From Chloroflexota bacterium (GTDB lineage Bacteria; Chloroflexota; Anaerolineae; UBA1429), in assembly GCA_012729455.1 (NCBI GenBank), contig JAAYDC010000014.1, positions 164,692 to 228,691 of the forward strand: DNA of 64,000 nt. The letters run 5' to 3'. Position numbers and translations under genes: made by a program. The number at the start of each line of letters is the position of its first letter. Position 1 is the stretch's first letter. Shown piece by piece: positions 1-64,000 of the stretch. Under the pieces are notes generated by a model, which made no database searches, was not told the DNA's origin, and saw only the letters and a list, made by a program, of their open reading frames with translations.

Positions 1-1
1 T

Positions 2-1996
2 GTCGGCAAGCCCCTAGCCGACTATTGGGGCGAAACGGTGCTGGATATCACCCTGGAGGCCAACATGGCGCGCTGCCTGAGCGTGCTCGGTGTGGCACGT
101 GAGGTGGCCGCGCTGACGGGTAAGACCCTCAAACGTCCCGAGCAGGTCACTCCCCCGGCTGGTACGCCGATCGACGGTCATGTAGCGGTGCAAATCGCCG
201 ATCCCGATCTGTGCCTGCGTTACAGCGCCAGCCTGATCCGCAACGTCGAGATCCGCCCGTCGCCGGAGTGGATGCAGCGCCGCCTGGCTCTGGCTGGCAT
301 GCGCCCGATCAACAATGTGGTCGACATCACCAACTATGTGATGTTAGAGATCGGTCAACCGCTCCACGCCTTTGATTACCACCAGGTGCAGCCGCTGGCG
401 GGCGGTTCGGTGCCGACGATCGTGGTGCGGCGCGCCCACCCGGGCGAGACGATGACCACCCTAGATGGCAACCTGCGCCAGTTGAACGGCGACATGCTGC
501 TGATCACGGATGGCTCGGGGCCGGTGGCGATCGCCGGCGTGATGGGCGGCTTGGAGAGCGAGATCACCGCGCAAACCCACGACATCCTGCTTGAGGCAGC
601 AAACTTTCAATACATCAACAACCGCAAGACGGCGGGTGCGCTCAAGATCCCCAGCGAGGCTTCGTACCGCTTTGGGCGCGGGGTTGACCCGGAGCTGACC
701 CTGGTAGCACTCGAGCGCGCCATCAGTCTGCTCTACAGCTATGGCGGCGGTACGCCGGCGCAGGACTATGTGGACGTCTACCCCGGCCGCACACCCGACA
801 AGGTTATCGACTTTCGCGTAAGCGAAGTCAAACGCCTGTTGGGGCTCGACTTGAGCGCCGCAGAGGTCGCCGGTCTGTTGCGCTCGCTAGAGTTCAGCTG
901 CGAGGAACTGCCCGGCAACGTGCTGCGCGTTGGCGTGCCCAGCTACCGCTTGGATGTGACCATATCGGCTGACCTGGTGGAAGAGGTTGCCAGGCTGTAC
1001 GGCTATGACAACTTGCCAACCACACTGATCGACGACCAGATGCCCAGCCAGATCCCTTCACGCGACCTGGCGCTCGAGGAGCACCTGCGCGATGTGCTGG
1101 TAGGGGTGGGCTTGGCCGAGATCATCACTTATTCGATAACCAGCCTGGAGAGCGTGGCCAAACTCTCGCCCGAGGGCGCCCTGCCCGATCCGGCCGAATA
1201 TATCCGCCTAGTGAATCCGCTTAGCAGCGACCACGAGTATATGCGCCGTACGCTGATGAACACCTCGCTCGAGACCCTCGCCGCCAACCTGCGTTATCAG
1301 GAGCGCGCGGCCTTGTTCGAAATCGGGAACATCTATTTACGCACCGAGGCACAGCGCCTGCCCGATCAGCCGCGCCGCCTGAGCGTGGCACTGGCTGGCG
1401 CGCGTGCCGAACGCAGCTGGCTGGGCCAGAGCGACGCGATGGATTTTTACGACCTGAAAGGTGTGCTCGAGGTGCTCAACCAGCGTTTTGGCGTGAGCAC
1501 CGAGCTGGTGCGCAGCACCCACCCGAGCTTTCATCCCGGCAAAGCCGTCGACATCGTGCTGGATGGCGCGGTGATCGGCGTGATGGGCGAAGTGCATCCA
1601 ACGGTTGTATCCGCCTTTGAGATCGAGGCGCCGCACGTCGGTCTGCTGGAGCTCGACCTGGAGGCTTTTCTGGGTGCCGCGGGGAGCCTGATCAAGTTCA
1701 AGCCAATCTCGCGCATGCCGCGCATGAGCGAGGACCTGGCCCTGGTGGTAGCCGAGGATGTGCGCAGCGACGAGGTCGAGCGCACCATCCGCGAGGCGGG
1801 CGGTGCGCTGCTGGCCGATGTGGTGCTCTTTGACGTATATCGCAACGCCCAGCTAGGTGCCGGACGCAAGAGCCTGGCCTATAACCTGACTTACCAGGCG
1901 CCCGACCGCACCCTCACCACCGAGCAGAGCGCCAAACTGAGAGAACGCATCCTGCGCCAGGTAGCGCAGAGGCATCAGGCTGAGCTGCGCGCCTGA
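2..1996 (+). CDS. pheT: Phenylalanine--tRNA ligase beta subunit, 5'-truncated by window edge
   Basis: Open frame runs to the left edge (VGKPLADYWGETVLDITLEANMARCLSV...); B3/B4, B5 and C-terminal ferredoxin-fold anticodon-binding domain-like sequence. Confidence 0.96.
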   Translation, partial: VGKPLADYWGETVLDITLEANMARCLSVLGVAREVAALTGKTLKRPEQVTPPAGTPIDGHVAVQIADPDLCLRYSASLIRNVEIRPSPEWMQRRLALAGMRPINNVVDITNYVMLEIGQPLHAFDYHQVQPLAGGSVPTIVVRRAHPGETMTTLDGNLRQLNGDMLLITDGSGPVAIAGVMGGLESEITAQTHDILLEAANFQYINNRKTAGALKIPSEASYRFGRGVDPELTLVALERAISLLYSYGGGTPAQDYVDVYPGRTPDKVIDFRVSEVKRLLGLDLSAAEVAGLLRSLEFSCEELPGNVLRVGVPSYRLDVTISADLVEEVARLYGYDNLPTTLIDDQMPSQIPSRDLALEEHLRDVLVGVGLAEIITYSITSLESVAKLSPEGALPDPAEYIRLVNPLSSDHEYMRRTLMNTSLETLAANLRYQERAALFEIGNIYLRTEAQRLPDQPRRLSVALAGARAERSWLGQSDAMDFYDLKGVLEVLNQRFGVSTELVRSTHPSFHPGKAVDIVLDGAVIGVMGEVHPTVVSAFEIEAPHVGLLELDLEAFLGAAGSLIKFKPISRMPRMSEDLALVVAEDVRSDEVERTIREAGGALLADVVLFDVYRNAQLGAGRKSLAYNLTYQAPDRTLTTEQSAKLRERILRQVAQRHQAELRA

Positions 1997-2072
1997 CCAG
2001 TTTGCCCGGCGCGGGCGCGGACACGCCCAGGGCCGTCAGATCCGTGAGCAAGCGCTCGAGTAACATAAACAT

Positions 2073-2105
2073 CAGGGCGTTCAGGCCATCTGCCTGAGCG
2101 CCCTG
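2073..2105. other. 14-bp inverted repeat/hairpin after pheT (CAGGGCGTTCAGGC-CATCT-GCCTGAGCGCCCTG)
   Basis: Direct complementarity with one G-U pair; no U-tract. Confidence 0.6.
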
Positions 2106-2364
2106 TGCGTTGCTGGCAGATCATCGATAAAGAGCGTCTCTGCCTGAGCTACTAAAGCGGCCTGTTCGCTCCTCGTAAAGACCTCTGGCGATCATACCCG
2201 GCCCACAGACCTAATGCGCAATGCGGTGCCATTAAATACGCGGCTCTCGAGCTCGGTTTCGGTAACCCTCAACTCGGCGGCCAAACCCGCGCCGGGGCGT
2301 GCGGTCGGTGATGCGATGGAACACGCCTCCTCAGTCGTACAGGATTACACGGAAGACACTCGCG

Positions 2365-3576
2365 TTAATGCGCGCTTCGCCGGCCGCAGCAATGCTTGTA
2401 CTTGATACCCGATCCGCACGGGCACAGGTCGTTTCGTCCCGGCGTTGTTGCCGGCGCGGCGGCTGGTTGGCGGATCGCATCGACCATGGCTTGGAAGCCC
2501 GCCTTGCTGTGCGCCCAAAAGCGCTGGTAGGCGCGGCACAGATAGTGTTGGCCATCACGTACAAAGCGCGGGCAGCCCTGCTGGCAATACGGCATCCACT
2601 GGCAGGCCTGACATGCGGCGCGCGGCGCTGCCTTGACCTGACCAAAGCGCCCAAGTGCGGGGCTGGCAAAGGCTTCCTCCAGGCTCATGTCGGCCAGGTT
2701 GCCGATGCGCAGATCCTCGCGCACGAAAAAGTCGCACGGGTATAGGTCGCCGTTATATTCCACCACCACATAACTGCCGCAGCGCTGCTGGTAGCAGCAC
2801 ATCGGCGAGGGCTGCCCCAGGCAGGTAGCCAATGTGGCGTCGAAATCACGAATCGAGCTTTCGGGATTGCCGCGGTTGTACCAGCGGTCGAACAGCCGGC
2901 ACAGGAACTCGCCATACTCCTCCGCGGTCACCGAAAACTCAGCTGGTTCACCAGTGGTCGGGTCGAACTCGACACAGGGGATAAACTGCAGATACCTGAA
3001 CCCCAGCTCCAGCAGATAGTCATAAATCGCCTCAGGCTGCTGGGCGGTCTCATGGTTGACCACCGTCAGGATGTTGGTCTCGACCCCAAAGCGCCGCAAG
3101 AGCCGCAGCGAGCGCGTCACCAGCTCGTGGGTAGGGCGGCCGTTGAGGGTGCGGCGGTAGCGGTCATGCAACAGGGCGGGACCATCCAGACTGACGCCTA
3201 CCAGGAAGCGATACTCGCGTAAAAAGCGCGCCCAGTCGGCATCCAGCAGGATGGCATTGGTCTGTAGCCCGTTGCTGACCACCTGCCCGGCATGCCCATA
3301 GCGCTTTTGCAGCTCAACAGCCTGGCGAAAGAAATCCAGCCCCGCCAGAGTAGGTTCTCCGCCCTGCCAGCCAAAGGCGGCATACCGCGGGTCCAGCTGC
3401 ATGCCCTGACGGATGAGGTTCTCGAGCGTAACGAGATCCATGTGGCGGTGCTGCTCGTGCTGATACGGGTCGCTGGGGCGCTCGTGGTAAAAGCAATACT
3501 GGCAGTGCAGGTTGCACTCGCCCGAGACGGGCTTGATCAGCAGACTGCGCGCGGCGGTGGTAGAGAGGTCGGCCAT
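2365..3576 (-). CDS. Radical SAM/SPASM protein, anaerobic sulfatase maturase (anSME)-like, with C-terminal SEC-C zinc motif
   Basis: CNLHCQYCFYHE radical-SAM motif, SPASM-type cysteines (CQACQWMPYCQQGCP), C-terminal NDLCPCGSGIKYKHCCG. Confidence 0.88.
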   Translation of the reverse strand: MADLSTTAARSLLIKPVSGECNLHCQYCFYHERPSDPYQHEQHRHMDLVTLENLIRQGMQLDPRYAAFGWQGGEPTLAGLDFFRQAVELQKRYGHAGQVVSNGLQTNAILLDADWARFLREYRFLVGVSLDGPALLHDRYRRTLNGRPTHELVTRSLRLLRRFGVETNILTVVNHETAQQPEAIYDYLLELGFRYLQFIPCVEFDPTTGEPAEFSVTAEEYGEFLCRLFDRWYNRGNPESSIRDFDATLATCLGQPSPMCCYQQRCGSYVVVEYNGDLYPCDFFVREDLRIGNLADMSLEEAFASPALGRFGQVKAAPRAACQACQWMPYCQQGCPRFVRDGQHYLCRAYQRFWAHSKAGFQAMVDAIRQPAAAPATTPGRNDLCPCGSGIKYKHCCGRRSAH

Positions 3577-3622
3577 GCAACTATCTTAGTAACCTGAATC
3601 TGCCCGTCAAACAGGCCCATTG

Positions 3623-3650
3623 TTGACACCTCTTGGGGCTACATTATACT
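3623..3650 (+). promoter_or_regulatory. Sigma70-type promoter, TTGACA-16-TATACT
   Basis: Consensus hexamers upstream of the EamA gene. Confidence 0.55.
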
Positions 3651-3711
3651 CAGCCGACGCCTTGAACGCGCAGCTTTTCGCCCGCAAGGCGTTTGTTACG
3701 TCTCGTGCCAT

Positions 3712-5217
3712 ATGACGGCCATCGATCGCCGTGAGCATGTTTATATCGGAGTTTATGTGATTGTCACACACGGCACAGAGCCCGCCCTCAACAAAAAACG
3801 CCAGCTGCGTGCCGACCTGGCACTCTTTGTGCTGACGCTGATCTGGGGCTCGACCTTTGTCATGGTCAAAGAGGCGGTTGCCTCCTACCCGGTATTCCCC
3901 TTCTTGGCATTGCGCTTTGCCATGGCGACGGTGATCCTGCTGCTGATCGGCATGCGGCGCCTGCGCAGCCTGGGCTGGAAGCAGGTCGGGGCTGGTGTGC
4001 TGATCGGCCTGTTTTTATTCACTGGCTATGCCTTTCAGACCATCGGGCTGCAATACACCACCGCCTCCAAAGCCGGGTTTATTACCGGTCTTTCGGTAGT
4101 GCTGGTGCCGACACTGGCGGTCATCTTTATGCGTCACCGCCTGAAGCTGATGGCGGGCGTGGGAGTCTTGCTGGCTACCGGCGGGTTAGCCGCCCTGACA
4201 CTGGATAGCCAACTGCAGATCAACCGCGGTGACCTGATCGTGCTGGGGTGCGCCCTGGCGTATGCGTTGCACATCCTCTCGATCAGTATCTTTGCACCGC
4301 GCACCGATCCGTTGGCTCTCTCGATCGTGCAGCTGGCCACTGTCACCGTAGCAGCCACGGCAGCATCATTCATCACCAAGACCGGCATCCCGCCAGCCAA
4401 TCAGCAGGTGTGGTTTGCAGCCGCCTTTACCGGCGTGCTGGCGACCGCGCTGGCGTTTGCGGTACAGACGGCCGCGCAGCGTTATACCTCTGCTACCCAC
4501 ACCGCCCTGATTCTTGTGTTCGAGCCTGTTTTTGCCGCCATTTTCGGCGTGCTGCTGGCGGGTGACGAATTCACCAACCGCATCCTGGCAGGCGGCCTGC
4601 TGATCGTCAGCGGGATGGTCGTCAGCGAGATCGACTGGGACGAAACCACCGCGCAGGTGATCTCGCGTTTTCTCGCGCCTACCTATGTGAGCGTGCCGGT
4701 GATACTGCTGACGGCAATGCTCTCTGCCAGAAGCTGGTGGGAAGGCCTGCTATGGGGACTGGGTATCCTCCTGGTAGCGCTGCCATTGCCCCTCTACCTA
4801 GTGCGGCGCGAACTCAAGCGCGGGGGCATCGGCGACTGGTTCATGCGAAACCGCTGCGACCGGCTCAAGCCGATCCCGATCCTGGCGGTGCTCTTTGCCG
4901 TGCTGGTACCGCTGGGGCTGCTGGTGGCGCTCGACGGGCCGCGTCTCCTGTTGATAACTATGGCGGGCGCGGCAGCGCTTTCACTCGTCAACCTGCTCAT
5001 CACTACGCGCTGGAAGATCAGCCAGCATGTCAGCGTGATCTCCTACGCCCTCGGCATCGTGGTGGGCATGCTGGGCTGGGGCCTGGCGCCGCTTTTGATC
5101 CTGATCCCGATCGTAGCTTGGTCGCGCGTCAAGCTGGACGCCCACACCCGCTCACAGACCATTGCCGGCGGCATTGTCGGGTTAACGGTCGCCGCGCTCT
5201 TTCTGCTGCTCTTCTAG
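3712..5217 (+). CDS. EamA/DMT family transporter with C-terminal PAP2-like membrane domain
   Basis: LTLIWGSTFVMVKEA and second EamA repeat; C-terminal KISQH...SRVKLDAHTRSQ membrane region. Exact start uncertain. Confidence 0.8.
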   Translation: MTAIDRREHVYIGVYVIVTHGTEPALNKKRQLRADLALFVLTLIWGSTFVMVKEAVASYPVFPFLALRFAMATVILLLIGMRRLRSLGWKQVGAGVLIGLFLFTGYAFQTIGLQYTTASKAGFITGLSVVLVPTLAVIFMRHRLKLMAGVGVLLATGGLAALTLDSQLQINRGDLIVLGCALAYALHILSISIFAPRTDPLALSIVQLATVTVAATAASFITKTGIPPANQQVWFAAAFTGVLATALAFAVQTAAQRYTSATHTALILVFEPVFAAIFGVLLAGDEFTNRILAGGLLIVSGMVVSEIDWDETTAQVISRFLAPTYVSVPVILLTAMLSARSWWEGLLWGLGILLVALPLPLYLVRRELKRGGIGDWFMRNRCDRLKPIPILAVLFAVLVPLGLLVALDGPRLLLITMAGAAALSLVNLLITTRWKISQHVSVISYALGIVVGMLGWGLAPLLILIPIVAWSRVKLDAHTRSQTIAGGIVGLTVAALFLLLF

Positions 5218-5287
5218 ACATGCCCCAACGATTGCGTCCTGTGCCAAGCCAAATATAATAACCATACAAGTGTAAAGGAGTGCCCCC

Positions 5288-6949
5288 ATGCGAGCAATAC
5301 GCCCCTGGGTTTCGTTGTTGCTGGTAGTCGTGATGGTGATATGCCTGCCACCTGCCAGTTTGGATGCCGCCACCGCTACCCCCCGCCCTACCCGTACTAT
5401 CCAAGCCACCACCACACAGGCGCCCACCGACACGCCAAAGGCTGAGGACAGTGTAACGCCGACCGTTGAGGCGACTACCAGCCCAACGCCAGAGAACGAG
5501 CAAGAAAACACTGCCGACTCGGAAGGCACCGTTACCGCCACCCCCAAAGCGGAGGGCACCGTCACTGCGACGTCTACGCCCGCTGATAAGCCCGTACAAG
5601 AGATCACCAGCACGACGGGGCTCGAGCTGACCGTTTACAACCAGAATCTGGCACTCGTCAAAGACACACGCCCCTTTGAACTCAAGGATGGGCTCAACGA
5701 ACTCCGCTTTGACGACGTCGCCGCCCTGATCGACCCCACCAGCGTTCAGGTAACCAGCCTGAGCGTCCCGACCGAGACGAGAGTACTCGAGCAGAACTTT
5801 GAATATGACCTGGTAGATACCTTCAAGCTGGTTTCCAAATATATCGACAAAGAAATCAGTGTGCGCACCTCCCATGGTGAGATCTATACCGGCACGCTGC
5901 TCTCGGGCAACGGCGACGTCATCCTGCAGCTGCAGGATGGCATCAAAATCATCAAAGAGAGCCAGATCCTGGAATATACCTTCCCGAAGCTGCCCACGGG
6001 ATTGATCACCCGCCCCAGCCTTAACTGGTTGGTGACCACGACTGCCCCTGGCCCGCAGGACCTGCGCCTGACGTATCTGACGGGCGGGCTCTCGTGGCGC
6101 GCCAGTTATGTACTCCTGCTCGCTCCGAGGGGCGACCAGGTCGACCTCAACGGCTGGATCACGCTGCAAAACGACTCCGGCACCTCCTACCAGGATGCCA
6201 GGCTCAAGCTGGTAGCTGGCGATGTCAATCTGGTGCAGCAGCTGGCACCCGTGCCGGCCCGTGCTGCCATGGAATATGCTGCTGAAGAAAAAGAAGGCGT
6301 AGCCTCACGTTCGTTTTTCGAGTATCACCTCTACGAGATACAGCGTCCTGTAACCGTGCGCGAGAGCGAGATCAAGCAGGTCGAGTTTATCGCCGCACCG
6401 TCGGTGGCCACCGAAAAGGTGTTTGTCTACGAAGCCACCCCGCGCTATTACAGCGATGGCCTATATATCGATGCCGGCGACTATACCAACCCGGATACCA
6501 AGGTGCAGGTCAGGCTGCAGTTCAGCAACACCATCACCAATGGCTTGGGAATGCCCCTGCCGATGGGAATCGTGCGCGTCTACCAGCAGGATAGCGACGG
6601 CAGCGCCGAGTTTGTCGGCGAGGATGCCATCGAGCACACCCCCAAAGACGAAGCCCTGTCGCTTTACCTTGGCAACGCCTTTGACCTGGTGGCCGAGCGT
6701 AAGCAGGTCGAGTATCGCCAGCTATCAGAGCGCAGCGCCGAAGAAAGCTGGGAAATGACCCTGCGCAACCACAAGACCGAAGCTGTCGTGGTGCAGGTGA
6801 TTGAGGACCTCTTCCGCGCCGAGGATGCCGAGGTGCGCGAGAGCAGTCTGGAATACACCGAACTGGGAAACAACCGCATCCGTTTTGATGTACCGATCAA
6901 GCCGGATGAGGAGGTCAAGCTCACCTATACGGTGTTGTACCGCTGGTAA
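5288..6949 (+). CDS. Secreted DUF4139 domain protein with Thr/Pro-rich N-terminal linker
   Basis: Signal peptide, TPT-rich linker, LELTVYNQNLALVKDTRPFELKDGLNELRF (DUF4139-like). Confidence 0.75.
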   Translation: MRAIRPWVSLLLVVVMVICLPPASLDAATATPRPTRTIQATTTQAPTDTPKAEDSVTPTVEATTSPTPENEQENTADSEGTVTATPKAEGTVTATSTPADKPVQEITSTTGLELTVYNQNLALVKDTRPFELKDGLNELRFDDVAALIDPTSVQVTSLSVPTETRVLEQNFEYDLVDTFKLVSKYIDKEISVRTSHGEIYTGTLLSGNGDVILQLQDGIKIIKESQILEYTFPKLPTGLITRPSLNWLVTTTAPGPQDLRLTYLTGGLSWRASYVLLLAPRGDQVDLNGWITLQNDSGTSYQDARLKLVAGDVNLVQQLAPVPARAAMEYAAEEKEGVASRSFFEYHLYEIQRPVTVRESEIKQVEFIAAPSVATEKVFVYEATPRYYSDGLYIDAGDYTNPDTKVQVRLQFSNTITNGLGMPLPMGIVRVYQQDSDGSAEFVGEDAIEHTPKDEALSLYLGNAFDLVAERKQVEYRQLSERSAEESWEMTLRNHKTEAVVVQVIEDLFRAEDAEVRESSLEYTELGNNRIRFDVPIKPDEEVKLTYTVLYRW

Positions 6950-6958
6950 GCACGGTGC

Positions 6959-6987
6959 TTGACAGTTCCCAATGCCGGCAATATGAT
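6959..6987 (+). promoter_or_regulatory. Sigma70-type promoter TTGACA-17-TATGAT for the sulfatase-fold gene
   Basis: Near-consensus hexamers with 17-nt spacer; implies translation starts downstream at 7040. Confidence 0.6.
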
Positions 6988-7039
6988 GGGCGTAAGGTTA
7001 GAGCGCTATCCAATATTATGCCCAATGAAAGGAGCACCT

Positions 7040-8443
7040 ATGACCTGTTGCGGCGATGTCAAGAAACCAAATATTATCTTTTTCGGGATCGATTCCTTAC
7101 GGGCTGACCACATGAGCTGCTATGGTTACCCGCTGCTGACGACCCCACACATGGATCAGTTGGCAGAAGAAGGCACCGTCTTTGAGAAGAACTTTAGCCC
7201 GCACATCCCCACCACCAGCGGTTATGCCTCGATGTTTACCGGCCGCGATGTGTTCGGCACTCAGGTCGTGGCGCTGCGTCACCAGGGCGCCATGCGCCCC
7301 GAAGCGCGCACCCTGGCAGAGATCTGCCGCGATAACGGCTACACTACCACCAACGTGGGCTTTCGCGGTAACCCCGCCTCGCGCGGCTTTGATACCGTGA
7401 TCGACTTTCAGGGTTGGGGCAGCTGGAACGAAGGGCGTAGCCCCAAGGCGCAGAACCTCAACGACGTGGCGATCCCTGAGCTCGAGCGCCTGGCCGCGCA
7501 GGACAAGCCCTTCCTGCTCTTCCTGCGCCACATGGATCCGCACGCCCCCTACCTGCCGCCAGCACCCTACGAGCGTGCCTTTTACCATGGCAACGAGTCC
7601 GACCCGAACAACCGCTCGATGGATCCCGTCATGGCGTTCAAGCCCTTCCGCGACTTTTTCGCCAGCTGGATGCCGCCCGGGATCTCGGACAAGGACTATG
7701 TGATCGCCCAGTATGACGGCGCGATCGCCTACATGGATGCCTGCATCCGCACCATTTTCAACGCCCTCGAAGAACTCGACATCATGGATGATTCGATCGT
7801 GATCATCAACTCGGATCACGGCGAGACGCTCTATGACCACGACTGCTTTTTCGATCATCATGGCCTCTACGACACCACCCTGCACGTGCCCCTGATCATC
7901 CGCTATCCGGGGCTGGTGCCGGCCGGCCAGCGCGTCTCGGGCTACTCGTTCCACAAGGACCTGCTGCCGACGATTATCGAGCTGGCGGATCTCGACGCTG
8001 GCGACTATCAGATGGATGGCCGCAGCCTGGTGCCGATGATGTATGAAGAAGAGCCCTCTCACGAGGCCGAGTTCTACATCACCGAGTGCACCTGGATGCG
8101 CAAGCATGGCTGGCGCACGCCGCAGTGGAAGCTGATCCGCGCTCTCGAACCGGACTTTCACTTTAAACCGGCCGTCGAGCTGTATAACCTGATCGAGGAT
8201 CCTGAGGAAAACAACAACCTGGCCGAAGCCGAGCCCGAGATGGTCAAAGCTCTCTCAGAGCGCATGGATGCCTTTATCGCCAAGCGCGAGGCTGAAACCG
8301 GGTTCACCAACCCGATCCTTACCCAGGGCGACTGGCACGGCCACGAGGGCGTGGGGCCCTTCAAGACCAGCCAGCAGGCGTATGACACGATGCACATCGG
8401 CGACCCGGCACAGGCTGCGAAACTGCAAGCCGAATCTCGTTAA
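7040..8443 (+). CDS. Sulfatase-fold (alkaline phosphatase superfamily) hydrolase, Thr-type active site
   Basis: NIIFFGIDSLRADHMSCYGY; IPTTSGYASMFTGR; NSDHGETLYDH. ATG 7040 preceded by AAAGGAG. Confidence 0.9.
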   Translation: MTCCGDVKKPNIIFFGIDSLRADHMSCYGYPLLTTPHMDQLAEEGTVFEKNFSPHIPTTSGYASMFTGRDVFGTQVVALRHQGAMRPEARTLAEICRDNGYTTTNVGFRGNPASRGFDTVIDFQGWGSWNEGRSPKAQNLNDVAIPELERLAAQDKPFLLFLRHMDPHAPYLPPAPYERAFYHGNESDPNNRSMDPVMAFKPFRDFFASWMPPGISDKDYVIAQYDGAIAYMDACIRTIFNALEELDIMDDSIVIINSDHGETLYDHDCFFDHHGLYDTTLHVPLIIRYPGLVPAGQRVSGYSFHKDLLPTIIELADLDAGDYQMDGRSLVPMMYEEEPSHEAEFYITECTWMRKHGWRTPQWKLIRALEPDFHFKPAVELYNLIEDPEENNNLAEAEPEMVKALSERMDAFIAKREAETGFTNPILTQGDWHGHEGVGPFKTSQQAYDTMHIGDPAQAAKLQAESR

Positions 8444-8463
8444 GATACAAGGAGCAAACCAGT

Positions 8464-9459
8464 ATGACACTGCAAGTCGCGATTGTTGGAATGGGGAATA
8501 TCGGCAACGTCCATGCCGGCGTTTATTCCAAGCTACCAGATGTCAAGATCGTAGCGGTCTGCGACATCATCAAAGAGAAAGCTGACCGCGCCTCGGCCAC
8601 CTATGGAGCACCGGCGTTCTACTCGGTGCAGGATATGGTCAAGAGCGGCATCCAGATCGACGCCGCCAGCATGACCACCGCGGGTGTTGAGAACGGCGGC
8701 GACCACTATGTCGCCACCATGGAGCTCTTGAGCGCCGGCATCCCGACTTTGGGCGAAAAACCGATCTCGAACAACCTGGCTTATGCCCGCGAGATGGTCG
8801 CTCTGGCCAAGGAAAAGAACCTGCGTTACGGCATCAACCTGAACCACCGCTTTACGCCGGCCGCCAAGCTGGCCAAGCAGTGGGTCACCGACGGCCGCCT
8901 GGGCGAGCTCAACATGATCAAGATGACCATGTGGATCAACAACCCCAACGAGTCATCGCCCTGGTTCCACATCCGTGCGCTGCATCCGCACTCGCTGGAT
9001 GTGATGCGCTACTTTGCCGGAGATGTCGCCAAGGTGCAGGCCTTTTTCAAAAAGGGCAAGGGCCGGGTATGCTGGTCGAACGTGCAGGTCAACATGCAGT
9101 TCGAAAACGGTATGATCGGCAACCTGACGGGCAGCTATGACGCCGGCGGGAGCTTTGGGCTTGAGAACCTGGATGTGATCGGCTCGGAAGGCCGCTTTGT
9201 TCTCCAAGACGCTTGCGAGCACCTCACCTTTTACCCGCGTCGCTCCCGCGAGACGGAGACCTTTGACTATGTGGGCGGCATGATGGGCTTTAGCGAGACG
9301 TTTACCTCGCGCATCACCCGCTGGGTCGAACAGAACATCGCCAAGGTAGATCCTGACGAGATCGACGCCAAGGGCGAAGACGCACTAAAGGTGCAGACGA
9401 TCATCGAGGCGATCATTGAATCCTGGGAAACTGGCCAGGTCATCGATATCAAGTACTAG
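8464..9459 (+). CDS. Gfo/Idh/MocA family oxidoreductase (copy 1)
   Basis: VAIVGMGNIGNVHAG Rossmann motif, GEKPIS, ALHPHSLDVMRYF. Confidence 0.93.
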   Translation: MTLQVAIVGMGNIGNVHAGVYSKLPDVKIVAVCDIIKEKADRASATYGAPAFYSVQDMVKSGIQIDAASMTTAGVENGGDHYVATMELLSAGIPTLGEKPISNNLAYAREMVALAKEKNLRYGINLNHRFTPAAKLAKQWVTDGRLGELNMIKMTMWINNPNESSPWFHIRALHPHSLDVMRYFAGDVAKVQAFFKKGKGRVCWSNVQVNMQFENGMIGNLTGSYDAGGSFGLENLDVIGSEGRFVLQDACEHLTFYPRRSRETETFDYVGGMMGFSETFTSRITRWVEQNIAKVDPDEIDAKGEDALKVQTIIEAIIESWETGQVIDIKY

Positions 9460-9482
9460 CTCGGTAACTACTATGGTAACCC

Positions 9483-9514
9483 ACCATCTCGGTCGCACAT
9501 CCGCCCGAGATGGT
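9483..9514. other. 10-bp inverted repeat ACCATCTCGG/CCGAGATGGT, 12-nt loop
   Basis: Direct complementarity between tandem oxidoreductase genes. Confidence 0.6.
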
Positions 9515-9518
9515 ATCT

Positions 9519-9546
9519 TGCCGGCACCGCTCAGCGTGCGCCGGCA
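9519..9546. other. 7-bp inverted repeat TGCCGGC/GCCGGCA
   Basis: Direct complementarity, immediately after the previous inverted repeat. Confidence 0.5.
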
Positions 9547-9573
9547 GGTAATATCGCATAAAGGCAGGATAGC

Positions 9574-10566
9574 ATGCAACGAGTATGTGTCGTAGGGATG
9601 GGCGTAATCGGCAACCGCCACGCTGATATGTACAAGGGCGAGCCGCTGGCCGACCTGGTGGGCGTGTGCGATATCATCCGCGAGCGCGCCGATGCCGCCT
9701 CCGAGCGTCTGGGCGTGCCAGCTTTTTACGACCAACAGGAAATGCTCGATGCGCTAAACCCCGATATCTGCAGCATCACCACCGGCGGATACGAGTACGC
9801 GTCCGACCACTATCTTCCCACTATAGTCGCGCTCGAGCATGGCTGCCATGTACTGGGCGAGAAACCGATCTCGAACGAGATCCCCAAGGCCGAGGAAATG
9901 GTCGCCCTGGCACGCGAAAAGGGCCTGTGTTATGGCATCAACCTCAACCACCGCTTTACGCCGGCGGCTCTGTTAGCCAAGCGCTGGCAAAATGAGGGCA
10001 AAATCGGGCACCTCCTGTTCATCAACATGGCGCTGTGGATCATGAACCCGCGCGAAAGCTCGCCCTACTTTCACCTGAAGGCCCTGCATCCGCACTCGAT
10101 CGACATCATGCGCTACTTCTGCGGCGATGTAGAGTCGGTCTCGTGCTTTGCGCAAAAGGCGCCTGGCCGCACCATCTGGTCGACGGCCACCTTTAACATG
10201 CGCTTTGTGAACGGCTGTGTGGGCACCCTCACCGGCAGCTATGATATCGAGCGCGGCCATCCCATGGAGCGCTGCGAAGTTGCCGGCACCAAGGGGCGGT
10301 TTGTCATCGAAGACATGTTCCGCGAGGTTACGCTCTACCCGGCCGGCAACCTCGAAAAGTCGGTCTATACCAACCCGATCTTTGGCGGAATGACCAGCTT
10401 TGAAGAGACGTTCAAAAACCGCATTCACACCTTTGTCGAACAAGTGGATGCCAGCGTAGCCCCCGAAGAGATCGACGGGTCAGGCGCGCAGGGCCTCGCA
10501 GCCCAGAAAGTGATCGCCGCCGCCATCGAATCGCTCAATACCGGCACGATCATCAAGGTTAACTAG
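9574..10566 (+). CDS. Gfo/Idh/MocA family oxidoreductase (copy 2, tandem paralog)
   Basis: VCVVGMGVIGNRHAD, GEKPIS, shared GINLNHRFTPAA and ALHPHSIDIMRYF with copy 1. Confidence 0.93.
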   Translation: MQRVCVVGMGVIGNRHADMYKGEPLADLVGVCDIIRERADAASERLGVPAFYDQQEMLDALNPDICSITTGGYEYASDHYLPTIVALEHGCHVLGEKPISNEIPKAEEMVALAREKGLCYGINLNHRFTPAALLAKRWQNEGKIGHLLFINMALWIMNPRESSPYFHLKALHPHSIDIMRYFCGDVESVSCFAQKAPGRTIWSTATFNMRFVNGCVGTLTGSYDIERGHPMERCEVAGTKGRFVIEDMFREVTLYPAGNLEKSVYTNPIFGGMTSFEETFKNRIHTFVEQVDASVAPEEIDGSGAQGLAAQKVIAAAIESLNTGTIIKVN

Positions 10567-10587
10567 TCGTTACTGGGAGGATTGCTG

Positions 10588-11385
10588 ATGAAACTGGGAG
10601 CTAACTCGGTGCTGTTTGGCGGGCACAGCCTGGAAACAGCCTTTAAATCGATCGCGCTGGCCGGTTATGACGGCATCGAGCTCTCTGCCATTGGCGGCAT
10701 GAGCGAGCATCTGATGCTGGATAACTGGCAGGCAATCGCCGACGACATCAAGTCGTATGCCAAGACCTACAACCTCGAGCTGCTGGCCATGGAACAGCCC
10801 TCGCAGGATCCTGAGCTGATGGAAAAGGCTTTTCAGGCCGCCGTCGAGATCGGCATCCCGATCATCAACTGTGGGCCGGGCGGCAAGGCGGGAGACGAAG
10901 AGTCGTTCAAGGTAACGGTGGATTCGCTTAACAAGCTCTCCGAGCGCGCTGAGCACTATGGCGTGACACTGTGCGTCAAGGCGCACGTGGGCGCGTGCAT
11001 CTATAACACGCCCACCACCCTGCGCGCAATGGAACTGATCACTTCGCCCGCCTTTGGCATCGACATGGACCCCTCGCATATCTACCGTTCCGGTGAAAAT
11101 CCGGTCGAGGCGATTGCGGCGGTGATCAGCCGCGTCAAGCATGTGCACATTCGCGATTGCAAAGGCCGCCAGCAAGGGCCCGGCAAGCCCGAGATGCAGG
11201 CCAACGGCCGCGGCGATATCGACCTGGTGGGTTATATCCGCGTCTTGCACGACAATGGCTACAACGGCCCGCTCGACCTGGAAGTGATCGGCTCCAAGGA
11301 TTACAACCTCGAGCAGTGCAGCATCATTGCGGCGGAATCGCGCGGGCACATGCAGGCCTGTCTGCAGGCTTGCGGCGCGCGCTAA
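10588..11385 (+). CDS. Sugar phosphate isomerase/epimerase (xylose isomerase-like TIM barrel)
   Basis: SIALAGYDGIELSAIGG, FGIDMDPSHIYRSGENP, VKHVHIRD; GGAGG RBS before ATG 10588. Confidence 0.88.
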   Translation: MKLGANSVLFGGHSLETAFKSIALAGYDGIELSAIGGMSEHLMLDNWQAIADDIKSYAKTYNLELLAMEQPSQDPELMEKAFQAAVEIGIPIINCGPGGKAGDEESFKVTVDSLNKLSERAEHYGVTLCVKAHVGACIYNTPTTLRAMELITSPAFGIDMDPSHIYRSGENPVEAIAAVISRVKHVHIRDCKGRQQGPGKPEMQANGRGDIDLVGYIRVLHDNGYNGPLDLEVIGSKDYNLEQCSIIAAESRGHMQACLQACGAR

Positions 11386-11403
11386 ACCAACCTCACGCAT
11401 CCT

Positions 11404-11432
11404 GGGCAGGGCTGTACGGCTCCGCCCTTTTT
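11404..11432 (+). terminator. Intrinsic terminator (GGGCAGGGCT-GTAC-GGCTCCGCCC-TTTTT)
   Basis: Stem-loop followed by T5. Confidence 0.65.
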
Positions 11433-12416
11433 CTATGCCACCGTCATATCGGGCGCATAGCGCGTCAGATCCTCCCGCAGCTTTTTCAGGGCCAGATCAC
11501 GCGCCTTGGCCTCGAGCATCACATCATAGGGCTGTTCCGCCGTCTCACGCAGCATGCCGATCAGCTCAAAAGGCTGGATAAAATCGGCGTGCTCGGTCCA
11601 ACTGGGCGCCTTGATGTGATCGCCATGCCGGCTCATCTCGGTACGCGGTGAGCTAAAGTGGATCTTGGGAGTAACCCCTGCCGGCCAGCTGGCCACGCAA
11701 CGTGCGATCGCCTCCTGCCAGGGAATCAAGGTCGGGTTCAGCACTAGATGGTGCTGCCAATCGAACACCAGAGGCACCCCGCACTGCCGGCTGACCTCGA
11801 GCACATCCGCCACACTGAAAAGACGATCGTCATGCTCAAGCACCACCCGCCGCCGAATGGCTTCTGGTAGATTCGAATACTGCTCGCTAAAGCGCGCCAG
11901 CGCCGCAGGTTTATCGTCATAGCTACCGCCTACGTGCAGCACAATCACACTCTCCGGGCTGGTCGCCAACGCATCCAGAAAGGCCGCCTGCGCCGCCAGC
12001 TCGGAGATCATCCCAGTCAACCGCGCCTCGTCAGGGCAGGCCAACGAGACGCTGCTATAAGGGTGAAATGACAGGCGCATATCCAGCGCCTGCACACGAT
12101 CGGCCAACAATGCAGCCTCGTGAGCATAGGTGCACCACAACGCTGCCAGTGCCTGCTCCGAAGCAGCCTGTGGTGCCATGTTGCTGTGCAGACGGTACAT
12201 GCGGATGTGTTGTCGTTCGCAATAACCCAGAATGTCGCGCAGGCGCATCAGGCTGGCACCGCCCGCAAAAGGACCGCTGGGCGGGTCACCCAGGGGTGCC
12301 AGGTCGGGCTGTCCCAGGATGCGCACCGAAAAACCCAGGCGTCTTGCCTGCGCTGTAGTTACATGGTTAGCCTTGGGCAAGTTTCGATTTTCCATCTCGG
12401 ATGTGGTACTATTCAA
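11433..12416 (-). CDS. uvsE: UV DNA damage endonuclease, UvdE/UvsE family
   Basis: RLGFSVR..., [55 protein letters not shown]. Confidence 0.87.
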
Positions 12417-12489
12417 CAGCTATCACCTAGACTGTAGGCAGTTGCCGGCACTTGTCCAGCAGCGCCGATATTTCACGAGGAGAAGCGTA

Positions 12490-14358
12490 GTGAGACCTTC
12501 TTTACCCAAGAACGGGTTTGTCTATTTGCTGATCATAGTGGCGTTGTTCGCCCTCGTCTATAGCCTGGTCGCGCCTTCCGAGGCGGTGCGCGAGATTCCC
12601 TTGAACCATGTGGCGCAGTATGTGCAGCAGGGGCAGGTCAAGGCGCTGACCATCCGCAACGACGGTGTGATCAACCTGGTGGTGGATGAATCCGGCCATG
12701 ATGTGCGCTATGTCTCGCGCAAGGAAATCGACGTAGGCTTGGGCGAGACCCTCACCCAGCTGGGAGTCTCCGCCGAGCAACTTGCCACCGTCAACGAACT
12801 GGTTGTCCTAAAGCCGAGTTTGTGGGAAAACTGGAGCCTGATCCTCATCCAGGTCGTGCCGTTGGCCCTCATCGGCCTGTTTTTGATCCTGATGTTGCGC
12901 CAGGCGCAATCCGGCAACAACCAGGCGATCTCGTTTGGCAAGAGCCGTGCCCGCATGTTCACGGGCGACCGCCCCACCAGCACCTTTGGCGATGTGGCCG
13001 GCGCTGATGAGGCAAAGCAGGAACTGCAGGAAGTGGTCGAGTTCCTCAAAGAGCCCGACAAGTTCACTGCACTGGGGGCGCGCATCCCCAAGGGCGTGCT
13101 GCTGGTCGGCTCACCCGGCACCGGTAAGACCCTCATGGCGCGCGCTGTGGCGGGCGAGGCCGGGGTGCCCTTTTTCAGCATCAGCGGCTCGGAATTTGTC
13201 GAAATGTTTGTGGGCGTGGGCGCCAGCCGTGTGCGCGACCTGTTTGACCAGGCCAAGCGCAACAGCCCCTGCATCATCTTTATCGACGAAATTGACGCGG
13301 TCGGCCGCCAGCGCGGCGCCGGTCTGGGCGGCAGCCACGACGAGCGCGAGCAGACTCTCAACCAGATCCTCGTCGAGATGGACGGCTTTGATACCGATAC
13401 CAAGATAATCGTGATCGCCGCCACTAACCGGCCCGACATCCTCGACCCAGCCCTCCTGCGGCCGGGACGTTTTGACCGCCGTGTAATCCTGGACAAGCCC
13501 GACCGGCGCGGCCGTGAGGCTATCTTTGGGGTGCACGTGCGCGGCAAGCCGCTCGAAAAAGACGTCAGCCTGGATACCCTGGCGCGCCAGACCCCCGGCT
13601 TTACCGGCGCAGATATCGAGAATGTGGTCAATGAGGCCGCGATCCTGGCGGCACGCCGCAACAAGCGCTCGATCGGCATGGAAGAGTTCCAGGAGGCTAC
13701 CGAACGCGTCATCGCCGGGCCCGAGCGCCGCTCGCGCCTGATCACTGACAAGGAAAAGCGCCTGATCGCTTACCACGAGGCCGGACACGCCCTGGTGCAG
13801 ACGAGCATGCCCAATTGCGACCCGGTGCACAAAATCTCGGTGATTGCTCGCGGGCTGGCTGGCGGTTATACCCTCACCCTGCCCGAAGACGACCGCACGC
13901 TGTATACCAAGAGCAAATTCGAGGATGAGTTGGCCGGCCTGATGGGCGGACGTGTCGCCGAGCAACTCGTCTTTGGCGACGTAACCACCGGCGCCAGCAA
14001 CGACCTGCGGCGTGCTACCCAGCTGGCGCGTTCGATGGTGACCGAATATGCCATGACAGAGACGTTGGGACAGCGCACCTTTGGCCAAAAGGAAGAGCTG
14101 ATCTTTTTGGGGCGCGAGATCGCCGAGCAGCGCGATTACAGCGAGCAGGTGGCTTCACAGATCGACCAGGAGATCAAAGCGATCACCGACAAGGCGCATA
14201 GCCGCGCGCAGGATGTCCTGGTGGCCAAACGCGTCGTGCTGGATGCCATCGCCAACCGCCTGATCGAAAAGGAAACCATCGAGGCGCCCGAGCTGAACGC
14301 CATCATCAGCCAGGGCGACGCGTCGGCGGAGCAGCCCGCTGCCCCAGAACCCGCCTGA
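12490..14358 (+). CDS. ftsH: ATP-dependent zinc metalloprotease FtsH (GTG start)
   Basis: [21 protein letters not shown] region, HEAGH; AGGAG before GTG 12490; the 12232 ORF start is too far upstream. Confidence 0.96.
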
Positions 14359-14365
14359 TCGCGGC

Positions 14366-14779
14366 GTGGCAAGTTCACAACCAACCCTTGACCTGGCTCC
14401 CGGCACCTGCCTGAGCCAGGTCTTTACCGTTCAACCCCAGCACTTGGCCCTTAACTGGCAGAGCGGTGCGGTAGCCGTCCTGGCAACCCCACAAATGATC
14501 GCCTGGATGGAAGGTGTGGCTGCTGACCTGGCAGCCCCGTTACTCGATGATGGTCTATGCACCGTTGGCACACTGGTCAATGTCAAACACAGCGCTGCCG
14601 TAGCATTGGGGGCGCAGGTGACGGTTGAGGCGGAGTTTATCGGCCGGCACGAGCGCCTGCTCGAGTTTCGCGTGCGTGCCAGTGATCCGAGCGGTGAGAT
14701 TGGCAGCGGCACCCACCAGCGGGTCATCGTCAGCATCGAACGCCTGAACGCGCGCGCCGTGGCTCGCACCCGGCGTTAG
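14366..14779 (+). CDS. Hotdog-fold thioesterase, FlK-like
   Basis: AVLATPQMIAWMEGVA...GTLVNVKHSAAVALGAQVTVEAEF...HQRVIV. Confidence 0.75.
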   Translation: MASSQPTLDLAPGTCLSQVFTVQPQHLALNWQSGAVAVLATPQMIAWMEGVAADLAAPLLDDGLCTVGTLVNVKHSAAVALGAQVTVEAEFIGRHERLLEFRVRASDPSGEIGSGTHQRVIVSIERLNARAVARTRR

Positions 14780-15717
14780 GATTTGGGTGTCTCGGTTTCG
14801 TCGGCGGTTGGGGTCAGTTCAGGAGTGCCGGTACCCGGCGTGAGCGACTCGGCTGGAGCCGTTTGGGTGGTATCAGCGGGCGGCATGAGGATATCCATGA
14901 TCAACTGCGGCGTAATACGCGGCCGGTTGATCAGCATCCACAGCGTAATCGCCACTGCAGCAATCATAATTGCAATCAGCACCGGCGGGAGATTGGTTTG
15001 ACTGGTCGCCTTGGGGCGCACCGACCGCGAATACTCCAAACCGGTAGTCGGTGTCATCCCCGGAGTGGTGGCCTCGCCCGGCAGCGTTACCAGCACCACC
15101 GGCGGCTGCGGATGTGCCCCCGTGCGCAGCTGCTGCGCCACCGCGCGCGCCACTGCATCCGGCTGAACCACGAGCCCCGACAATCGCAAAACGCGCGGCG
15201 CCATGCGCTGCCCTACAGCTGCATCCGTCAGCACCGCACTATCACCCGGATACAAACGCCGCTGGCAGATGTTAGAGTTGGTAATCACCTCGGCCAGAGC
15301 GGGTTCCTCGTCGGCTATACCAACCGCGCTGCCGCGCGGATTGGGCAAAACGGGCAGCAGCTTGTTCTGGCGCCACACCCAGATGCGCGCACGATTGCCG
15401 CCGACAGCGTACAGGGTCATATTATGGACCACCATCGCTGCCAGGATGCCGTTGTCGTCGTCGGTGGTCTCGTCCAGGTTAAAGGTATGGCAGAGGGCGT
15501 ACATCGGGTCGCTCTGCTTGCTGGTGTAAAAAGCGCTATAGCGCTCAATGGCCGTCTGCGGGTCAGAAGCAGCGTCCCAGAGCAGATACAGGCGCCCACG
15601 GCGTGCCAGGCGCCCCAGGTCAAGGCGCTTTAACTGGGTCGTGAGCGCTTCTTCGAGCACCGTTTGGTTGGCGCTGCCATATTGCGGCAGGATAGGGTTG
15701 GGGTTGCGATCGATCAT
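14776..15717 (-). CDS. PP2C-like/serine-threonine phosphatase-like domain protein with one C-terminal TM helix (degenerate)
   Basis: LYAVGGNRARIWVWRQNKL, YPGDSAVLTDAAV; TM near C-terminus. Family call is weak. Confidence 0.5.
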   Translation of the reverse strand: MIDRNPNPILPQYGSANQTVLEEALTTQLKRLDLGRLARRGRLYLLWDAASDPQTAIERYSAFYTSKQSDPMYALCHTFNLDETTDDDNGILAAMVVHNMTLYAVGGNRARIWVWRQNKLLPVLPNPRGSAVGIADEEPALAEVITNSNICQRRLYPGDSAVLTDAAVGQRMAPRVLRLSGLVVQPDAVARAVAQQLRTGAHPQPPVVLVTLPGEATTPGMTPTTGLEYSRSVRPKATSQTNLPPVLIAIMIAAVAITLWMLINRPRITPQLIMDILMPPADTTQTAPAESLTPGTGTPELTPTADETETPKS

Positions 15718-15819
15718 GGCGCTCGTAGTATAGTGCTGCGCCCTCTCACAGGCAATCGGCGTTTGCCCACCCACGCTAAATCGGCTACAACACACCCAAC
15801 ACGGATAAGGAGTCAGTCA

Positions 15820-17034
15820 ATGAATAGCGCACAGATCGCTAATCTGGCCCTCGACCAGGGCAAGGGAGTCTTTCGCCTGGCGCCAACCTGGGTACCGCGT
15901 TCGTTCTGTATCCCTGGACGGCGCATCAAGTTGCACCCCGACGATTACTATGCCCTTGGGGCGCATCGCGGAGGCATCGACGAGCGCTGGTTTTCGAGTA
16001 CCATCCCAGCCGATAACGGCCCGGAGACCCTGCCCGACGAAGGACTCTCCTATATCATCTTTGAAGATGGCGCCGAAACGCGCCGCGTGCTCCTGCGCGA
16101 CGCCGTCGCCGAGTTGGGGGCTGCCGTCATCGGCGAACGCCTGTGGCAGCAGTATGGCGCCTGGCCTATGTATGCCAAGTTCTTTGATAACAAGGGCGCC
16201 CTGCCGCATCACCTGCACCAGATGGCGGCAGACGCCGAGCGCGTCGGCCAGGTGGCCAAGCCGGAGGCTTATTTCTTCCCCAGCCAGCTCAACAACTATG
16301 GGGCGGATTTTCCCTATACCTTTTTCGGGCTTACCCCGGGCACCACACGCGAGCAAGTGATCGAATGCCTGGAGCGCTGGGACCAAGGCGATAACAAGAT
16401 CACCAACTATTCCAGCGCCTTTCGCCTGCAGCCCGGGACCGGCTGGGATGTGCCCGCCGGCGTGCTGCACGCCCCCGGCAGTCTGTGCACCTATGAGCCG
16501 CAGGGCGCCAGCGACGTGTTTGCCATGTTCCAGTCGCTGGTCAATGACGCGCCGATTGCCTGGGATCTGCTGGTCAAAAATGTGCCCGCCGAACATCACC
16601 GCAACCTGGATTACATCGTCAACATGATCGACTGGGACCTCAACCTCGATCCAGATTTCGCCGCCAACCGCTTTATGCCGCCCAAGCCGGTGCGCGCGAT
16701 GGCCGAGATGGAGGATTCCGGGATGATCGACAAATGGGTAGCATACCGCAGCCCGGCCTTTAGCGCCCGTGAGACCACCATCCTGCCCGGCCGCAGCGTA
16801 ACACTGCGCGACCAGGGAGCTTATGGGTTGATCGTGCTGCAGGGGCATGGCACCCTGGGCGGCTGGCCGATCGAGACGCCCGCGCTGATCCGCTTTGGGC
16901 AGCTCACTCGCGACGAATACTATGTCACAGAAGCAGCCGCACTTGCCGGCGTAGAGGTGGTCAACCCCTCCAGCACCGACCCGATCGTGATGCTGCGCCA
17001 TTATGGCCCGGGTAACCCCGAGCTGGCACTCTAG
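15820..17034 (+). CDS. Cupin/class I mannose-6-phosphate isomerase-like protein
   Basis: HHLHQMAAD, GTGWDVPAGVLHAPGSLCTYEPQG; GGAG RBS before ATG 15820. Confidence 0.72.
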   Translation: MNSAQIANLALDQGKGVFRLAPTWVPRSFCIPGRRIKLHPDDYYALGAHRGGIDERWFSSTIPADNGPETLPDEGLSYIIFEDGAETRRVLLRDAVAELGAAVIGERLWQQYGAWPMYAKFFDNKGALPHHLHQMAADAERVGQVAKPEAYFFPSQLNNYGADFPYTFFGLTPGTTREQVIECLERWDQGDNKITNYSSAFRLQPGTGWDVPAGVLHAPGSLCTYEPQGASDVFAMFQSLVNDAPIAWDLLVKNVPAEHHRNLDYIVNMIDWDLNLDPDFAANRFMPPKPVRAMAEMEDSGMIDKWVAYRSPAFSARETTILPGRSVTLRDQGAYGLIVLQGHGTLGGWPIETPALIRFGQLTRDEYYVTEAAALAGVEVVNPSSTDPIVMLRHYGPGNPELAL

Positions 17035-17040
17035 AAATGA

Positions 17041-17061
17041 CAACCGCCGGCCAGGCGGTTG
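17041..17061. other. Hairpin CAACCGCC-GGCCA-GGCGGTTG overlapping the tRNA -35 element
   Basis: Perfect 8-bp inverted repeat. Confidence 0.65.
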
Positions 17062-17087
17062 ACGCCTGGCTGGCTGCGTGCTAGAAT
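17059..17087 (+). promoter_or_regulatory. Sigma70-type promoter TTGACG-17-TAGAAT for tRNA
   Basis: Hexamers 14 nt upstream of tRNA 5' end. Confidence 0.65.
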
Positions 17088-17100
17088 CCGTAGCGCTCAC

Positions 17101-17176
17101 GGGCCCATAGCTCAGCGGTTAGAGCGACCGGCTCATAACCGGTTGGTCCCTGGTTCGAATCCAGGTGGGCCCACCA
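17101..17176 (+). tRNA. tRNA with CAU anticodon, probably tRNA-Ile2 (lysidine type), CCA encoded
   Basis: Cloverleaf GGGCCCA...CTCATAA loop...GGTTCGAATCC...TGGGCCCACCA; overall resemblance to E. coli ileX-type tRNA. Confidence 0.93.
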
Positions 17177-17181
17177 AGTTA

Positions 17182-17223
17182 AGTGGACAAACGTTGAATC
17201 AATGTTTGTCCATTCTTTTCTTT
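17182..17223 (+). terminator. tRNA terminator: TGGACAAACGTT-GAATC-AATGTTTGTCCA followed by T-rich tract
   Basis: 12-bp stem with one G-U pair. Confidence 0.65.
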
Positions 17224-17297
17224 CCTGTTTTAATCATCTTACTAGAAAGATTATTGTTTTATGAGAACTTATTCTGTTACAGTTAGGGAGAGTAGAA

Positions 17298-17758
17298 ATG
17301 TTAGATTACGCACTTCGCCGAAGTTTTGAAGAAATGAGGGAAATACTGTCCAAAGCTGGAGATTATCCGCATTGCGATGATATCAAAAAGGAAGTGAACT
17401 ATCGCGTTGGTACGTTTCTACATTGGCTCATTGATAATCACGAGAGATTAAAAACAAATATAAAAGACGAAGAGGCTATCCATTTTTTTGCGGTTTGCGT
17501 TATGCTAACAATCAATTGAAGCACGATTTGAACGTCATACAAATATATAATTGGACTGGAGGTTTAGAAATTCCGTTACATATTCCATTATCAATTCCTC
17601 CAATTGTGTTTAAGTGGTGTACATATAATGAACCATCCAATCCGAGATTTAAGGATCAGCACAAATATTATGTGCTCTATATTCAAGATAATGACATTAT
17701 TGAAGTTTCTGAAAAAGCTCTCTCAATAATTGATTCAGTTAATACTACACTCAACTAA
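17298..17758 (+). pseudogene. Hypothetical protein split over two frames (17298-17519 and 17495-17758), joined at T7
   Basis: -1 shift at T_TTT_TTT (17483-17489) gives HFFCGLRYANNQLKHDLNVIQIYNW... Confidence 0.6.
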
Positions 17759-17864
17759 GGCTTTTCATGATATATAGAGCTGGATGTAGTATTATTACGT
17801 CATATCCTTCATATTACTTAATAAGTTGTGTATTTTGGATTTTAAAAGTTAATTTTCAGTTATG

Positions 17865-18150
17865 CTGAGGCAACTCAAAAGGATGTTTTACATAGACCTG
17901 ACATAGAGCAATTATTAAATGATCCGAATATGATTATCGAAAAAAATATGGCATTGATTTAGAGCCAAGCTATGTTAAAGCTACAACTCAGGCTTATTGA
18001 TTGTAGTAAGTATATCGGAGATATTAATATATAGGACGTGAACTCACTCCTGCTTTGCTTCAGTTCGGGGAAAATATCGGATATGAAGTTCGTTGGTCAG
18101 AATGTAGCAAAGGGTACGGAACAAAAGAGCTCTCAATGTCTTTAGAATAA
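17865..18150 (+). pseudogene. Multiply disrupted coding remnant of unknown family
   Basis: Fragments AEATQKDVLHRPDIEQLLNDPNMIIEK, YGIDLEPSYVKATTQAY, GRELTPALLQFGENIGYEVRWSECSKGYGTKELSMSLE in different frames with stops. Confidence 0.5.
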
Positions 18151-18287
18151 TGTGCTAATGTGTCTAAACTAAACAGGGTTTTCACTATATGTAATGATGA
18201 TAATTTGGTCCAGTCTGTATTAGTCGAGCAAACCACGCAAGCCATTAACGCCAGCGATGCTGGTTGAGTAATCCCCCAGTGCTATGT

Positions 18288-19217
18288 TTATTGCGGCGGC
18301 TGGAATGCGTTCCACCGCTTTATCAGCTCCAGCATGGCCGGATCATCGGCATAGTCAGATGTCAGCGCTACCGCCTCGGTAGTGGCTTTCACCACGATAT
18401 GCTGCCGGTCGATCTCGAGGCATGTGTGGCCCACCCATTCGCCCTGGTAGCCCTGCTGCACGATCACCGTGCTACCGACCGTCTCTGGCTCGGACATCAG
18501 TGTGCGGTCGCTCCCGCCAATAATCACGTCGATGGTGGGCACCGCCGCCGCCAGATCGCGATCGGCACGCAGCCCCTGACGTGAAAGCACCACAAAGAGA
18601 TCCGCCTGAGGGCCGATGGTGTTGATCACGCTGCGCACCGCCTCAGCCGCGTCACGCGTATCGGCCTGGTCAGCAATCATTGGCGCATGTATCTTTAATA
18701 CCGCCGAGGGCTCACTCACGCCGATCACTGCCACCCTCAGGCCGTTTTTCGTCACGATGGTATAGGGTTCTGTCAACAGCTCGCCTTTGGCATCCACCAG
18801 GTTGGCCGAAAGCAGCGGGAACTCGGCCGCCTCCTGCAGGCCCTTGAAGGCTTCCAGTCCCTCAGAGAGCTCCAGCGCACCGATCGCCATAGCATCATAA
18901 TGCATGTCATTCATCGCTTCGAGCAAGGCCTTGCCATCGGTATCGCTTGCGAATTGGATGCCAAACAGCGTGTTGCCGCTATCCACCAGCAGCACGTCGT
19001 GGTGCTCGCGCACCTCGTTCAGATAGGTTGCCCGCCGGGCAACCCCTCCTTTTTGGATGCCTCAACCGCAAGGTTCGATATAACCGTAAACATCGCCGGT
19101 GTGCAGCACCACCAGGCTGGCATTTGCAGCTGGTTTGCCGCAGGCCGCCAGGATCAACACCGTCACCAGTGCGGCAATCAGGGTCAGTCGCTTGAATGTG
19201 CGTCGAGTCGCAGGCAT
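18288..19217 (-). CDS. UshA/5'-nucleotidase-like lipoprotein phosphoesterase; candidate selenoprotein (in-frame TGA at 19062-19064)
   Basis: Reading from ATG 19217: MPATRRTFKRLTLIAALVTVLILAACGKPAANASLVVLHTGDVYGYIEPCG[TGA]GIQKGGVARRATYLNEVREHHDVLLVDSGN..., same frame as the 241-aa ORF; AAGGAG RBS; SECIS-like hairpin after TGA. Confidence 0.78.
19026..19044 (-). promoter_or_regulatory. Candidate bacterial SECIS hairpin (GGTTGCCC-GGC-GGGCAACC)
   Basis: Perfect 8-bp stem, 3-nt G-rich loop, 25 nt from UGA to loop. Confidence 0.6.
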
Positions 19218-19231
19218 ATCTCGCTCCTTAT

Positions 19232-19263
19232 AAAAAACGCGCTGGCCGGGGTGGCCAGCGCGT
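19232..19263 (-). terminator. Intrinsic terminator after sigA (ACGCGCTGGCC-ACCCC-GGCCAGCGCGT-TTTTT)
   Basis: Perfect 11-bp stem with T6 on minus strand. Confidence 0.85.
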
Positions 19264-19276
19264 CGGTTAGCCTCGA

Positions 19277-20350
19277 TTACCGCAGGTAGTCTTTGAGCTG
19301 GCAGCTGCGATGCGGGCTGCGCAGCCGGTCAAGCGCCTGATGTTCGATTTGGCGGATGCGTTCACGCGTCAGGCCAAACTTTTCGCCCACCTCTTCGAGG
19401 GTGTGAGCGCGCCCATCGCGTAAGCCAAAGCGCATCCCCAGGATACGCGCCTCACGCGGGCTGAGCGCCGTCATGACGCTCTCGAGGGCTTCACGCAGCA
19501 GCTTCTGATAGGCGATATCCGTGGGCGGCGGTGAATCCTCATCTTCGATAAAATCGCCGAATTCGGTATCGCCGTCATCCCCCACCGGACGCTCCAGCGA
19601 GACCGGATAACGCGAGATGCGCAGCAACCTCTCCACCTTGGTGCTGGAGAGGCCCGTCTGCTGAGCAATATCCTCGGAGGTGGGGCGGTGGCCGCACTCC
19701 TGCTCAAGCTGCTCGGAGATGCGGTATATGCGGCGGATCTGGTCGCCCGCGTGCACCGGCAGCCGGATCAGGCGGCTCTGCTGAGCCAACGCGCGCGTAA
19801 TACCCTGGCGGATCCACCAGGTGGCATAGGTGCTGAACTTGTATCCGCGGTGATAGTCGAACTTTTCGACAGCCTTCATCAGGCCGATATTGCCCTCCTG
19901 GATGAGATCCAGGAATGGCACGCCCTGGCCGATATACTTTTTGGCCACGCTCACTACCAGGCGGGTGTTGGCCTCGATCAGGTGCGAGCGGGCGTTCTCG
20001 CCGATAGCTACCTCGTCCTCGAGCTTTTCACGTTCGTCTTCGCTGAGCGTTTTATCGCGCAGTTTGGCGCTGGCGCGCTCGCCCGTTTCGATCTGGCGGG
20101 CCAGCTTGACCTCTTCGGCGCCGGTCAGCAGGGGCACTTGTCCCATCTGCTTAAGGTAGAGACTGACAGAATCATCGGTAGAAATGTCGTCGAGGTCGTT
20201 GCGGGTATCGATCTGGGTGGTTTCGTCTTCGGGCGGTAGCTCGTTTTCGTCGGTCAGGCCCAACTCAGAGACGATCATCTCGGCCTCGAAATCAAGACCC
20301 TTTTCTTCGAGCTCATCACTATCAGTCAACTCTTGCAGTTTCTCTTCCAA
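19277..20350 (-). CDS. sigA: RNA polymerase primary sigma factor (RpoD/SigA family)
   Basis: [66 protein letters not shown]. Confidence 0.96.
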
Positions 20351-20564
20351 GTAATCACCTCTTCAGCATTGTGTGTGAAGTGAAATTAGAATTCGTTGAG
20401 ACTGCGCGAACACCGCCACAGGAAAACCCGGCCGAGGCCCATATCCTGACAAACGGTGTGCTGACTAGCCACATCATTATAGCTTGCCAGTGGCGTTTGG
20501 TCAACCCCCCAGAGGCTCCCATTAATGTCCTCGGGTACTTTTCAACCTATTATTCACCAGGTGA

Positions 20565-20593
20565 TTGTCATTGACGATGGCTTGTGCTAAGAT
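20565..20593 (+). promoter_or_regulatory. Sigma70-type promoter TTGTCA-17-TAAGAT
   Basis: Hexamers with 17-nt spacer upstream of ATG 20611. Confidence 0.55.
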
Positions 20594-20610
20594 GGAAGGT
20601 CAAGGAGCAC

Positions 20611-21705
20611 ATGCTGCCAGCTAACCTGAATACTGACCAACTGAGCCGTGCTGTGCAAGGGTTCTTGACGATTACGTCCATCACCTGGGACGCGCCCTCT
20701 GGGGCAGCGGTCAGGATCTGTGGGCAACTGCTGGTGCCCAGCCACGAGGCCTATCGCCGCCTGGAGCCCTTTGCTGCTCAACACGGCTGCGTCCTGCGCC
20801 TGCGACGTGATGGCGACGAGGCCTGCTTTGAACTGATACCGACAGCCGCGGCGCCAGCGCGCAGACGGGGGTGGCTCCCGATTCTACTGGGTGTGCTGAC
20901 GGTGCTCTCGGTGACGGCTTCGTATCTGTTCTTTTGGGAGGGGTACCCCGCCGCCGGCACGCAGCTCGCCCCCAGTCTGGCGCACGCGCTGACTTTTGCA
21001 GGCGGCTTGCTGGGCATTCTGCTGACACACGAGTTCGGCCACTTCCTGATGGCCCGCCGCCTGAGCATGCCCGTCAGCTGGCCGTACCTGATCCCGTTCC
21101 CGCTCAGCCCGTTTGGCACGTTAGGGGCGATTATTCGAATGCGGGGCATTCCGCGTAACCGCCGTGAGTTGGTGCTGATCGGTGTCGCCGGCCCTCTGGC
21201 CGGCCTGGTAGTGGCGATACCGGTGCTCTTGACAGGCCTGATGCTCTCGAGCGTGGAAACGTTGCCGGCCTCTGGCTATATACTGGAGGGTAACTCACTG
21301 CTGTATACACTGGCCAAGCTGCTGGTGTTTGGCAGGTGGCTGCCTTCTGCCGGCAGCGATGTGATGCTGCATCCGCTGGCATTTGCCGGTTGGGCCGGTC
21401 TGCTTGTGACAGCCATGAACCTGTTGCCTTCTGGGCAGCTGGATGGTGGGCACATCGCCTACGGTTTACTGGGACGCACCAGCCGTTACCTGGCATGGGC
21501 GGTTTGGGGTATACTGGTCGTATTGGGCATCTGGTGGCGCGGATGGTGGCTGTGGGTAGTGCTGTTATTCCTGACTGGCCGCCGTTACCCCGCCCCGCTT
21601 GATGAGATCACCACTCTGACGGCACCGTTACGGTGGCTGGCGATCGTAATGCTGATCATATTTGTTCTTACCTTTACACCACTGCCGATGATATTGGTTA
21701 ACTAG
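20611..21705 (+). CDS. Site-2 protease family (M50) membrane metalloprotease
   Basis: LLTHEFGHFLMARR and NLLPSGQLDGGHIAYGLLG; AAGGAG RBS before ATG 20611. Confidence 0.9.
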   Translation: MLPANLNTDQLSRAVQGFLTITSITWDAPSGAAVRICGQLLVPSHEAYRRLEPFAAQHGCVLRLRRDGDEACFELIPTAAAPARRRGWLPILLGVLTVLSVTASYLFFWEGYPAAGTQLAPSLAHALTFAGGLLGILLTHEFGHFLMARRLSMPVSWPYLIPFPLSPFGTLGAIIRMRGIPRNRRELVLIGVAGPLAGLVVAIPVLLTGLMLSSVETLPASGYILEGNSLLYTLAKLLVFGRWLPSAGSDVMLHPLAFAGWAGLLVTAMNLLPSGQLDGGHIAYGLLGRTSRYLAWAVWGILVVLGIWWRGWWLWVVLLFLTGRRYPAPLDEITTLTAPLRWLAIVMLIIFVLTFTPLPMILVN

Positions 21706-21713
21706 AGGAAAAG

Positions 21714-23525
21714 ATGCTGAATCAGGAACTACCCGATGCTGGGACGCCTCCGGATGGTTTGCCCCTGAAACGCGGGCTCCTCGTGGTGGGAGGTATCGCC
21801 GCCCTCACGATCATCATCATCCTGGCGATCTATTTTGGCTTTATCCGCAAGCGCATCACCCCGCCCGAGGCCGACCAGACGGTGCCAGCCACGACAGAGA
21901 CGGCAGTCGCAGCCGGTACGGCCGTCGCCACTGTGCAGGTGCGTGGGCGCATCCGCGAGTATGCCCCGGGGGCGTTGATTGCCGTGATCACCCCTGAAAG
22001 CGGCAACATCGAACAGCTCATCATCACCGAGCAAACCCAGATCGTCGACGCCAAGGGCAAACCTGCCAGCCGCGACCGGCTGGTATCGGGCGCTTCCATC
22101 GTCGCGATGGGCACGCTTGATTCGCTCAACCGGCTGATCGCGCGCACCATTACCGTCGGTGAAGCCGGCACCACCGGCACACCACGGCCAACCCGCCAGG
22201 TCACACCCTCTCTCACGCCCGAAGCGTCCGCTGAGACACCCACGCCCCAGGCAACAGTGGTGCCCAAGGCGATCTGGGCGGCCTCCTACTATGATAACAC
22301 CGAGCTGGCCGGTGAACCCGTTTTGCGGCGCAACGACCCTGTGATCGACTTTCTGTGGGGTGAGCAGCCACCCGCCAGCGGCTTGTCGGCCTCCGGCTTT
22401 GGGGTGCGCTGGGTCGGGCGCTGGGACTTTGATGAAGGCGGCTTTCGCATCAACGCCTATGCTGACGATGCCGTAAGGGTATGGTTGGATGGCGTGCTGA
22501 TCATCGATGCCTGGCAAGCCCAGCCTACCACCCTCTCGACCGCGGATGTGTACCTCAAGGCTGGCGAGCACGAGCTCAGAGTGGAATATGCCGATTTTGC
22601 CGACCAGGCCGAAATCCGCGTATGGTGGGATTTCCGCGGACAGTTCCCCGAATGGAAGGGCGAATACTTTACCAACCCCAACCTCACCGGCAGCCCTGTG
22701 CTGGTGCGCAACGACCAAGTGCTTTTATTCGACTGGGGCAACTCAGCGCCCGCTCCGCAGGTGCCTGTCGACCACTTTTCGGTGCGCTGGTCGCGCTCGC
22801 TGGTGTTTGACGAGGGGCCCTTCCGCTTTACCACCACCGCTACCGACGGCGTAAGGTTATACGTGGATGGCAACCTGCTGATCGACGAGTGGCACCAGGC
22901 TGAACTGACCAGCTACACCGGCTATATCTACCTGGTGCGCGGTGCACACAACGTGGTGCTCGAGTATTACTCGCACACCGGCCCTGCCACCGTCAAACTA
23001 GGCTGGGACCGCATCGAACAGTTTTACAACTGGAAGGGCGAGTACTTTAACAACACCAACCTGAGCGGCACCCCTGCCCTGGTGCGCGATGATCCTGTCG
23101 TCTCCTTTGACTGGCAAGACGGCTCGCCGGGAGCTACGATTCCAGCCGATAACTTTTCAGTGCGCTGGAGCCGTACGGTCACCCTCGAAAAGGGCACCTA
23201 CCGCTTTTGGGCGGACACCGATGACGGGGTGCGCATCAGCGTAGATGGCGTGCTATTGGTCAACGCCTGGGTCGCCTCGGCCGGCTTGCAGCAGGCACTG
23301 GTGACTGTCGAAGCCGGCCCGCACCTAGTTGTGGTCGAGTTCCTGGAACTCGGCGGCACCGCCTCGATCGAGTTTGGGTACGATGTTGCCCCTGCGCCGA
23401 CTGCGACGGCAACCGCCACGCCAACTGAGCCGACACTGCTGCCTGAAGCGACAGAGACAGCCACGCCGACCGTGACCGTGGATGCGACTGCCTCGGCTAC
23501 GCCCAAGCCCAGCGCCACGCCCTGA
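21714..23525 (+). CDS. Membrane-anchored protein with DUF5666-like domain, three PA14 domains and TAT/TPT-rich tail
   Basis: Three repeats of WKGEYF.N.NL.G.P.LVR.D.V..FDW...F.VRW.R....; N-terminal TM helix. Confidence 0.85.
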   Translation: MLNQELPDAGTPPDGLPLKRGLLVVGGIAALTIIIILAIYFGFIRKRITPPEADQTVPATTETAVAAGTAVATVQVRGRIREYAPGALIAVITPESGNIEQLIITEQTQIVDAKGKPASRDRLVSGASIVAMGTLDSLNRLIARTITVGEAGTTGTPRPTRQVTPSLTPEASAETPTPQATVVPKAIWAASYYDNTELAGEPVLRRNDPVIDFLWGEQPPASGLSASGFGVRWVGRWDFDEGGFRINAYADDAVRVWLDGVLIIDAWQAQPTTLSTADVYLKAGEHELRVEYADFADQAEIRVWWDFRGQFPEWKGEYFTNPNLTGSPVLVRNDQVLLFDWGNSAPAPQVPVDHFSVRWSRSLVFDEGPFRFTTTATDGVRLYVDGNLLIDEWHQAELTSYTGYIYLVRGAHNVVLEYYSHTGPATVKLGWDRIEQFYNWKGEYFNNTNLSGTPALVRDDPVVSFDWQDGSPGATIPADNFSVRWSRTVTLEKGTYRFWADTDDGVRISVDGVLLVNAWVASAGLQQALVTVEAGPHLVVVEFLELGGTASIEFGYDVAPAPTATATATPTEPTLLPEATETATPTVTVDATASATPKPSATP

Positions 23526-23548
23526 TTCATGTACCGAGGTAAGATAGA

Positions 23549-24421
23549 TTGGCCTGGGGAGTAGCGGCTGGTTTGCTGTGTGCCTTTTGCTGGGCGGTTG
23601 GCTCAGTATCGTTCCGCAACATCGCTCACAAACTCGACCCGTTTTCCCTGAACGCACCGCGCACCTTGGCAGCCGGACTGCTGATGTTGATAATGCTCGC
23701 GCTGAGCGGGCATATGGGCGAGATCGCCACCATCCCGCCGCGCAACCTCTTTTATCTGATAATCAGCATCGCCGTGACAGCCGCGATCGGCGATGCCTTT
23801 TACGTCACCAGCATCCGCAAGATGGGCCTCAGCCGCACTATCCCGATCGCCAACGCCTATCCGGCGCTCACCATGGGGTTGGCCGTGCTCTTTCTCAACG
23901 AAACCATCACCTGGACATTAGCTGTCGGTCTGGTGCTGGTGATGATCGGTGTCGTCCTGGTGAGCCGGCCAAACGGTGGCACTGCAGCGGATAAGGGAGA
24001 GCTCAAAGCTGGCTTGTCCTATGCGCTCATCACCGCGCTTTTCTGGGCGGCCGGCATGGTGCTGACGGCCCCGGGTATGGAGGGCATCGGCGCGCTGGCA
24101 GCCTCGGCCGTGCGCACACCGGCACTCTCGCTGATGCTGTGGGCGGTGGTGCTGGTGCGCCGCAGTTACCGGCAGTATGCCGCCCTGACCCGACGCGAAT
24201 GGGTGATCCTGATCGTAGGCGGTTTAATCGGCTGGGGGTTTGGCAACCTCTTTTTTGTGGCAGCCGTCTCGCTGCTGGGGGCCACGCGTGCCGCCATTCT
24301 GGCTTCTACCCCACCGATTTTTGCGTTGCCTCTCAGTACCTTTTGGATGCACGAGCGCCCGACCTGGCCGGTGATCGTGGGCACCTTTATCGTAGTGAGC
24401 GGGATCATCCTCATCAGTTAG
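23549..24421 (+). CDS. EamA/DMT family transporter (TTG start)
   Basis: Ten-TM pattern, AFCWAVGSVSFR, second EamA repeat; GAGGT upstream. Confidence 0.85.
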   Translation: MAWGVAAGLLCAFCWAVGSVSFRNIAHKLDPFSLNAPRTLAAGLLMLIMLALSGHMGEIATIPPRNLFYLIISIAVTAAIGDAFYVTSIRKMGLSRTIPIANAYPALTMGLAVLFLNETITWTLAVGLVLVMIGVVLVSRPNGGTAADKGELKAGLSYALITALFWAAGMVLTAPGMEGIGALAASAVRTPALSLMLWAVVLVRRSYRQYAALTRREWVILIVGGLIGWGFGNLFFVAAVSLLGATRAAILASTPPIFALPLSTFWMHERPTWPVIVGTFIVVSGIILIS

Positions 24422-24498
24422 TTGGCGAACTGTCATTTGGGAGCACACTGCGCGCTGAGAAATGTGTGACTATGCCCAAAACAACTGGCCGGCGGCAG

Positions 24499-24526
24499 TT
24501 GACATACTCGCCCCGCTGACTAATCT
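24499..24526 (+). promoter_or_regulatory. Sigma70-type promoter TTGACA-16-TAATCT
   Basis: Hexamers upstream of the PHP gene. Confidence 0.5.
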
Positions 24527-24593
24527 GGTTACGACGATCTGGCGCCGAACGACCGCACTGTCACCATCCAAACATCTGATCAAGGAGCATGAA

Positions 24594-25484
24594 ATGGCCT
24601 GGACCTCTCCCTTTAGCCTGCCCGGAGCCTGGTATCGCGGCAACTTGCACGCCCATACCACCCAATCAGACGGCCTCTTCTCACCTGAGGAAGTCACTGC
24701 CTTTTACCGCTCAGTTGGCTATGATTTTATGGCCATCACAGACCACTGGGTCTATACCGCCGGCACACGCTCTGCCGATGGCAGCTGGATCACCATTGCA
24801 GGCTCCGAGCTGCACGGCGAGGGCTACCACATGCTGACGGTTGGCACCAGCGGCTTGCCCGACCGCGCCCTGGCGGCCGACCCGGCAGTGCTGGCGGCCG
24901 AGGTAGCGCGCCTGGGCGGGCTGGCCTTTTATGCGCATCCTTATTGGACGGGCCAGACCTATGACAAGCTCGTTACCACGCCAGCTGTTCTGGGTATCGA
25001 GGTCTATAACGGCGTGTGCGACCAGGAGGTCGGACTGGGGTATTCGCGCAACGAATGGGATGAGGCGCTCTGCACCGGCAAGCAGCTCTATGGCCTGGCC
25101 ACCGACGACGGCCACGGCGGCGGAGGCCACAAGGCACTCGGCTGGGTGATGGTGCGCGCCACTGAGCTCGAAGAGGGCGCCATTATCGAGGCGCTGCGCA
25201 AGGGCAACTTTTATTCCAGCAACGGGCCGGCCATCACCGACCTGCGCCTGACGCGTCAGGACGGTAAGCCCGCCCTGGTGGTGCGCTGCAGCCCTTGCCG
25301 CTCCATCACCCTGTATGCCGCCATGCCTATGGGCCGACGCATCAACGCCCCTGAGGGAGGGCTGATCACCTCGGCAGTCCTTGGGGTGTTTCCTGAGCAG
25401 CGCTTTGTCAGGGTCGAATGCGAAGACGCCACCGGGCATGTGGCCTGGTCCAACCCGGTATTTATGGAGGATCTGCTGGACTGA
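24594..25484 (+). CDS. PHP-like metal-dependent phosphoesterase
   Basis: GNLHAHTTQSDGLFSPEEV, DFMAITDHW, FYAHPYW; AAGGAG RBS before ATG 24594. Confidence 0.85.
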   Translation: MAWTSPFSLPGAWYRGNLHAHTTQSDGLFSPEEVTAFYRSVGYDFMAITDHWVYTAGTRSADGSWITIAGSELHGEGYHMLTVGTSGLPDRALAADPAVLAAEVARLGGLAFYAHPYWTGQTYDKLVTTPAVLGIEVYNGVCDQEVGLGYSRNEWDEALCTGKQLYGLATDDGHGGGGHKALGWVMVRATELEEGAIIEALRKGNFYSSNGPAITDLRLTRQDGKPALVVRCSPCRSITLYAAMPMGRRINAPEGGLITSAVLGVFPEQRFVRVECEDATGHVAWSNPVFMEDLLD

Positions 25485-25487
25485 CGC

Positions 25488-27920
25488 TTATTCGGCCTTC
25501 AGCGCGTAAACGCGTGTCGGTCCATCGCTATACAAGAGCTCATAATGCGGGCTGATATCCAGGGCGGCCGCCTTTAGCGGACCGCCAGCCGCACCGATGT
25601 AGACGTGCGTAATGCCGGCATCGCGCAGCATCGTCAGCAGCTCGGGGGCATCCGGCGAGCTGAGAGCCTCGACGGCGGCTGCCAGGTCGCGCACTTGGCG
25701 AAAGTAGACCTGATCGCCCTGTGAATGTAACAGCGGCGGCATGCTGGCGCGCCGCCCTGCCAGGTAAGGGATCCACCAGCCCGCGTCACTGCCGGCATGC
25801 AACTGGCCGCTCCATGCGATGGAATTGACCAGAAAGAGTGCGTCGGCAGGCGTATTGGCGGTAATCCACCGCATGGCGGCGATGTCGTCGCGCTTCACCA
25901 GCACTGTCGACGGGTTGACGGTATCTACCAGCCTCCAGCTGCCCCACAACAGCGCCGCCAAGAACGCAATAACCAGTGCCGGCATGGCGATGTGTCCAGT
26001 CCGACGCACAGGAGCTGGTTTGCGGGCGCGCAGCCAGGTACAAGCGTACTCGGCTGCCTCCAGCAGCTCCGCAGCCAGCCAACCGCACAGCACACTGGCG
26101 GGCACCCACCAGGAGATCACCATCACCGAGTTCGGCAGCATCCACAAGTCGCTCAAGCCCAGCAGGCGCAGGTTGGCCAATAGCATGCACACGCACGCCC
26201 ATATGCCCACCCCCAGCATCACCCTCTGCCGGCGCAGCAGCGCGGCCACCAGCGCCAAAGCCGATGCGGCGATCAGTACGCGGCTGGGGAGATCGCTCAG
26301 CAGACGATCCGGAAAGACGTTATAGCCCGGCAGCACCTCCCAGCCGCCATAAACACTGCCGACCTGGGGGATCACCTCAGCCGCGAAACGGTAAATCCAC
26401 GGCGCGATCAGGATGGCTGCCACCAGAGGTGGTGCAAGCAGGCGCAGCAGTGTCCAACCGGACGCCAGACGTGTGCGCAGACGCGAAATCAGCCACAAAA
26501 TGAGGATCAGCAGGGCCGCCAGTATCGAGGCGCGGTAATGGCAGAGCGCCAGTCCGGCGCTGACCAGGGCTACCCAGCATATCTCGCGCCGGTTGGCCTC
26601 GCCCAGGCTGAATAACCTCCAATACTGGGCCACCACTCCGCACAACAGCAGCAGACCCAGCAAATGGGTGTAGCGGCCCCACGATGCGAAATACGAGGGC
26701 ATATAATACCCGCAGCCGGCGATAGCAGCCGCTGCAAGACCGGCCGTTCTTCGATGAGTGAGGGCGGCAGCGAGTACATACATCGCCAGCGGCACGAATG
26801 CCGAGACTGCCTGCCCTACCAAGAGCACCGCCTGGTTGGCGCGCAGAACCCCCAGCCAGGCACACACGGCTGCAGAGGTGTGCAGGCCAAAATGGTAATG
26901 CAGGCTGCCAATCGGCATGTAGGGTTCATAACTGGCCGGCACATAGCCCCGTTCCATCAGCAGTTGGGTCAGCATGGTGTGATGCACCCCATCCACCCAG
27001 TTCGGCACGAGCAAATCACGCACCTGTAACAGGCGCGTGGCGACGCTTAACACGAGCACTACAACCAGCAGCCACTCAGCTGCGGATGTCTCCCGGCGCG
27101 AGATGCCCGCCAGGAGCCGTGCGCGCCTCCGCCATCCCCACACCCCCGCGAGGAACAAGCCAACCGCCGCAGCAGCTCCCAGCCAGCCATTCAACGGCAA
27201 ACCCAGCAACGCCGCCCACAGGAACGCCAGCGCGATCAGCGCCATGCTTGCCATCAGAGCGCCCAGCAGCCACTCTGGCCACGCCAGGCGCCGGCGCGGC
27301 AAGAGCCACGGCATCACCGCCAGGCCGGGTATAAAGAGGGTCGCCAGCAGTGCCGGTAGGGCGGTTGTCCACCGCCCCAGTTGAGATGCCAGGTCAGAGA
27401 GCATGTTATGCAGGGTATAACGATATTCCGTGCTAAAGCGCAGGTCGCCGCCGCCGGATCCTTCACCGTCAGAATAGGCGTCACCGCTGGATTGCCACAG
27501 GGCGATGCCGGCGTCGGCATTGCTGCTGGCTGTCAGCAGGTAGGCCTGTCCCGCTGAATCGAGCTCAGGGGTAAACTCGAGGCGCAGCACATCGTTGTGC
27601 TTGAGCTCCTGCACACTCCAACTGCGCTGGCTGACCACGCCAGGCGGCTCAATGCGCTTGAGCGTCAGGGTAAAGGAGGCATCCTCAGGAATGAGCTTGT
27701 CGCGTTCGTAGCGCACCAGGGTGACATCGATCGCACTCAGGTTGGGCTTGTCCGCCAGGAAGCTCTGCTGCACGGCATCGCCGGGCATCAGCACGAGCGA
27801 GGGCTGTTCGAAACGAGGCTGATCAGCTCTGATTTCGCGGCGCGCGGGATTAACGAGCAACAAGCCAGCGAGTACCAAAAGCGCCGCAGCCAACCAGCCG
27901 ATGCTGGCACGCCGGCGCAT
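25488..27920 (-). CDS. Large multi-TM protein, GT-C glycosyltransferase-like
   Basis: Many hydrophobic segments; LVPNWVDGVHHTMLTQLLMERG...YHFGLH. Confidence 0.6.
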   Translation of the reverse strand: MRRRASIGWLAAALLVLAGLLLVNPARREIRADQPRFEQPSLVLMPGDAVQQSFLADKPNLSAIDVTLVRYERDKLIPEDASFTLTLKRIEPPGVVSQRSWSVQELKHNDVLRLEFTPELDSAGQAYLLTASSNADAGIALWQSSGDAYSDGEGSGGGDLRFSTEYRYTLHNMLSDLASQLGRWTTALPALLATLFIPGLAVMPWLLPRRRLAWPEWLLGALMASMALIALAFLWAALLGLPLNGWLGAAAAVGLFLAGVWGWRRRARLLAGISRRETSAAEWLLVVVLVLSVATRLLQVRDLLVPNWVDGVHHTMLTQLLMERGYVPASYEPYMPIGSLHYHFGLHTSAAVCAWLGVLRANQAVLLVGQAVSAFVPLAMYVLAAALTHRRTAGLAAAAIAGCGYYMPSYFASWGRYTHLLGLLLLCGVVAQYWRLFSLGEANRREICWVALVSAGLALCHYRASILAALLILILWLISRLRTRLASGWTLLRLLAPPLVAAILIAPWIYRFAAEVIPQVGSVYGGWEVLPGYNVFPDRLLSDLPSRVLIAASALALVAALLRRQRVMLGVGIWACVCMLLANLRLLGLSDLWMLPNSVMVISWWVPASVLCGWLAAELLEAAEYACTWLRARKPAPVRRTGHIAMPALVIAFLAALLWGSWRLVDTVNPSTVLVKRDDIAAMRWITANTPADALFLVNSIAWSGQLHAGSDAGWWIPYLAGRRASMPPLLHSQGDQVYFRQVRDLAAAVEALSSPDAPELLTMLRDAGITHVYIGAAGGPLKAAALDISPHYELLYSDGPTRVYALKAE

Positions 27921-27921
27921 C

Positions 27922-30570
27922 TCAACCTACCTTGTTTTTAAGCTCAGCAAGCTTGTTGAGCGCCTCCAGCGGTGACATGCCGTCCACATCCAGCGCGCGC
28001 AGCTCTTCCGCCAGCGGGTTGGGGGAATCCATAAACGAAAGCTGCTGCATGCGGATGGTCTGCTTGCCGGCCTGAACCGGTACCCTCTGAGAGGATTTCT
28101 CCAGCTCAAGCAGAATTTCGTTGGCGCGCCGCACTACCGCTTTGGGCAGTCCTGCCATCTGCGCCACATGGATGCCATAGCTGCGGTCAGCCCCGCCGGG
28201 AGTGATCTGGCGGGTAAAGACCACCTGTCCGCCCTTCTCGCTGACGGCAACATTATAGTTGCGCACCCGTGGTAAAAAGCGGTCGAGGTCGACCAGCTCG
28301 TGGTAATGGGTGGCAAAGAGGGTCTTGGCCTGCAGCCTGGGGTGGTTGTGCAGATACTCGACCACCGCCCAGGCGATCGAGATGCCGTCATAGGTGCTGG
28401 TGCCGCGCCCGATCTCATCCAGAATGAGCAGGCTGCGGTTGGTAGCGTGGTTGAGAATGTTGGCCATCTCGACCATCTCGACCATAAAGGTGCTCTGTCC
28501 AGCCGAGATCTCATCCTGGGCACCAACGCGTGCAAAGATGCGGTCGACCAGCCCCAGATAGGCGGCCTTGGCTGGCACAAACGAGCCGATCTGCGCCATC
28601 AGCACGATCAGTGCCACCTGACGCAGATAGGTCGATTTGCCCGACATATTGGGGCCGGTGATGATATGGATCGCCTCGGAGGGGTGCAGGCGGGTATCGT
28701 TGGGCACAAAGCGTTCGCCGTGCAGCATCTGCTCCACCACCGGGTGGCGCCCGCCCTCGATGGTGATCTCGTTATCCTCGCTCAGCACCGGGCAGACATA
28801 GCCATAGTTGGCAGCGGCTTCTGCCAGGGCGGCGTAGACATCCAGATGGCTGACCGCATGTGACAGCGCCAGCAGTGCCTCGGCATGCTCAGCCAGCTGC
28901 CCCAGCAGGGCGCGGTAGAGGACCGCCTCCAACTCCTGCGAGCGTTCGGCAGCGTTGAGCACCAGCGTCTCGCGCTCTTTGAGTTCCGGGGTGATATAAC
29001 GCTCAGCGTTCACCAGGGTCTGCTTGCGGATGTATTCAGCCGGCGCCATGGCGGTGTTCGAGGCGCTGATCTCGAGATAGTAGCCAAAAACCTTGTTATA
29101 GCCGACCTTGATAGTCTTGATGCCGGTGCGCTCGCGCTCGCGCCGCTCCAGCCCGGCGATCCATTCGCGCGCATCAGCAGCCGAAGCGGCGATCTGGTCA
29201 AGCTCGGGACTGTAGCCCGCGCGAATATAACCGCCTTTAGCCAGCGTGGCGGGCGGTTCCTCAGCCAACGCGGCGCCGATCAACTCGGCCACTTCCTCCA
29301 GATCGGGCAAATCCTGTTCACCGAGGGGATAGACCGCGGAACCTGTATCACACTCGCGCAGCCGGGAGGTCAGCGTGCGCAGAGCCTGCACACGCAGGAG
29401 GGCGTGCTGCATGGCGACGAGCTCGCGCGGCAGGGCAATGCCCTGCACGATGCGGTTAGTGAGGCGCTCCAGGTCGCCAATGGGGCGTAGTTCGTTGCGC
29501 AGCGCAGTGCGCGTCGCCAATGAGCCATGCAGCGCCTTAACAGCTTGTTGTCGCTCTTGCAGGCGTGCCAGATCGAGCAGGGGCTGCTGCATCCATTGCC
29601 GCAAAAGCCGCCCGCCCATGGCGGTAAGGGTATGATCGAGCACGCCCAGGAGCGACCCGCGCGTGCCGCGTTCGCGGATCGTCTCGGTCAGCTCCAGATT
29701 GCGGCGCGTGGCTGGGTCGATTGTCATAAAGGCGTCGGTGGAATAGGTCGCCAGCGAGCTGATCTGCGCCAGGGCGGAGGGCTGGTTTTCGCGCAGGTAT
29801 TGCACCAGCACGCCCGCGGCGCGCACCGCCCACGGCAAATTCTCACAGCCATAGCCGCCCAGGGTAGTAGCCTTGAACTGCTCGAGGAGTGCCTGACGGG
29901 CGTTGCCCAGCTCAAAGCGCCAGGAGGGATAGAGCGTCAGTGTGGATGGCACCGTTGCAAGGCCGGGGTAGCGCGCCTGGGCCTCCTCGTGGGCTTGCGT
30001 GCCGTGTGCGATAAAAGGTTCACCGCCGTCGCTCAGCAGCACCTCGGCAGGGGATAATCGATCGAGCTCGCGCAGCACAGCAGCCTCTGCAGCACCGTCC
30101 GCCAGCTGGGTGGCGGCGAATTCGCCGGTGGTGATATCGAGATACGCAATGCCGGCGGTATCGCGATCATAGATCGCCGCCGCCAGATAGTTGTTGCGTT
30201 TGTCATCCAGCAACGCCGGCTCGACCAGCGTTCCGGGGGTGACGATGCGCACCACCTCGCGCGACATCAGCCCCTTGATGGGCTGGGACGAGGTTTGCTC
30301 ACAGATCGCCACTTTGAATCCGCGGCTGATCAGGCGCGCGATATAGCCTTCGGCGGCGTGATAGGGTACGCCCGCCATGGGGATGCGCTGACCCTTGGCT
30401 ACCGAGCGCGAGGTCAGCACCACATCGAGCTCGCGCGCGGCGATCTCGGCGTCTTCATCAAAGGTCTCGTAAAAGTCACCCAAGCGGAAAAACAAAATCG
30501 CGTCGGGGTGGCGCTGCTTGATCTGCAAATACTGGCTGCGAATGGGCGTGAGTTCGGCTTCCTGGGACAT
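27922..30570 (-). CDS. mutS: DNA mismatch repair protein MutS
   Basis: TGPNMSGKSTYLRQ, DEIGRGTSTYDG, FATHYHEL; N-terminal PDAILFFRLGDFYETF. Confidence 0.97.
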   Translation of the reverse strand: MSQEAELTPIRSQYLQIKQRHPDAILFFRLGDFYETFDEDAEIAARELDVVLTSRSVAKGQRIPMAGVPYHAAEGYIARLISRGFKVAICEQTSSQPIKGLMSREVVRIVTPGTLVEPALLDDKRNNYLAAAIYDRDTAGIAYLDITTGEFAATQLADGAAEAAVLRELDRLSPAEVLLSDGGEPFIAHGTQAHEEAQARYPGLATVPSTLTLYPSWRFELGNARQALLEQFKATTLGGYGCENLPWAVRAAGVLVQYLRENQPSALAQISSLATYSTDAFMTIDPATRRNLELTETIRERGTRGSLLGVLDHTLTAMGGRLLRQWMQQPLLDLARLQERQQAVKALHGSLATRTALRNELRPIGDLERLTNRIVQGIALPRELVAMQHALLRVQALRTLTSRLRECDTGSAVYPLGEQDLPDLEEVAELIGAALAEEPPATLAKGGYIRAGYSPELDQIAASAADAREWIAGLERRERERTGIKTIKVGYNKVFGYYLEISASNTAMAPAEYIRKQTLVNAERYITPELKERETLVLNAAERSQELEAVLYRALLGQLAEHAEALLALSHAVSHLDVYAALAEAAANYGYVCPVLSEDNEITIEGGRHPVVEQMLHGERFVPNDTRLHPSEAIHIITGPNMSGKSTYLRQVALIVLMAQIGSFVPAKAAYLGLVDRIFARVGAQDEISAGQSTFMVEMVEMANILNHATNRSLLILDEIGRGTSTYDGISIAWAVVEYLHNHPRLQAKTLFATHYHELVDLDRFLPRVRNYNVAVSEKGGQVVFTRQITPGGADRSYGIHVAQMAGLPKAVVRRANEILLELEKSSQRVPVQAGKQTIRMQQLSFMDSPNPLAEELRALDVDGMSPLEALNKLAELKNKVG

Positions 30571-30623
30571 ACGCTAACCTCGCCATCAGTATAAGCTGCC
30601 CACAGCAAAACTGCGAACCGACC

Positions 30624-30653
30624 TTGCCGCACGCCTGGCAACACGCCTATAAT
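30624..30653 (+). promoter_or_regulatory. Promoter TTGCCG-18-TATAAT
   Basis: Consensus -10, acceptable -35. Confidence 0.5.
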
Positions 30654-30680
30654 AGGGTAGCTTGTCTTCCGGAGCCCGCC

Positions 30681-31394
30681 ATGCCCAGACCGTATATTGC
30701 GGTAGCAACGTACCCGCCCAAAGAAGATGACTCCAGGGTAGTTGCATCCGCCAGTTACCTGAACGCCCTGCTGCAGCACGGTGCGTTGCCGATCCTGCTG
30801 CCGCCGCCGGCGGATGCCGATACAGCCCGTGACCTGCTGCAAGCCTGCCAGGGGTTGCTGCTGACCGGCGGGGGCGATCTGGCGGCCAAAACTTATGGGA
30901 CTGAGGATGGCGGTAAACTGACTTTTGTGCTTCCTGAGCGCGACCGCATCGAGTTGATGTACACGCGCCTGGCGCTTGAGTTGGGCATGCCGGTATTTGG
31001 CATCTGCCGCGGCATCCAGACGCTCAACGTGGCGGCTGGCGGTACGCTCGTGCAGGATGTCCCAAGCGAAATCCCCAATGCCTTGGTGCACTCTACCCAA
31101 GCGCTGGATGCCCACACCGTCGAGATCGCAGCCGGCAGCCTGTTGGCGGAGGTAATCGGCCGCTCGGGGCAACTGATGGTCAACAGCCGCCACCATCAGG
31201 CAGCTGCACAAGCCGCCCCGATACTGGAGGTCACGGCCCGCGCGCCGGATGGGGTGATCGAGGCAGTCGAGGCGCGCGATGGCCGCTATATCGTGGGGGT
31301 GCAGTGGCACCCTGAGACCTTGCTGCCCGATGACGCCGCCGCGGCAGCCTTGTTCGAGCGCTTTGCGGCCGCCTGCAGCGAGTATCGCCAATGA
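30681..31394 (+). CDS. Gamma-glutamyl-gamma-aminobutyrate hydrolase family (C26 class I GATase-like)
   Basis: LLLTGGGDLAAKTYG, PVFGICRGIQTLNVAAGG, VGVQWHPE. Confidence 0.9.
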   Translation: MPRPYIAVATYPPKEDDSRVVASASYLNALLQHGALPILLPPPADADTARDLLQACQGLLLTGGGDLAAKTYGTEDGGKLTFVLPERDRIELMYTRLALELGMPVFGICRGIQTLNVAAGGTLVQDVPSEIPNALVHSTQALDAHTVEIAAGSLLAEVIGRSGQLMVNSRHHQAAAQAAPILEVTARAPDGVIEAVEARDGRYIVGVQWHPETLLPDDAAAAALFERFAAACSEYRQ

Positions 31395-32227
31395 GCGGGT
31401 CGGCCGCACCGCTGGGAGTGTTTGATTCGGGCGTCGGTGGGCTTTCGGTGGTGCATGCTATAATGACCGAGCTGCCCAACGAGCGTCTGGTTTACATCGC
31501 CGATAACGCCAACTGCCCCTACGGCCCGCGTCCGCCGGAAGAGATCGTCGAACTCTCGCTGGGCATCAGCCACTGCCTGATTCAGCGCGGCGCCAAAGCC
31601 ATTGTGGTGGCCTGCAACACCGCCTCAGCCGCTGCGCTGAGCACGCTGCGCAATGAGTTGGATGTGCCCTTTATCGGCATGGTGCCAGCCGTCAAACCAG
31701 CCATCCTGAGCACCCACAGCGGGGTAGTAGGCGTGCTGGCTACTCCCGGCACGCTGCATGGCCGCCTGTACGAAGAGGTCGTCAGCCAGTACGGTGCCGA
31801 TGTGCAGGTGTTGGCCAACCCCTGCCCGGGGCTGGTCGAGTTGATCGAGGCTGGCGAGCTGGCAGGAGCCCGCACCGAGGCGCTTTTGCGCCGCTGTATT
31901 GATCCGCTGGTGGAGGCCGGCGCCGATCGCCTGGTGCTGGGCTGCACGCATTACCCGTTTGTCATCCCGACCATCGAACGCCTATATGGCGGGCATCTGG
32001 AGGTGATTGAGCCCTCCCAGGCGATCGCCCGCCAGGTGCGGCGCGTGCTGAGCGAGCGCGAGTTTTTGGCCAACGTCCCTGCATTCACGCCCAACCAGTA
32101 TCATGCCACTGGCAACCCTTCTGCCCTGGCGCGCGCCCTGCAAACCTTTATGGGCATCTCGGCTACGGTCGGGGAGTTGACGTGGTGCAACGGCCAATTG
32201 GAGGCATGTGATGCCCAAGCAAAGTGA
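31391..32227 (+). CDS. murI: Glutamate racemase
   Basis: LGVFDSGVGGLSV, VVACNTASAAAL, LVLGCTHYPF. Confidence 0.95.
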   Translation: MSGSAAPLGVFDSGVGGLSVVHAIMTELPNERLVYIADNANCPYGPRPPEEIVELSLGISHCLIQRGAKAIVVACNTASAAALSTLRNELDVPFIGMVPAVKPAILSTHSGVVGVLATPGTLHGRLYEEVVSQYGADVQVLANPCPGLVELIEAGELAGARTEALLRRCIDPLVEAGADRLVLGCTHYPFVIPTIERLYGGHLEVIEPSQAIARQVRRVLSEREFLANVPAFTPNQYHATGNPSALARALQTFMGISATVGELTWCNGQLEACDAQAK

Positions 32228-33488
32228 GTTCCGGAGAGTTCTGGCGCATACCGAGCGCTACCTGCAGGATTCCCTGCTGCCGTTTTGGCTCGAGCGCTCC
32301 CACGATCCGGAATATGGCGGGTTCCTGACTTATTTTGACCGTCACGGGCGCCCCACCGGCAAGACCGCCAAGACCTTTTTGATGCAGATCCGCATGCTCT
32401 ATACTATGGCGAGCGCCTTTCGCAGCGGTTTTGGCGGAGCGCGCAGCCTCGAGCTGGCCAGAGCCGGTGCCGAGTTTATTATGGCACATTACTGGGATGC
32501 CGCCCATGGCGGCTGGAACTGGATCGCCGACCGCGCCGGTGCCATCACCTACGACGGCAAGGTGGGCTATGGCCAGGCTTTTGGGCTGTATGCCATGAGC
32601 GAATATGCCCTTGCGAGCGGTGACCCGGCCGGACGCCAAGCGGCCGATGCGACCTACCGCATGATCTGCGAAAAGATGGCCGATTCGCGCTACGGCGGCT
32701 ATTACGAGATCATGCAGGCTGACTGGCAGCCCGAGCGCCCTGGCGTTTATGGCGGTGATCGCAAGAGCCTGGATGTACATATGCACATCATGGAGGCCCT
32801 GACGCGCTATTATGAGTTGACCGGCGAGGCCACCCATCGGCGCCGCCTGCTTGAGGTGATCGACCTGATCTGCGCACGCATGCTGCAGCCCGGCAACGGA
32901 ACCGGTTATATGCAGTTTGCACTGGATTTCACGCCGATCGAGGCGATCGATTTCGCGGTCGAGTGGGGCTCTAATGAGCCGCCCGAAGCAGGCGCCAAAC
33001 CGCTCGATACCACCTCGTATGGCCACAACGTTGAGTTCGCCTGGCTCTTGCTGCACGCTGTGGATGTACTCGGCATCCTGCGCAACCAATATGAACCGAT
33101 AGTACTGCCGATCTGCGAGCAGTGCCTTCGTTATGGCATCGACTGGCAATATGGCGGTGTGTACATCGAGGGGCCGGCTGAGGCCCCCACCAGCAACACC
33201 CACAAACAGTTCTGGCAGCACGCCGAGGTGCTGGTGGGCATGCTGGATGCATTTGCCCTCACCCACGACGAACGCTACTGGCAGGCCTTTAGCAACGTGT
33301 ATGACTTTGTGATGGAAAAGTTCGTCAACCTGCCGGCGGGCGGCGAGTGGTATGCCCTGCTCGATCGCGACGGCACCCCCATTTGGGACTACCTCGGCCA
33401 CGCCTGGAAGATTAGTTACCACACCGTGCGCTCAATGATCCAGGTGATCCTGCGCCTGCGCGCCCTGGCGGAATCTGCCGGCAGTTGA
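32208..33488 (+). CDS. AGE family epimerase/isomerase (N-acylglucosamine 2-epimerase-like)
   Basis: YGGFLTYFDRHGRP, (alpha/alpha) barrel repeats, KSLDVHMHIMEALT, TSYGHNVEFAWLL. Confidence 0.88.
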   Translation: MMPKQSEFRRVLAHTERYLQDSLLPFWLERSHDPEYGGFLTYFDRHGRPTGKTAKTFLMQIRMLYTMASAFRSGFGGARSLELARAGAEFIMAHYWDAAHGGWNWIADRAGAITYDGKVGYGQAFGLYAMSEYALASGDPAGRQAADATYRMICEKMADSRYGGYYEIMQADWQPERPGVYGGDRKSLDVHMHIMEALTRYYELTGEATHRRRLLEVIDLICARMLQPGNGTGYMQFALDFTPIEAIDFAVEWGSNEPPEAGAKPLDTTSYGHNVEFAWLLLHAVDVLGILRNQYEPIVLPICEQCLRYGIDWQYGGVYIEGPAEAPTSNTHKQFWQHAEVLVGMLDAFALTHDERYWQAFSNVYDFVMEKFVNLPAGGEWYALLDRDGTPIWDYLGHAWKISYHTVRSMIQVILRLRALAESAGS

Positions 33489-33512
33489 CACGCGAGCGCC
33501 CTGCGGTAGAAT
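33485..33512 (+). promoter_or_regulatory. Sigma70-type promoter TTGACA-16-TAGAAT
   Basis: Hexamers 27 nt upstream of a small ORF. Confidence 0.6.
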
Positions 33513-33539
33513 TGGACCAGCTAGTTGGAGGTCGCGTGG

Positions 33540-33701
33540 ATGGCACGGCGCAGCGCTTCTCGGCCGGGAGCTGCAATTGCAGAATGGGTGGTCGTCACGA
33601 TCATCCTGACGATCGCGACCTTTGCGCTCCTGCAGGCGGTCGGCCCGGAGCTGGTCGGCTTTATCCAGCAGGCACTGGAAAAGATCAAAAGCATCTTTTA
33701 A
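33540..33701 (+). CDS. 53-aa single-TM protein, Flp/TadE-type pilin-like (not in supplied ORF track)
   Basis: MARRSASRPGAAIAEWVVVTIILTIATFALLQAVGPELVGFIQQALEKIKSIF*; own promoter and GGAGG. Confidence 0.6.
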   Translation: MARRSASRPGAAIAEWVVVTIILTIATFALLQAVGPELVGFIQQALEKIKSIF

Positions 33702-33714
33702 CAGCCGTCCACGT

Positions 33715-33742
33715 TTGACGCCGCTCCCGGATTCTCTATACT
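33715..33742 (+). promoter_or_regulatory. Sigma70-type promoter TTGACG-16-TATACT for the tRNA pair
   Basis: Hexamers upstream of tRNA-Pro. Confidence 0.65.
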
Positions 33743-33753
33743 GGCAAACAGGG

Positions 33754-33827
33754 CGGGGTGTAGCGCAGCCCGGTAGCGCGCAGCGTTTGGGACGCTGATG
33801 TCGGAGGTTCAAGTCCTCTCACCCCGA
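33754..33827 (+). tRNA. tRNA-Pro (TGG)
   Basis: CGGGGTG...TTTGGGA anticodon loop...GGTTCAAGTCC...CACCCCGA. Confidence 0.95.
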
Positions 33828-33831
33828 CTGT

Positions 33832-33904
33832 GCGGGCGTAGCTCAGTTGGCAGAGCTCCTGCCTTCCAAGTAGGTTGTCGCGCGTTCAAATCGCGTCGCC
33901 CGCT
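33832..33904 (+). tRNA. tRNA-Gly (TCC)
   Basis: GCGGGCG...CTTCCAA loop...GTTCAAATC...CGCCCGCT. Confidence 0.94.
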
Positions 33905-33906
33905 CT

Positions 33907-33940
33907 GAGCCTCCCACGCGTTGGGAGGCTCGGTTTTTTT
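33907..33940 (+). terminator. Intrinsic terminator after tRNA pair (GAGCCTCCCA-CGCGT-TGGGAGGCTC-GG-T7)
   Basis: 10-bp stem plus T7. Confidence 0.9.
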
Positions 33941-33941
33941 C

Positions 33942-33972
33942 TTGACCATAGCCTGCCATCATGATATGATGG
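33942..33972 (+). promoter_or_regulatory. Promoter TTGACC-17-TATGAT with palindrome CCATCAT-GAT-ATGATGG over the -10
   Basis: Hexamers and perfect 7-bp inverted repeat (33956-33972). Confidence 0.65.
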
Positions 33973-34010
33973 TGGGCAAGCGTTAGCAGGAGATGGGTAA
34001 AGGAAGCGAT

Positions 34011-34211
34011 ATGTTTAAATCGTTAAGATATCTCATGGGCATCTGGGTGGGAGCCAATATCATTGCCCTCCCGCTTGTGTTCTTGGGCTTGCTGATGTCG
34101 ACCGGCAAGATCCCAGTGCCGACCCGTGCCGGCGGTGAGTTGCTGGAAGTAGACGAGGCTGTGGCTCAGGCCAAGCTGTTGGTCAAGCAGATTCCAGGAG
34201 ACTTGCGATGA
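34011..34211 (+). CDS. Small single-TM hypothetical protein
   Basis: AAAGGAAG RBS before ATG 34011; MFKSLRYLMGIWVGANIIALPLVFLGLLM. Confidence 0.65.
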   Translation: MFKSLRYLMGIWVGANIIALPLVFLGLLMSTGKIPVPTRAGGELLEVDEAVAQAKLLVKQIPGDLR

Positions 34212-34480
34212 ACAAATCACCGTTAAAGGGTTTTGTACTGGGCTTGTTAGGACCGATCTTTTTCATCGCCGCCGTCGTGTTGTGGGTGCGGCGCTTTACC
34301 GGCAAGGTGCCTTTCCCGGTCTCCAAGCCTTCTGATGGCGAGCTGACCTGGCGGTTGGTACCGCCCGAGCAGGTGTCCAGCCTTGTGGATCGGTGGAAAA
34401 AGGACATGCAGGTCCCGCTCAGCAAACTGCAGCAGGGCGTTGCCGATATCCGAGCTCAGATCCTCGGCGATACAAACTAA
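34208..34480 (+). CDS. Small single-TM hypothetical protein, coupled to the preceding gene
   Basis: ATGA overlap; MNKSPLKGFVLGLLGPIFFIAAVVLWVRR. Confidence 0.7.
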   Translation: MNKSPLKGFVLGLLGPIFFIAAVVLWVRRFTGKVPFPVSKPSDGELTWRLVPPEQVSSLVDRWKKDMQVPLSKLQQGVADIRAQILGDTN

Positions 34481-34495
34481 CCCGTAACGAAAGAG

Positions 34496-34518
34496 GCGGC
34501 CATTCGGCCGCTTTTTTT
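34496..34518 (+). terminator. Intrinsic terminator (GCGGCC-ATTC-GGCCGC-T7)
   Basis: Stem-loop plus T7. Confidence 0.85.
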
Positions 34519-34552
34519 CTAGCCCGGGAGCTTGCTGCATCCAAACCAGGGT

Positions 34553-34569
34553 AAGTGTCCAAGACACTT
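34553..34569. promoter_or_regulatory. Palindrome AAGTGTC-CAA-GACACTT upstream of recA (candidate operator)
   Basis: Perfect 7-bp arms about 55 bp before the recA ATG. Confidence 0.4.
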
Positions 34570-34623
34570 GCGTTTTATGTACATCTATTGTAAACTTGCA
34601 CAACCAACCAAGGGGTAACCGGC

Positions 34624-35664
34624 ATGGAAGCGGAAGGCAAAGTCAGAGCTCTGGAGACCACTGTCGCGCAGATTAAAAAGCGCTTTGGCGAGGGCTCGAT
34701 CATGAAGCTCGGCGATTCCACCACCATGACGGTTGAAGCGATCCCGACCGGCTGTCTGGCGCTCGATATGGCACTAGGGATCGGCGGGATCCCGCGCGGA
34801 CGCATCATCGAGATCTATGGCCCAGAATCCTCTGGCAAGACGACCTTGTGCCAGCACATTATCGCCGAATGCCAGCGTCTGGGCGGTGTAGCCGCCTTCA
34901 TCGATGTCGAGCACGCGCTCGACCCGTCGTACGCAGCCAAGTGCGGGGTAGATGTCGACCAGCTGTTCATCTCGCAGCCCGATACCGGCGAGCAGGGACT
35001 CGAGATCACTGAGGCACTGGTTCGCAGCGGGGCGGTTGACGTAGTGATCGTCGACTCGGTGGCAGCGCTGGTGCCGCAGGCTGAGATCGAGGGCGACATG
35101 GGCGATTCGCACATGGGACTGCAGGCCAGGCTAATGTCGCAGGCACTGCGCAAGCTAACCGGTGCGATCAAGCGTTCGAACTGCGCGGTGGTCTTTACCA
35201 ACCAGCTGCGCATGAAGATCGGGGTGCTGTATGGCAACCCCGAGACTACCAGCGGCGGCAACGCCCTAAAGTTTTATGCCGCCATCCGACTGGATATGCG
35301 CAAGATGGAAGCCATCAAGCAGGGCGGCGAGGTGATCGGCAACCGCGTGCGCGTGCGTGTGAAAAAGAACAAAGTCGCGCCGCCGTTTCGCGTGGCCGAG
35401 TTCGACATCATGTTTGACCATGGCATCTCCAAAGAGGGCAGCCTGCTGGATGTCGGCGTCGAGAGTGGCATCATCGAGAAACGTGGTTCTTTCTTTTCGT
35501 TCGGTGAGACGCGCCTTGGTCAGGGCCGCGAGAACGTCAAAGTGTTCCTGCGCGATAACCCAGAGATCGCTGCGCAGATCGAGCAAGCCATCCGCAGCAC
35601 CAGTGTGGCACTGAAAACCAGTGCGGCAGGCGAGTACGATGACCAGGGCGATTCGGAGAGCTGA
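34624..35664 (+). CDS. recA: Recombinase RecA
   Basis: [48 protein letters not shown]. Confidence 0.98.
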
Positions 35665-35707
35665 GTAGCGCTGTATCGCTGCAACCTGTTTTAGTGTGTT
35701 CGCTTAA

Positions 35708-35859
35708 CGACATAATGTCGGGAATTCGATCTAATTAACTGATCGTAAGCTCATAATGCGAGCCTGATGTCAGAACGCTGTCTGATATCTCGCACCAGAG
35801 TCGCCGAATCCGTCGAAACGCGTCATACACGGGCTGTAGCGATGTGGCTACAGCCCGTG
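35708..35859 (+). promoter_or_regulatory. Hairpin-rich recA-recX spacer (35708-35720, 35766-35789, 35828-35859)
   Basis: Inverted repeats CGACAT-A-ATGTCG; GATGTCAGA/TCTGATATC; CACGGGCTGTAGC/GCTACAGCCCGTG. Confidence 0.55.
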
Positions 35860-35878
35860 TGCTATCTGATAGGACATC

Positions 35879-36562
35879 ATGCAAGTAACGCATCTCGAAA
35901 GCCAGCGCGGCCAGCGCCGCAGCATGCGCGTCATATTAGACGATGGCAGCGAGCTGGTACTGACCGAGATTGTAGCGGCAGGTTTGCACGTTGGCCAGGA
36001 ACTGGATGCCGCTGATCTGGAACAGCTGCGCCAACGGGACATGGTTGAGCGTGCTTATGAGCGTGCACTCTTTTATCTTTCGTTTCGGCCGCGCAGCCAG
36101 GCAGAGATCACCCGTTACCTGGCGGATAAACAGCTTGGGGCGGCCAGCGAGGCCGTCATCGAGCGGCTCAAACGCTATGGGCTGGTCGACGACGACGATT
36201 TTGCCCGCCGTTGGGTCGAGCATCGCAGCGGTTCCAAACCGTTTGGGCGCTGGGCGATCGGCGCCGAGTTGCGCCGTGCCGGTGTAGACGCCGAGGTGAC
36301 CAAGCGAGCTCTTGCCGAGATCGACGAAGAGGATAACGCGAAAAGAGCCGGTGAACACAAAGCCCGGCAACTGGCTAATTTGGAGCAGTACGAGTTTAGG
36401 GCCAAACTGAACGCCTTTCTGCAGCGTCGCGGCTTTGGCTTTGATGTGATAAATACCGTTGTCAGCGAGCTTTGGGCGCAGATCAGTGCCCGGCAAAACG
36501 AAGAGCTGCACGGCAACAACGGGCAAGACCCGTATTATATAAATCGAAAGGACGAACAATGA
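35879..36562 (+). CDS. recX: Regulatory protein RecX
   Basis: [19 protein letters not shown], three-helix RecX repeats, adjacent to recA. Confidence 0.88.
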
Positions 36563-38088
36563 CTCCAGGGATTTGGATCGCATTGATTCTGGCGGCTGCA
36601 CTGGTTAGCCTCGCGATCGGCTATGTGGTGCGTGGGCGCCTGGTAACACGGCGAGATACCCAGCTTGAGGAAGAAGCCCAAAAGCGCCTGATGGAAGCCC
36701 GCACCCAGGCGATGGAGATTGAGCTGGCTGCCAAGGATGCTGCTCTGCAGTTGCGCCAGGAAGCAGAAGCCGACGCCAAAAAGATGACCCAGGAATTGAA
36801 CCGCCAGGAAAACCGCCTGGTACAGCGCCGCGAAAACCTCGACCATCGTCTGGATGCCCTCGAGGCACGCGAACGCAAACAGGATGAACGCCGCCACAGC
36901 ATGGATCAGCGCCAGTCGGAACTGGACAAGGCCTGGCAAAAACAGATCGCCGAGTTGGAGCGCATCGCCAACCTGACCCAGGAGGAAGCCAAGGCGCTGC
37001 TCCTGCAGGAAGTCGAGCAGAATGCCCGTATCGACGCCGCGCGCATCATCCGCGAGATCGAGGGAGAGGCAAAGATCGAGGGCGAACGCAAGGCGCGTGA
37101 GATCGTCACCCTGGCGATACAGCGCATCGCCTCCGACCAGGTGGCCGAAACCACTGTCTCGACCGTCGAGTTGCCCAGCGACGAGATGAAAGGCCGCATC
37201 ATCGGCCGCGGCGGACGCAACATCCGCACCATCGAGAGCATGACGGGTGTCGATCTGGTGATCGACGACACCCCCGAAGCAGTGGTGGTCTCCTCCTACG
37301 ATCCAGTACGCCGTGAAGTGGCGCGCCTGGCGCTCTCCAAACTGATCCTGGACGGGCGCATCCATCCGACGCGCATCGAAAAGATTGTCGAAAAGGCGCA
37401 AGAAGAAGTGGATGCCAAAATGCGCGAGGAGGGCGAGCGCGCCGCCTACGAATTGGGCATCCACGGCTTGCACCCGGATTTGATCAAACTGCTCGGGCGT
37501 CTCTATTACCGCACCAGCTATGGCCAGAACGTGCTGCAGCATTCGATCGAGAGCGCCCGCCTGGCCACCATCATGGCAGCCGAGATGGGCGCCGATGTCG
37601 AACTCGCCAAAGTAGCCGGCTTGCTGCACGATATTGGCAAGGCTATCGACCACGAGGTCGACGGGCCGCACGCCATCATCGGCGCGGATGTGCTGCGCCG
37701 TTATGGCATGCCTGAAGGGGTGATCAACGCCGTCGGCTCACACCACGCCGAGATGGAGCAGGCCAGCCTGGAGGCTGTGCTGGTGCAGGCCGCCGACGCC
37801 ATCTCGGGTGCCCGTCCGGGGGCACGCCGCGAATCGCTCGAGAACTATATCAAGCGCATCAAGGCGCTGGAGCAGGTTGCCAACTCATTCCAGGGGGTCG
37901 ATTCGTCCTTTGCCATCCAGGCGGGGCGTGAGGTACGCATCATCGTCAAGCCCGAAGAAATTGACGATATGGGCGCCATCGAACTCTCGCGCGGCATCGC
38001 TAAAAAGGTCGAAGAGAGCCTGCAATACCCCGGCCAGATCAAGATTACCGTGGTGCGCGAAACACGCGCCGTCGAATACGCCAAATAG
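36559..38088 (+). CDS. rny: Ribonuclease Y
   Basis: N-terminal TM + coiled coil, [31 protein letters not shown]. Confidence 0.96.
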
Positions 38089-38098
38089 GGTTTACATA

Positions 38099-38123
38099 TT
38101 GGGCCGGCGATCAGCCGGTCCAA
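38099..38123 (+). terminator. Hairpin TTGGGCCGGC-GATCA-GCCGGTCCAA after rny
   Basis: 10-bp stem; weak T-rich tail. Confidence 0.5.
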
Positions 38124-38145
38124 TTAGTTTTAGCAATGGATCGGC

Positions 38146-38982
38146 ATGACGAGTCAGCCCAGCATCCGCGCTGATCTACACATCCATACAACATGCTCCG
38201 ACGGACTGCTCACCCCCGAGCAGGTGGTCAGCCAGGCCATTGCTCAGCATCTGGATGTGATAGCCATCACCGATCACGACGCCCTGGATGGCGTTATCCC
38301 CGCCCAGAATGCCGCGCGCGGCAGCCAGCTGCGCGTGCTCTCAGGGATCGAGCTTTCTGCCCAAACACTCGGCAGCGAGGTGCATATCCTGGGGTACTTT
38401 ATCAATCCGCTGGATGAGGGTTTACAGGGTGCCCTGGCAGGGCTGCAACAGGCGCGTCTGACACGCGCTCAGGAAATGCTTGAGCGCCTGAAAGCCCTGG
38501 GGTTACCGCTCAATTGGCAAGCCCTGCTGGAGGAGACGCCCGGACAGGCTTTGGGGCGCCCGCACATCGCGGCAGCCATGCAACGCGCCGGCTATGTAGA
38601 TTCGATCCAGCAAGCTTTCAGCGTCTACCTGGGGCGAGGGGGCGCTGCCTATGTGCCGCGCGCCAAGGTCAGCCCCGAAGATGCCATTCAACTGATCGAG
38701 CGCGCTGGTGGGCTGGCGGTACTGGCGCACCCCTGGTACGACCAGCATCTGGTACCCAGCCTGCGCGAGGCGGGGCTGCGCGGTCTGGAAGCCTACTACT
38801 CGGGGTACACGGGCGACATGAGCGCCGCTCTAATGCTCCTGGCCAGGCAGCAGGGCTTGTTGGTGACGTGCGGCAGCGATTTTCACGGCCTAGAGCGCAC
38901 CCCTAATAACCTGCTGGGCGGTGTGGCAATGCCTCCGGACGCCTTCGAAGCATTCCTGGCGGCAGAACCAGCTCGCCCGTAA
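38146..38982 (+). CDS. PHP domain phosphoesterase
   Basis: ADLHIHTTCSDGLLTPEQV, VIAITDHDALDG, LAVLAHPWY, CGSDFHG. Confidence 0.92.
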   Translation: MTSQPSIRADLHIHTTCSDGLLTPEQVVSQAIAQHLDVIAITDHDALDGVIPAQNAARGSQLRVLSGIELSAQTLGSEVHILGYFINPLDEGLQGALAGLQQARLTRAQEMLERLKALGLPLNWQALLEETPGQALGRPHIAAAMQRAGYVDSIQQAFSVYLGRGGAAYVPRAKVSPEDAIQLIERAGGLAVLAHPWYDQHLVPSLREAGLRGLEAYYSGYTGDMSAALMLLARQQGLLVTCGSDFHGLERTPNNLLGGVAMPPDAFEAFLAAEPARP

Positions 38983-38988
38983 CGCGCC

Positions 38989-40173
38989 TTAACTCTCCTG
39001 CGTCGGGGGCGGAGTTCCCGGTTTACGATGCTGCCGGCCCCCGCGGCGGCGCGGACGGCGTGGCCCCTTTGTGTTAGCGCCCTGCGGTTGTTCAGTAGCC
39101 TCTCCCTTGGTTTGGGCGGGACGCGGCTGAGCATTGGCGGGCTGCGACGCGCGCGGTTGGCGCTGGGCATCTGGCTGGCGCGGCGGACAGCGGTTGCTGC
39201 TGCGTTGCGCCGGCGGCCGGTTGCCGGGTTGATAGGCCGGCTGGTCACCGCCAAAAGCACGGCTGTCGCTCAGCGATTGGCGTGCCTTTTCACCCAGGGT
39301 CGCCAGCACGCCATCGAGCACATCATGCGGTTCATCTGCCGCTGGATCTTCCTCGACAGGGTAATCCAGGGGGGCCTCCCCGCTGATCTGTTCAGCCGTA
39401 AGCTGGCGGATGGTGCCATCTTCGAGCAGCACCGAGGCCATCTCGGTCAGCACATCCACCTTGAGCACCTTGACGGGACCACAGGCGATCTGCACCGTCT
39501 TGCCTACTTTGGGGAAACGTGCCTTGACCTCGGAATATTGCTCGTTTTCATAGCTCAGGCAGCATAACAGCCTACCGCAGCATCCCGAGATCTCCATCGG
39601 CGAGAGGGGCAGATCCTGCAGTTTGGCCATGCGGATCGAGACCGCCGAAAATTCGGGCAGCCAGGTGGCACAGCACAGCGCATAGCCGCATTTGCCGATC
39701 CCGCCGATTACCTTGGCCTCATCGCGCACACCCACCTGGCGCAGCTCGATACGGGTGCGAAACAGGTGCGCCAGCTCGCGCACCAGATCGCGAAAGTCGA
39801 CGCGCTGTTCCGAAGTAAAGAAAAAGGTCAGGTTTGAGCCATCAAAGTTATACTCGGCCCTGACGACCTTCATCGGCAGGTTGGCGCGCCTCACACACTC
39901 TTTGCAGTGCAGCAGAGCATCGGGCTCACGCTTGCGCAGGTTCTGGGCAATGTTGAGATCATCGGCGGTTGCCAGACGCACAATCGGCTTGAGCTCGCCC
40001 ACCACGGCGCTATCAACCACTTCCTGCTCGGGCACAACCACTTCGGCCAACTCTCGGCCACGCGCCGTCTCCACCACAACCTGGTCGCCGACCTGCAGCG
40101 GGCCAAGGTTGCTGGGGGAGAAATAATAGGTTTTGAAACTACCGAGAAACTTACAACTGGTAACCGTGGGCAT
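38989..40173 (-). CDS. PSP1 (RicT/YaaT-like) domain protein with long basic Pro/Arg/Gln-rich C-terminal tail
   Basis: LRKREPDALLHCKECVRRANLPMKVVRAEYNFDGSNLTFFFTSEQRVDFRDLVRELA; GGIGKCGYALCCATWL; GCCGRLLCCLSYE. Confidence 0.9.
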   Translation of the reverse strand: MPTVTSCKFLGSFKTYYFSPSNLGPLQVGDQVVVETARGRELAEVVVPEQEVVDSAVVGELKPIVRLATADDLNIAQNLRKREPDALLHCKECVRRANLPMKVVRAEYNFDGSNLTFFFTSEQRVDFRDLVRELAHLFRTRIELRQVGVRDEAKVIGGIGKCGYALCCATWLPEFSAVSIRMAKLQDLPLSPMEISGCCGRLLCCLSYENEQYSEVKARFPKVGKTVQIACGPVKVLKVDVLTEMASVLLEDGTIRQLTAEQISGEAPLDYPVEEDPAADEPHDVLDGVLATLGEKARQSLSDSRAFGGDQPAYQPGNRPPAQRSSNRCPPRQPDAQRQPRASQPANAQPRPAQTKGEATEQPQGANTKGPRRPRRRGGRQHRKPGTPPPTQES

Positions 40174-40190
40174 AGATATCCTCTGGGTTC

Positions 40191-41147
40191 TTAATCCCAG
40201 GCCAGCATCAGGGCTTCCAACGCCAGCCGTGGGTTCACATTCTGGTCGATCATGATCAGGGCATCCGACACCGCCCGATAGGCCTGAGCAGCGCCCGCTT
40301 CACCGCTTAACCGCGCATTCTGGCGCAGCGCTGTCGTCTGACCGACATTCATCACCAGCGCCTCGTGGCCGGTAGCCGTCAGCAGCACATCTCGCCACCA
40401 CAGCTGCCAAAGCTCGAGCGTCTGGCGCAGGTCGTCGCGCTTGGCCAGCTGTTCGGCGGCTCGAATCTGAGCATACCGCGGCATACTGAGCAACTCAGCC
40501 AGTGACGAGGCCCGGCGCGCCTTTTCATCTACCAGACTGGCATCGCGCGCGGCTTGTATGGCCCAGCCGATCTGCCCACTGGCCCAGCGGCTGATCTCGG
40601 CAGCCCGCTCGGGCGTCTGGCCCTCGTGGGTAACGAGGTGGTTGATCACCAACTCACTCGCCAATGGGCGCAATGCCATCACCTGGCAGCGCGAGACCAC
40701 TGTGGGCAAGAGCGCCTCTGTAGAGATGGCCGTCAGCAGCAACACCACGCGGCTGGGCGGTTCTTCCAGCGTCTTTAAAAGCGCGTTGGCTGCTTCGGTA
40801 CTCGCCAGGTGCAGATCGGTAATGATGCAGACCTTGAACTTGCCCTCATAGGGCGAGAGCGCCAGCTGGCGCTGCAGGTCACGGATCTGCTCGATCTTGA
40901 TCTTGTTCTGGCCATCGATCAGGATCACATCGGGATGGTTGCCCTCAGCCGTCGCCCGGCAGGCGCGGCATTCACCGCAGGGCACATCCTCAGCCTGGCA
41001 GTTCAGCGCGCCGGCAAATTCTAGCGCCAGGGTACGTTTGCCGATCTGCGCTTCGCCGGTAAACAGGTAGGCGTGTGCCAGGCGCTCAGCCGCCAGGGCT
41101 CGCGCCAGGATATCCACCGCCCAATCGTGCCCAACTAAACGCCACAT
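40191..41147 (-). CDS. holB: DNA polymerase III delta' subunit
   Basis: AYLFTGEAQIGKRTLALEFAGALNC, CGECRACR, KVCIITDLHLASTEAANALLKTLEEPP. Confidence 0.92.
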   Translation of the reverse strand: MWRLVGHDWAVDILARALAAERLAHAYLFTGEAQIGKRTLALEFAGALNCQAEDVPCGECRACRATAEGNHPDVILIDGQNKIKIEQIRDLQRQLALSPYEGKFKVCIITDLHLASTEAANALLKTLEEPPSRVVLLLTAISTEALLPTVVSRCQVMALRPLASELVINHLVTHEGQTPERAAEISRWASGQIGWAIQAARDASLVDEKARRASSLAELLSMPRYAQIRAAEQLAKRDDLRQTLELWQLWWRDVLLTATGHEALVMNVGQTTALRQNARLSGEAGAAQAYRAVSDALIMIDQNVNPRLALEALMLAWD

Positions 41148-41196
41148 GCTCTTGAGTACACCTTGAACAGTTATATTACCATAAGAAAGAGGCGCA

Positions 41197-41219
41197 GCCA
41201 AAAGGTGCGCACTTTTGGC
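41197..41219. promoter_or_regulatory. Inverted repeat GCCAAAAG-GTGCGCA-CTTTTGGC in the holB/pncC divergent region
   Basis: Perfect 8-bp arms. Confidence 0.4.
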
Positions 41220-41262
41220 GAGTGTGCTATCTTGCAGGCACTAGGCTGAGCGAGGTTTTTTG

Positions 41263-41766
41263 ATGGAAACACCCACAGAACTGGTGATCCTGATAGGCCG
41301 TTATCTGGTGGAGCGCGGCTGGATGATCGCCACTGCCGAATCGTGCACGGGGGGTCTGCTGGGCCACACCCTCACCAGCGTATCGGGCAGCTCGGAATAT
41401 TACCAAGGCGGGGTGATCTCCTATTCGAACCGCATCAAGCACGAGCTGCTGGGCGTGCCCGAAGAGGTGCTTACCACAGTAGGGGCCGTCAGTAAGGAAA
41501 CGGCATTGGCGATGGCACGCAGGGCGCAGCAGATGTGTGCGGCACAGGTTGCTCTGGCGACCACCGGCATCGCCGGTCCGCTGGGGGGCACGCCCACCAA
41601 GCCGGTCGGCACGGTATACATCGCCTATGTCGACGGTTGCACATCCGAGGTACTGCACCTGTGCTGGAATGGCGATCGCGCGGCCAACAACCGCGCCACC
41701 GTCCAGGCCGCCCTGGAGCTGGCTTTAAAGCACCTCAGCCGTGCTGAGGGCACTATACCAGGGTAA
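41263..41766 (+). CDS. pncC: CinA C-terminal domain/nicotinamide-nucleotide amidohydrolase (PncC-like)
   Basis: TAESCTGGLLGHTLTSVSGSSEYYQGGVISYSN...TTGIAGPLGGTPTKPVGTVYIA. Confidence 0.93.
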   Translation: METPTELVILIGRYLVERGWMIATAESCTGGLLGHTLTSVSGSSEYYQGGVISYSNRIKHELLGVPEEVLTTVGAVSKETALAMARRAQQMCAAQVALATTGIAGPLGGTPTKPVGTVYIAYVDGCTSEVLHLCWNGDRAANNRATVQAALELALKHLSRAEGTIPG

Positions 41767-42511
41767 GCGGCTCGCGCAGCGACTCGTCGCTATCGATCGT
41801 CGGGGCGTATTCCAGCCCGATATACTTTTGGTAGCCAGCCTCATCAACCGCCTTGAAGATGGCGCGATAGTCGAGCTCGCCGCCCACCAACTCATGGCGG
41901 CCCGGCACACCGGCGCAGTGCATATGCCCGATGCGCCCGATGTATTGGCGCAGGTTGGCGATCAGGTTGCCCTCCTGGACCTGTTGATGGTACAGATCCA
42001 TCAGGATTCTCACGGCCGGTGAATCGACCTCGTCAATGATATCAACCGCCTGCGCCATCTTGGTCAGCCAGTAGCCGTGATGATCGGCCAGGGTGTTGAG
42101 CGGCTCCAACACCAGGGTGATGCCATGATCAGCCGCGACCTGACCTACCAGCTTGAGATGGCTCACCACGCGCCGCCGGCTGGCCTCGAACGACTCGTCG
42201 TCATAGGTGTTGCCGGTAGTGGCGATCATCGTGCGGCACCCGAGCTGTTGGGCCACGTGCACTGATTCCTGCATGCCCGCCACCAGCTCATCGGCGGCGT
42301 CGCGGCGGATCAGCGAAAAGTTGGGCTCGATGCACATCGCAGCCAGGGTCAGGCCGGAATCGTCCATCGCGCGGCGGATGCCGGCGATATCCTTGCCCTT
42401 CCAGCCCCAGAACTCGAACGCCGAATAACCCAGCGCCGCGGAGCGCGCGATGCGTTCGGGGATACTCAAACTTTGCCAGAACATTTCTACACAGACCGAA
42501 AGCTTTGCCAT
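41753..42511 (-). CDS. Sugar phosphate/hydroxypyruvate isomerase-like TIM barrel
   Basis: EPLNTLADHHGYWLTKMAQAVDI, VRILMDLYHQQVQEGNL, IGHMHCAGVPGRHEL; ATG 42511. Confidence 0.88.
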   Translation of the reverse strand: MAKLSVCVEMFWQSLSIPERIARSAALGYSAFEFWGWKGKDIAGIRRAMDDSGLTLAAMCIEPNFSLIRRDAADELVAGMQESVHVAQQLGCRTMIATTGNTYDDESFEASRRRVVSHLKLVGQVAADHGITLVLEPLNTLADHHGYWLTKMAQAVDIIDEVDSPAVRILMDLYHQQVQEGNLIANLRQYIGRIGHMHCAGVPGRHELVGGELDYRAIFKAVDEAGYQKYIGLEYAPTIDSDESLREPLTLV

Positions 42512-42521
42512 AGTTCCTCCT

Positions 42522-43298
42522 CTAGATGAGCGCCGCGGAATCGGCATCCAGGTAAAGGATCGCAGCGGGATGGTTGCGCAGGGCGGTTGCCGGGCAAGCC
42601 GTGCTGATCGGGTCGTGCAGGGTATGCGCCACCGCTGCCGTTTTGGTGACGCCGGGTACCATACAGTAGAGCCAGCGCGCCGAGAGCAGGGTGGGCATCG
42701 TCAGGGTGATGGCCTGTTCGGGCACATCGCCCAGGGTGGCAAAGGCACCATCGTTGACCTGCTGCTGACGGCAGATGAGGTCCATGCGCACCACCTTGAC
42801 GGCCTCAGGATCGTTGAAATCCGCCACGGGCGGGTCATTAAAGGCCATATGGCCGTTTTCGCCGATGCCGGCACACACGATGTCGAGCGGTTTCTCGGCC
42901 AGCAACGCGGCATAACGCTGGCATTCGGCTTGGGCATCCGGCGCAGAGGCATCGATCTTTACGATGCGCCCAAAGGGCAGCCGGCTAAAGATGTGCGCAT
43001 CCAGAAAGGCGCCAAAGCGCTGCGGGGCATCGGGCGGCAGGCCGATGTATTCATCCATATGAAAAGCTTCTACACGCTGCCAGTCTATATTGCACCCAGC
43101 AGTGAGGGCATCGAGGAATTCGTTTTGCGAGGGGGCAGCGGCAAATACCATCCGCACTGTTTTTTGCTCCTGCAGCAACTGGCGCAGTCGAGCCAGCACC
43201 GCCTTGGCAGCGGCATTGCCCATCTCGGAGCGGGAAGGGTAGACCTCTACTTGCAGGCGGTCTACCGTCAGACGGCGCAATGCAGAGCGATCAGTCAT
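42522..43298 (-). CDS. nagB: Glucosamine-6-phosphate deaminase-like (NagB family)
   Basis: FHMDEYIGLPPDAPQRFGAFL, CAGIGENGHMAFNDPP. Confidence 0.88.
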   Translation of the reverse strand: MTDRSALRRLTVDRLQVEVYPSRSEMGNAAAKAVLARLRQLLQEQKTVRMVFAAAPSQNEFLDALTAGCNIDWQRVEAFHMDEYIGLPPDAPQRFGAFLDAHIFSRLPFGRIVKIDASAPDAQAECQRYAALLAEKPLDIVCAGIGENGHMAFNDPPVADFNDPEAVKVVRMDLICRQQQVNDGAFATLGDVPEQAITLTMPTLLSARWLYCMVPGVTKTAAVAHTLHDPISTACPATALRNHPAAILYLDADSAALI

Positions 43299-43317
43299 TG
43301 TCTGCCTCCTCGTGGGG

Positions 43318-44037
43318 TTACATCTTTAGTTCAAACCTCGGGGCCTCAATCGCCCCATTACGAATCAATAGATAGAGGGTAGCATTGTTGGCGATCAACC
43401 CGATGATCGCCATATAGGCGACCATGAACGCCACCGAAAAGATGATGCACAAGCCGGTCAGCAAAAAGATAGCCAGCGCCAGGATCATGGCAAAGAGGGG
43501 TTCCTGCACCACCAAGATAAAGGCATTGCGCCAGGCGCGGATCATGTTTATTTTGGTCTGCAAAACAATAAGCGGCCAAAAATATATCTGCATCATGATC
43601 CATACCAGCGCAACCGCCAGCCAAAAGCCGCCCACCAGGAACTCCAACGGTCCCTGCACCAGGTTGGTATAAAAACCCAAGCTGATGTACACCAGTGCCA
43701 GCACCACCAGGTTGGCGAGCAGCCACAACCAGCTGATCCAAAAGCTGCGCCGAATGCCGGCGAACAGGTCGCTGAGGTGTACGGCGTTGCCATGCGCGGT
43801 ACGGCTGGTCACGTGCATCATGCCCGACGAAGCCAGCGGCAGCGAAAGCAGCGCCAAGATTGTCGAGACCCATACCAGCACTGGCTGGGGATAATACGTC
43901 CACACCAGGTAAGCTAGTATTGGCCCGACAATCGAGAGGAACAGCCACACCACGTTGGTTAGCGCCAATTGAAAGGCGTCTTCCCAGACGTCTTTCAAAC
44001 TGCGAAAGACAATACGGAAAGCTGCACCAAACAGCAT
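43318..44037 (-). CDS. Multi-TM protein, YesL/DUF624-like
   Basis: Six hydrophobic segments, overall YesL-like layout. Confidence 0.55.
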   Translation of the reverse strand: MLFGAAFRIVFRSLKDVWEDAFQLALTNVVWLFLSIVGPILAYLVWTYYPQPVLVWVSTILALLSLPLASSGMMHVTSRTAHGNAVHLSDLFAGIRRSFWISWLWLLANLVVLALVYISLGFYTNLVQGPLEFLVGGFWLAVALVWIMMQIYFWPLIVLQTKINMIRAWRNAFILVVQEPLFAMILALAIFLLTGLCIIFSVAFMVAYMAIIGLIANNATLYLLIRNGAIEAPRFELKM

Positions 44038-44082
44038 GTCCGCTAACTCCTTCAGGCCCGGCAGGCGGCGTAAAGACCGTGT

Positions 44083-44787
44083 TTAACGGCGGTTGGCGTT
44101 GGACGGCCTGCGCTGGCGAGCGCGGCTAAAGGCGAGTTCAAAAGCGGTCGGGAGCGGCTCATTGTCGGCCTCTTCGGCTTGGACGGACATCTCGGCCTCT
44201 TCCTGCACCTGGCGCATCGAAAGTGAGATGCGCTGGCGGCGTGTATCAACTTCGAGGATGCGAACCTGCACCTGGTCGCCCACTTTCATCACATCGCTGG
44301 GCTTGTTGACATAACCCCAAGGAAGCTCTGAGACGTGCAGTAAGCCATCGCTCTGCGCACCGATATCCACAAAGGCACCGAAATCCGCCAGGCGCACCAC
44401 AGTACCATCTACGGTGCTGCCAACTTTGAGGGCAGCCAGCGGCGTTTTGGATGAGCGATCCTCCACCTGACCGCCGGGCAACACGAGGCTGATGCGGTTA
44501 TCCTCGGGGGCGATACGGCGCACCACCACCTCGATCGAATCCCCCACCTTGATCGTCTTATCGAGACCGCCGCGCTTGAGTGCCGAAATATGCAGCAAAC
44601 CATCGCGCCCGGCGCCGATATCGACAAAAGCCCCGAACTCGACCACACTGCGCACGCGCCCTTTAAAGGTGGTGCCTACTGCGGGCGGTTTGGCCGCCTG
44701 GCGTGCAGGGGCTTCGGCAGGAGCTGCGCTTTCAGCCGGCTGGATAGTGGGCTCTTCCTGGACGGCCGGCGCTTGATCGTTCTCCAT
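44083..44787 (-). CDS. Protein with two S1 RNA-binding domains
   Basis: GTTFKGRVRSVVEFGAFVDIGAGRDGLLHIS and GSTVDGTVVRLADFGAFVDIGAQSDGLLHVS. Confidence 0.9.
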   Translation of the reverse strand: MENDQAPAVQEEPTIQPAESAAPAEAPARQAAKPPAVGTTFKGRVRSVVEFGAFVDIGAGRDGLLHISALKRGGLDKTIKVGDSIEVVVRRIAPEDNRISLVLPGGQVEDRSSKTPLAALKVGSTVDGTVVRLADFGAFVDIGAQSDGLLHVSELPWGYVNKPSDVMKVGDQVQVRILEVDTRRQRISLSMRQVQEEAEMSVQAEEADNEPLPTAFELAFSRARQRRPSNANRR

Positions 44788-44845
44788 CGTATCCTTCTCC
44801 TTACAAGCAGATCGTTCGCCATTATCCTACAACGAGGCTGGCTGG

Positions 44846-46372
44846 TCAAATGCTCTTGGTAGCTAGCTCCAAATAGCAGTGACCGGAGAGGCTCCCGAGC
44901 ATGGCAGCCTTCTCCCGCAGCTTGATGATATAGCCCTCATAAAGCTGATCGTAGCGCGCCTGGCGTTCGGGTTCGGGCTGATAGCGCGACTCTGCTTGCC
45001 GGATACGATCAACGGCGCTGACGGCATCGGCATACACGCCCGCGCCGAGCCCCGCCAGCAGAGCGGCGCCCTGCGCGACGGCCTCGCTCTGCTGCGGTAC
45101 CGTCAGAGCATGCCCGGTGACATCCGCCTTGAGCTGGCTCCACGCTGCGCTGCGGGCACCCCCGCCCACACCTACCACATGCTTGATCGGCACACCGCTA
45201 TAGGCTTCGAGGGCTTGCCACAATACTCGCAGCTCATATGCCAGTCCTTCGAAAGCAGCGCGTGCTAGATCAGCCCTGCGGTGGCTGAGCGTCAGGCCTA
45301 CCAGTATCCCTCGCGCGCCAGAATCCCGATCCGGCGAGCCAGCCCCTGCCAGATGCGGCAGCAGGTAGAGCCCTTCTGCCCCTGGCGAGCTGGTTTGTGC
45401 CAGGGAGAGCAATTCATCGACATTCGTCAGGCCCAGCAGATCGACCAGCCACGCCAACAGACCGCCAGCGCCGAGGATCGCACCGGTGGCGTAATAGGTA
45501 TCGGGCACCACATGGCAACCCAGGCAAAAAGCCTGGTTGGCGGCAGCCAGGTGCTGCTGCACTGCGGCGATCGCCGTCAATTGTGCTTCGGTGGTGCCGG
45601 TAGAATCCAGCACCGCGCCGGGGCTCAAGACGCCGGCGGCCAGCGCGCCGCAGACGTGGTCGTGTCCGCCTAGGAAGATGGGTGTGCCGGCCAGTAAGTC
45701 AGTCTGTTGGGCGGCTGCGGGCGTCACACGGCCTGTCGGCGAGCCTTCGGGCAGCAGTTGGGGTAATATCGAGCCCGGCAGGCCAAGTGCCTGCAGACCC
45801 TCCTGCCACCAGCAGCGCGTCTCCAGCTTCATGAGCATGCTGCGCGAAGCCTGCGAATAGCCCATCGCCGGCTGGGCGCCCAGACATGCGGCAACATAGT
45901 CGCACACTGGCAACCAATGCGTGGTATGTGCCAACACGTCTGGGTGCACCTGCTGCAGCCACAGCAGTTTGAGCGCTGTGTAGGTGTGGCCGGGCGGCAA
46001 ACCGGTTGCCTGGTAGATCCGCCGGCTGCCCAAAAGCGCTTCAACCGCCTGCGCCTGCGGGAGGCTGCACTCGTCGTACCACGCCAGCACCTTACACAAC
46101 GGTTCGCCGCGGGCATCCAGCGCCACGCCCGTTTCCCCGATGCTGGCAACCGCCACACCGGCCACGTCACTCGGGTTGAGCTGCGCTGTTAGCGTGCGCA
46201 GGCACTCGGCAGCCGTTGCCCACAGGGCACTGGCATGGGCATGTGCTCGGCGCGGACCAACAGCGCGCCAGGGGGTCGGCTGGGTGGCACTTGCCAACAG
46301 ACTGCCCCCTTCATCAAATGCGCAGACTTTTGTGTTGGTTGAGCCGATATCGATCCCGATCAGACAAACCAT
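44846..46372 (-). CDS. FGGY-family carbohydrate kinase
   Basis: LIGIDIGSTNTKVCAFD, FLGGHDHVCGALAAG, VVGVGGGARSAAWSQLKADVTG; ATG 46372. Confidence 0.9.
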   Translation of the reverse strand: MVCLIGIDIGSTNTKVCAFDEGGSLLASATQPTPWRAVGPRRAHAHASALWATAAECLRTLTAQLNPSDVAGVAVASIGETGVALDARGEPLCKVLAWYDECSLPQAQAVEALLGSRRIYQATGLPPGHTYTALKLLWLQQVHPDVLAHTTHWLPVCDYVAACLGAQPAMGYSQASRSMLMKLETRCWWQEGLQALGLPGSILPQLLPEGSPTGRVTPAAAQQTDLLAGTPIFLGGHDHVCGALAAGVLSPGAVLDSTGTTEAQLTAIAAVQQHLAAANQAFCLGCHVVPDTYYATGAILGAGGLLAWLVDLLGLTNVDELLSLAQTSSPGAEGLYLLPHLAGAGSPDRDSGARGILVGLTLSHRRADLARAAFEGLAYELRVLWQALEAYSGVPIKHVVGVGGGARSAAWSQLKADVTGHALTVPQQSEAVAQGAALLAGLGAGVYADAVSAVDRIRQAESRYQPEPERQARYDQLYEGYIIKLREKAAMLGSLSGHCYLELATKSI

Positions 46373-46432
46373 ACGAGCCTCCTGAGCCTGACGATAGGCC
46401 AGGCATGCGGCGATGTCAATCGCATGCTGTGC

Positions 46433-46920
46433 TATAGTGACCCGGAGGAACCAGCGCACTTTACTGGGTAGCGCACGAGCGGTTGCGCATCACCCGCGTC
46501 TCGGCGGGTAGACGTGAGCAAGCCCGCGGCGAGCCAGTTATGGGGCGAGATCGTGAACCTGACAGCAGCCATCGATGGCGGTTTGGCGCTGGCTACCATC
46601 CAAGCAGCTATAGCACGCTGTCGGCTCCGTGTGCGTGGTAGTTGCACGCGAGCTGGCCGAGATGGCTGCCTAGAGATGGCGCTCCTCAACCGCGCAGCCA
46701 AGAGGCTGGCAGCAACAGGTTGAGCAAAACTGTCTGTACCCGTGGGCATACGACGAGCTCGCGGGGGCACTGGCTCCACAGTTCAAGGTAATCCAGACAG
46801 CGGGGAGTCTGGGACAAGGCATTCAATGATGCTGCCAACAGCGACCTTTGCTTGCCGGTACATCGCGCAGGTTGAACAGCACTCGCAACACAGACCCTGC
46901 CCGAGAACCCAGGTTCTCGA
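46433..46920 (+). other. Unassigned hairpin-rich intergenic region, candidate structured RNA(s)
   Basis: TATAGT at 46433, then multiple hairpins; no convincing protein. Confidence 0.3.
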
Positions 46921-46940
46921 GCAGGATCATACTGTTGTGG

Positions 46941-47141
46941 CTAGTTTTCCTTTGCTGCCCAATCGGGGCAGGTCATCTCACGCGGACAGGGCGGGCACTG
47001 CCGGCGAATGGCATCACCCGAAAGCAGCCTAAGGTTGGTGGATGGGTCTACCGCCTTGGCGCAATAGCCGTGTCCTTCGACCATGAGGTAATAACGACAT
47101 TCCGGACAACGGTTCGTGACCTTTTTCTTGAACAAACACAT
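46941..47141 (-). CDS. Small Cys-rich zinc-ribbon-like protein (66 aa)
   Basis: CPECRYY...GYCAKA...CPPCPREMTCPDW; AAGGAG upstream of ATG 47141. Confidence 0.65.
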   Translation of the reverse strand: MCLFKKKVTNRCPECRYYLMVEGHGYCAKAVDPSTNLRLLSGDAIRRQCPPCPREMTCPDWAAKEN

Positions 47142-47240
47142 TTCTGGCGCTCCTTCTAAGGCACATTATTGGCATAATCGCCTGATATAGCGAATAATGT
47201 AGTACATGCAGCATACGATTGCAAGTAGGAGGATAATAAC

Positions 47241-48335
47241 ATGCAAGCTAGCGCGGTAGTGCTGCAGCGCTTTAACCAGCCCCTGGTGATGGAGCACATC
47301 TCAATCCCTCAGCTGCGCGACGGCGAGGTGCTGGTCCGTGTCGAGGCAGCCGGCATCTGCGGGTCAGATGTACACATGTGGCGTGGACAAGATCCGCGCA
47401 CCCCACTGCCGATCATCCTCGGCCATGAGGGCGCCGGTCGCATCTGCCAGTTGAATGGCCCTCGCCGGGATATTAACGGCCGTACGCTCGAGGTAGGCCA
47501 GCACGTCTTGTGGGAACGCGGCGTGAGCTGCGGAATGTGCCACTATTGCCAAGTGCTGCATACGCCTTCCCTCTGCCCAAAGCGCTGGGCGTATGGCATC
47601 CATCGCAGCCGCAGCCAACCACCCTACCTGGTGGGCGCCTATGCCACCCACATGGTGCTGGATGCCGGCACAGTATTTTTCCCGCTGGATGAAGCCGACG
47701 ATCCAGCGGTAATGGTGATGGCCAGCTGCTCTGGTGCCACCGCCGCACACGCCTTTGATATGACACTGCAGCGCCCCGGTGACACCTGCATCATCTTTGG
47801 ACCGGGGCCTTTGGGAGCCTTTGCGGTTGCCCTTGCCAGGGCTGGCGGTGCCGAACAGATCATGGTGGTGGGCGGCAACCATGCCAGGCTCGAGCTTTGC
47901 CGCAGTCTGGGCGCAACGCATCTGTATGACCGTCACCAGCTCAGCACCGCCGACCTGACGGCAGCCGTACGCAAGGCCACCCATGGCCGCGGGGCCGATT
48001 TGGCGGTGGAAGCCTCCGGCAGCGTGGATGCCATGCTGGCAGGCCTTGAGGTGCTGCGTCCGGGCGGCACACTCTTGATGCCTGGGATGGGTGAACCAGT
48101 TGGAGATGCCACCCTGCCGCCTTTTGAGCTAATCGTGCGCAAAAACGTGACGGTGCAAGGCTGCTGGGTGAGCGATACGCGTCATACCCACCAGGCGATC
48201 AGCCTGATTCGCCAGCAGCCCGAGGCGATGGCCGCGCTGGTTACCCACCGGTTCCCCCTCAACGAGGCGACCCAAGCCCTGCAGGCGGTGAAAGAACGCC
48301 GCGCACTCAAGGCAGTCTTGTTGCCGCAGGAGTAA
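47241..48335 (+). CDS. Zinc-dependent alcohol dehydrogenase family protein
   Basis: GICGSDVHMWRG, GHEGAGRI, GPGPLGAFAVALARAGGAEQIMVVGG; AGGAGG RBS. Confidence 0.92.
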   Translation: MQASAVVLQRFNQPLVMEHISIPQLRDGEVLVRVEAAGICGSDVHMWRGQDPRTPLPIILGHEGAGRICQLNGPRRDINGRTLEVGQHVLWERGVSCGMCHYCQVLHTPSLCPKRWAYGIHRSRSQPPYLVGAYATHMVLDAGTVFFPLDEADDPAVMVMASCSGATAAHAFDMTLQRPGDTCIIFGPGPLGAFAVALARAGGAEQIMVVGGNHARLELCRSLGATHLYDRHQLSTADLTAAVRKATHGRGADLAVEASGSVDAMLAGLEVLRPGGTLLMPGMGEPVGDATLPPFELIVRKNVTVQGCWVSDTRHTHQAISLIRQQPEAMAALVTHRFPLNEATQALQAVKERRALKAVLLPQE

Positions 48336-48339
48336 TAAG

Positions 48340-48364
48340 CATCTGGCACTATTCGTGCCAGATG
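48340..48364. other. 10-bp hairpin CATCTGGCAC-TATTC-GTGCCAGATG after ADH
   Basis: Perfect inverted repeat, no U-tract. Confidence 0.6.
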
Positions 48365-48407
48365 GAGCCGATTGGTCAATATTAAACTGACTTGATCAGG
48401 AAGCGCG

Positions 48408-50249
48408 ATGCACTGTAACGAAAAGGTCACCGCACGCCTGGCGGGGCTGCCGCTCAAGCCGGGCGTTTATATCATGCGCGACGCCAACCGACGCATTATC
48501 TATGTCGGCAAGGCCCTCATGCTGCGCCACCGGGTGCGCTCCTACTTTCAGGATGGCGCCCTGCATCCGCCCAAAACGCAGCGCCTGGTGGCCGAGGTCG
48601 ACGACCTGGAATGGATCGTCACCGGCAGCGAGCTCGAGGCGCTGGTGCTCGAATGCGAACTGATCAAACGCCACAAGCCGCGCTACAACGTGCGCCTCAA
48701 AGACGACAAGCACTACCCCTACATCATGGTGACTCTGCAGGAAGATTTTCCGCGTATCCTGATGGTGCGCTCGATGCAGCGCGATGGGGCGCGCTACTAT
48801 GGCCCGTTTACCTCCAGCCAAGTAGTCTATCAGAGCCTCGAGTTGATTCGACGGCTCTTTACCTATCGGAGCTGTAACCGGGTGATCACCGGCAAGGACC
48901 GCAGCCCCTGCTTGTATTATCACATCAACCTGTGCTTGGGGCCGTGCATCGGCGCGGTCGATAAAGAGACATACCGCGCCGCTATTGAGCGCGCCTGCCT
49001 GTTCCTGGAGGGCAAGCAGGAGGAAATCATCGACCGGCTGCGCGCCGAGATGGACCAGGCCGCCGAGGAGCTCGAGTATGAGCGCGCCGCTAAACTGCGC
49101 GATTCGGCCGAGGCGATCACGCGTGTGGTCGAGCGCCAGCGCATCGTCTCGGGGCATTTGCAGGATCACGATTTTATAGCCTTTGCGCGCGAGGATGGCC
49201 AGGCCTGCGTACAGGTGTTCTTTGTGCGCAATGGCAAGCTCATCGGTCGCGAATACTTTGTGCTGACGGGCACGCAGGATGAATCCGAACAAGAGATCCT
49301 CAGTTCGTTCCTGACCCAGTTCTATGACGAAGCCGCCTCAATCCCGCCCGAAGTGCTGCTGCAGAGCGATCTTGACGAGTTTGCCATCATCGAACAATGG
49401 ATGCGCAGCAAACGCGGCAAGCGCGTGGTGCTCAAATCGCCCAAACGCGGCGAAAAACTGGCGGTAATGCAGATGGTGCGCGAAAACGCCGTCGAGACGC
49501 TCGCCAAGCTGCGCGCCGAGTGGGAAGCCGATGTCGCCAAGCAGACCGAGGCGATCGACCAGTTAAAGCAGGCCCTGCAACTGCCCGAGGCGCCAGTGCG
49601 CATCGAATGCTATGACATCTCCAACACTCAGGGCACCTCGTCGGTGGGCAGCATGGTGGTGTTTAACAAGGGGGTGCCCAGCAAGCAGGATTACCGGCGG
49701 TTTCGCATCCGCACCGTGCAGGGCGCTAACGATATCGCCTCGATGGCTGAGGTGCTGCGGCGACGCTTTACACGCTACGGCGAAAAGATGGGCAAATCCG
49801 TGGACGGCAAGGTCAATCGCTGGTCGCTCAAGCCCGATCTGGTGATTGTGGATGGCGGGCGCGGACAGCTGGCCGCCGCGATGGAAGTCTTCGAGGAGCT
49901 GGGCATCCAGATCCCTCTGGCTGGTCTGGCCAAGCAAAACGAGGAGCTCTTTTTGCCAAATCAGCCCGAATCGGTGCTCCTACCGCGCGATTCGCAGGCC
50001 CTCTACCTGGTGCAGCGCATCCGCGACGAAGCACACCGCTTTGCCGTCAGCTACCATCGTAAACTGCGCGAAAAGGCTGGCACGGCCTCGATCCTCGAAG
50101 AGGTCGAGGGGATCGGCCCGCAGCGCCGCAAAGCGTTGCTCACCCGCTTTGGATCGCTGGAGGCCATCCGTCAGGCCAGCGCCGAAGAGCTGGCCAGCGT
50201 GCCGGGCATGACCCTGGCTGTCGCGCAAAGGCTGCTGAGCAGCCTCTAG
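48408..50249 (+). CDS. uvrC: Excinuclease ABC subunit C
   Basis: GVYIMRDANRRIIYVGKA, UVR domain, IVDGGRGQLAAA, C-terminal HhH. Confidence 0.97.
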   Translation: MHCNEKVTARLAGLPLKPGVYIMRDANRRIIYVGKALMLRHRVRSYFQDGALHPPKTQRLVAEVDDLEWIVTGSELEALVLECELIKRHKPRYNVRLKDDKHYPYIMVTLQEDFPRILMVRSMQRDGARYYGPFTSSQVVYQSLELIRRLFTYRSCNRVITGKDRSPCLYYHINLCLGPCIGAVDKETYRAAIERACLFLEGKQEEIIDRLRAEMDQAAEELEYERAAKLRDSAEAITRVVERQRIVSGHLQDHDFIAFAREDGQACVQVFFVRNGKLIGREYFVLTGTQDESEQEILSSFLTQFYDEAASIPPEVLLQSDLDEFAIIEQWMRSKRGKRVVLKSPKRGEKLAVMQMVRENAVETLAKLRAEWEADVAKQTEAIDQLKQALQLPEAPVRIECYDISNTQGTSSVGSMVVFNKGVPSKQDYRRFRIRTVQGANDIASMAEVLRRRFTRYGEKMGKSVDGKVNRWSLKPDLVIVDGGRGQLAAAMEVFEELGIQIPLAGLAKQNEELFLPNQPESVLLPRDSQALYLVQRIRDEAHRFAVSYHRKLREKAGTASILEEVEGIGPQRRKALLTRFGSLEAIRQASAEELASVPGMTLAVAQRLLSSL

Positions 50250-52612
50250 CTATCCGGGTGGCGCTTGGCCAGGGTGATGACTGTCACCCCGTCATCGCCC
50301 TCACCACGCTGGCCCGGGCGATGGCTGGCAACCAGCGGATGGAGCTCGATCTGCTGGCGCACCACCTCGCGCAGGATGCCCATCCCGCGCCCATGGATGA
50401 TGCGCACCCACGGCAGCTCAGCCAGATAGGCATCGTTGAGGTATTTATCCAGCTCGGGCGCCACTTCCTCGGCGCGCCAGCCGCGCATATCCAGCTCCAT
50501 TCCCGGCGAGGCCGCCGCACCTTTGGTCGTCACGCGTGTCGGCTGCGGCTCGGGGGCGGGGCGCTCATAAAAGCGCAGACCGGCCGGGTCGGTACGCAGT
50601 CTGAATCCGCCCACTCTGACCTCGGCTCCCTGCGGGCTGAGGCTGAGGAGCTCACCCGTCTGTTGGAGCGAATTGACAAACACCGTGTCGCCCACCTGCA
50701 AAGGGCGTTCGGGCATCGCACCTGGCGTGGGACGGGGCCGCTCGGGGGCGACCGCGCGCGCCATGCGCACCAGCTCGCGTTCGGCCTCCTGAGTTGACGC
50801 CGCCGGCGTGTGCCCCTGGTTTTGCCAGGTTGCCCGGATCTGGCGCAGCTCGGCACGCGTGCGCTCGATTTCCTCCAGGCTTTCGCAGCGCGCCGCGTTG
50901 AGTACCTCGAGGCGCTCGGCTTCGACTGCCGCCAGACGCCGCATCAGGTCCTGCTCAAGCCTGGCAGCTGTTCGGGCATGTTCCGCGGCACGTGCACGAT
51001 CCGCCTCGGCCGCTTGGCTGGCAGCCTTGACCTGGGCGAGGATGGCATCGGTTTCGGCAGCCTCGGCTGAGATCCTTTCGCGCGCCATGGCGAGGATATC
51101 CTCCGGCAGGCCAAGACGCTGAGCGATCGCCAAAGCGTTGCTGCGCCCCGGCAAACCGATCACCAGTTGATAAGTAGGCGAGAGTGTCTCGATATCGAAC
51201 TCGACGCTGGCATTGCGCACGCCCTCGCGGTTGAGCGCAAAGGCCTTGAGCTGGCTATAGTGGGTCGAACAAAACACCAGGCAGCCGCGCTCGAGCAACT
51301 CCTCCAGCAGGGCCTGCGCCAAGGCAGCGCCCTCGGTCGGGTCGGTGCCGGCGCCCAACTCATCTAATAGCACCAGCGAGTGCGAGCTGGCCAAGCGCAG
51401 GATATCGATGATGCGCGTCATATGCGACGAAAAGGTCGAGAGGCTGGCTTCGATACTCTGCTCGTCGCCGATATCTGCATAAATGCCGTCAAAGATCGGG
51501 AGGCGGCTGCCCTCGGCGGCAGGGATGTGCAGTCCGGCCTGAGCCATGGCAGCCAGCAAACCAACCGTCTTGAGCGCCACCGTCTTGCCGCCCGTGTTGG
51601 GGCCCGTCACCAGCAGCACGCGGAACGCGCCCCCCAACTGTACATCGATCGGCACACAGGTCTCTGGCGGCAGCAGCGGATGGCGGGCGCGCACCAGCTG
51701 CAGCGGCGGCCAATCGCTGGCTCGCGGTGGGCTGATCTCGGCGGGTGCTGCATGCTGGGCATAGCTGTAGCGCGCTTTGGCGGTGATCAGGTCGATTTCA
51801 GCCAGCAGCGCCACGTCGCGCGCGATCGTCTCAGCCTCATCGCCGACCATCCTCGAGAGGGCATACAGGATACGCTCGACCTCTTTGGCCACCTGGATCT
51901 GCAGGCTCTGCCAGTTGTTGTTAAGCTCGACAGTATCGAGTGGTTCGATAAAGATGGTCGCGCCCGAAGAGGACTGGTCGTGGATAATGCCAGGAATGCG
52001 CCCCTTGTACTCGGCCTTGAGCGGGATGACATAGCGGCTGCCGCGTTCGGTGATGATCTGCTCCTGCAGGTAACGCGCTCCGCTGGCAGAATTCACCAGA
52101 CGGCGCAGGCGCTCCATCAGGCGGCTGCGGGCTAATTCGCTTTCGGCGCGCAGCCGCATCAGCTCGGGGCTGGCAGTATCCAGCACGCGGCCGTCGTCAT
52201 CCAGGCAGCGCCCGATCTCTTCATAGATGAGCTCCAGCGGGTCCAGCCCCTGAGCCCAGTCCGCCAGCAGAGGATATTCGGCCTGTACGCGCATAAGGGT
52301 GTGATGCACGTTGCGCGTAGCATGCAGGGTGTCGCGCACATCCAGGAGCGATTGCACATCCAGCAAGCTACCGATAGCGGCGCGTTCGAGCTGTGCGCGC
52401 ACATCGTGGGCGGCGCCCACACCAAAATCGGGCCGGTGCGCCAGCAGCGCCTTGGCCTCGCTAGTCTCCGCGACCATCTGGGCAACCACGTCACGTTCTG
52501 AAGAGGGACGCAGCGCCAGAGCCAGCTCGCGTCCAGCCGAAAACGAGGTATGCTCGGCCAGCTGGGCTATGATTTTGGTAAACTCGAGCTCTTCCAGGTA
52601 ACGTTCGTGCAT
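50246..52612 (-). CDS. mutS2: Endonuclease MutS2
   Basis: TGPNTGGKTVALKTVGLLAAMAQAG, DELGAGTDPTEG, C-terminal Smr LDMRGWRAEEVAPELDKYLNDA..VRIIHGRGMGILREVV. Confidence 0.95.
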   Translation of the reverse strand: MHERYLEELEFTKIIAQLAEHTSFSAGRELALALRPSSERDVVAQMVAETSEAKALLAHRPDFGVGAAHDVRAQLERAAIGSLLDVQSLLDVRDTLHATRNVHHTLMRVQAEYPLLADWAQGLDPLELIYEEIGRCLDDDGRVLDTASPELMRLRAESELARSRLMERLRRLVNSASGARYLQEQIITERGSRYVIPLKAEYKGRIPGIIHDQSSSGATIFIEPLDTVELNNNWQSLQIQVAKEVERILYALSRMVGDEAETIARDVALLAEIDLITAKARYSYAQHAAPAEISPPRASDWPPLQLVRARHPLLPPETCVPIDVQLGGAFRVLLVTGPNTGGKTVALKTVGLLAAMAQAGLHIPAAEGSRLPIFDGIYADIGDEQSIEASLSTFSSHMTRIIDILRLASSHSLVLLDELGAGTDPTEGAALAQALLEELLERGCLVFCSTHYSQLKAFALNREGVRNASVEFDIETLSPTYQLVIGLPGRSNALAIAQRLGLPEDILAMARERISAEAAETDAILAQVKAASQAAEADRARAAEHARTAARLEQDLMRRLAAVEAERLEVLNAARCESLEEIERTRAELRQIRATWQNQGHTPAASTQEAERELVRMARAVAPERPRPTPGAMPERPLQVGDTVFVNSLQQTGELLSLSPQGAEVRVGGFRLRTDPAGLRFYERPAPEPQPTRVTTKGAAASPGMELDMRGWRAEEVAPELDKYLNDAYLAELPWVRIIHGRGMGILREVVRQQIELHPLVASHRPGQRGEGDDGVTVITLAKRHPDS

Positions 52613-52737
52613 GTGGCTCCAAAACGGCACTATAGTCTGCTATTATAGCATAGTGTGCTCGCGAGCCCTTGTTCAGGCGTGGCTTGACAGCGCGCCCACT
52701 TGCGCCCATGCTGATCGGGTTATCCAGAGGAGTTTAC

Positions 52738-53769
52738 ATGACCAGCCTGACGAGCCAGCGGCGTTTGTGCGCCGATTGCGCCATGATCATCCCAGTGTAC
52801 TTTTCGCGCGGCACCGAGCGCAGCCTGGCGCGCAACCTGCTAAGAATGACCCTGCAGGATACCCCGGACTATATGGCCTGGGAACAGGTCTGGCTGGTGG
52901 TGGATGGCGACCCGTCTTCGGCGGAGCTGGCTGCCGAGTTGCGCGATGAGTTGGGCGCCTATCATTTGCTGGTAGAGCCGACCAACCGCGGCAAGCTGTG
53001 GGTGATCGGCCAGGGGATACGTGCCGCGCTGGCGGCGAATACTGACAGCCAGTCTTTTGCCATCCGCGATTGTGACGCCGACCATGCCCTCAGCGACCTG
53101 CCGGCCCTGCTGCGCGCCGCAGAGCATCTGCACACGGCAACCGGCTCGACGAACTGGCTGGTAATCGGTGCACGCCGCTCGCGTTCGCGCCCGATGGGCT
53201 GGGTGCGCGGCGAGCTCGAGTACCTGCTCGATCAGGTGACTCTGGAGGCGCTGCGATACAGCCTCGCCCAGCAAGGCCGGGCTCTGCCGCTGGGCTTGTG
53301 TACTAGCCCGAATCAGGCTGATATCAACAGCGGCTACAAGGTCTATGGCCGTCAGCTGGCAGAATACCTCTTTAGCGAGCAGACGCGCCAGCTGGGGGCG
53401 ATCAGCGAATCTGATTACGACCATTTTGGCTGCGAGACGGGGCCAGTGGTCGAAGCGCTGCTTGCGGGCGCCCTGTTGGCCGAGGTGCCGCGCCTGACCC
53501 TGGATGGTCAGCCAACAACTTCTTTTGGCCAGTATGACCACACCAGGCTGTACGGCAGTATCCTGACCTGGCTGTTCACGCGCCTGGAGATCCCAGCAGA
53601 GGCAGCAGCCGTGTGGTTCGATAGCCACGCCGCGCATCTGGAGCTCAACACCACTGCCGAGGGGCGCGAGCTGCTTGGTCGTCTGCGCCGGCAAAGTTTA
53701 GAGGCGGCAGTGCGTTATGGCCTGGGCGATGCTGTGCCTGTGCCCTTGCCCAAGCTGCCGACGCTATGA
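52738..53769 (+). CDS. Glycosyltransferase-like (GT-A fold) protein
   Basis: MIIPVYFSRGTERSLARNLL...VWLVVDGDP...FAIRDCDADHALSD. Confidence 0.6.
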   Translation: MTSLTSQRRLCADCAMIIPVYFSRGTERSLARNLLRMTLQDTPDYMAWEQVWLVVDGDPSSAELAAELRDELGAYHLLVEPTNRGKLWVIGQGIRAALAANTDSQSFAIRDCDADHALSDLPALLRAAEHLHTATGSTNWLVIGARRSRSRPMGWVRGELEYLLDQVTLEALRYSLAQQGRALPLGLCTSPNQADINSGYKVYGRQLAEYLFSEQTRQLGAISESDYDHFGCETGPVVEALLAGALLAEVPRLTLDGQPTTSFGQYDHTRLYGSILTWLFTRLEIPAEAAAVWFDSHAAHLELNTTAEGRELLGRLRRQSLEAAVRYGLGDAVPVPLPKLPTL

Positions 53770-55754
53770 GCCAGATGACAGCACAGGCTTTGCGACAACG
53801 CCTGGTGCGGCTCTCCGCCTCCCAGAAGGCTGCGTTGGTAGTAGTTGGCTTTACCATTGCAGGCGCGTTGCTGCGCCTATGGGCACTCGCCGACCTGCCG
53901 CCGGGAATCTATCGCGACGAGGCTTTCGAGGGCATTGCAGCACAGGGCATCCTGCGAGGTGAGATGCCCCTCTTTCTCACCGCCAATAACGGCCGCGAAG
54001 CACTGTACGCCTGGTTGTTGGCGCCCTTTATCGCCTTGTTTGGCAACATTGCCCTGGCATTACGCTTGCCTGGCACCCTGGCGGGCATCGCCCTGATCCC
54101 GGCCAGTTATACCCTGGGGCGCGAATGGTTCAGCGAGCGCGAGGGCGTGGCGGCAGCCGGCCTGGCGATGGGCTCAGTATGGGCGCTCAGCCTGAGCCGT
54201 TTTGCGGTGCGCGCCAGCATCCTGCCGCTGGTTACCGCGCTGCTGCTGACGGCGCTCCTGCGCGGCTTACAAAAGAGAAGGATCCTGCCGATGGTGGCCG
54301 GCGGTGTGCTGTTGGCGGCAGCCTTTAACACCTATTTACCGGCGCGCTTTATGGTGCTGGCGATCCTGCTGTACGCACTCTATCAACTGTTGTCTGAGCG
54401 GCGAGCTTTTTGGTGGCGCGGCTGGCTGGCCTTTTGGGGAGCAGCCCTGCTGGCGGCTATACCGCTGCTGGTCTACTTTGCGGTGCATCCGACCGACTTT
54501 TGGGGACGCAGCAGCCAGGTGTTGCTAACCAGCCCAGCGATCAGCGGCAGCTACCAACTGCACGCCCTGGCGGAGAGTGCCTGGCGCACACTGCTGGCGC
54601 CTTTTTACCGCGGGGATTTTATCCCGCGCCACAATGTGCCCATGCGGCCCTGGTTTGAACCGCTGATCGCCCTGGCGGCACTGGGTGGGCTGGCGGTGCT
54701 GGCGCACAGCCCGCAGCAGCGCGAGCGTAGCGTGCTGCTTGGGATCTGGCTGGTACTGCTAAGTCTTCCGACCATTCTGGCAGAGGGCGCCCCGCATATG
54801 CTGCGGGCCGTCGGTCTTTTGCCGGTGCTCTATCTGGTGCCGGCACTGGGGCTGGCCTGGCTGAGCCGTAAACTCGCACCCCACGGGGCTCCTTGGCTGG
54901 GCCGGGCGCTGGTGCTGACAGCTGTGCTGCAAAGCGGAGCCACCTCGTTCATCGCCTATCGGCAGCATCTCCAGTCGGAGGCGGTCTACTATAACTTTGA
55001 GGCGGGCGTTAGCCAGATGGCGGAGGAGATTCGTGCTTACCAAACCACCGCGGATGAGGCAGCTCCGGTGCTGCTGGCGCAGAGATTGTGGGATACCTGG
55101 CCCAGTCTGCACTACTATTTTCCGCAGGGCGCCGGGCTAACTTTGTTAGGCAGCGACGGCAGCCTGCCGCCAGCTGCGGCAGCGCCCAACGATTCCGGGG
55201 CGCTTGTCATCCTGTGGCCCTATGAGGATAACCGCACCACCCTGAGTCTCCTACCGGCCGGCATGCGCATCAGTGCCCAGTCTGGCGCGCTGGAACGCGG
55301 CGATCTGGAAGCCGATGCCAGGCTGCTGTATATCAGTTATCTGGTTGAACCGGCTGCCGTTAACCCAACGCCGGTAGCGCAGTGGAAAAAGGGCATTGGC
55401 CTGCTGGATACGCAGGTAGAGCGCACAGCCGCCGACCGCCTGCGCGTGACGCTTACCTGGCGCGCACAGCAGGCTCCCGGCGAACCGCTGGTAGCCTATG
55501 TGCACCTCCTGCAGGGCGGCGAGATGATTGCCCAGCATGACGGAACGCCGGCTGAGGGCTATTATGGCACTGAGCTGTGGCGTGCCGGCGATGTGGTGGT
55601 GGATCCCCACGAGCTGGTTGCCGGCCAGCCCCTGCCAGCCGGTGAGGTGTTGCTCGTTATCGGCTGGTATCGCTGGCCGCAGATGGAGCCGCTTACGCGC
55701 CAGGGTGAGCTGGATACACTGGAGCTGCCCATTACCCTTGAGGCCTTGCCATGA
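53766..55754 (+). CDS. GT39/PMT-like membrane glycosyltransferase
   Basis: RLWALADLPPGIYRDEAFEGIAAQGILRGEMPLF, multi-TM. Confidence 0.75.
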   Translation: MSQMTAQALRQRLVRLSASQKAALVVVGFTIAGALLRLWALADLPPGIYRDEAFEGIAAQGILRGEMPLFLTANNGREALYAWLLAPFIALFGNIALALRLPGTLAGIALIPASYTLGREWFSEREGVAAAGLAMGSVWALSLSRFAVRASILPLVTALLLTALLRGLQKRRILPMVAGGVLLAAAFNTYLPARFMVLAILLYALYQLLSERRAFWWRGWLAFWGAALLAAIPLLVYFAVHPTDFWGRSSQVLLTSPAISGSYQLHALAESAWRTLLAPFYRGDFIPRHNVPMRPWFEPLIALAALGGLAVLAHSPQQRERSVLLGIWLVLLSLPTILAEGAPHMLRAVGLLPVLYLVPALGLAWLSRKLAPHGAPWLGRALVLTAVLQSGATSFIAYRQHLQSEAVYYNFEAGVSQMAEEIRAYQTTADEAAPVLLAQRLWDTWPSLHYYFPQGAGLTLLGSDGSLPPAAAAPNDSGALVILWPYEDNRTTLSLLPAGMRISAQSGALERGDLEADARLLYISYLVEPAAVNPTPVAQWKKGIGLLDTQVERTAADRLRVTLTWRAQQAPGEPLVAYVHLLQGGEMIAQHDGTPAEGYYGTELWRAGDVVVDPHELVAGQPLPAGEVLLVIGWYRWPQMEPLTRQGELDTLELPITLEALP

Positions 55755-58366
55755 GGCAGATCAACTGGCTCAAGCGCCATGCCGCGTTCATCATCGTGAT
55801 CGCGGTCGCCCTGGCGGCGGCAGCCCCGCTCTTTATCGATAGCGGCCTGTTGGCCACCCGTGCGGGCGGCGACTCGCCCTTTTTACTGCAGCGTGTACAG
55901 CAGATGGCCGAGAACCTGCGCCAGGGGGTCCTTCCGGCGCGCTGGATGCCCGATGGCGCCCTGGGGTATGGCTATCCCTTTTACGACTTTTACGCCCCTC
56001 TCCCCTTTTACTTGGCCGGGCTGCTCAGCCTGGCTGGCTATGGCACGGTGCTGGCGATCAAGCTGACCCAAGCCGTCGCCATGCTGTTGGGGGCAATCGG
56101 CACCTGGCTGCTGCTGCGCGAGCTAGAGGTGCGCCCGTGGGGAGCCGCGCTGTCTGCCATCCTCTTTACCCTGGCGCCTTTTCATCTGGTCAACCTCTAT
56201 GTGCGCGGCGACGCTCTGGGCGAGTTCTTTGCCATGGGGTACTTCCCTTGGGTGCTGTGGAGCCTGCTGAGGCTGCGCAGCCGAGCATCTGCCACCAACC
56301 TTATTCTGGCAGGGACCAGCTATAGCTTGCTGGTACTCAGCCACAACGTCTCGGCGATGCTCTTTACCCCGCTGGTTTTGCTGGTGCTGGTCATCTGCGC
56401 CTTTGAGGGCGGTTGGAGCCCCAACTACCGCTTTTTAGTGCGCGGGCTGGGTGCCCTGGCGCTGGGGCTGGCGCTCAGCGCGTGGTTCTGGCTGCCGGCT
56501 ATCCACGAACAGTCTCTGGTGCAGCTGCAGGAGCAGACTACCGGCTATTTTAGCTATGCCGGCCACTTTCGCCTGTTCGACCTGGTACAGATTGAGCTGC
56601 CCTTTAACTATAGCATCGATGCCCAGCGCAACCCCTTCCAGATGAGTGCCTGGCAAGTTCTCGCTGCGCTGGCGGGATTGGCTGTGATCGTGGCGGATGT
56701 CCTCAGACGTCGGCGCCTTTGCGCCTGGCAGCTGGCTTTTGCGGCGGGTGCCCTCGGCACCACCTACCTGATAACACCCTATTCGGCTTGGATATGGGAG
56801 CACATCCCCTTGCTGCAGCTGGCGCAGTTCCCGTGGCGGCTGCTTTCGCTGCAGGCGCTGTGCATCGCTGTGCTGGCCGTGCCAGCCGTGAACTGGCTAC
56901 CTGAACGCGCGGCGCGCGTCACGGTGCCGATCCTTGCACTGTCCCTGAGTCTCTACGCTCTGGCCGGCTTGCGGCCAACTTTTCTCCCGCTGGGTGAGGG
57001 TGACATCACCCGCGAGCGTCTGATGCTTTACGAGGCCTATTCGGGTAACCTCGGCAGCACAGTTCGAAGCGAATACCTGCCTCGCTGGACCATCCCGCGC
57101 CCCTATACCTCGCCCGAGTTGCTGGGATCGGCGCCGCAAGTACGCGCGCTGGAAGGCGTCCTTGCCCACGCTGAACGCCTGCAGATGCGCTCAAACGCGC
57201 AAGAGTGGCGCGTGCTGGTCGAGTCGGACGGTTTGTTCGCCTTCCCCACCAGCTTTTACCCGGGCTGGCAAGCCCTGGTGGATGGCGCCGCGCAGGGCGT
57301 CGAGCCGCTTGAGGGGCTCGGCTGGCTGGCGCTGCGTCTTCCGGCTGGCGAACATACCGTTGCATTCCATTTTGAGCCCACCCCAACGCGGCGCACCACC
57401 GGTTGGATCTCGCTGGCAGCTGCGCTCGTCTCGCTGGCCTGGCTGGGTTGGGCGGCTGCACGCCGTCAGGGACGCAGGCAAGCGTGCCTGGCTGGCGGGG
57501 TGCTGCTGATGCTGCTTGGCGTTGCGGCGGTTGGCCAGATCCTGCCGCCACCGCAGGCGATCCCTGGTCCGCTGGTGCAGGATTTCGTCTGGGCGCCCTA
57601 CCTGCATCACGAGCCCGGCGGTTTGCGTCTGGGCAACGCGGTGGTACTCACCGATTACCGTTTTACCAGCGGTGAGTTGGTGCCCGGGGGCACTTGCGAA
57701 CTGCAGCTGGATTGGAGCGCCGCAGCCGAGGACGTGATGCTGCGCGGAGAACTGGTGGCCATCAGTGCTCACCACAGTGAGCCGGCGCCGGTGTGGGCAC
57801 GCTCCCAAGCGGCAGCCGGAGCCGCCAGCATGGTTTTGGCGGTACCAGGCGATCTGCCTCCGGGCATGTATGTGGTGCGCCTCTCAGCCGTTCGCGGCGA
57901 AGAGGCCCTCAGTATCACCAATGCTCAGGGCGTCGAGCTGGGGCTGGTGGCAACTTTACCGCTGACGGCAAGCAAGGCCACGCTGCCCGAGACGGAGCCC
58001 TCCGCGCCGCTGGCCAGCTTTGGCCCGGCGGATCTCGAGCCGGTCATCACGTTGCTGCAGGCTGAGCTCGAGAGTGTGGATGCCGGGATAGCGCTCGTGC
58101 GGCTGATATGGCGTAGCGAGCGCCAGGCACCGCTCAACTATTATCTCTCGCTGCGTCTGCTGGATTCGAACGGACAGCGCATCGCCGATCGCGACCTGGA
58201 GCCGCTGGCTGGCAGCTGGCCGACGGTGCTATGGCGCCCGGGCGAGGTACTGAGCGACCAGGTGCTGATTCCGCTGCCGCCGGATGCCGTCACGCCCACC
58301 CAGATCGAGGTAGTCCTCTATGATCGGCGCACGCTCGCGAGCATCGGCAGCGTCAGGGTGCCGTGA
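55751..58366 (+). CDS. Large multi-TM GT-C-like/YfhO-like membrane protein
   Basis: GGDSPFLLQRVQQMAENLRQGVLPARWMPDGALGYGYPFYDFYAPLPFYLAG. Confidence 0.7.
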   Translation: MRQINWLKRHAAFIIVIAVALAAAAPLFIDSGLLATRAGGDSPFLLQRVQQMAENLRQGVLPARWMPDGALGYGYPFYDFYAPLPFYLAGLLSLAGYGTVLAIKLTQAVAMLLGAIGTWLLLRELEVRPWGAALSAILFTLAPFHLVNLYVRGDALGEFFAMGYFPWVLWSLLRLRSRASATNLILAGTSYSLLVLSHNVSAMLFTPLVLLVLVICAFEGGWSPNYRFLVRGLGALALGLALSAWFWLPAIHEQSLVQLQEQTTGYFSYAGHFRLFDLVQIELPFNYSIDAQRNPFQMSAWQVLAALAGLAVIVADVLRRRRLCAWQLAFAAGALGTTYLITPYSAWIWEHIPLLQLAQFPWRLLSLQALCIAVLAVPAVNWLPERAARVTVPILALSLSLYALAGLRPTFLPLGEGDITRERLMLYEAYSGNLGSTVRSEYLPRWTIPRPYTSPELLGSAPQVRALEGVLAHAERLQMRSNAQEWRVLVESDGLFAFPTSFYPGWQALVDGAAQGVEPLEGLGWLALRLPAGEHTVAFHFEPTPTRRTTGWISLAAALVSLAWLGWAAARRQGRRQACLAGGVLLMLLGVAAVGQILPPPQAIPGPLVQDFVWAPYLHHEPGGLRLGNAVVLTDYRFTSGELVPGGTCELQLDWSAAAEDVMLRGELVAISAHHSEPAPVWARSQAAAGAASMVLAVPGDLPPGMYVVRLSAVRGEEALSITNAQGVELGLVATLPLTASKATLPETEPSAPLASFGPADLEPVITLLQAELESVDAGIALVRLIWRSERQAPLNYYLSLRLLDSNGQRIADRDLEPLAGSWPTVLWRPGEVLSDQVLIPLPPDAVTPTQIEVVLYDRRTLASIGSVRVP

Positions 58367-61277
58367 GCTCTGCCAGGCGCAGCCGGGTCCCCTGACCCTC
58401 ACGTACACGGCGCTCGTCCAGTACCTGAAGCGGCGCGAGGGTAAAGGCATCATACAGCTCCAGGGTTGTCACCAGCGTGCTGCCCGAAGGCGCCCCCTCC
58501 AGGCTGATGTGCTGGATATCCTGCACGAGCCAGCCCCATCCCCACTTGAGAGCAGGGATCGCCCCCATCGCCGGCGTGCTGTCAGCTTTGCGCTCCGTGC
58601 CATCCGGCGACACCGCTCCCCACGAAAGCGACAGGTCGCGCGTGATAGGCTGGTCGGCGCGCAGCCACCCGCTCAGCCGCAGTGACTTGCCGGCATCAAC
58701 CTGGCTGCCCACCAGGGTAATCCCGCCCGCCAGCGGAATACAGGTCTGCGGCTCGGAGGGCAGGACCAGCGCCAGGTCGCGCGGCTGCGCCAGATGCCAG
58801 GCGCCTAAAATCGGCACAGGCTGGCCATCATCGCCCAACACACGCACACTGAGCGCACGGCTGCCGGCTGGCAGATCGAATGCGACCAACTGATGTGCCC
58901 CAGGCGACAGGACCGCCAGCGCCTTGGCGGCTGCCACCTGCCCATCTGTCACGATCTGCAGCTCCGCAGCTTGCCCATCTGTGCCGGCGTCTGACCAGCC
59001 TTGCGCCAGATGCAGATAGAGACGGCGCTGCTGGGCAAACGAGTCGTCGACATCATACCCGGTCAGCAATAGACCGTTGGCCCAGGCGGCCGACTGGTGA
59101 TTCGCAACAGGCCGCTGCGCCGTGACGGCTGGCAGCTCGATCATCGTCAGAGCCAGCGCGTCCTGGCCGTTAACCATCAGGCGCGTGATCTCTCCGGCGC
59201 TGTTGGTATAGAACCCGCAGATCAGCTGATAGTTGTCGGCCTGCGCGTGCGGCAGCAGGGCGAGGATCACCTCTTCCAGCTGCACGCTGCCGGGCAGCAG
59301 ACGGCTGGCAGGATAGGTGACATCAGCCTGTCCGACCGGCCCCTCCGGCCCTACCAGTTGGATAAAGAGGGTCAGGTCCTGCTCCGATGGCTTCAGTGCC
59401 TCAAAGGCCAGGGTGACATGCAGGTTCCGCTGGGCTTGATAGATCTGTAGCGCCTGCCGGTAGCCGACCATTCGGATACTCGGTTCAAACTCAGCGTCCA
59501 GTGGTTGTAGCTCGGAGAGGCTGGCCGCATCAATATCCTGACCAACCTGCCAGGCACCGGCAATCGGCGTAAAACGCTCTGGCAGACGCTCATAGGCGTA
59601 GAACCAATTAGTCACCACCACCGGCCGGCCCTCGGCCTGCCAGGCAGCGATGCGTTCCAGCCAGGTCTGGTCGTTGGGGTTGGCACCGCGCGGGTAAACA
59701 TATTCGACATGCACATCCGGACGCTGCCGCTCGACAAGCTGCAGGTACCACAATGGGGTCGCCTGATGCCAGTTTGAGAGGATCACGCCGTCGCGCGGAG
59801 TTTGCTGCAAGAGTGCCAGCGCCTGGACGCGGGTGGTATCATCCTGACGCATCACCTGCGCAGTTTGGGCACTCTGCCAGCCGACCTGCAGCGTAGCCAG
59901 CAGCACCAGCGCGGTGATCAGAGTCGACGGCCAGGCATGCACCAATCTTTTCAGCGCGGCCAAACCCATCGCCAGAAGTATAGCAGCGGCCACATAGCTG
60001 GGCAGGAGGTACTCGACAGTCTGTGGCGCGCGATAGGTGAGGGCCGCCAACAGGTTTACCAGCAGCACGCCCATCACCAGCGCGGCGCGCCCGGGTTTGA
60101 GCCACAGCGCCAGCAGGGCTGCCAATGGCAACAGCCAAGGCAGATATGTGCCAAACTGTAACCGCGCGATCTGCCAAGCCACGCCTGCCCGGGCTGCCAG
60201 CTCACTGGCGGTTCGGTAGTAGAGCATGTCTCCGCCAAAGCCGCTGGCACTGATATGCCCCCATAAGGCCGCCCAGCTGCGAATCGGGGCGGGGTCAAAG
60301 GCTGGCTGCATGGCACTGCGGATGGGCAGGTAAAGCAGCACCAGAAATGCCGCCAGGAAGGCGCCCAGAGCCGGTAGCCATCGTCGCGGCCGGCAGATTA
60401 AGCGCGGATCATGCGCCAGAATAAACACGGCAAAGGGCAGCCCGAGCAGGGCGATCGAGGCGTGATGCCCGATGCCCAGCCCAAACAATAGTCCAAAGAT
60501 CGCCAACCGCCGGCTGGTGGGCGAACGCGCCCACGCCAGCAGGCTGGCAAGACAAGCCATGCTCAGCAATGCCACCAGGCTGCGGATATTGGCCGTGGTG
60601 CTGATAACCCAGAAAGTTGGCGCCAGGCCCAGCATCAGCACGCCTGCCAGGGCGGCGATGCGGCTGTGCACCTCATGGACGATGGTGTGGTATAGGAGCG
60701 CCAACGTGAGGGCCGAGAAGACGGCACTCAGCAGGTTCAGCCGCCAAGCGGGGCTTCCGAGCGGTGCCAGAGTCGCCAGCTTACCCAGAAGGGTATAAAA
60801 CGGATATCCCGGCGGATGCGGGATGCCCAGCACGGAGCTGGTAATCTGGAACTCGCCGCTATCAGCCGGCAGGAGACCCGGTGCGGCGGTGATGCCGTAC
60901 AGCACCAGGAACGATACAAAGACCAGCAATGCCTCCCGTTTGTGGCATACCCAGCGCGGCCCATGCAGCAGGAGCATCCACACGACGATGAGCACTGCCA
61001 GCCAGGCGCCTGCCACGGGCTGCGTGCCGGGCCAAAGCACATAGACGCCGGCACTCAGCAGCGGATACCAGCACAAATGCGGCAGTTTGCTCAGCGCCCA
61101 AATTCCCAGGAGCGCCGCTGCCAGTGCAGCAACCATTACCCAGAGAAGCACACAGGCACTCGGCAACCACTCACAGACCAGCCGCACGATGAACACCCCA
61201 GTCAGTGCGCCTGCTGCACCGCGCAGCCAGCTCTCCTGAAAAAACACGCGCGGGAATGGAATACGAGGCAAGGTCAT
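58353..61277 (-). CDS. DUF2723-type membrane protein O-mannosyltransferase-like protein
   Basis: APGLLPADSGEFQITSSVLGIPHPPGYPFYTLLGKLA. Confidence 0.85.
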   Translation of the reverse strand: MTLPRIPFPRVFFQESWLRGAAGALTGVFIVRLVCEWLPSACVLLWVMVAALAAALLGIWALSKLPHLCWYPLLSAGVYVLWPGTQPVAGAWLAVLIVVWMLLLHGPRWVCHKREALLVFVSFLVLYGITAAPGLLPADSGEFQITSSVLGIPHPPGYPFYTLLGKLATLAPLGSPAWRLNLLSAVFSALTLALLYHTIVHEVHSRIAALAGVLMLGLAPTFWVISTTANIRSLVALLSMACLASLLAWARSPTSRRLAIFGLLFGLGIGHHASIALLGLPFAVFILAHDPRLICRPRRWLPALGAFLAAFLVLLYLPIRSAMQPAFDPAPIRSWAALWGHISASGFGGDMLYYRTASELAARAGVAWQIARLQFGTYLPWLLPLAALLALWLKPGRAALVMGVLLVNLLAALTYRAPQTVEYLLPSYVAAAILLAMGLAALKRLVHAWPSTLITALVLLATLQVGWQSAQTAQVMRQDDTTRVQALALLQQTPRDGVILSNWHQATPLWYLQLVERQRPDVHVEYVYPRGANPNDQTWLERIAAWQAEGRPVVVTNWFYAYERLPERFTPIAGAWQVGQDIDAASLSELQPLDAEFEPSIRMVGYRQALQIYQAQRNLHVTLAFEALKPSEQDLTLFIQLVGPEGPVGQADVTYPASRLLPGSVQLEEVILALLPHAQADNYQLICGFYTNSAGEITRLMVNGQDALALTMIELPAVTAQRPVANHQSAAWANGLLLTGYDVDDSFAQQRRLYLHLAQGWSDAGTDGQAAELQIVTDGQVAAAKALAVLSPGAHQLVAFDLPAGSRALSVRVLGDDGQPVPILGAWHLAQPRDLALVLPSEPQTCIPLAGGITLVGSQVDAGKSLRLSGWLRADQPITRDLSLSWGAVSPDGTERKADSTPAMGAIPALKWGWGWLVQDIQHISLEGAPSGSTLVTTLELYDAFTLAPLQVLDERRVREGQGTRLRLAELTAP

Positions 61278-62419
61278 CCCATGAGGGCCTTTTGATAGAC
61301 AGTCAGGGTCTCGGCTGCCGAACGCCGCCACGAGAACATCCTGGCACGTTCCAAACCCGCGGCACGCATCGCCGCGCGAAGCTCGGGGCGCGTGGTCACC
61401 TCCAGGATCGCCTCCGCCAGTGCGCCGGCATCATCAGGCGGTACATAGCGGGCCGCCTGCCCTCCTACCTCGGGCAGCGAGCTCGCCAGAGTGGTGATGA
61501 CCGGACAGCCGCACGCCATGGCCTCCAGCACCGGCAGTCCAAAGCCCTCATAAATCGAGGGGAACACCAGCGCGTCAGCGAGCGCATATATGGCGGCCTT
61601 GTCCTCCTCGGCAATGCCGCCCAGCAAAAGGACCCGCTCATCCAAGCCAAGCGCCTGAATGATCTCGCGCGGATCGCTGGCGACGGCCGAGCCAGGCGCC
61701 GGCAGGCGCCCGGCGATCACCAGCGGAATACCCTCCAGCTGCTCGTGCAGCTGTGCATATCCCTGCAGCAAGAGCTCGACACGCTTGCGTCGGTCGAATC
61801 CACCCAGATAAAGCAGATAGCGCTGCGGAAGCGCCAGTTTTTCGGCGGTTTGCTGCAGCTGTTGCTCAGAGGGCGGCACCAGGTTGGGTGACACAGCGTT
61901 ATAAACCGTCTGCACGCGTTCAGATCTCACGCCCAGATGGCTGCGGATATCCTGCGCGGCACTGTGCGAGACGGCAATGATCTGCTGGCTGCGCCGACCC
62001 GACCAATCCGCCAGATGCATATAGGCGCGCATCCCCAGGCTGCGGCGGTAATCCGGAAAGAGCTGGTGGATCATGTCGTGGATCGTCACCACCACCGGCA
62101 CGCGGTGCAGCGCGGGCGCGCCCTGGTAGGGGACGTGCAGCACATCCAGCCGGTCGTGCGCGGCTGCCCGCGGCAGGCTGATCTGCTCAAACCACACCTT
62201 GGCCAAACGCGGACTGCTGGCATCAAAGGGCGTGTACAGGCGGGTGGTCGGCATTGGGGAATCGTCCTGAGCGGTATCGGCATCTCCAAAGGCCGGCAGG
62301 TAGAGGCGAAACTGGTCCTGCGGGGCAGCCGCGACCAATGCCGGCAGCAGTCCGCGCAGATGCTGTCCGCTGCCGGTAGTGATCGATCCCCAAAAGGCGC
62401 CGCTGATGCCGATTTTCAT
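61274..62419 (-). CDS. Glycosyltransferase family 4 (GT1-type)
   Basis: LDVLHVPYQGAP, YLLYLGGFDRRKRVELLLQGY, FPSIYEGFGLPVLEAMACGCPVI. Confidence 0.92.
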   Translation of the reverse strand: MKIGISGAFWGSITTGSGQHLRGLLPALVAAAPQDQFRLYLPAFGDADTAQDDSPMPTTRLYTPFDASSPRLAKVWFEQISLPRAAAHDRLDVLHVPYQGAPALHRVPVVVTIHDMIHQLFPDYRRSLGMRAYMHLADWSGRRSQQIIAVSHSAAQDIRSHLGVRSERVQTVYNAVSPNLVPPSEQQLQQTAEKLALPQRYLLYLGGFDRRKRVELLLQGYAQLHEQLEGIPLVIAGRLPAPGSAVASDPREIIQALGLDERVLLLGGIAEEDKAAIYALADALVFPSIYEGFGLPVLEAMACGCPVITTLASSLPEVGGQAARYVPPDDAGALAEAILEVTTRPELRAAMRAAGLERARMFSWRRSAAETLTVYQKALMG

Positions 62420-62528
62420 ACTCGTGCCACGATTGTAGCGGCGGAAGCTTTGGCAGGCAACTTGCAGCGGCTGGGGCGGGGCATTATAATCCGAAAATCA
62501 CCCCTTACCATAACCGTGAGGTTAAGAG

Positions 62529-64000
62529 ATGCCGCAGCCCAAACCATCCCATCACGACGTTGTTGCGATCATCGATTACGGCTCGCAGACCAGTCAGCTG
62601 ATAACCCGCCGAGTGCGCGAGGCAAACGTTTATGGCGTGCTGGTGCCCTGGGATATTGCCGCCGAAGAGCTGCGCCTCCTAAAGCCGGCCGGCGTGATCC
62701 TTTCCGGCGGGCCCAGCTCGGTCTATGACGAGGATGCTCCCACGCTGCCCGGCGTGGTGCTCGAGCTGGGCGTGCCGGTGCTGGGGATCTGTTACGGCAT
62801 GCAGCTTCTGGCTAAAGCTCTAGGGGGGCAGGTGGCGGCGGCGCAAAACCGCGAATATGGCCAGGCAGAGCTGGTGAACGAGCAGAATTCGCCCCTCTTT
62901 GAGGGTTTGGGTGACCGGCTGCAGGTGTGGATGAGCCACGGAGACCGCATCGAAACTTTACCGGATGGGTTCGGCGTGCTGGCGCATTCAGCCAATACGC
63001 CCATAGCAGCTATGGCGGATGAAACCCGCCGCCTGTACGGCCTGCAGTTCCACCCCGAGGTGGCGCATACCCCGCGCGGCAGCGAGATCCTGGCGAACTT
63101 TATACGCATCTGCGGCTGCCGCGGCGACTGGGGACCCGGCTCGTTCATCGAAGAGCACGTCGCCGATATCCGCCAGACGGTGGGCGACGGCAAGGTGGTC
63201 TGCGGGGTATCGGGCGGGGTCGATTCGAGTGTGGTGGCGGCGCTGGTACACCGCGCCATCGGCAAGCAGCTCACAGCCGTGTTTGTGGATAACGGCCTGA
63301 TGCGCAAGAACGAAGTCGCCGAGACCAACGCGCGCTACAGGGCCATGCTGGGCGAGAGTTATATCTCGGTAGATGCCAGCGAGCGCTTTTTGCGCGAACT
63401 GGCGGGCGTGACGGATCCCGAAGAAAAGCGCAAGATCATCGGGCGCGTGTTTATCGAGGTGTTTGAGGAGCAGGCCCGCCAGATCGGCGGGGTCGATTAT
63501 CTGGCGCAGGGCACGCTCTATCCTGATGTGATCGAGAGCGCCTCGACGACCAAGTCGGCAGCACGCATCAAGAGCCACCACAACGTGGGCGGCTTGCCCG
63601 AACGCATGCACCTCAAACTGATCGAACCGCTGCGTTTTTTGTTCAAAGATGAGGTGCGCCAGGTCGGCCTGGCACTCGGCCTGCCCGAGGAGATGGTCTA
63701 TCGCACGCCCTTCCCGGGTCCGGGCTTGGCGGTCAGGATCATCGGCGAGATTACCCGCGAGCGCCTGGCAACGCTGCGCGAGGCGGACGCGATCGTGCGC
63801 GAAGAGATCGCCGCGGCCGGGTTAGGGCGCGAGATCTGGCAGTATTTCGCGGTACTGACTCCCCTGCGCAGCGTGGGGGTCATGGGCGACAGCCGCACCT
63901 ATGCCGACGTCGTGGCCGTGCGGGCTATCACCAGCCAGGACGCCATGACGGCGGACTGGGCCAGGCTGCCCTATGAGGTGCTGGCGCGCATCTCGAGCCG
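62529..64000 (+). CDS. guaA: GMP synthase (glutamine-hydrolyzing), 3'-truncated by window edge
   Basis: [71 protein letters not shown]; no stop before window end so absent from ORF track. Confidence 0.96.

What the first reader, a model, noticed from the sequence alone, without database searches (positions are those of the whole stretch)
18288..19217. Candidate selenoprotein: UshA-like lipoprotein phosphoesterase with in-frame TGA in an EPCG(U) motif
The 241-aa ORF starting at 19013 is an artefact of a single TGA (19062-19064). Upstream, in the same frame, are an RBS, ATG 19217, a lipoprotein signal (LTLIAALVTVLILAACG) and the first metallophosphoesterase motif LVVLHTGDVYGYIEPCG. Downstream the frame continues directly with GIQKGGVARRATYLNEVREHHDVLLVDSGN. 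Related UshA-like proteins, to my recollection, carry EPCGC...GGLARR here, and some families are annotated as Cys/Sec variants. The TGA therefore sits exactly at a conserved Cys position, as expected for a Sec codon and unlikely for a random nonsense mutation. No other stop disrupts the 930-bp frame.
Basis: partly seen in the sequence, partly recalled or inferred. Interest (0 to 1): 0.9.

Follow-up and report, generated by a model that had tools for sequence, protein, structure and literature searches.

The report
Surface selenoprotein on dead nucleotidase scaffold
This gene, which looks broken by a stop codon, almost certainly encodes a real selenium-containing surface protein that is widespread in Anaerolineae-type bacteria; it has the shape of a nucleotide-cleaving enzyme but has lost that enzyme's metal-binding site, so its selenium probably does redox chemistry instead.

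Summary
One ORF, window 19217-18288 (-), 309 aa, is interrupted only by TGA at 19064-19062 in EPCG-U-GIQKGGVARR. It is very probably a selenoprotein gene. The genome has tRNA-Sec, selA, selB and selD, and selD itself is a Sec gene. Fifty distinct homologous sequences (the window's and 49 others, 33-47% identical to it) all carry TGA at the same column; two further homologues carry Cys. A hairpin meeting the published bacterial SECIS criteria follows the TGA in all 50, with synonymous compensatory changes. The family is not new as a kind: 'UshA-like' CxU selenoproteins are listed in reviews and in NCBIfam (NF041198, NF049981). This protein falls below both curated cut-offs: it is a single-domain lipoprotein form lacking the C-terminal half of NF041198. 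The 'phosphoesterase' label is probably wrong about function: the fold is the 5'-nucleotidase N-domain, but 0/50 keep the His of DxH, the Asn-His of GNHE or the His residues of GGHSH. In 9 of 45 loci a DsbD/CcdA-type or thioredoxin-fusion gene lies within 3 kb on the same strand. Best reading: a surface-anchored thiol/selenol redox protein on a metal-stripped nucleotidase scaffold. Sec insertion is strongly inferred; substrate and partner are unproven.

The parts
18288..19217 (-). selenoprotein CDS, 309 aa with Sec52 (TGA read as U), start ATG 19217, stop TAA 18290-18288
   Evidence: homologues of similar length
19062..19064 (-). Sec codon TGA, residue 52, in CxU motif (Cys50 codon TGC 19070-19068)
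   Evidence: column is Sec in 50/50 sequences
19026..19044 (-). bSECIS hairpin GGTTGCCC-GGC-GGGCAACC: 8-bp stem, 3-nt loop beginning with G, loop starts 26 nt after TGA
   Evidence: published criteria
19140..19217 (-). lipoprotein signal peptide with lipobox LAAC (Cys26)
   Evidence: lipobox-like Cys in most homologues
18288..19119 (-). 5'-nucleotidase N-domain fold without the dinuclear metal site
19224..19228 (-). ribosome-binding site AGGAG
   Evidence: sequence inspection
19236..19264 (-). terminator-like hairpin plus T-run between the upstream sigma-factor gene and this gene
19277..20350 (-). upstream RpoD-family sigma factor gene; same order kept in relative L053

Best explanation
The gene encodes a membrane-anchored, extracytoplasmic selenoprotein. 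SelB and tRNA-Sec decode UGA 19064-19062 with the help of the hairpin just downstream (strongly inferred from conserved, covarying sequence; no protein was seen). The mature domain has the 5'-nucleotidase metallophosphoesterase fold, but its dinuclear metal site has decayed. Its conserved functional centre is the Cys-Gly-Sec motif (Sec52 in 50/50, Cys50 in 49/50 by alignment) in the loop after strand 1, expected from homology to lie near the old active site. It most likely works as a thiol/selenol oxidoreductase: Sec attacks a substrate, Cys50 resolves it, and the pair is re-reduced across the membrane by a DsbD/CcdA-type carrier with thioredoxin or glutaredoxin domains. Such a carrier is encoded next door in 9 of 45 loci and elsewhere in this genome. 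Electron partner and substrate are inferred, not shown.
For: Sec decoding: tRNA-Sec (71.3 bits against gathering 47; ARAGORN SeC, anticodon tca); selA 569 bits; selB 333 bits; selD 335 bits, itself with an in-frame TGA, in the motif GAGUGSK. Conserved TGA. Among the genomes listed with the TGA form, those without a selA hit over cut-off are G004, G013 and G067 (at most 82% complete) and G016 (selA fragment at a contig edge). bSECIS: 100% of cells paired and 11 double changes in 30 sequences, 0/500 shuffles reach the covariation score; 6.8 contiguous pairs against 5.6 (synonymous codons shuffled within columns) and 2.3 (own codon usage), p at or below 5e-4 for both. Fold: pLDDT 92.3, Foldseek to 5'-nucleotidases E about 1e-26, TMq about 0.8. 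Lost metal site: while a canonical 5'-nucleotidase in the same genome keeps all motifs. Redox neighbours; own-genome fusion homologue at C27, 50% identity, E 4.6e-146.
Against: No protein or 75Se evidence. In this genome the DsbD-like gene is not adjacent; the neighbours are a sigma factor and other genes. In 36 of 45 loci no DsbD/CcdA-type gene was recognised in the DNA held. The TM part of the fusion protein has no significant Pfam hit, and its model (pLDDT 68) found no PDB match. L083 keeps Sec but lacks the Cys, so a CxU mechanism cannot be universal. Some relatives keep single ligands (16/50 the GD Asp, 26/50 the third-motif His).
Confidence: 0.6

Rival explanations
1. It is a selenoprotein, but the CxU binds and handles a metal or metalloid (arsenic, mercury, copper) rather than being a general redox catalyst; neighbouring ArsP-type permeases and an ArsR regulator would be its partners.
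For: ArsP_1 permeases near L058 and L080 (E about 1e-67) and an ArsR-type regulator near L054. Selenoproteins of organometal systems (SaoL, SaoT and others) are listed in PMC13188914.
Against: Such neighbours were found in only a few loci, and none is near the window gene. The same clusters also contain thioredoxin or DsbD_TM genes.
Confidence: 0.2
2. It is still a hydrolase of phosphate or sulfur esters, with Sec as nucleophile or metal ligand replacing the lost ligands; SoxB, the thiosulfohydrolase, would be the closest functional analogue.
For: TIGR04486 SoxB is the second-best family hit (102 bits); the fold is conserved.
Against: 0/50 keep the His of DxH, the Asn-His of GNHE or the His residues of GGHSH. 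The C-terminal nucleotidase domain is absent. The SoxB score is far below its cut-off of 550.
Confidence: 0.12
3. It is a truncated or inactivated 5'-nucleotidase gene with a nonsense mutation, or an assembly error.
For: One in-frame TGA and a missing C-terminal domain.
Against: Same-column TGA in 49 other distinct homologues at 33-47% identity; covarying SECIS hairpin; full sel machinery.
Confidence: 0.02
4. The TGA is read as another residue (Trp, Cys) by a variant code or general read-through.
For: The frame is open through the TGA.
Against: TGA ends 13 of 30 long ORFs in the window; SECIS hairpin and sel genes are present; the homologous residue in two relatives is encoded as Cys.
Confidence: 0.02

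Closest known systems
NCBIfam NF041198 'UshA-like (seleno)protein' (UshA_like_PCGU; the COG0737 CxU family of PMC2398784 and PMC9312934)
   Same: Same N-domain, PCGU motif as in the model's name, best family hit (176 bits).
   Different: Model is 519 aa with cut-off 275; this protein aligns only to positions 2-272 and ends there; 0 of 201 genomes sampled in the phylum pass the cut-off.
NCBIfam NF049981 'UshA-like (seleno)protein family 2'
   Same: Single-domain length (262 positions), UshA-like, (seleno)protein.
   Different: Listed with motif CxxU; this protein is CxU and scores 66 against a cut-off of 140. Some relatives (L080, L136, L173) do have CxxU.
5'-nucleotidases: UshA (1USH), CD73 (4H2I), snake venom 5'-nucleotidase (5H7W)
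   Same: N-domain fold (TMq about 0.8, 22-25% identity).
   Different: Metal ligands and catalytic His lost, no C-terminal domain, lipid anchor and CGU loop instead.
SoxB thiosulfohydrolase (2WDC)
   Same: Same superfamily, second-best family hit.
   Different: 102 bits against cut-off 550; no dinuclear metal site here.

Membership tests
Bacterial selenoprotein gene | Single in-frame UGA with conserved coding sequence on both sides | tested here: met
Bacterial selenoprotein gene | bSECIS: 4-16 bp stem, 3-9 nt loop, G in first two loop positions, 16-37 nt from UGA (criteria in PMC13188914) | tested here: met
   8-bp stem, GGC loop, 25 nt spacing; covariation. The free-energy criterion was not checked against the published threshold.
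Bacterial selenoprotein gene | selA, selB, selC, selD in the genome | tested here: met
Bacterial selenoprotein gene | Cys homologues aligned at the UGA column | tested here: met
   L047 (PCAC), L187 (GCC); rare, column read by eye from the motif
Bacterial selenoprotein gene | Selenium incorporation shown | not testable with these tools
   needs 75Se label or mass spectrometry
NF041198 UshA_like_PCGU | Score at or above curated cut-off 275 | tested here: not met
   176.3 bits
NF041198 UshA_like_PCGU | PCGU motif in the N-domain | tested here: met
NF041198 UshA_like_PCGU | C-terminal region (positions about 273-519) | tested here: not met
   protein ends at residue 309; alignment covers 2-272 only
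NF049981 UshA_like_Sel_2 | Score at or above curated cut-off 140 | tested here: not met
   66.2 bits, 57 bits
Functional 5'-nucleotidase / metallophosphoesterase | Fold of the catalytic N-domain | tested here: met
Functional 5'-nucleotidase / metallophosphoesterase | Metal ligands and catalytic His (DxH, GD, GNHE, H, GGHSH) | tested here: not met
   only the first Asp is conserved (46/50)
Functional 5'-nucleotidase / metallophosphoesterase | C-terminal substrate-binding domain | tested here: not met
   protein ends after the N-domain

The most novel reading that the evidence does not exclude
A third, widespread subfamily of UshA-like selenoproteins in which a metallophosphoesterase lost its metals and became an extracytoplasmic Sec oxidoreductase, re-reduced across the membrane by dedicated DsbD/thioredoxin fusions: a non-thioredoxin fold doing thioredoxin-type work at the cell surface.
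Probability: 0.35. Interest if true: 0.65.

Novelty: new variant of a known kind. Interest (0 to 1): 0.45.

Why it matters
The Global Ocean Sampling paper (PMC2398784) singled out UshA-like, with SelD and FdhA, as the exceptions among twenty major selenoprotein families that do not have a conserved Cys-based redox motif, so what the Sec does there has been unclear. Here the metal site proves to be gone in 50 distinct members while Sec is kept, and thiol-electron carriers sit beside the gene in a fifth of the loci. That points to a testable redox role. Practically, no sampled genome of the phylum passes the current NF041198 model, so these genes risk being called as truncated ORFs that start after the TGA, as happened in the mechanical ORF list of this window.

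Tried and rejected
A single-sequence scan of genome contigs found no relative; the alignment-based scan did. Pfam gives no hit for the protein and no relevant family for its relatives. A full-length NF041198 member above cut-off was sought in the phylum, in ten other genomes and in 60 relatives of Desulfosarcina, and none was found, so whether the long form also lost its metals was not tested. Sequences with GG-ARRA but no Sec were too few (three) to serve as a hairpin control. A tree was built, but its rooting is unclear and support values were not read out, so it is not used as evidence. The TM part of the DsbD-like fusion gave a weak model with no PDB match and only a weak profile similarity to CcdA. 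One family search failed for wrong coordinates. A look-up of annotation for a relative's contig failed.

Full report
Observation. The minus-strand frame 19217-18288 is 310 codons including the TAA stop, with one in-frame TGA at 19064-19062. It has an AGGAG ribosome-binding site, a lipoprotein signal with Cys26, and EPCG-U-GIQKGGVARR. The 241-aa ORF in the mechanical list is the part after the TGA.

Decoding machinery. The same genome (2.64 Mb, 30 contigs, 99.2% complete) has tRNA-Sec, selA, selB and selD. selD itself carries TGA in the motif GAGUGSK. TGA is not a general sense codon: 13 of 30 non-overlapping long ORFs in the window end in it.

Homologues. In the relatives search 68 of 100 genomes have a match, and nearly all of the best-scoring short homologues carry exactly one TGA. 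Fifty distinct homologous domains (the window's and 49 others, 33-47% identical to it) were read and aligned; all have Sec at the same column. Cys50 is present in 49 of 50 by alignment: L083 has ATU, and L080 has CPGU, a CxxU spacing. L136 and L173, outside this set, also have CxxU. Two further homologues have Cys at the Sec column: L047 in a relative, and L187 in a relative of Desulfosarcina. L191, from that same search, has Sec with no nearby Cys. Named records among the homologues are mostly Chloroflexi and Anaerolineae/Anaerolineales MAGs, with a few other labels (Ktedonobacter, Propionibacteriaceae) that may be binning errors. The window's genome itself is unnamed; G001 of its family has a contig of the same length (28334) as the record behind L053, a Chloroflexi MAG.

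SECIS. Starting about 17-20 nt after the UGA, the RNA can form GGUUGCCC-GGC-GGGCAACC. The single-sequence z-score is modest (-2.0). The comparative evidence is strong. In 50 sequences the pair between the third base of the Ala codon and the third base of the second Arg codon is C-G in 39, U-A in 10 and U-G in 1, and another pair of third-codon positions is G-C, A-U, U-A or G-U in all 50. Nearly all of these changes are synonymous. In a 30-sequence alignment all 180 cells pair, 11 have double changes, and 0 of 500 shuffles reach the covariation score; sliding the partner destroys it. Shuffling synonymous codons within columns gives 5.6 contiguous pairs against 6.8 observed; drawing from each gene's own codon usage gives 2.3. 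The sequences are related, so these p-values are indicative. The hairpin meets the published bSECIS criteria of loop size, stem length, loop G and 16-37 nt spacing (PMC13188914).

Fold and active site. AlphaFold2 on the 50-sequence alignment gives pLDDT 92.3. Foldseek matches the N-domain of 5'-nucleotidases (UshA, CD73, snake venom), TMq about 0.8. Sequence profiles agree. Aligned with the intact 5'-nucleotidase of the same genome (C24), the Asp of DxH is kept (46/50), but the His of DxH is 0/50, the Asp of GD 16/50, Asn-His of GNHE 0/50, the third-motif His 26/50, and the His residues of GGHSH 0/50 (for the residues not listed among the commonest, 0/50 follows from the motif strings and the counts shown). 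The window protein has D42, Y44, N82, A114, L115, R213, S236 and R238 at these places. A two-metal phosphoesterase mechanism is therefore unlikely. The model coordinates could not be inspected, so the distance of Sec52 from the former metal pocket was not measured.

Neighbourhood. In the window the gene follows an RpoD-family sigma factor, separated by a terminator-like hairpin with its T-run directly before the RBS. No promoter-like site was found between them. The sigma-selenoprotein order is kept in L053, where a TTGACA-17-TATGCT site follows the terminator (read by eye). In 9 of 45 loci a CcdA/DsbD_TM protein or a thioredoxin-TM fusion lies within 3 kb on the same strand. DsbD_TM is confirmed by Pfam in three of these loci. 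A thioredoxin-like gene is nearby in some, and ArsP_1 permeases and an ArsR regulator in a few. The own genome has a homologous fusion elsewhere (C27). No formal enrichment test was run, and some loci are from related genomes.

Relation to known families. UshA-like CxU selenoproteins were reported from the Global Ocean Sampling data (PMC2398784) and appear in reviews. NCBIfam has NF041198 (519 positions, cut-off 275) and NF049981 (262 positions, cut-off 140). The window protein scores 176 and 66. It aligns only to the N-terminal half of NF041198. None of 201 genomes sampled in its phylum passes the NF041198 cut-off. It is therefore best called a single-domain variant, or third subfamily, of the UshA-like selenoproteins, not a member of either model.

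Verdict. That this is a selenoprotein gene is about 97% likely in my judgement. Loss of the phosphoesterase metal site is shown by sequence. A redox role for CxU with a DsbD-type partner is the best inference (about 0.6), with metal or metalloid handling as the main rival.

Noticed in passing
window 19264-19236 (-): A 12-pair terminator-like hairpin with T-run ends about 20 nt before the selenoprotein ATG, directly before the RBS, and no promoter-like site lies in between. It could act as an attenuator of read-through from the sigma gene.
   Followed up: partly
L162, L163, L164 (G015:C4, G084:C120, G053:C12): In one related genus the selenoprotein gene lies tail-to-tail beside selA, the Sec synthase gene.
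   Followed up: partly
L083, about 826-1671: A homologue with ATU instead of CGU: Sec kept, partner Cys lost. L080, L136 and L173 have CxxU spacing.
   Followed up: partly
L058 and L065: Two copies of the selenoprotein gene flank the thioredoxin-DsbD-type fusion gene.
   Followed up: no
G000:C9:75735-76670 (L019): selD of this genome is itself a selenoprotein gene (GAGUGSK).
   Followed up: yes
G000:C27:40716-42614 (L175): 688-codon open frame with three CxxC thioredoxin/glutaredoxin-like segments fused to a TM domain with NPC and CTGQ motifs; TM domains of its homologues have no significant Pfam match.
   Followed up: partly
window 24462-25484 (+): CehA/McbA-family metallohydrolase (NF038032, 94.8 bits, cut-off 80).
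   Followed up: no
window 11433-12416 (-): UvsE UV-damage endonuclease (TIGR00629, 127 bits, cut-off 124).
   Followed up: no
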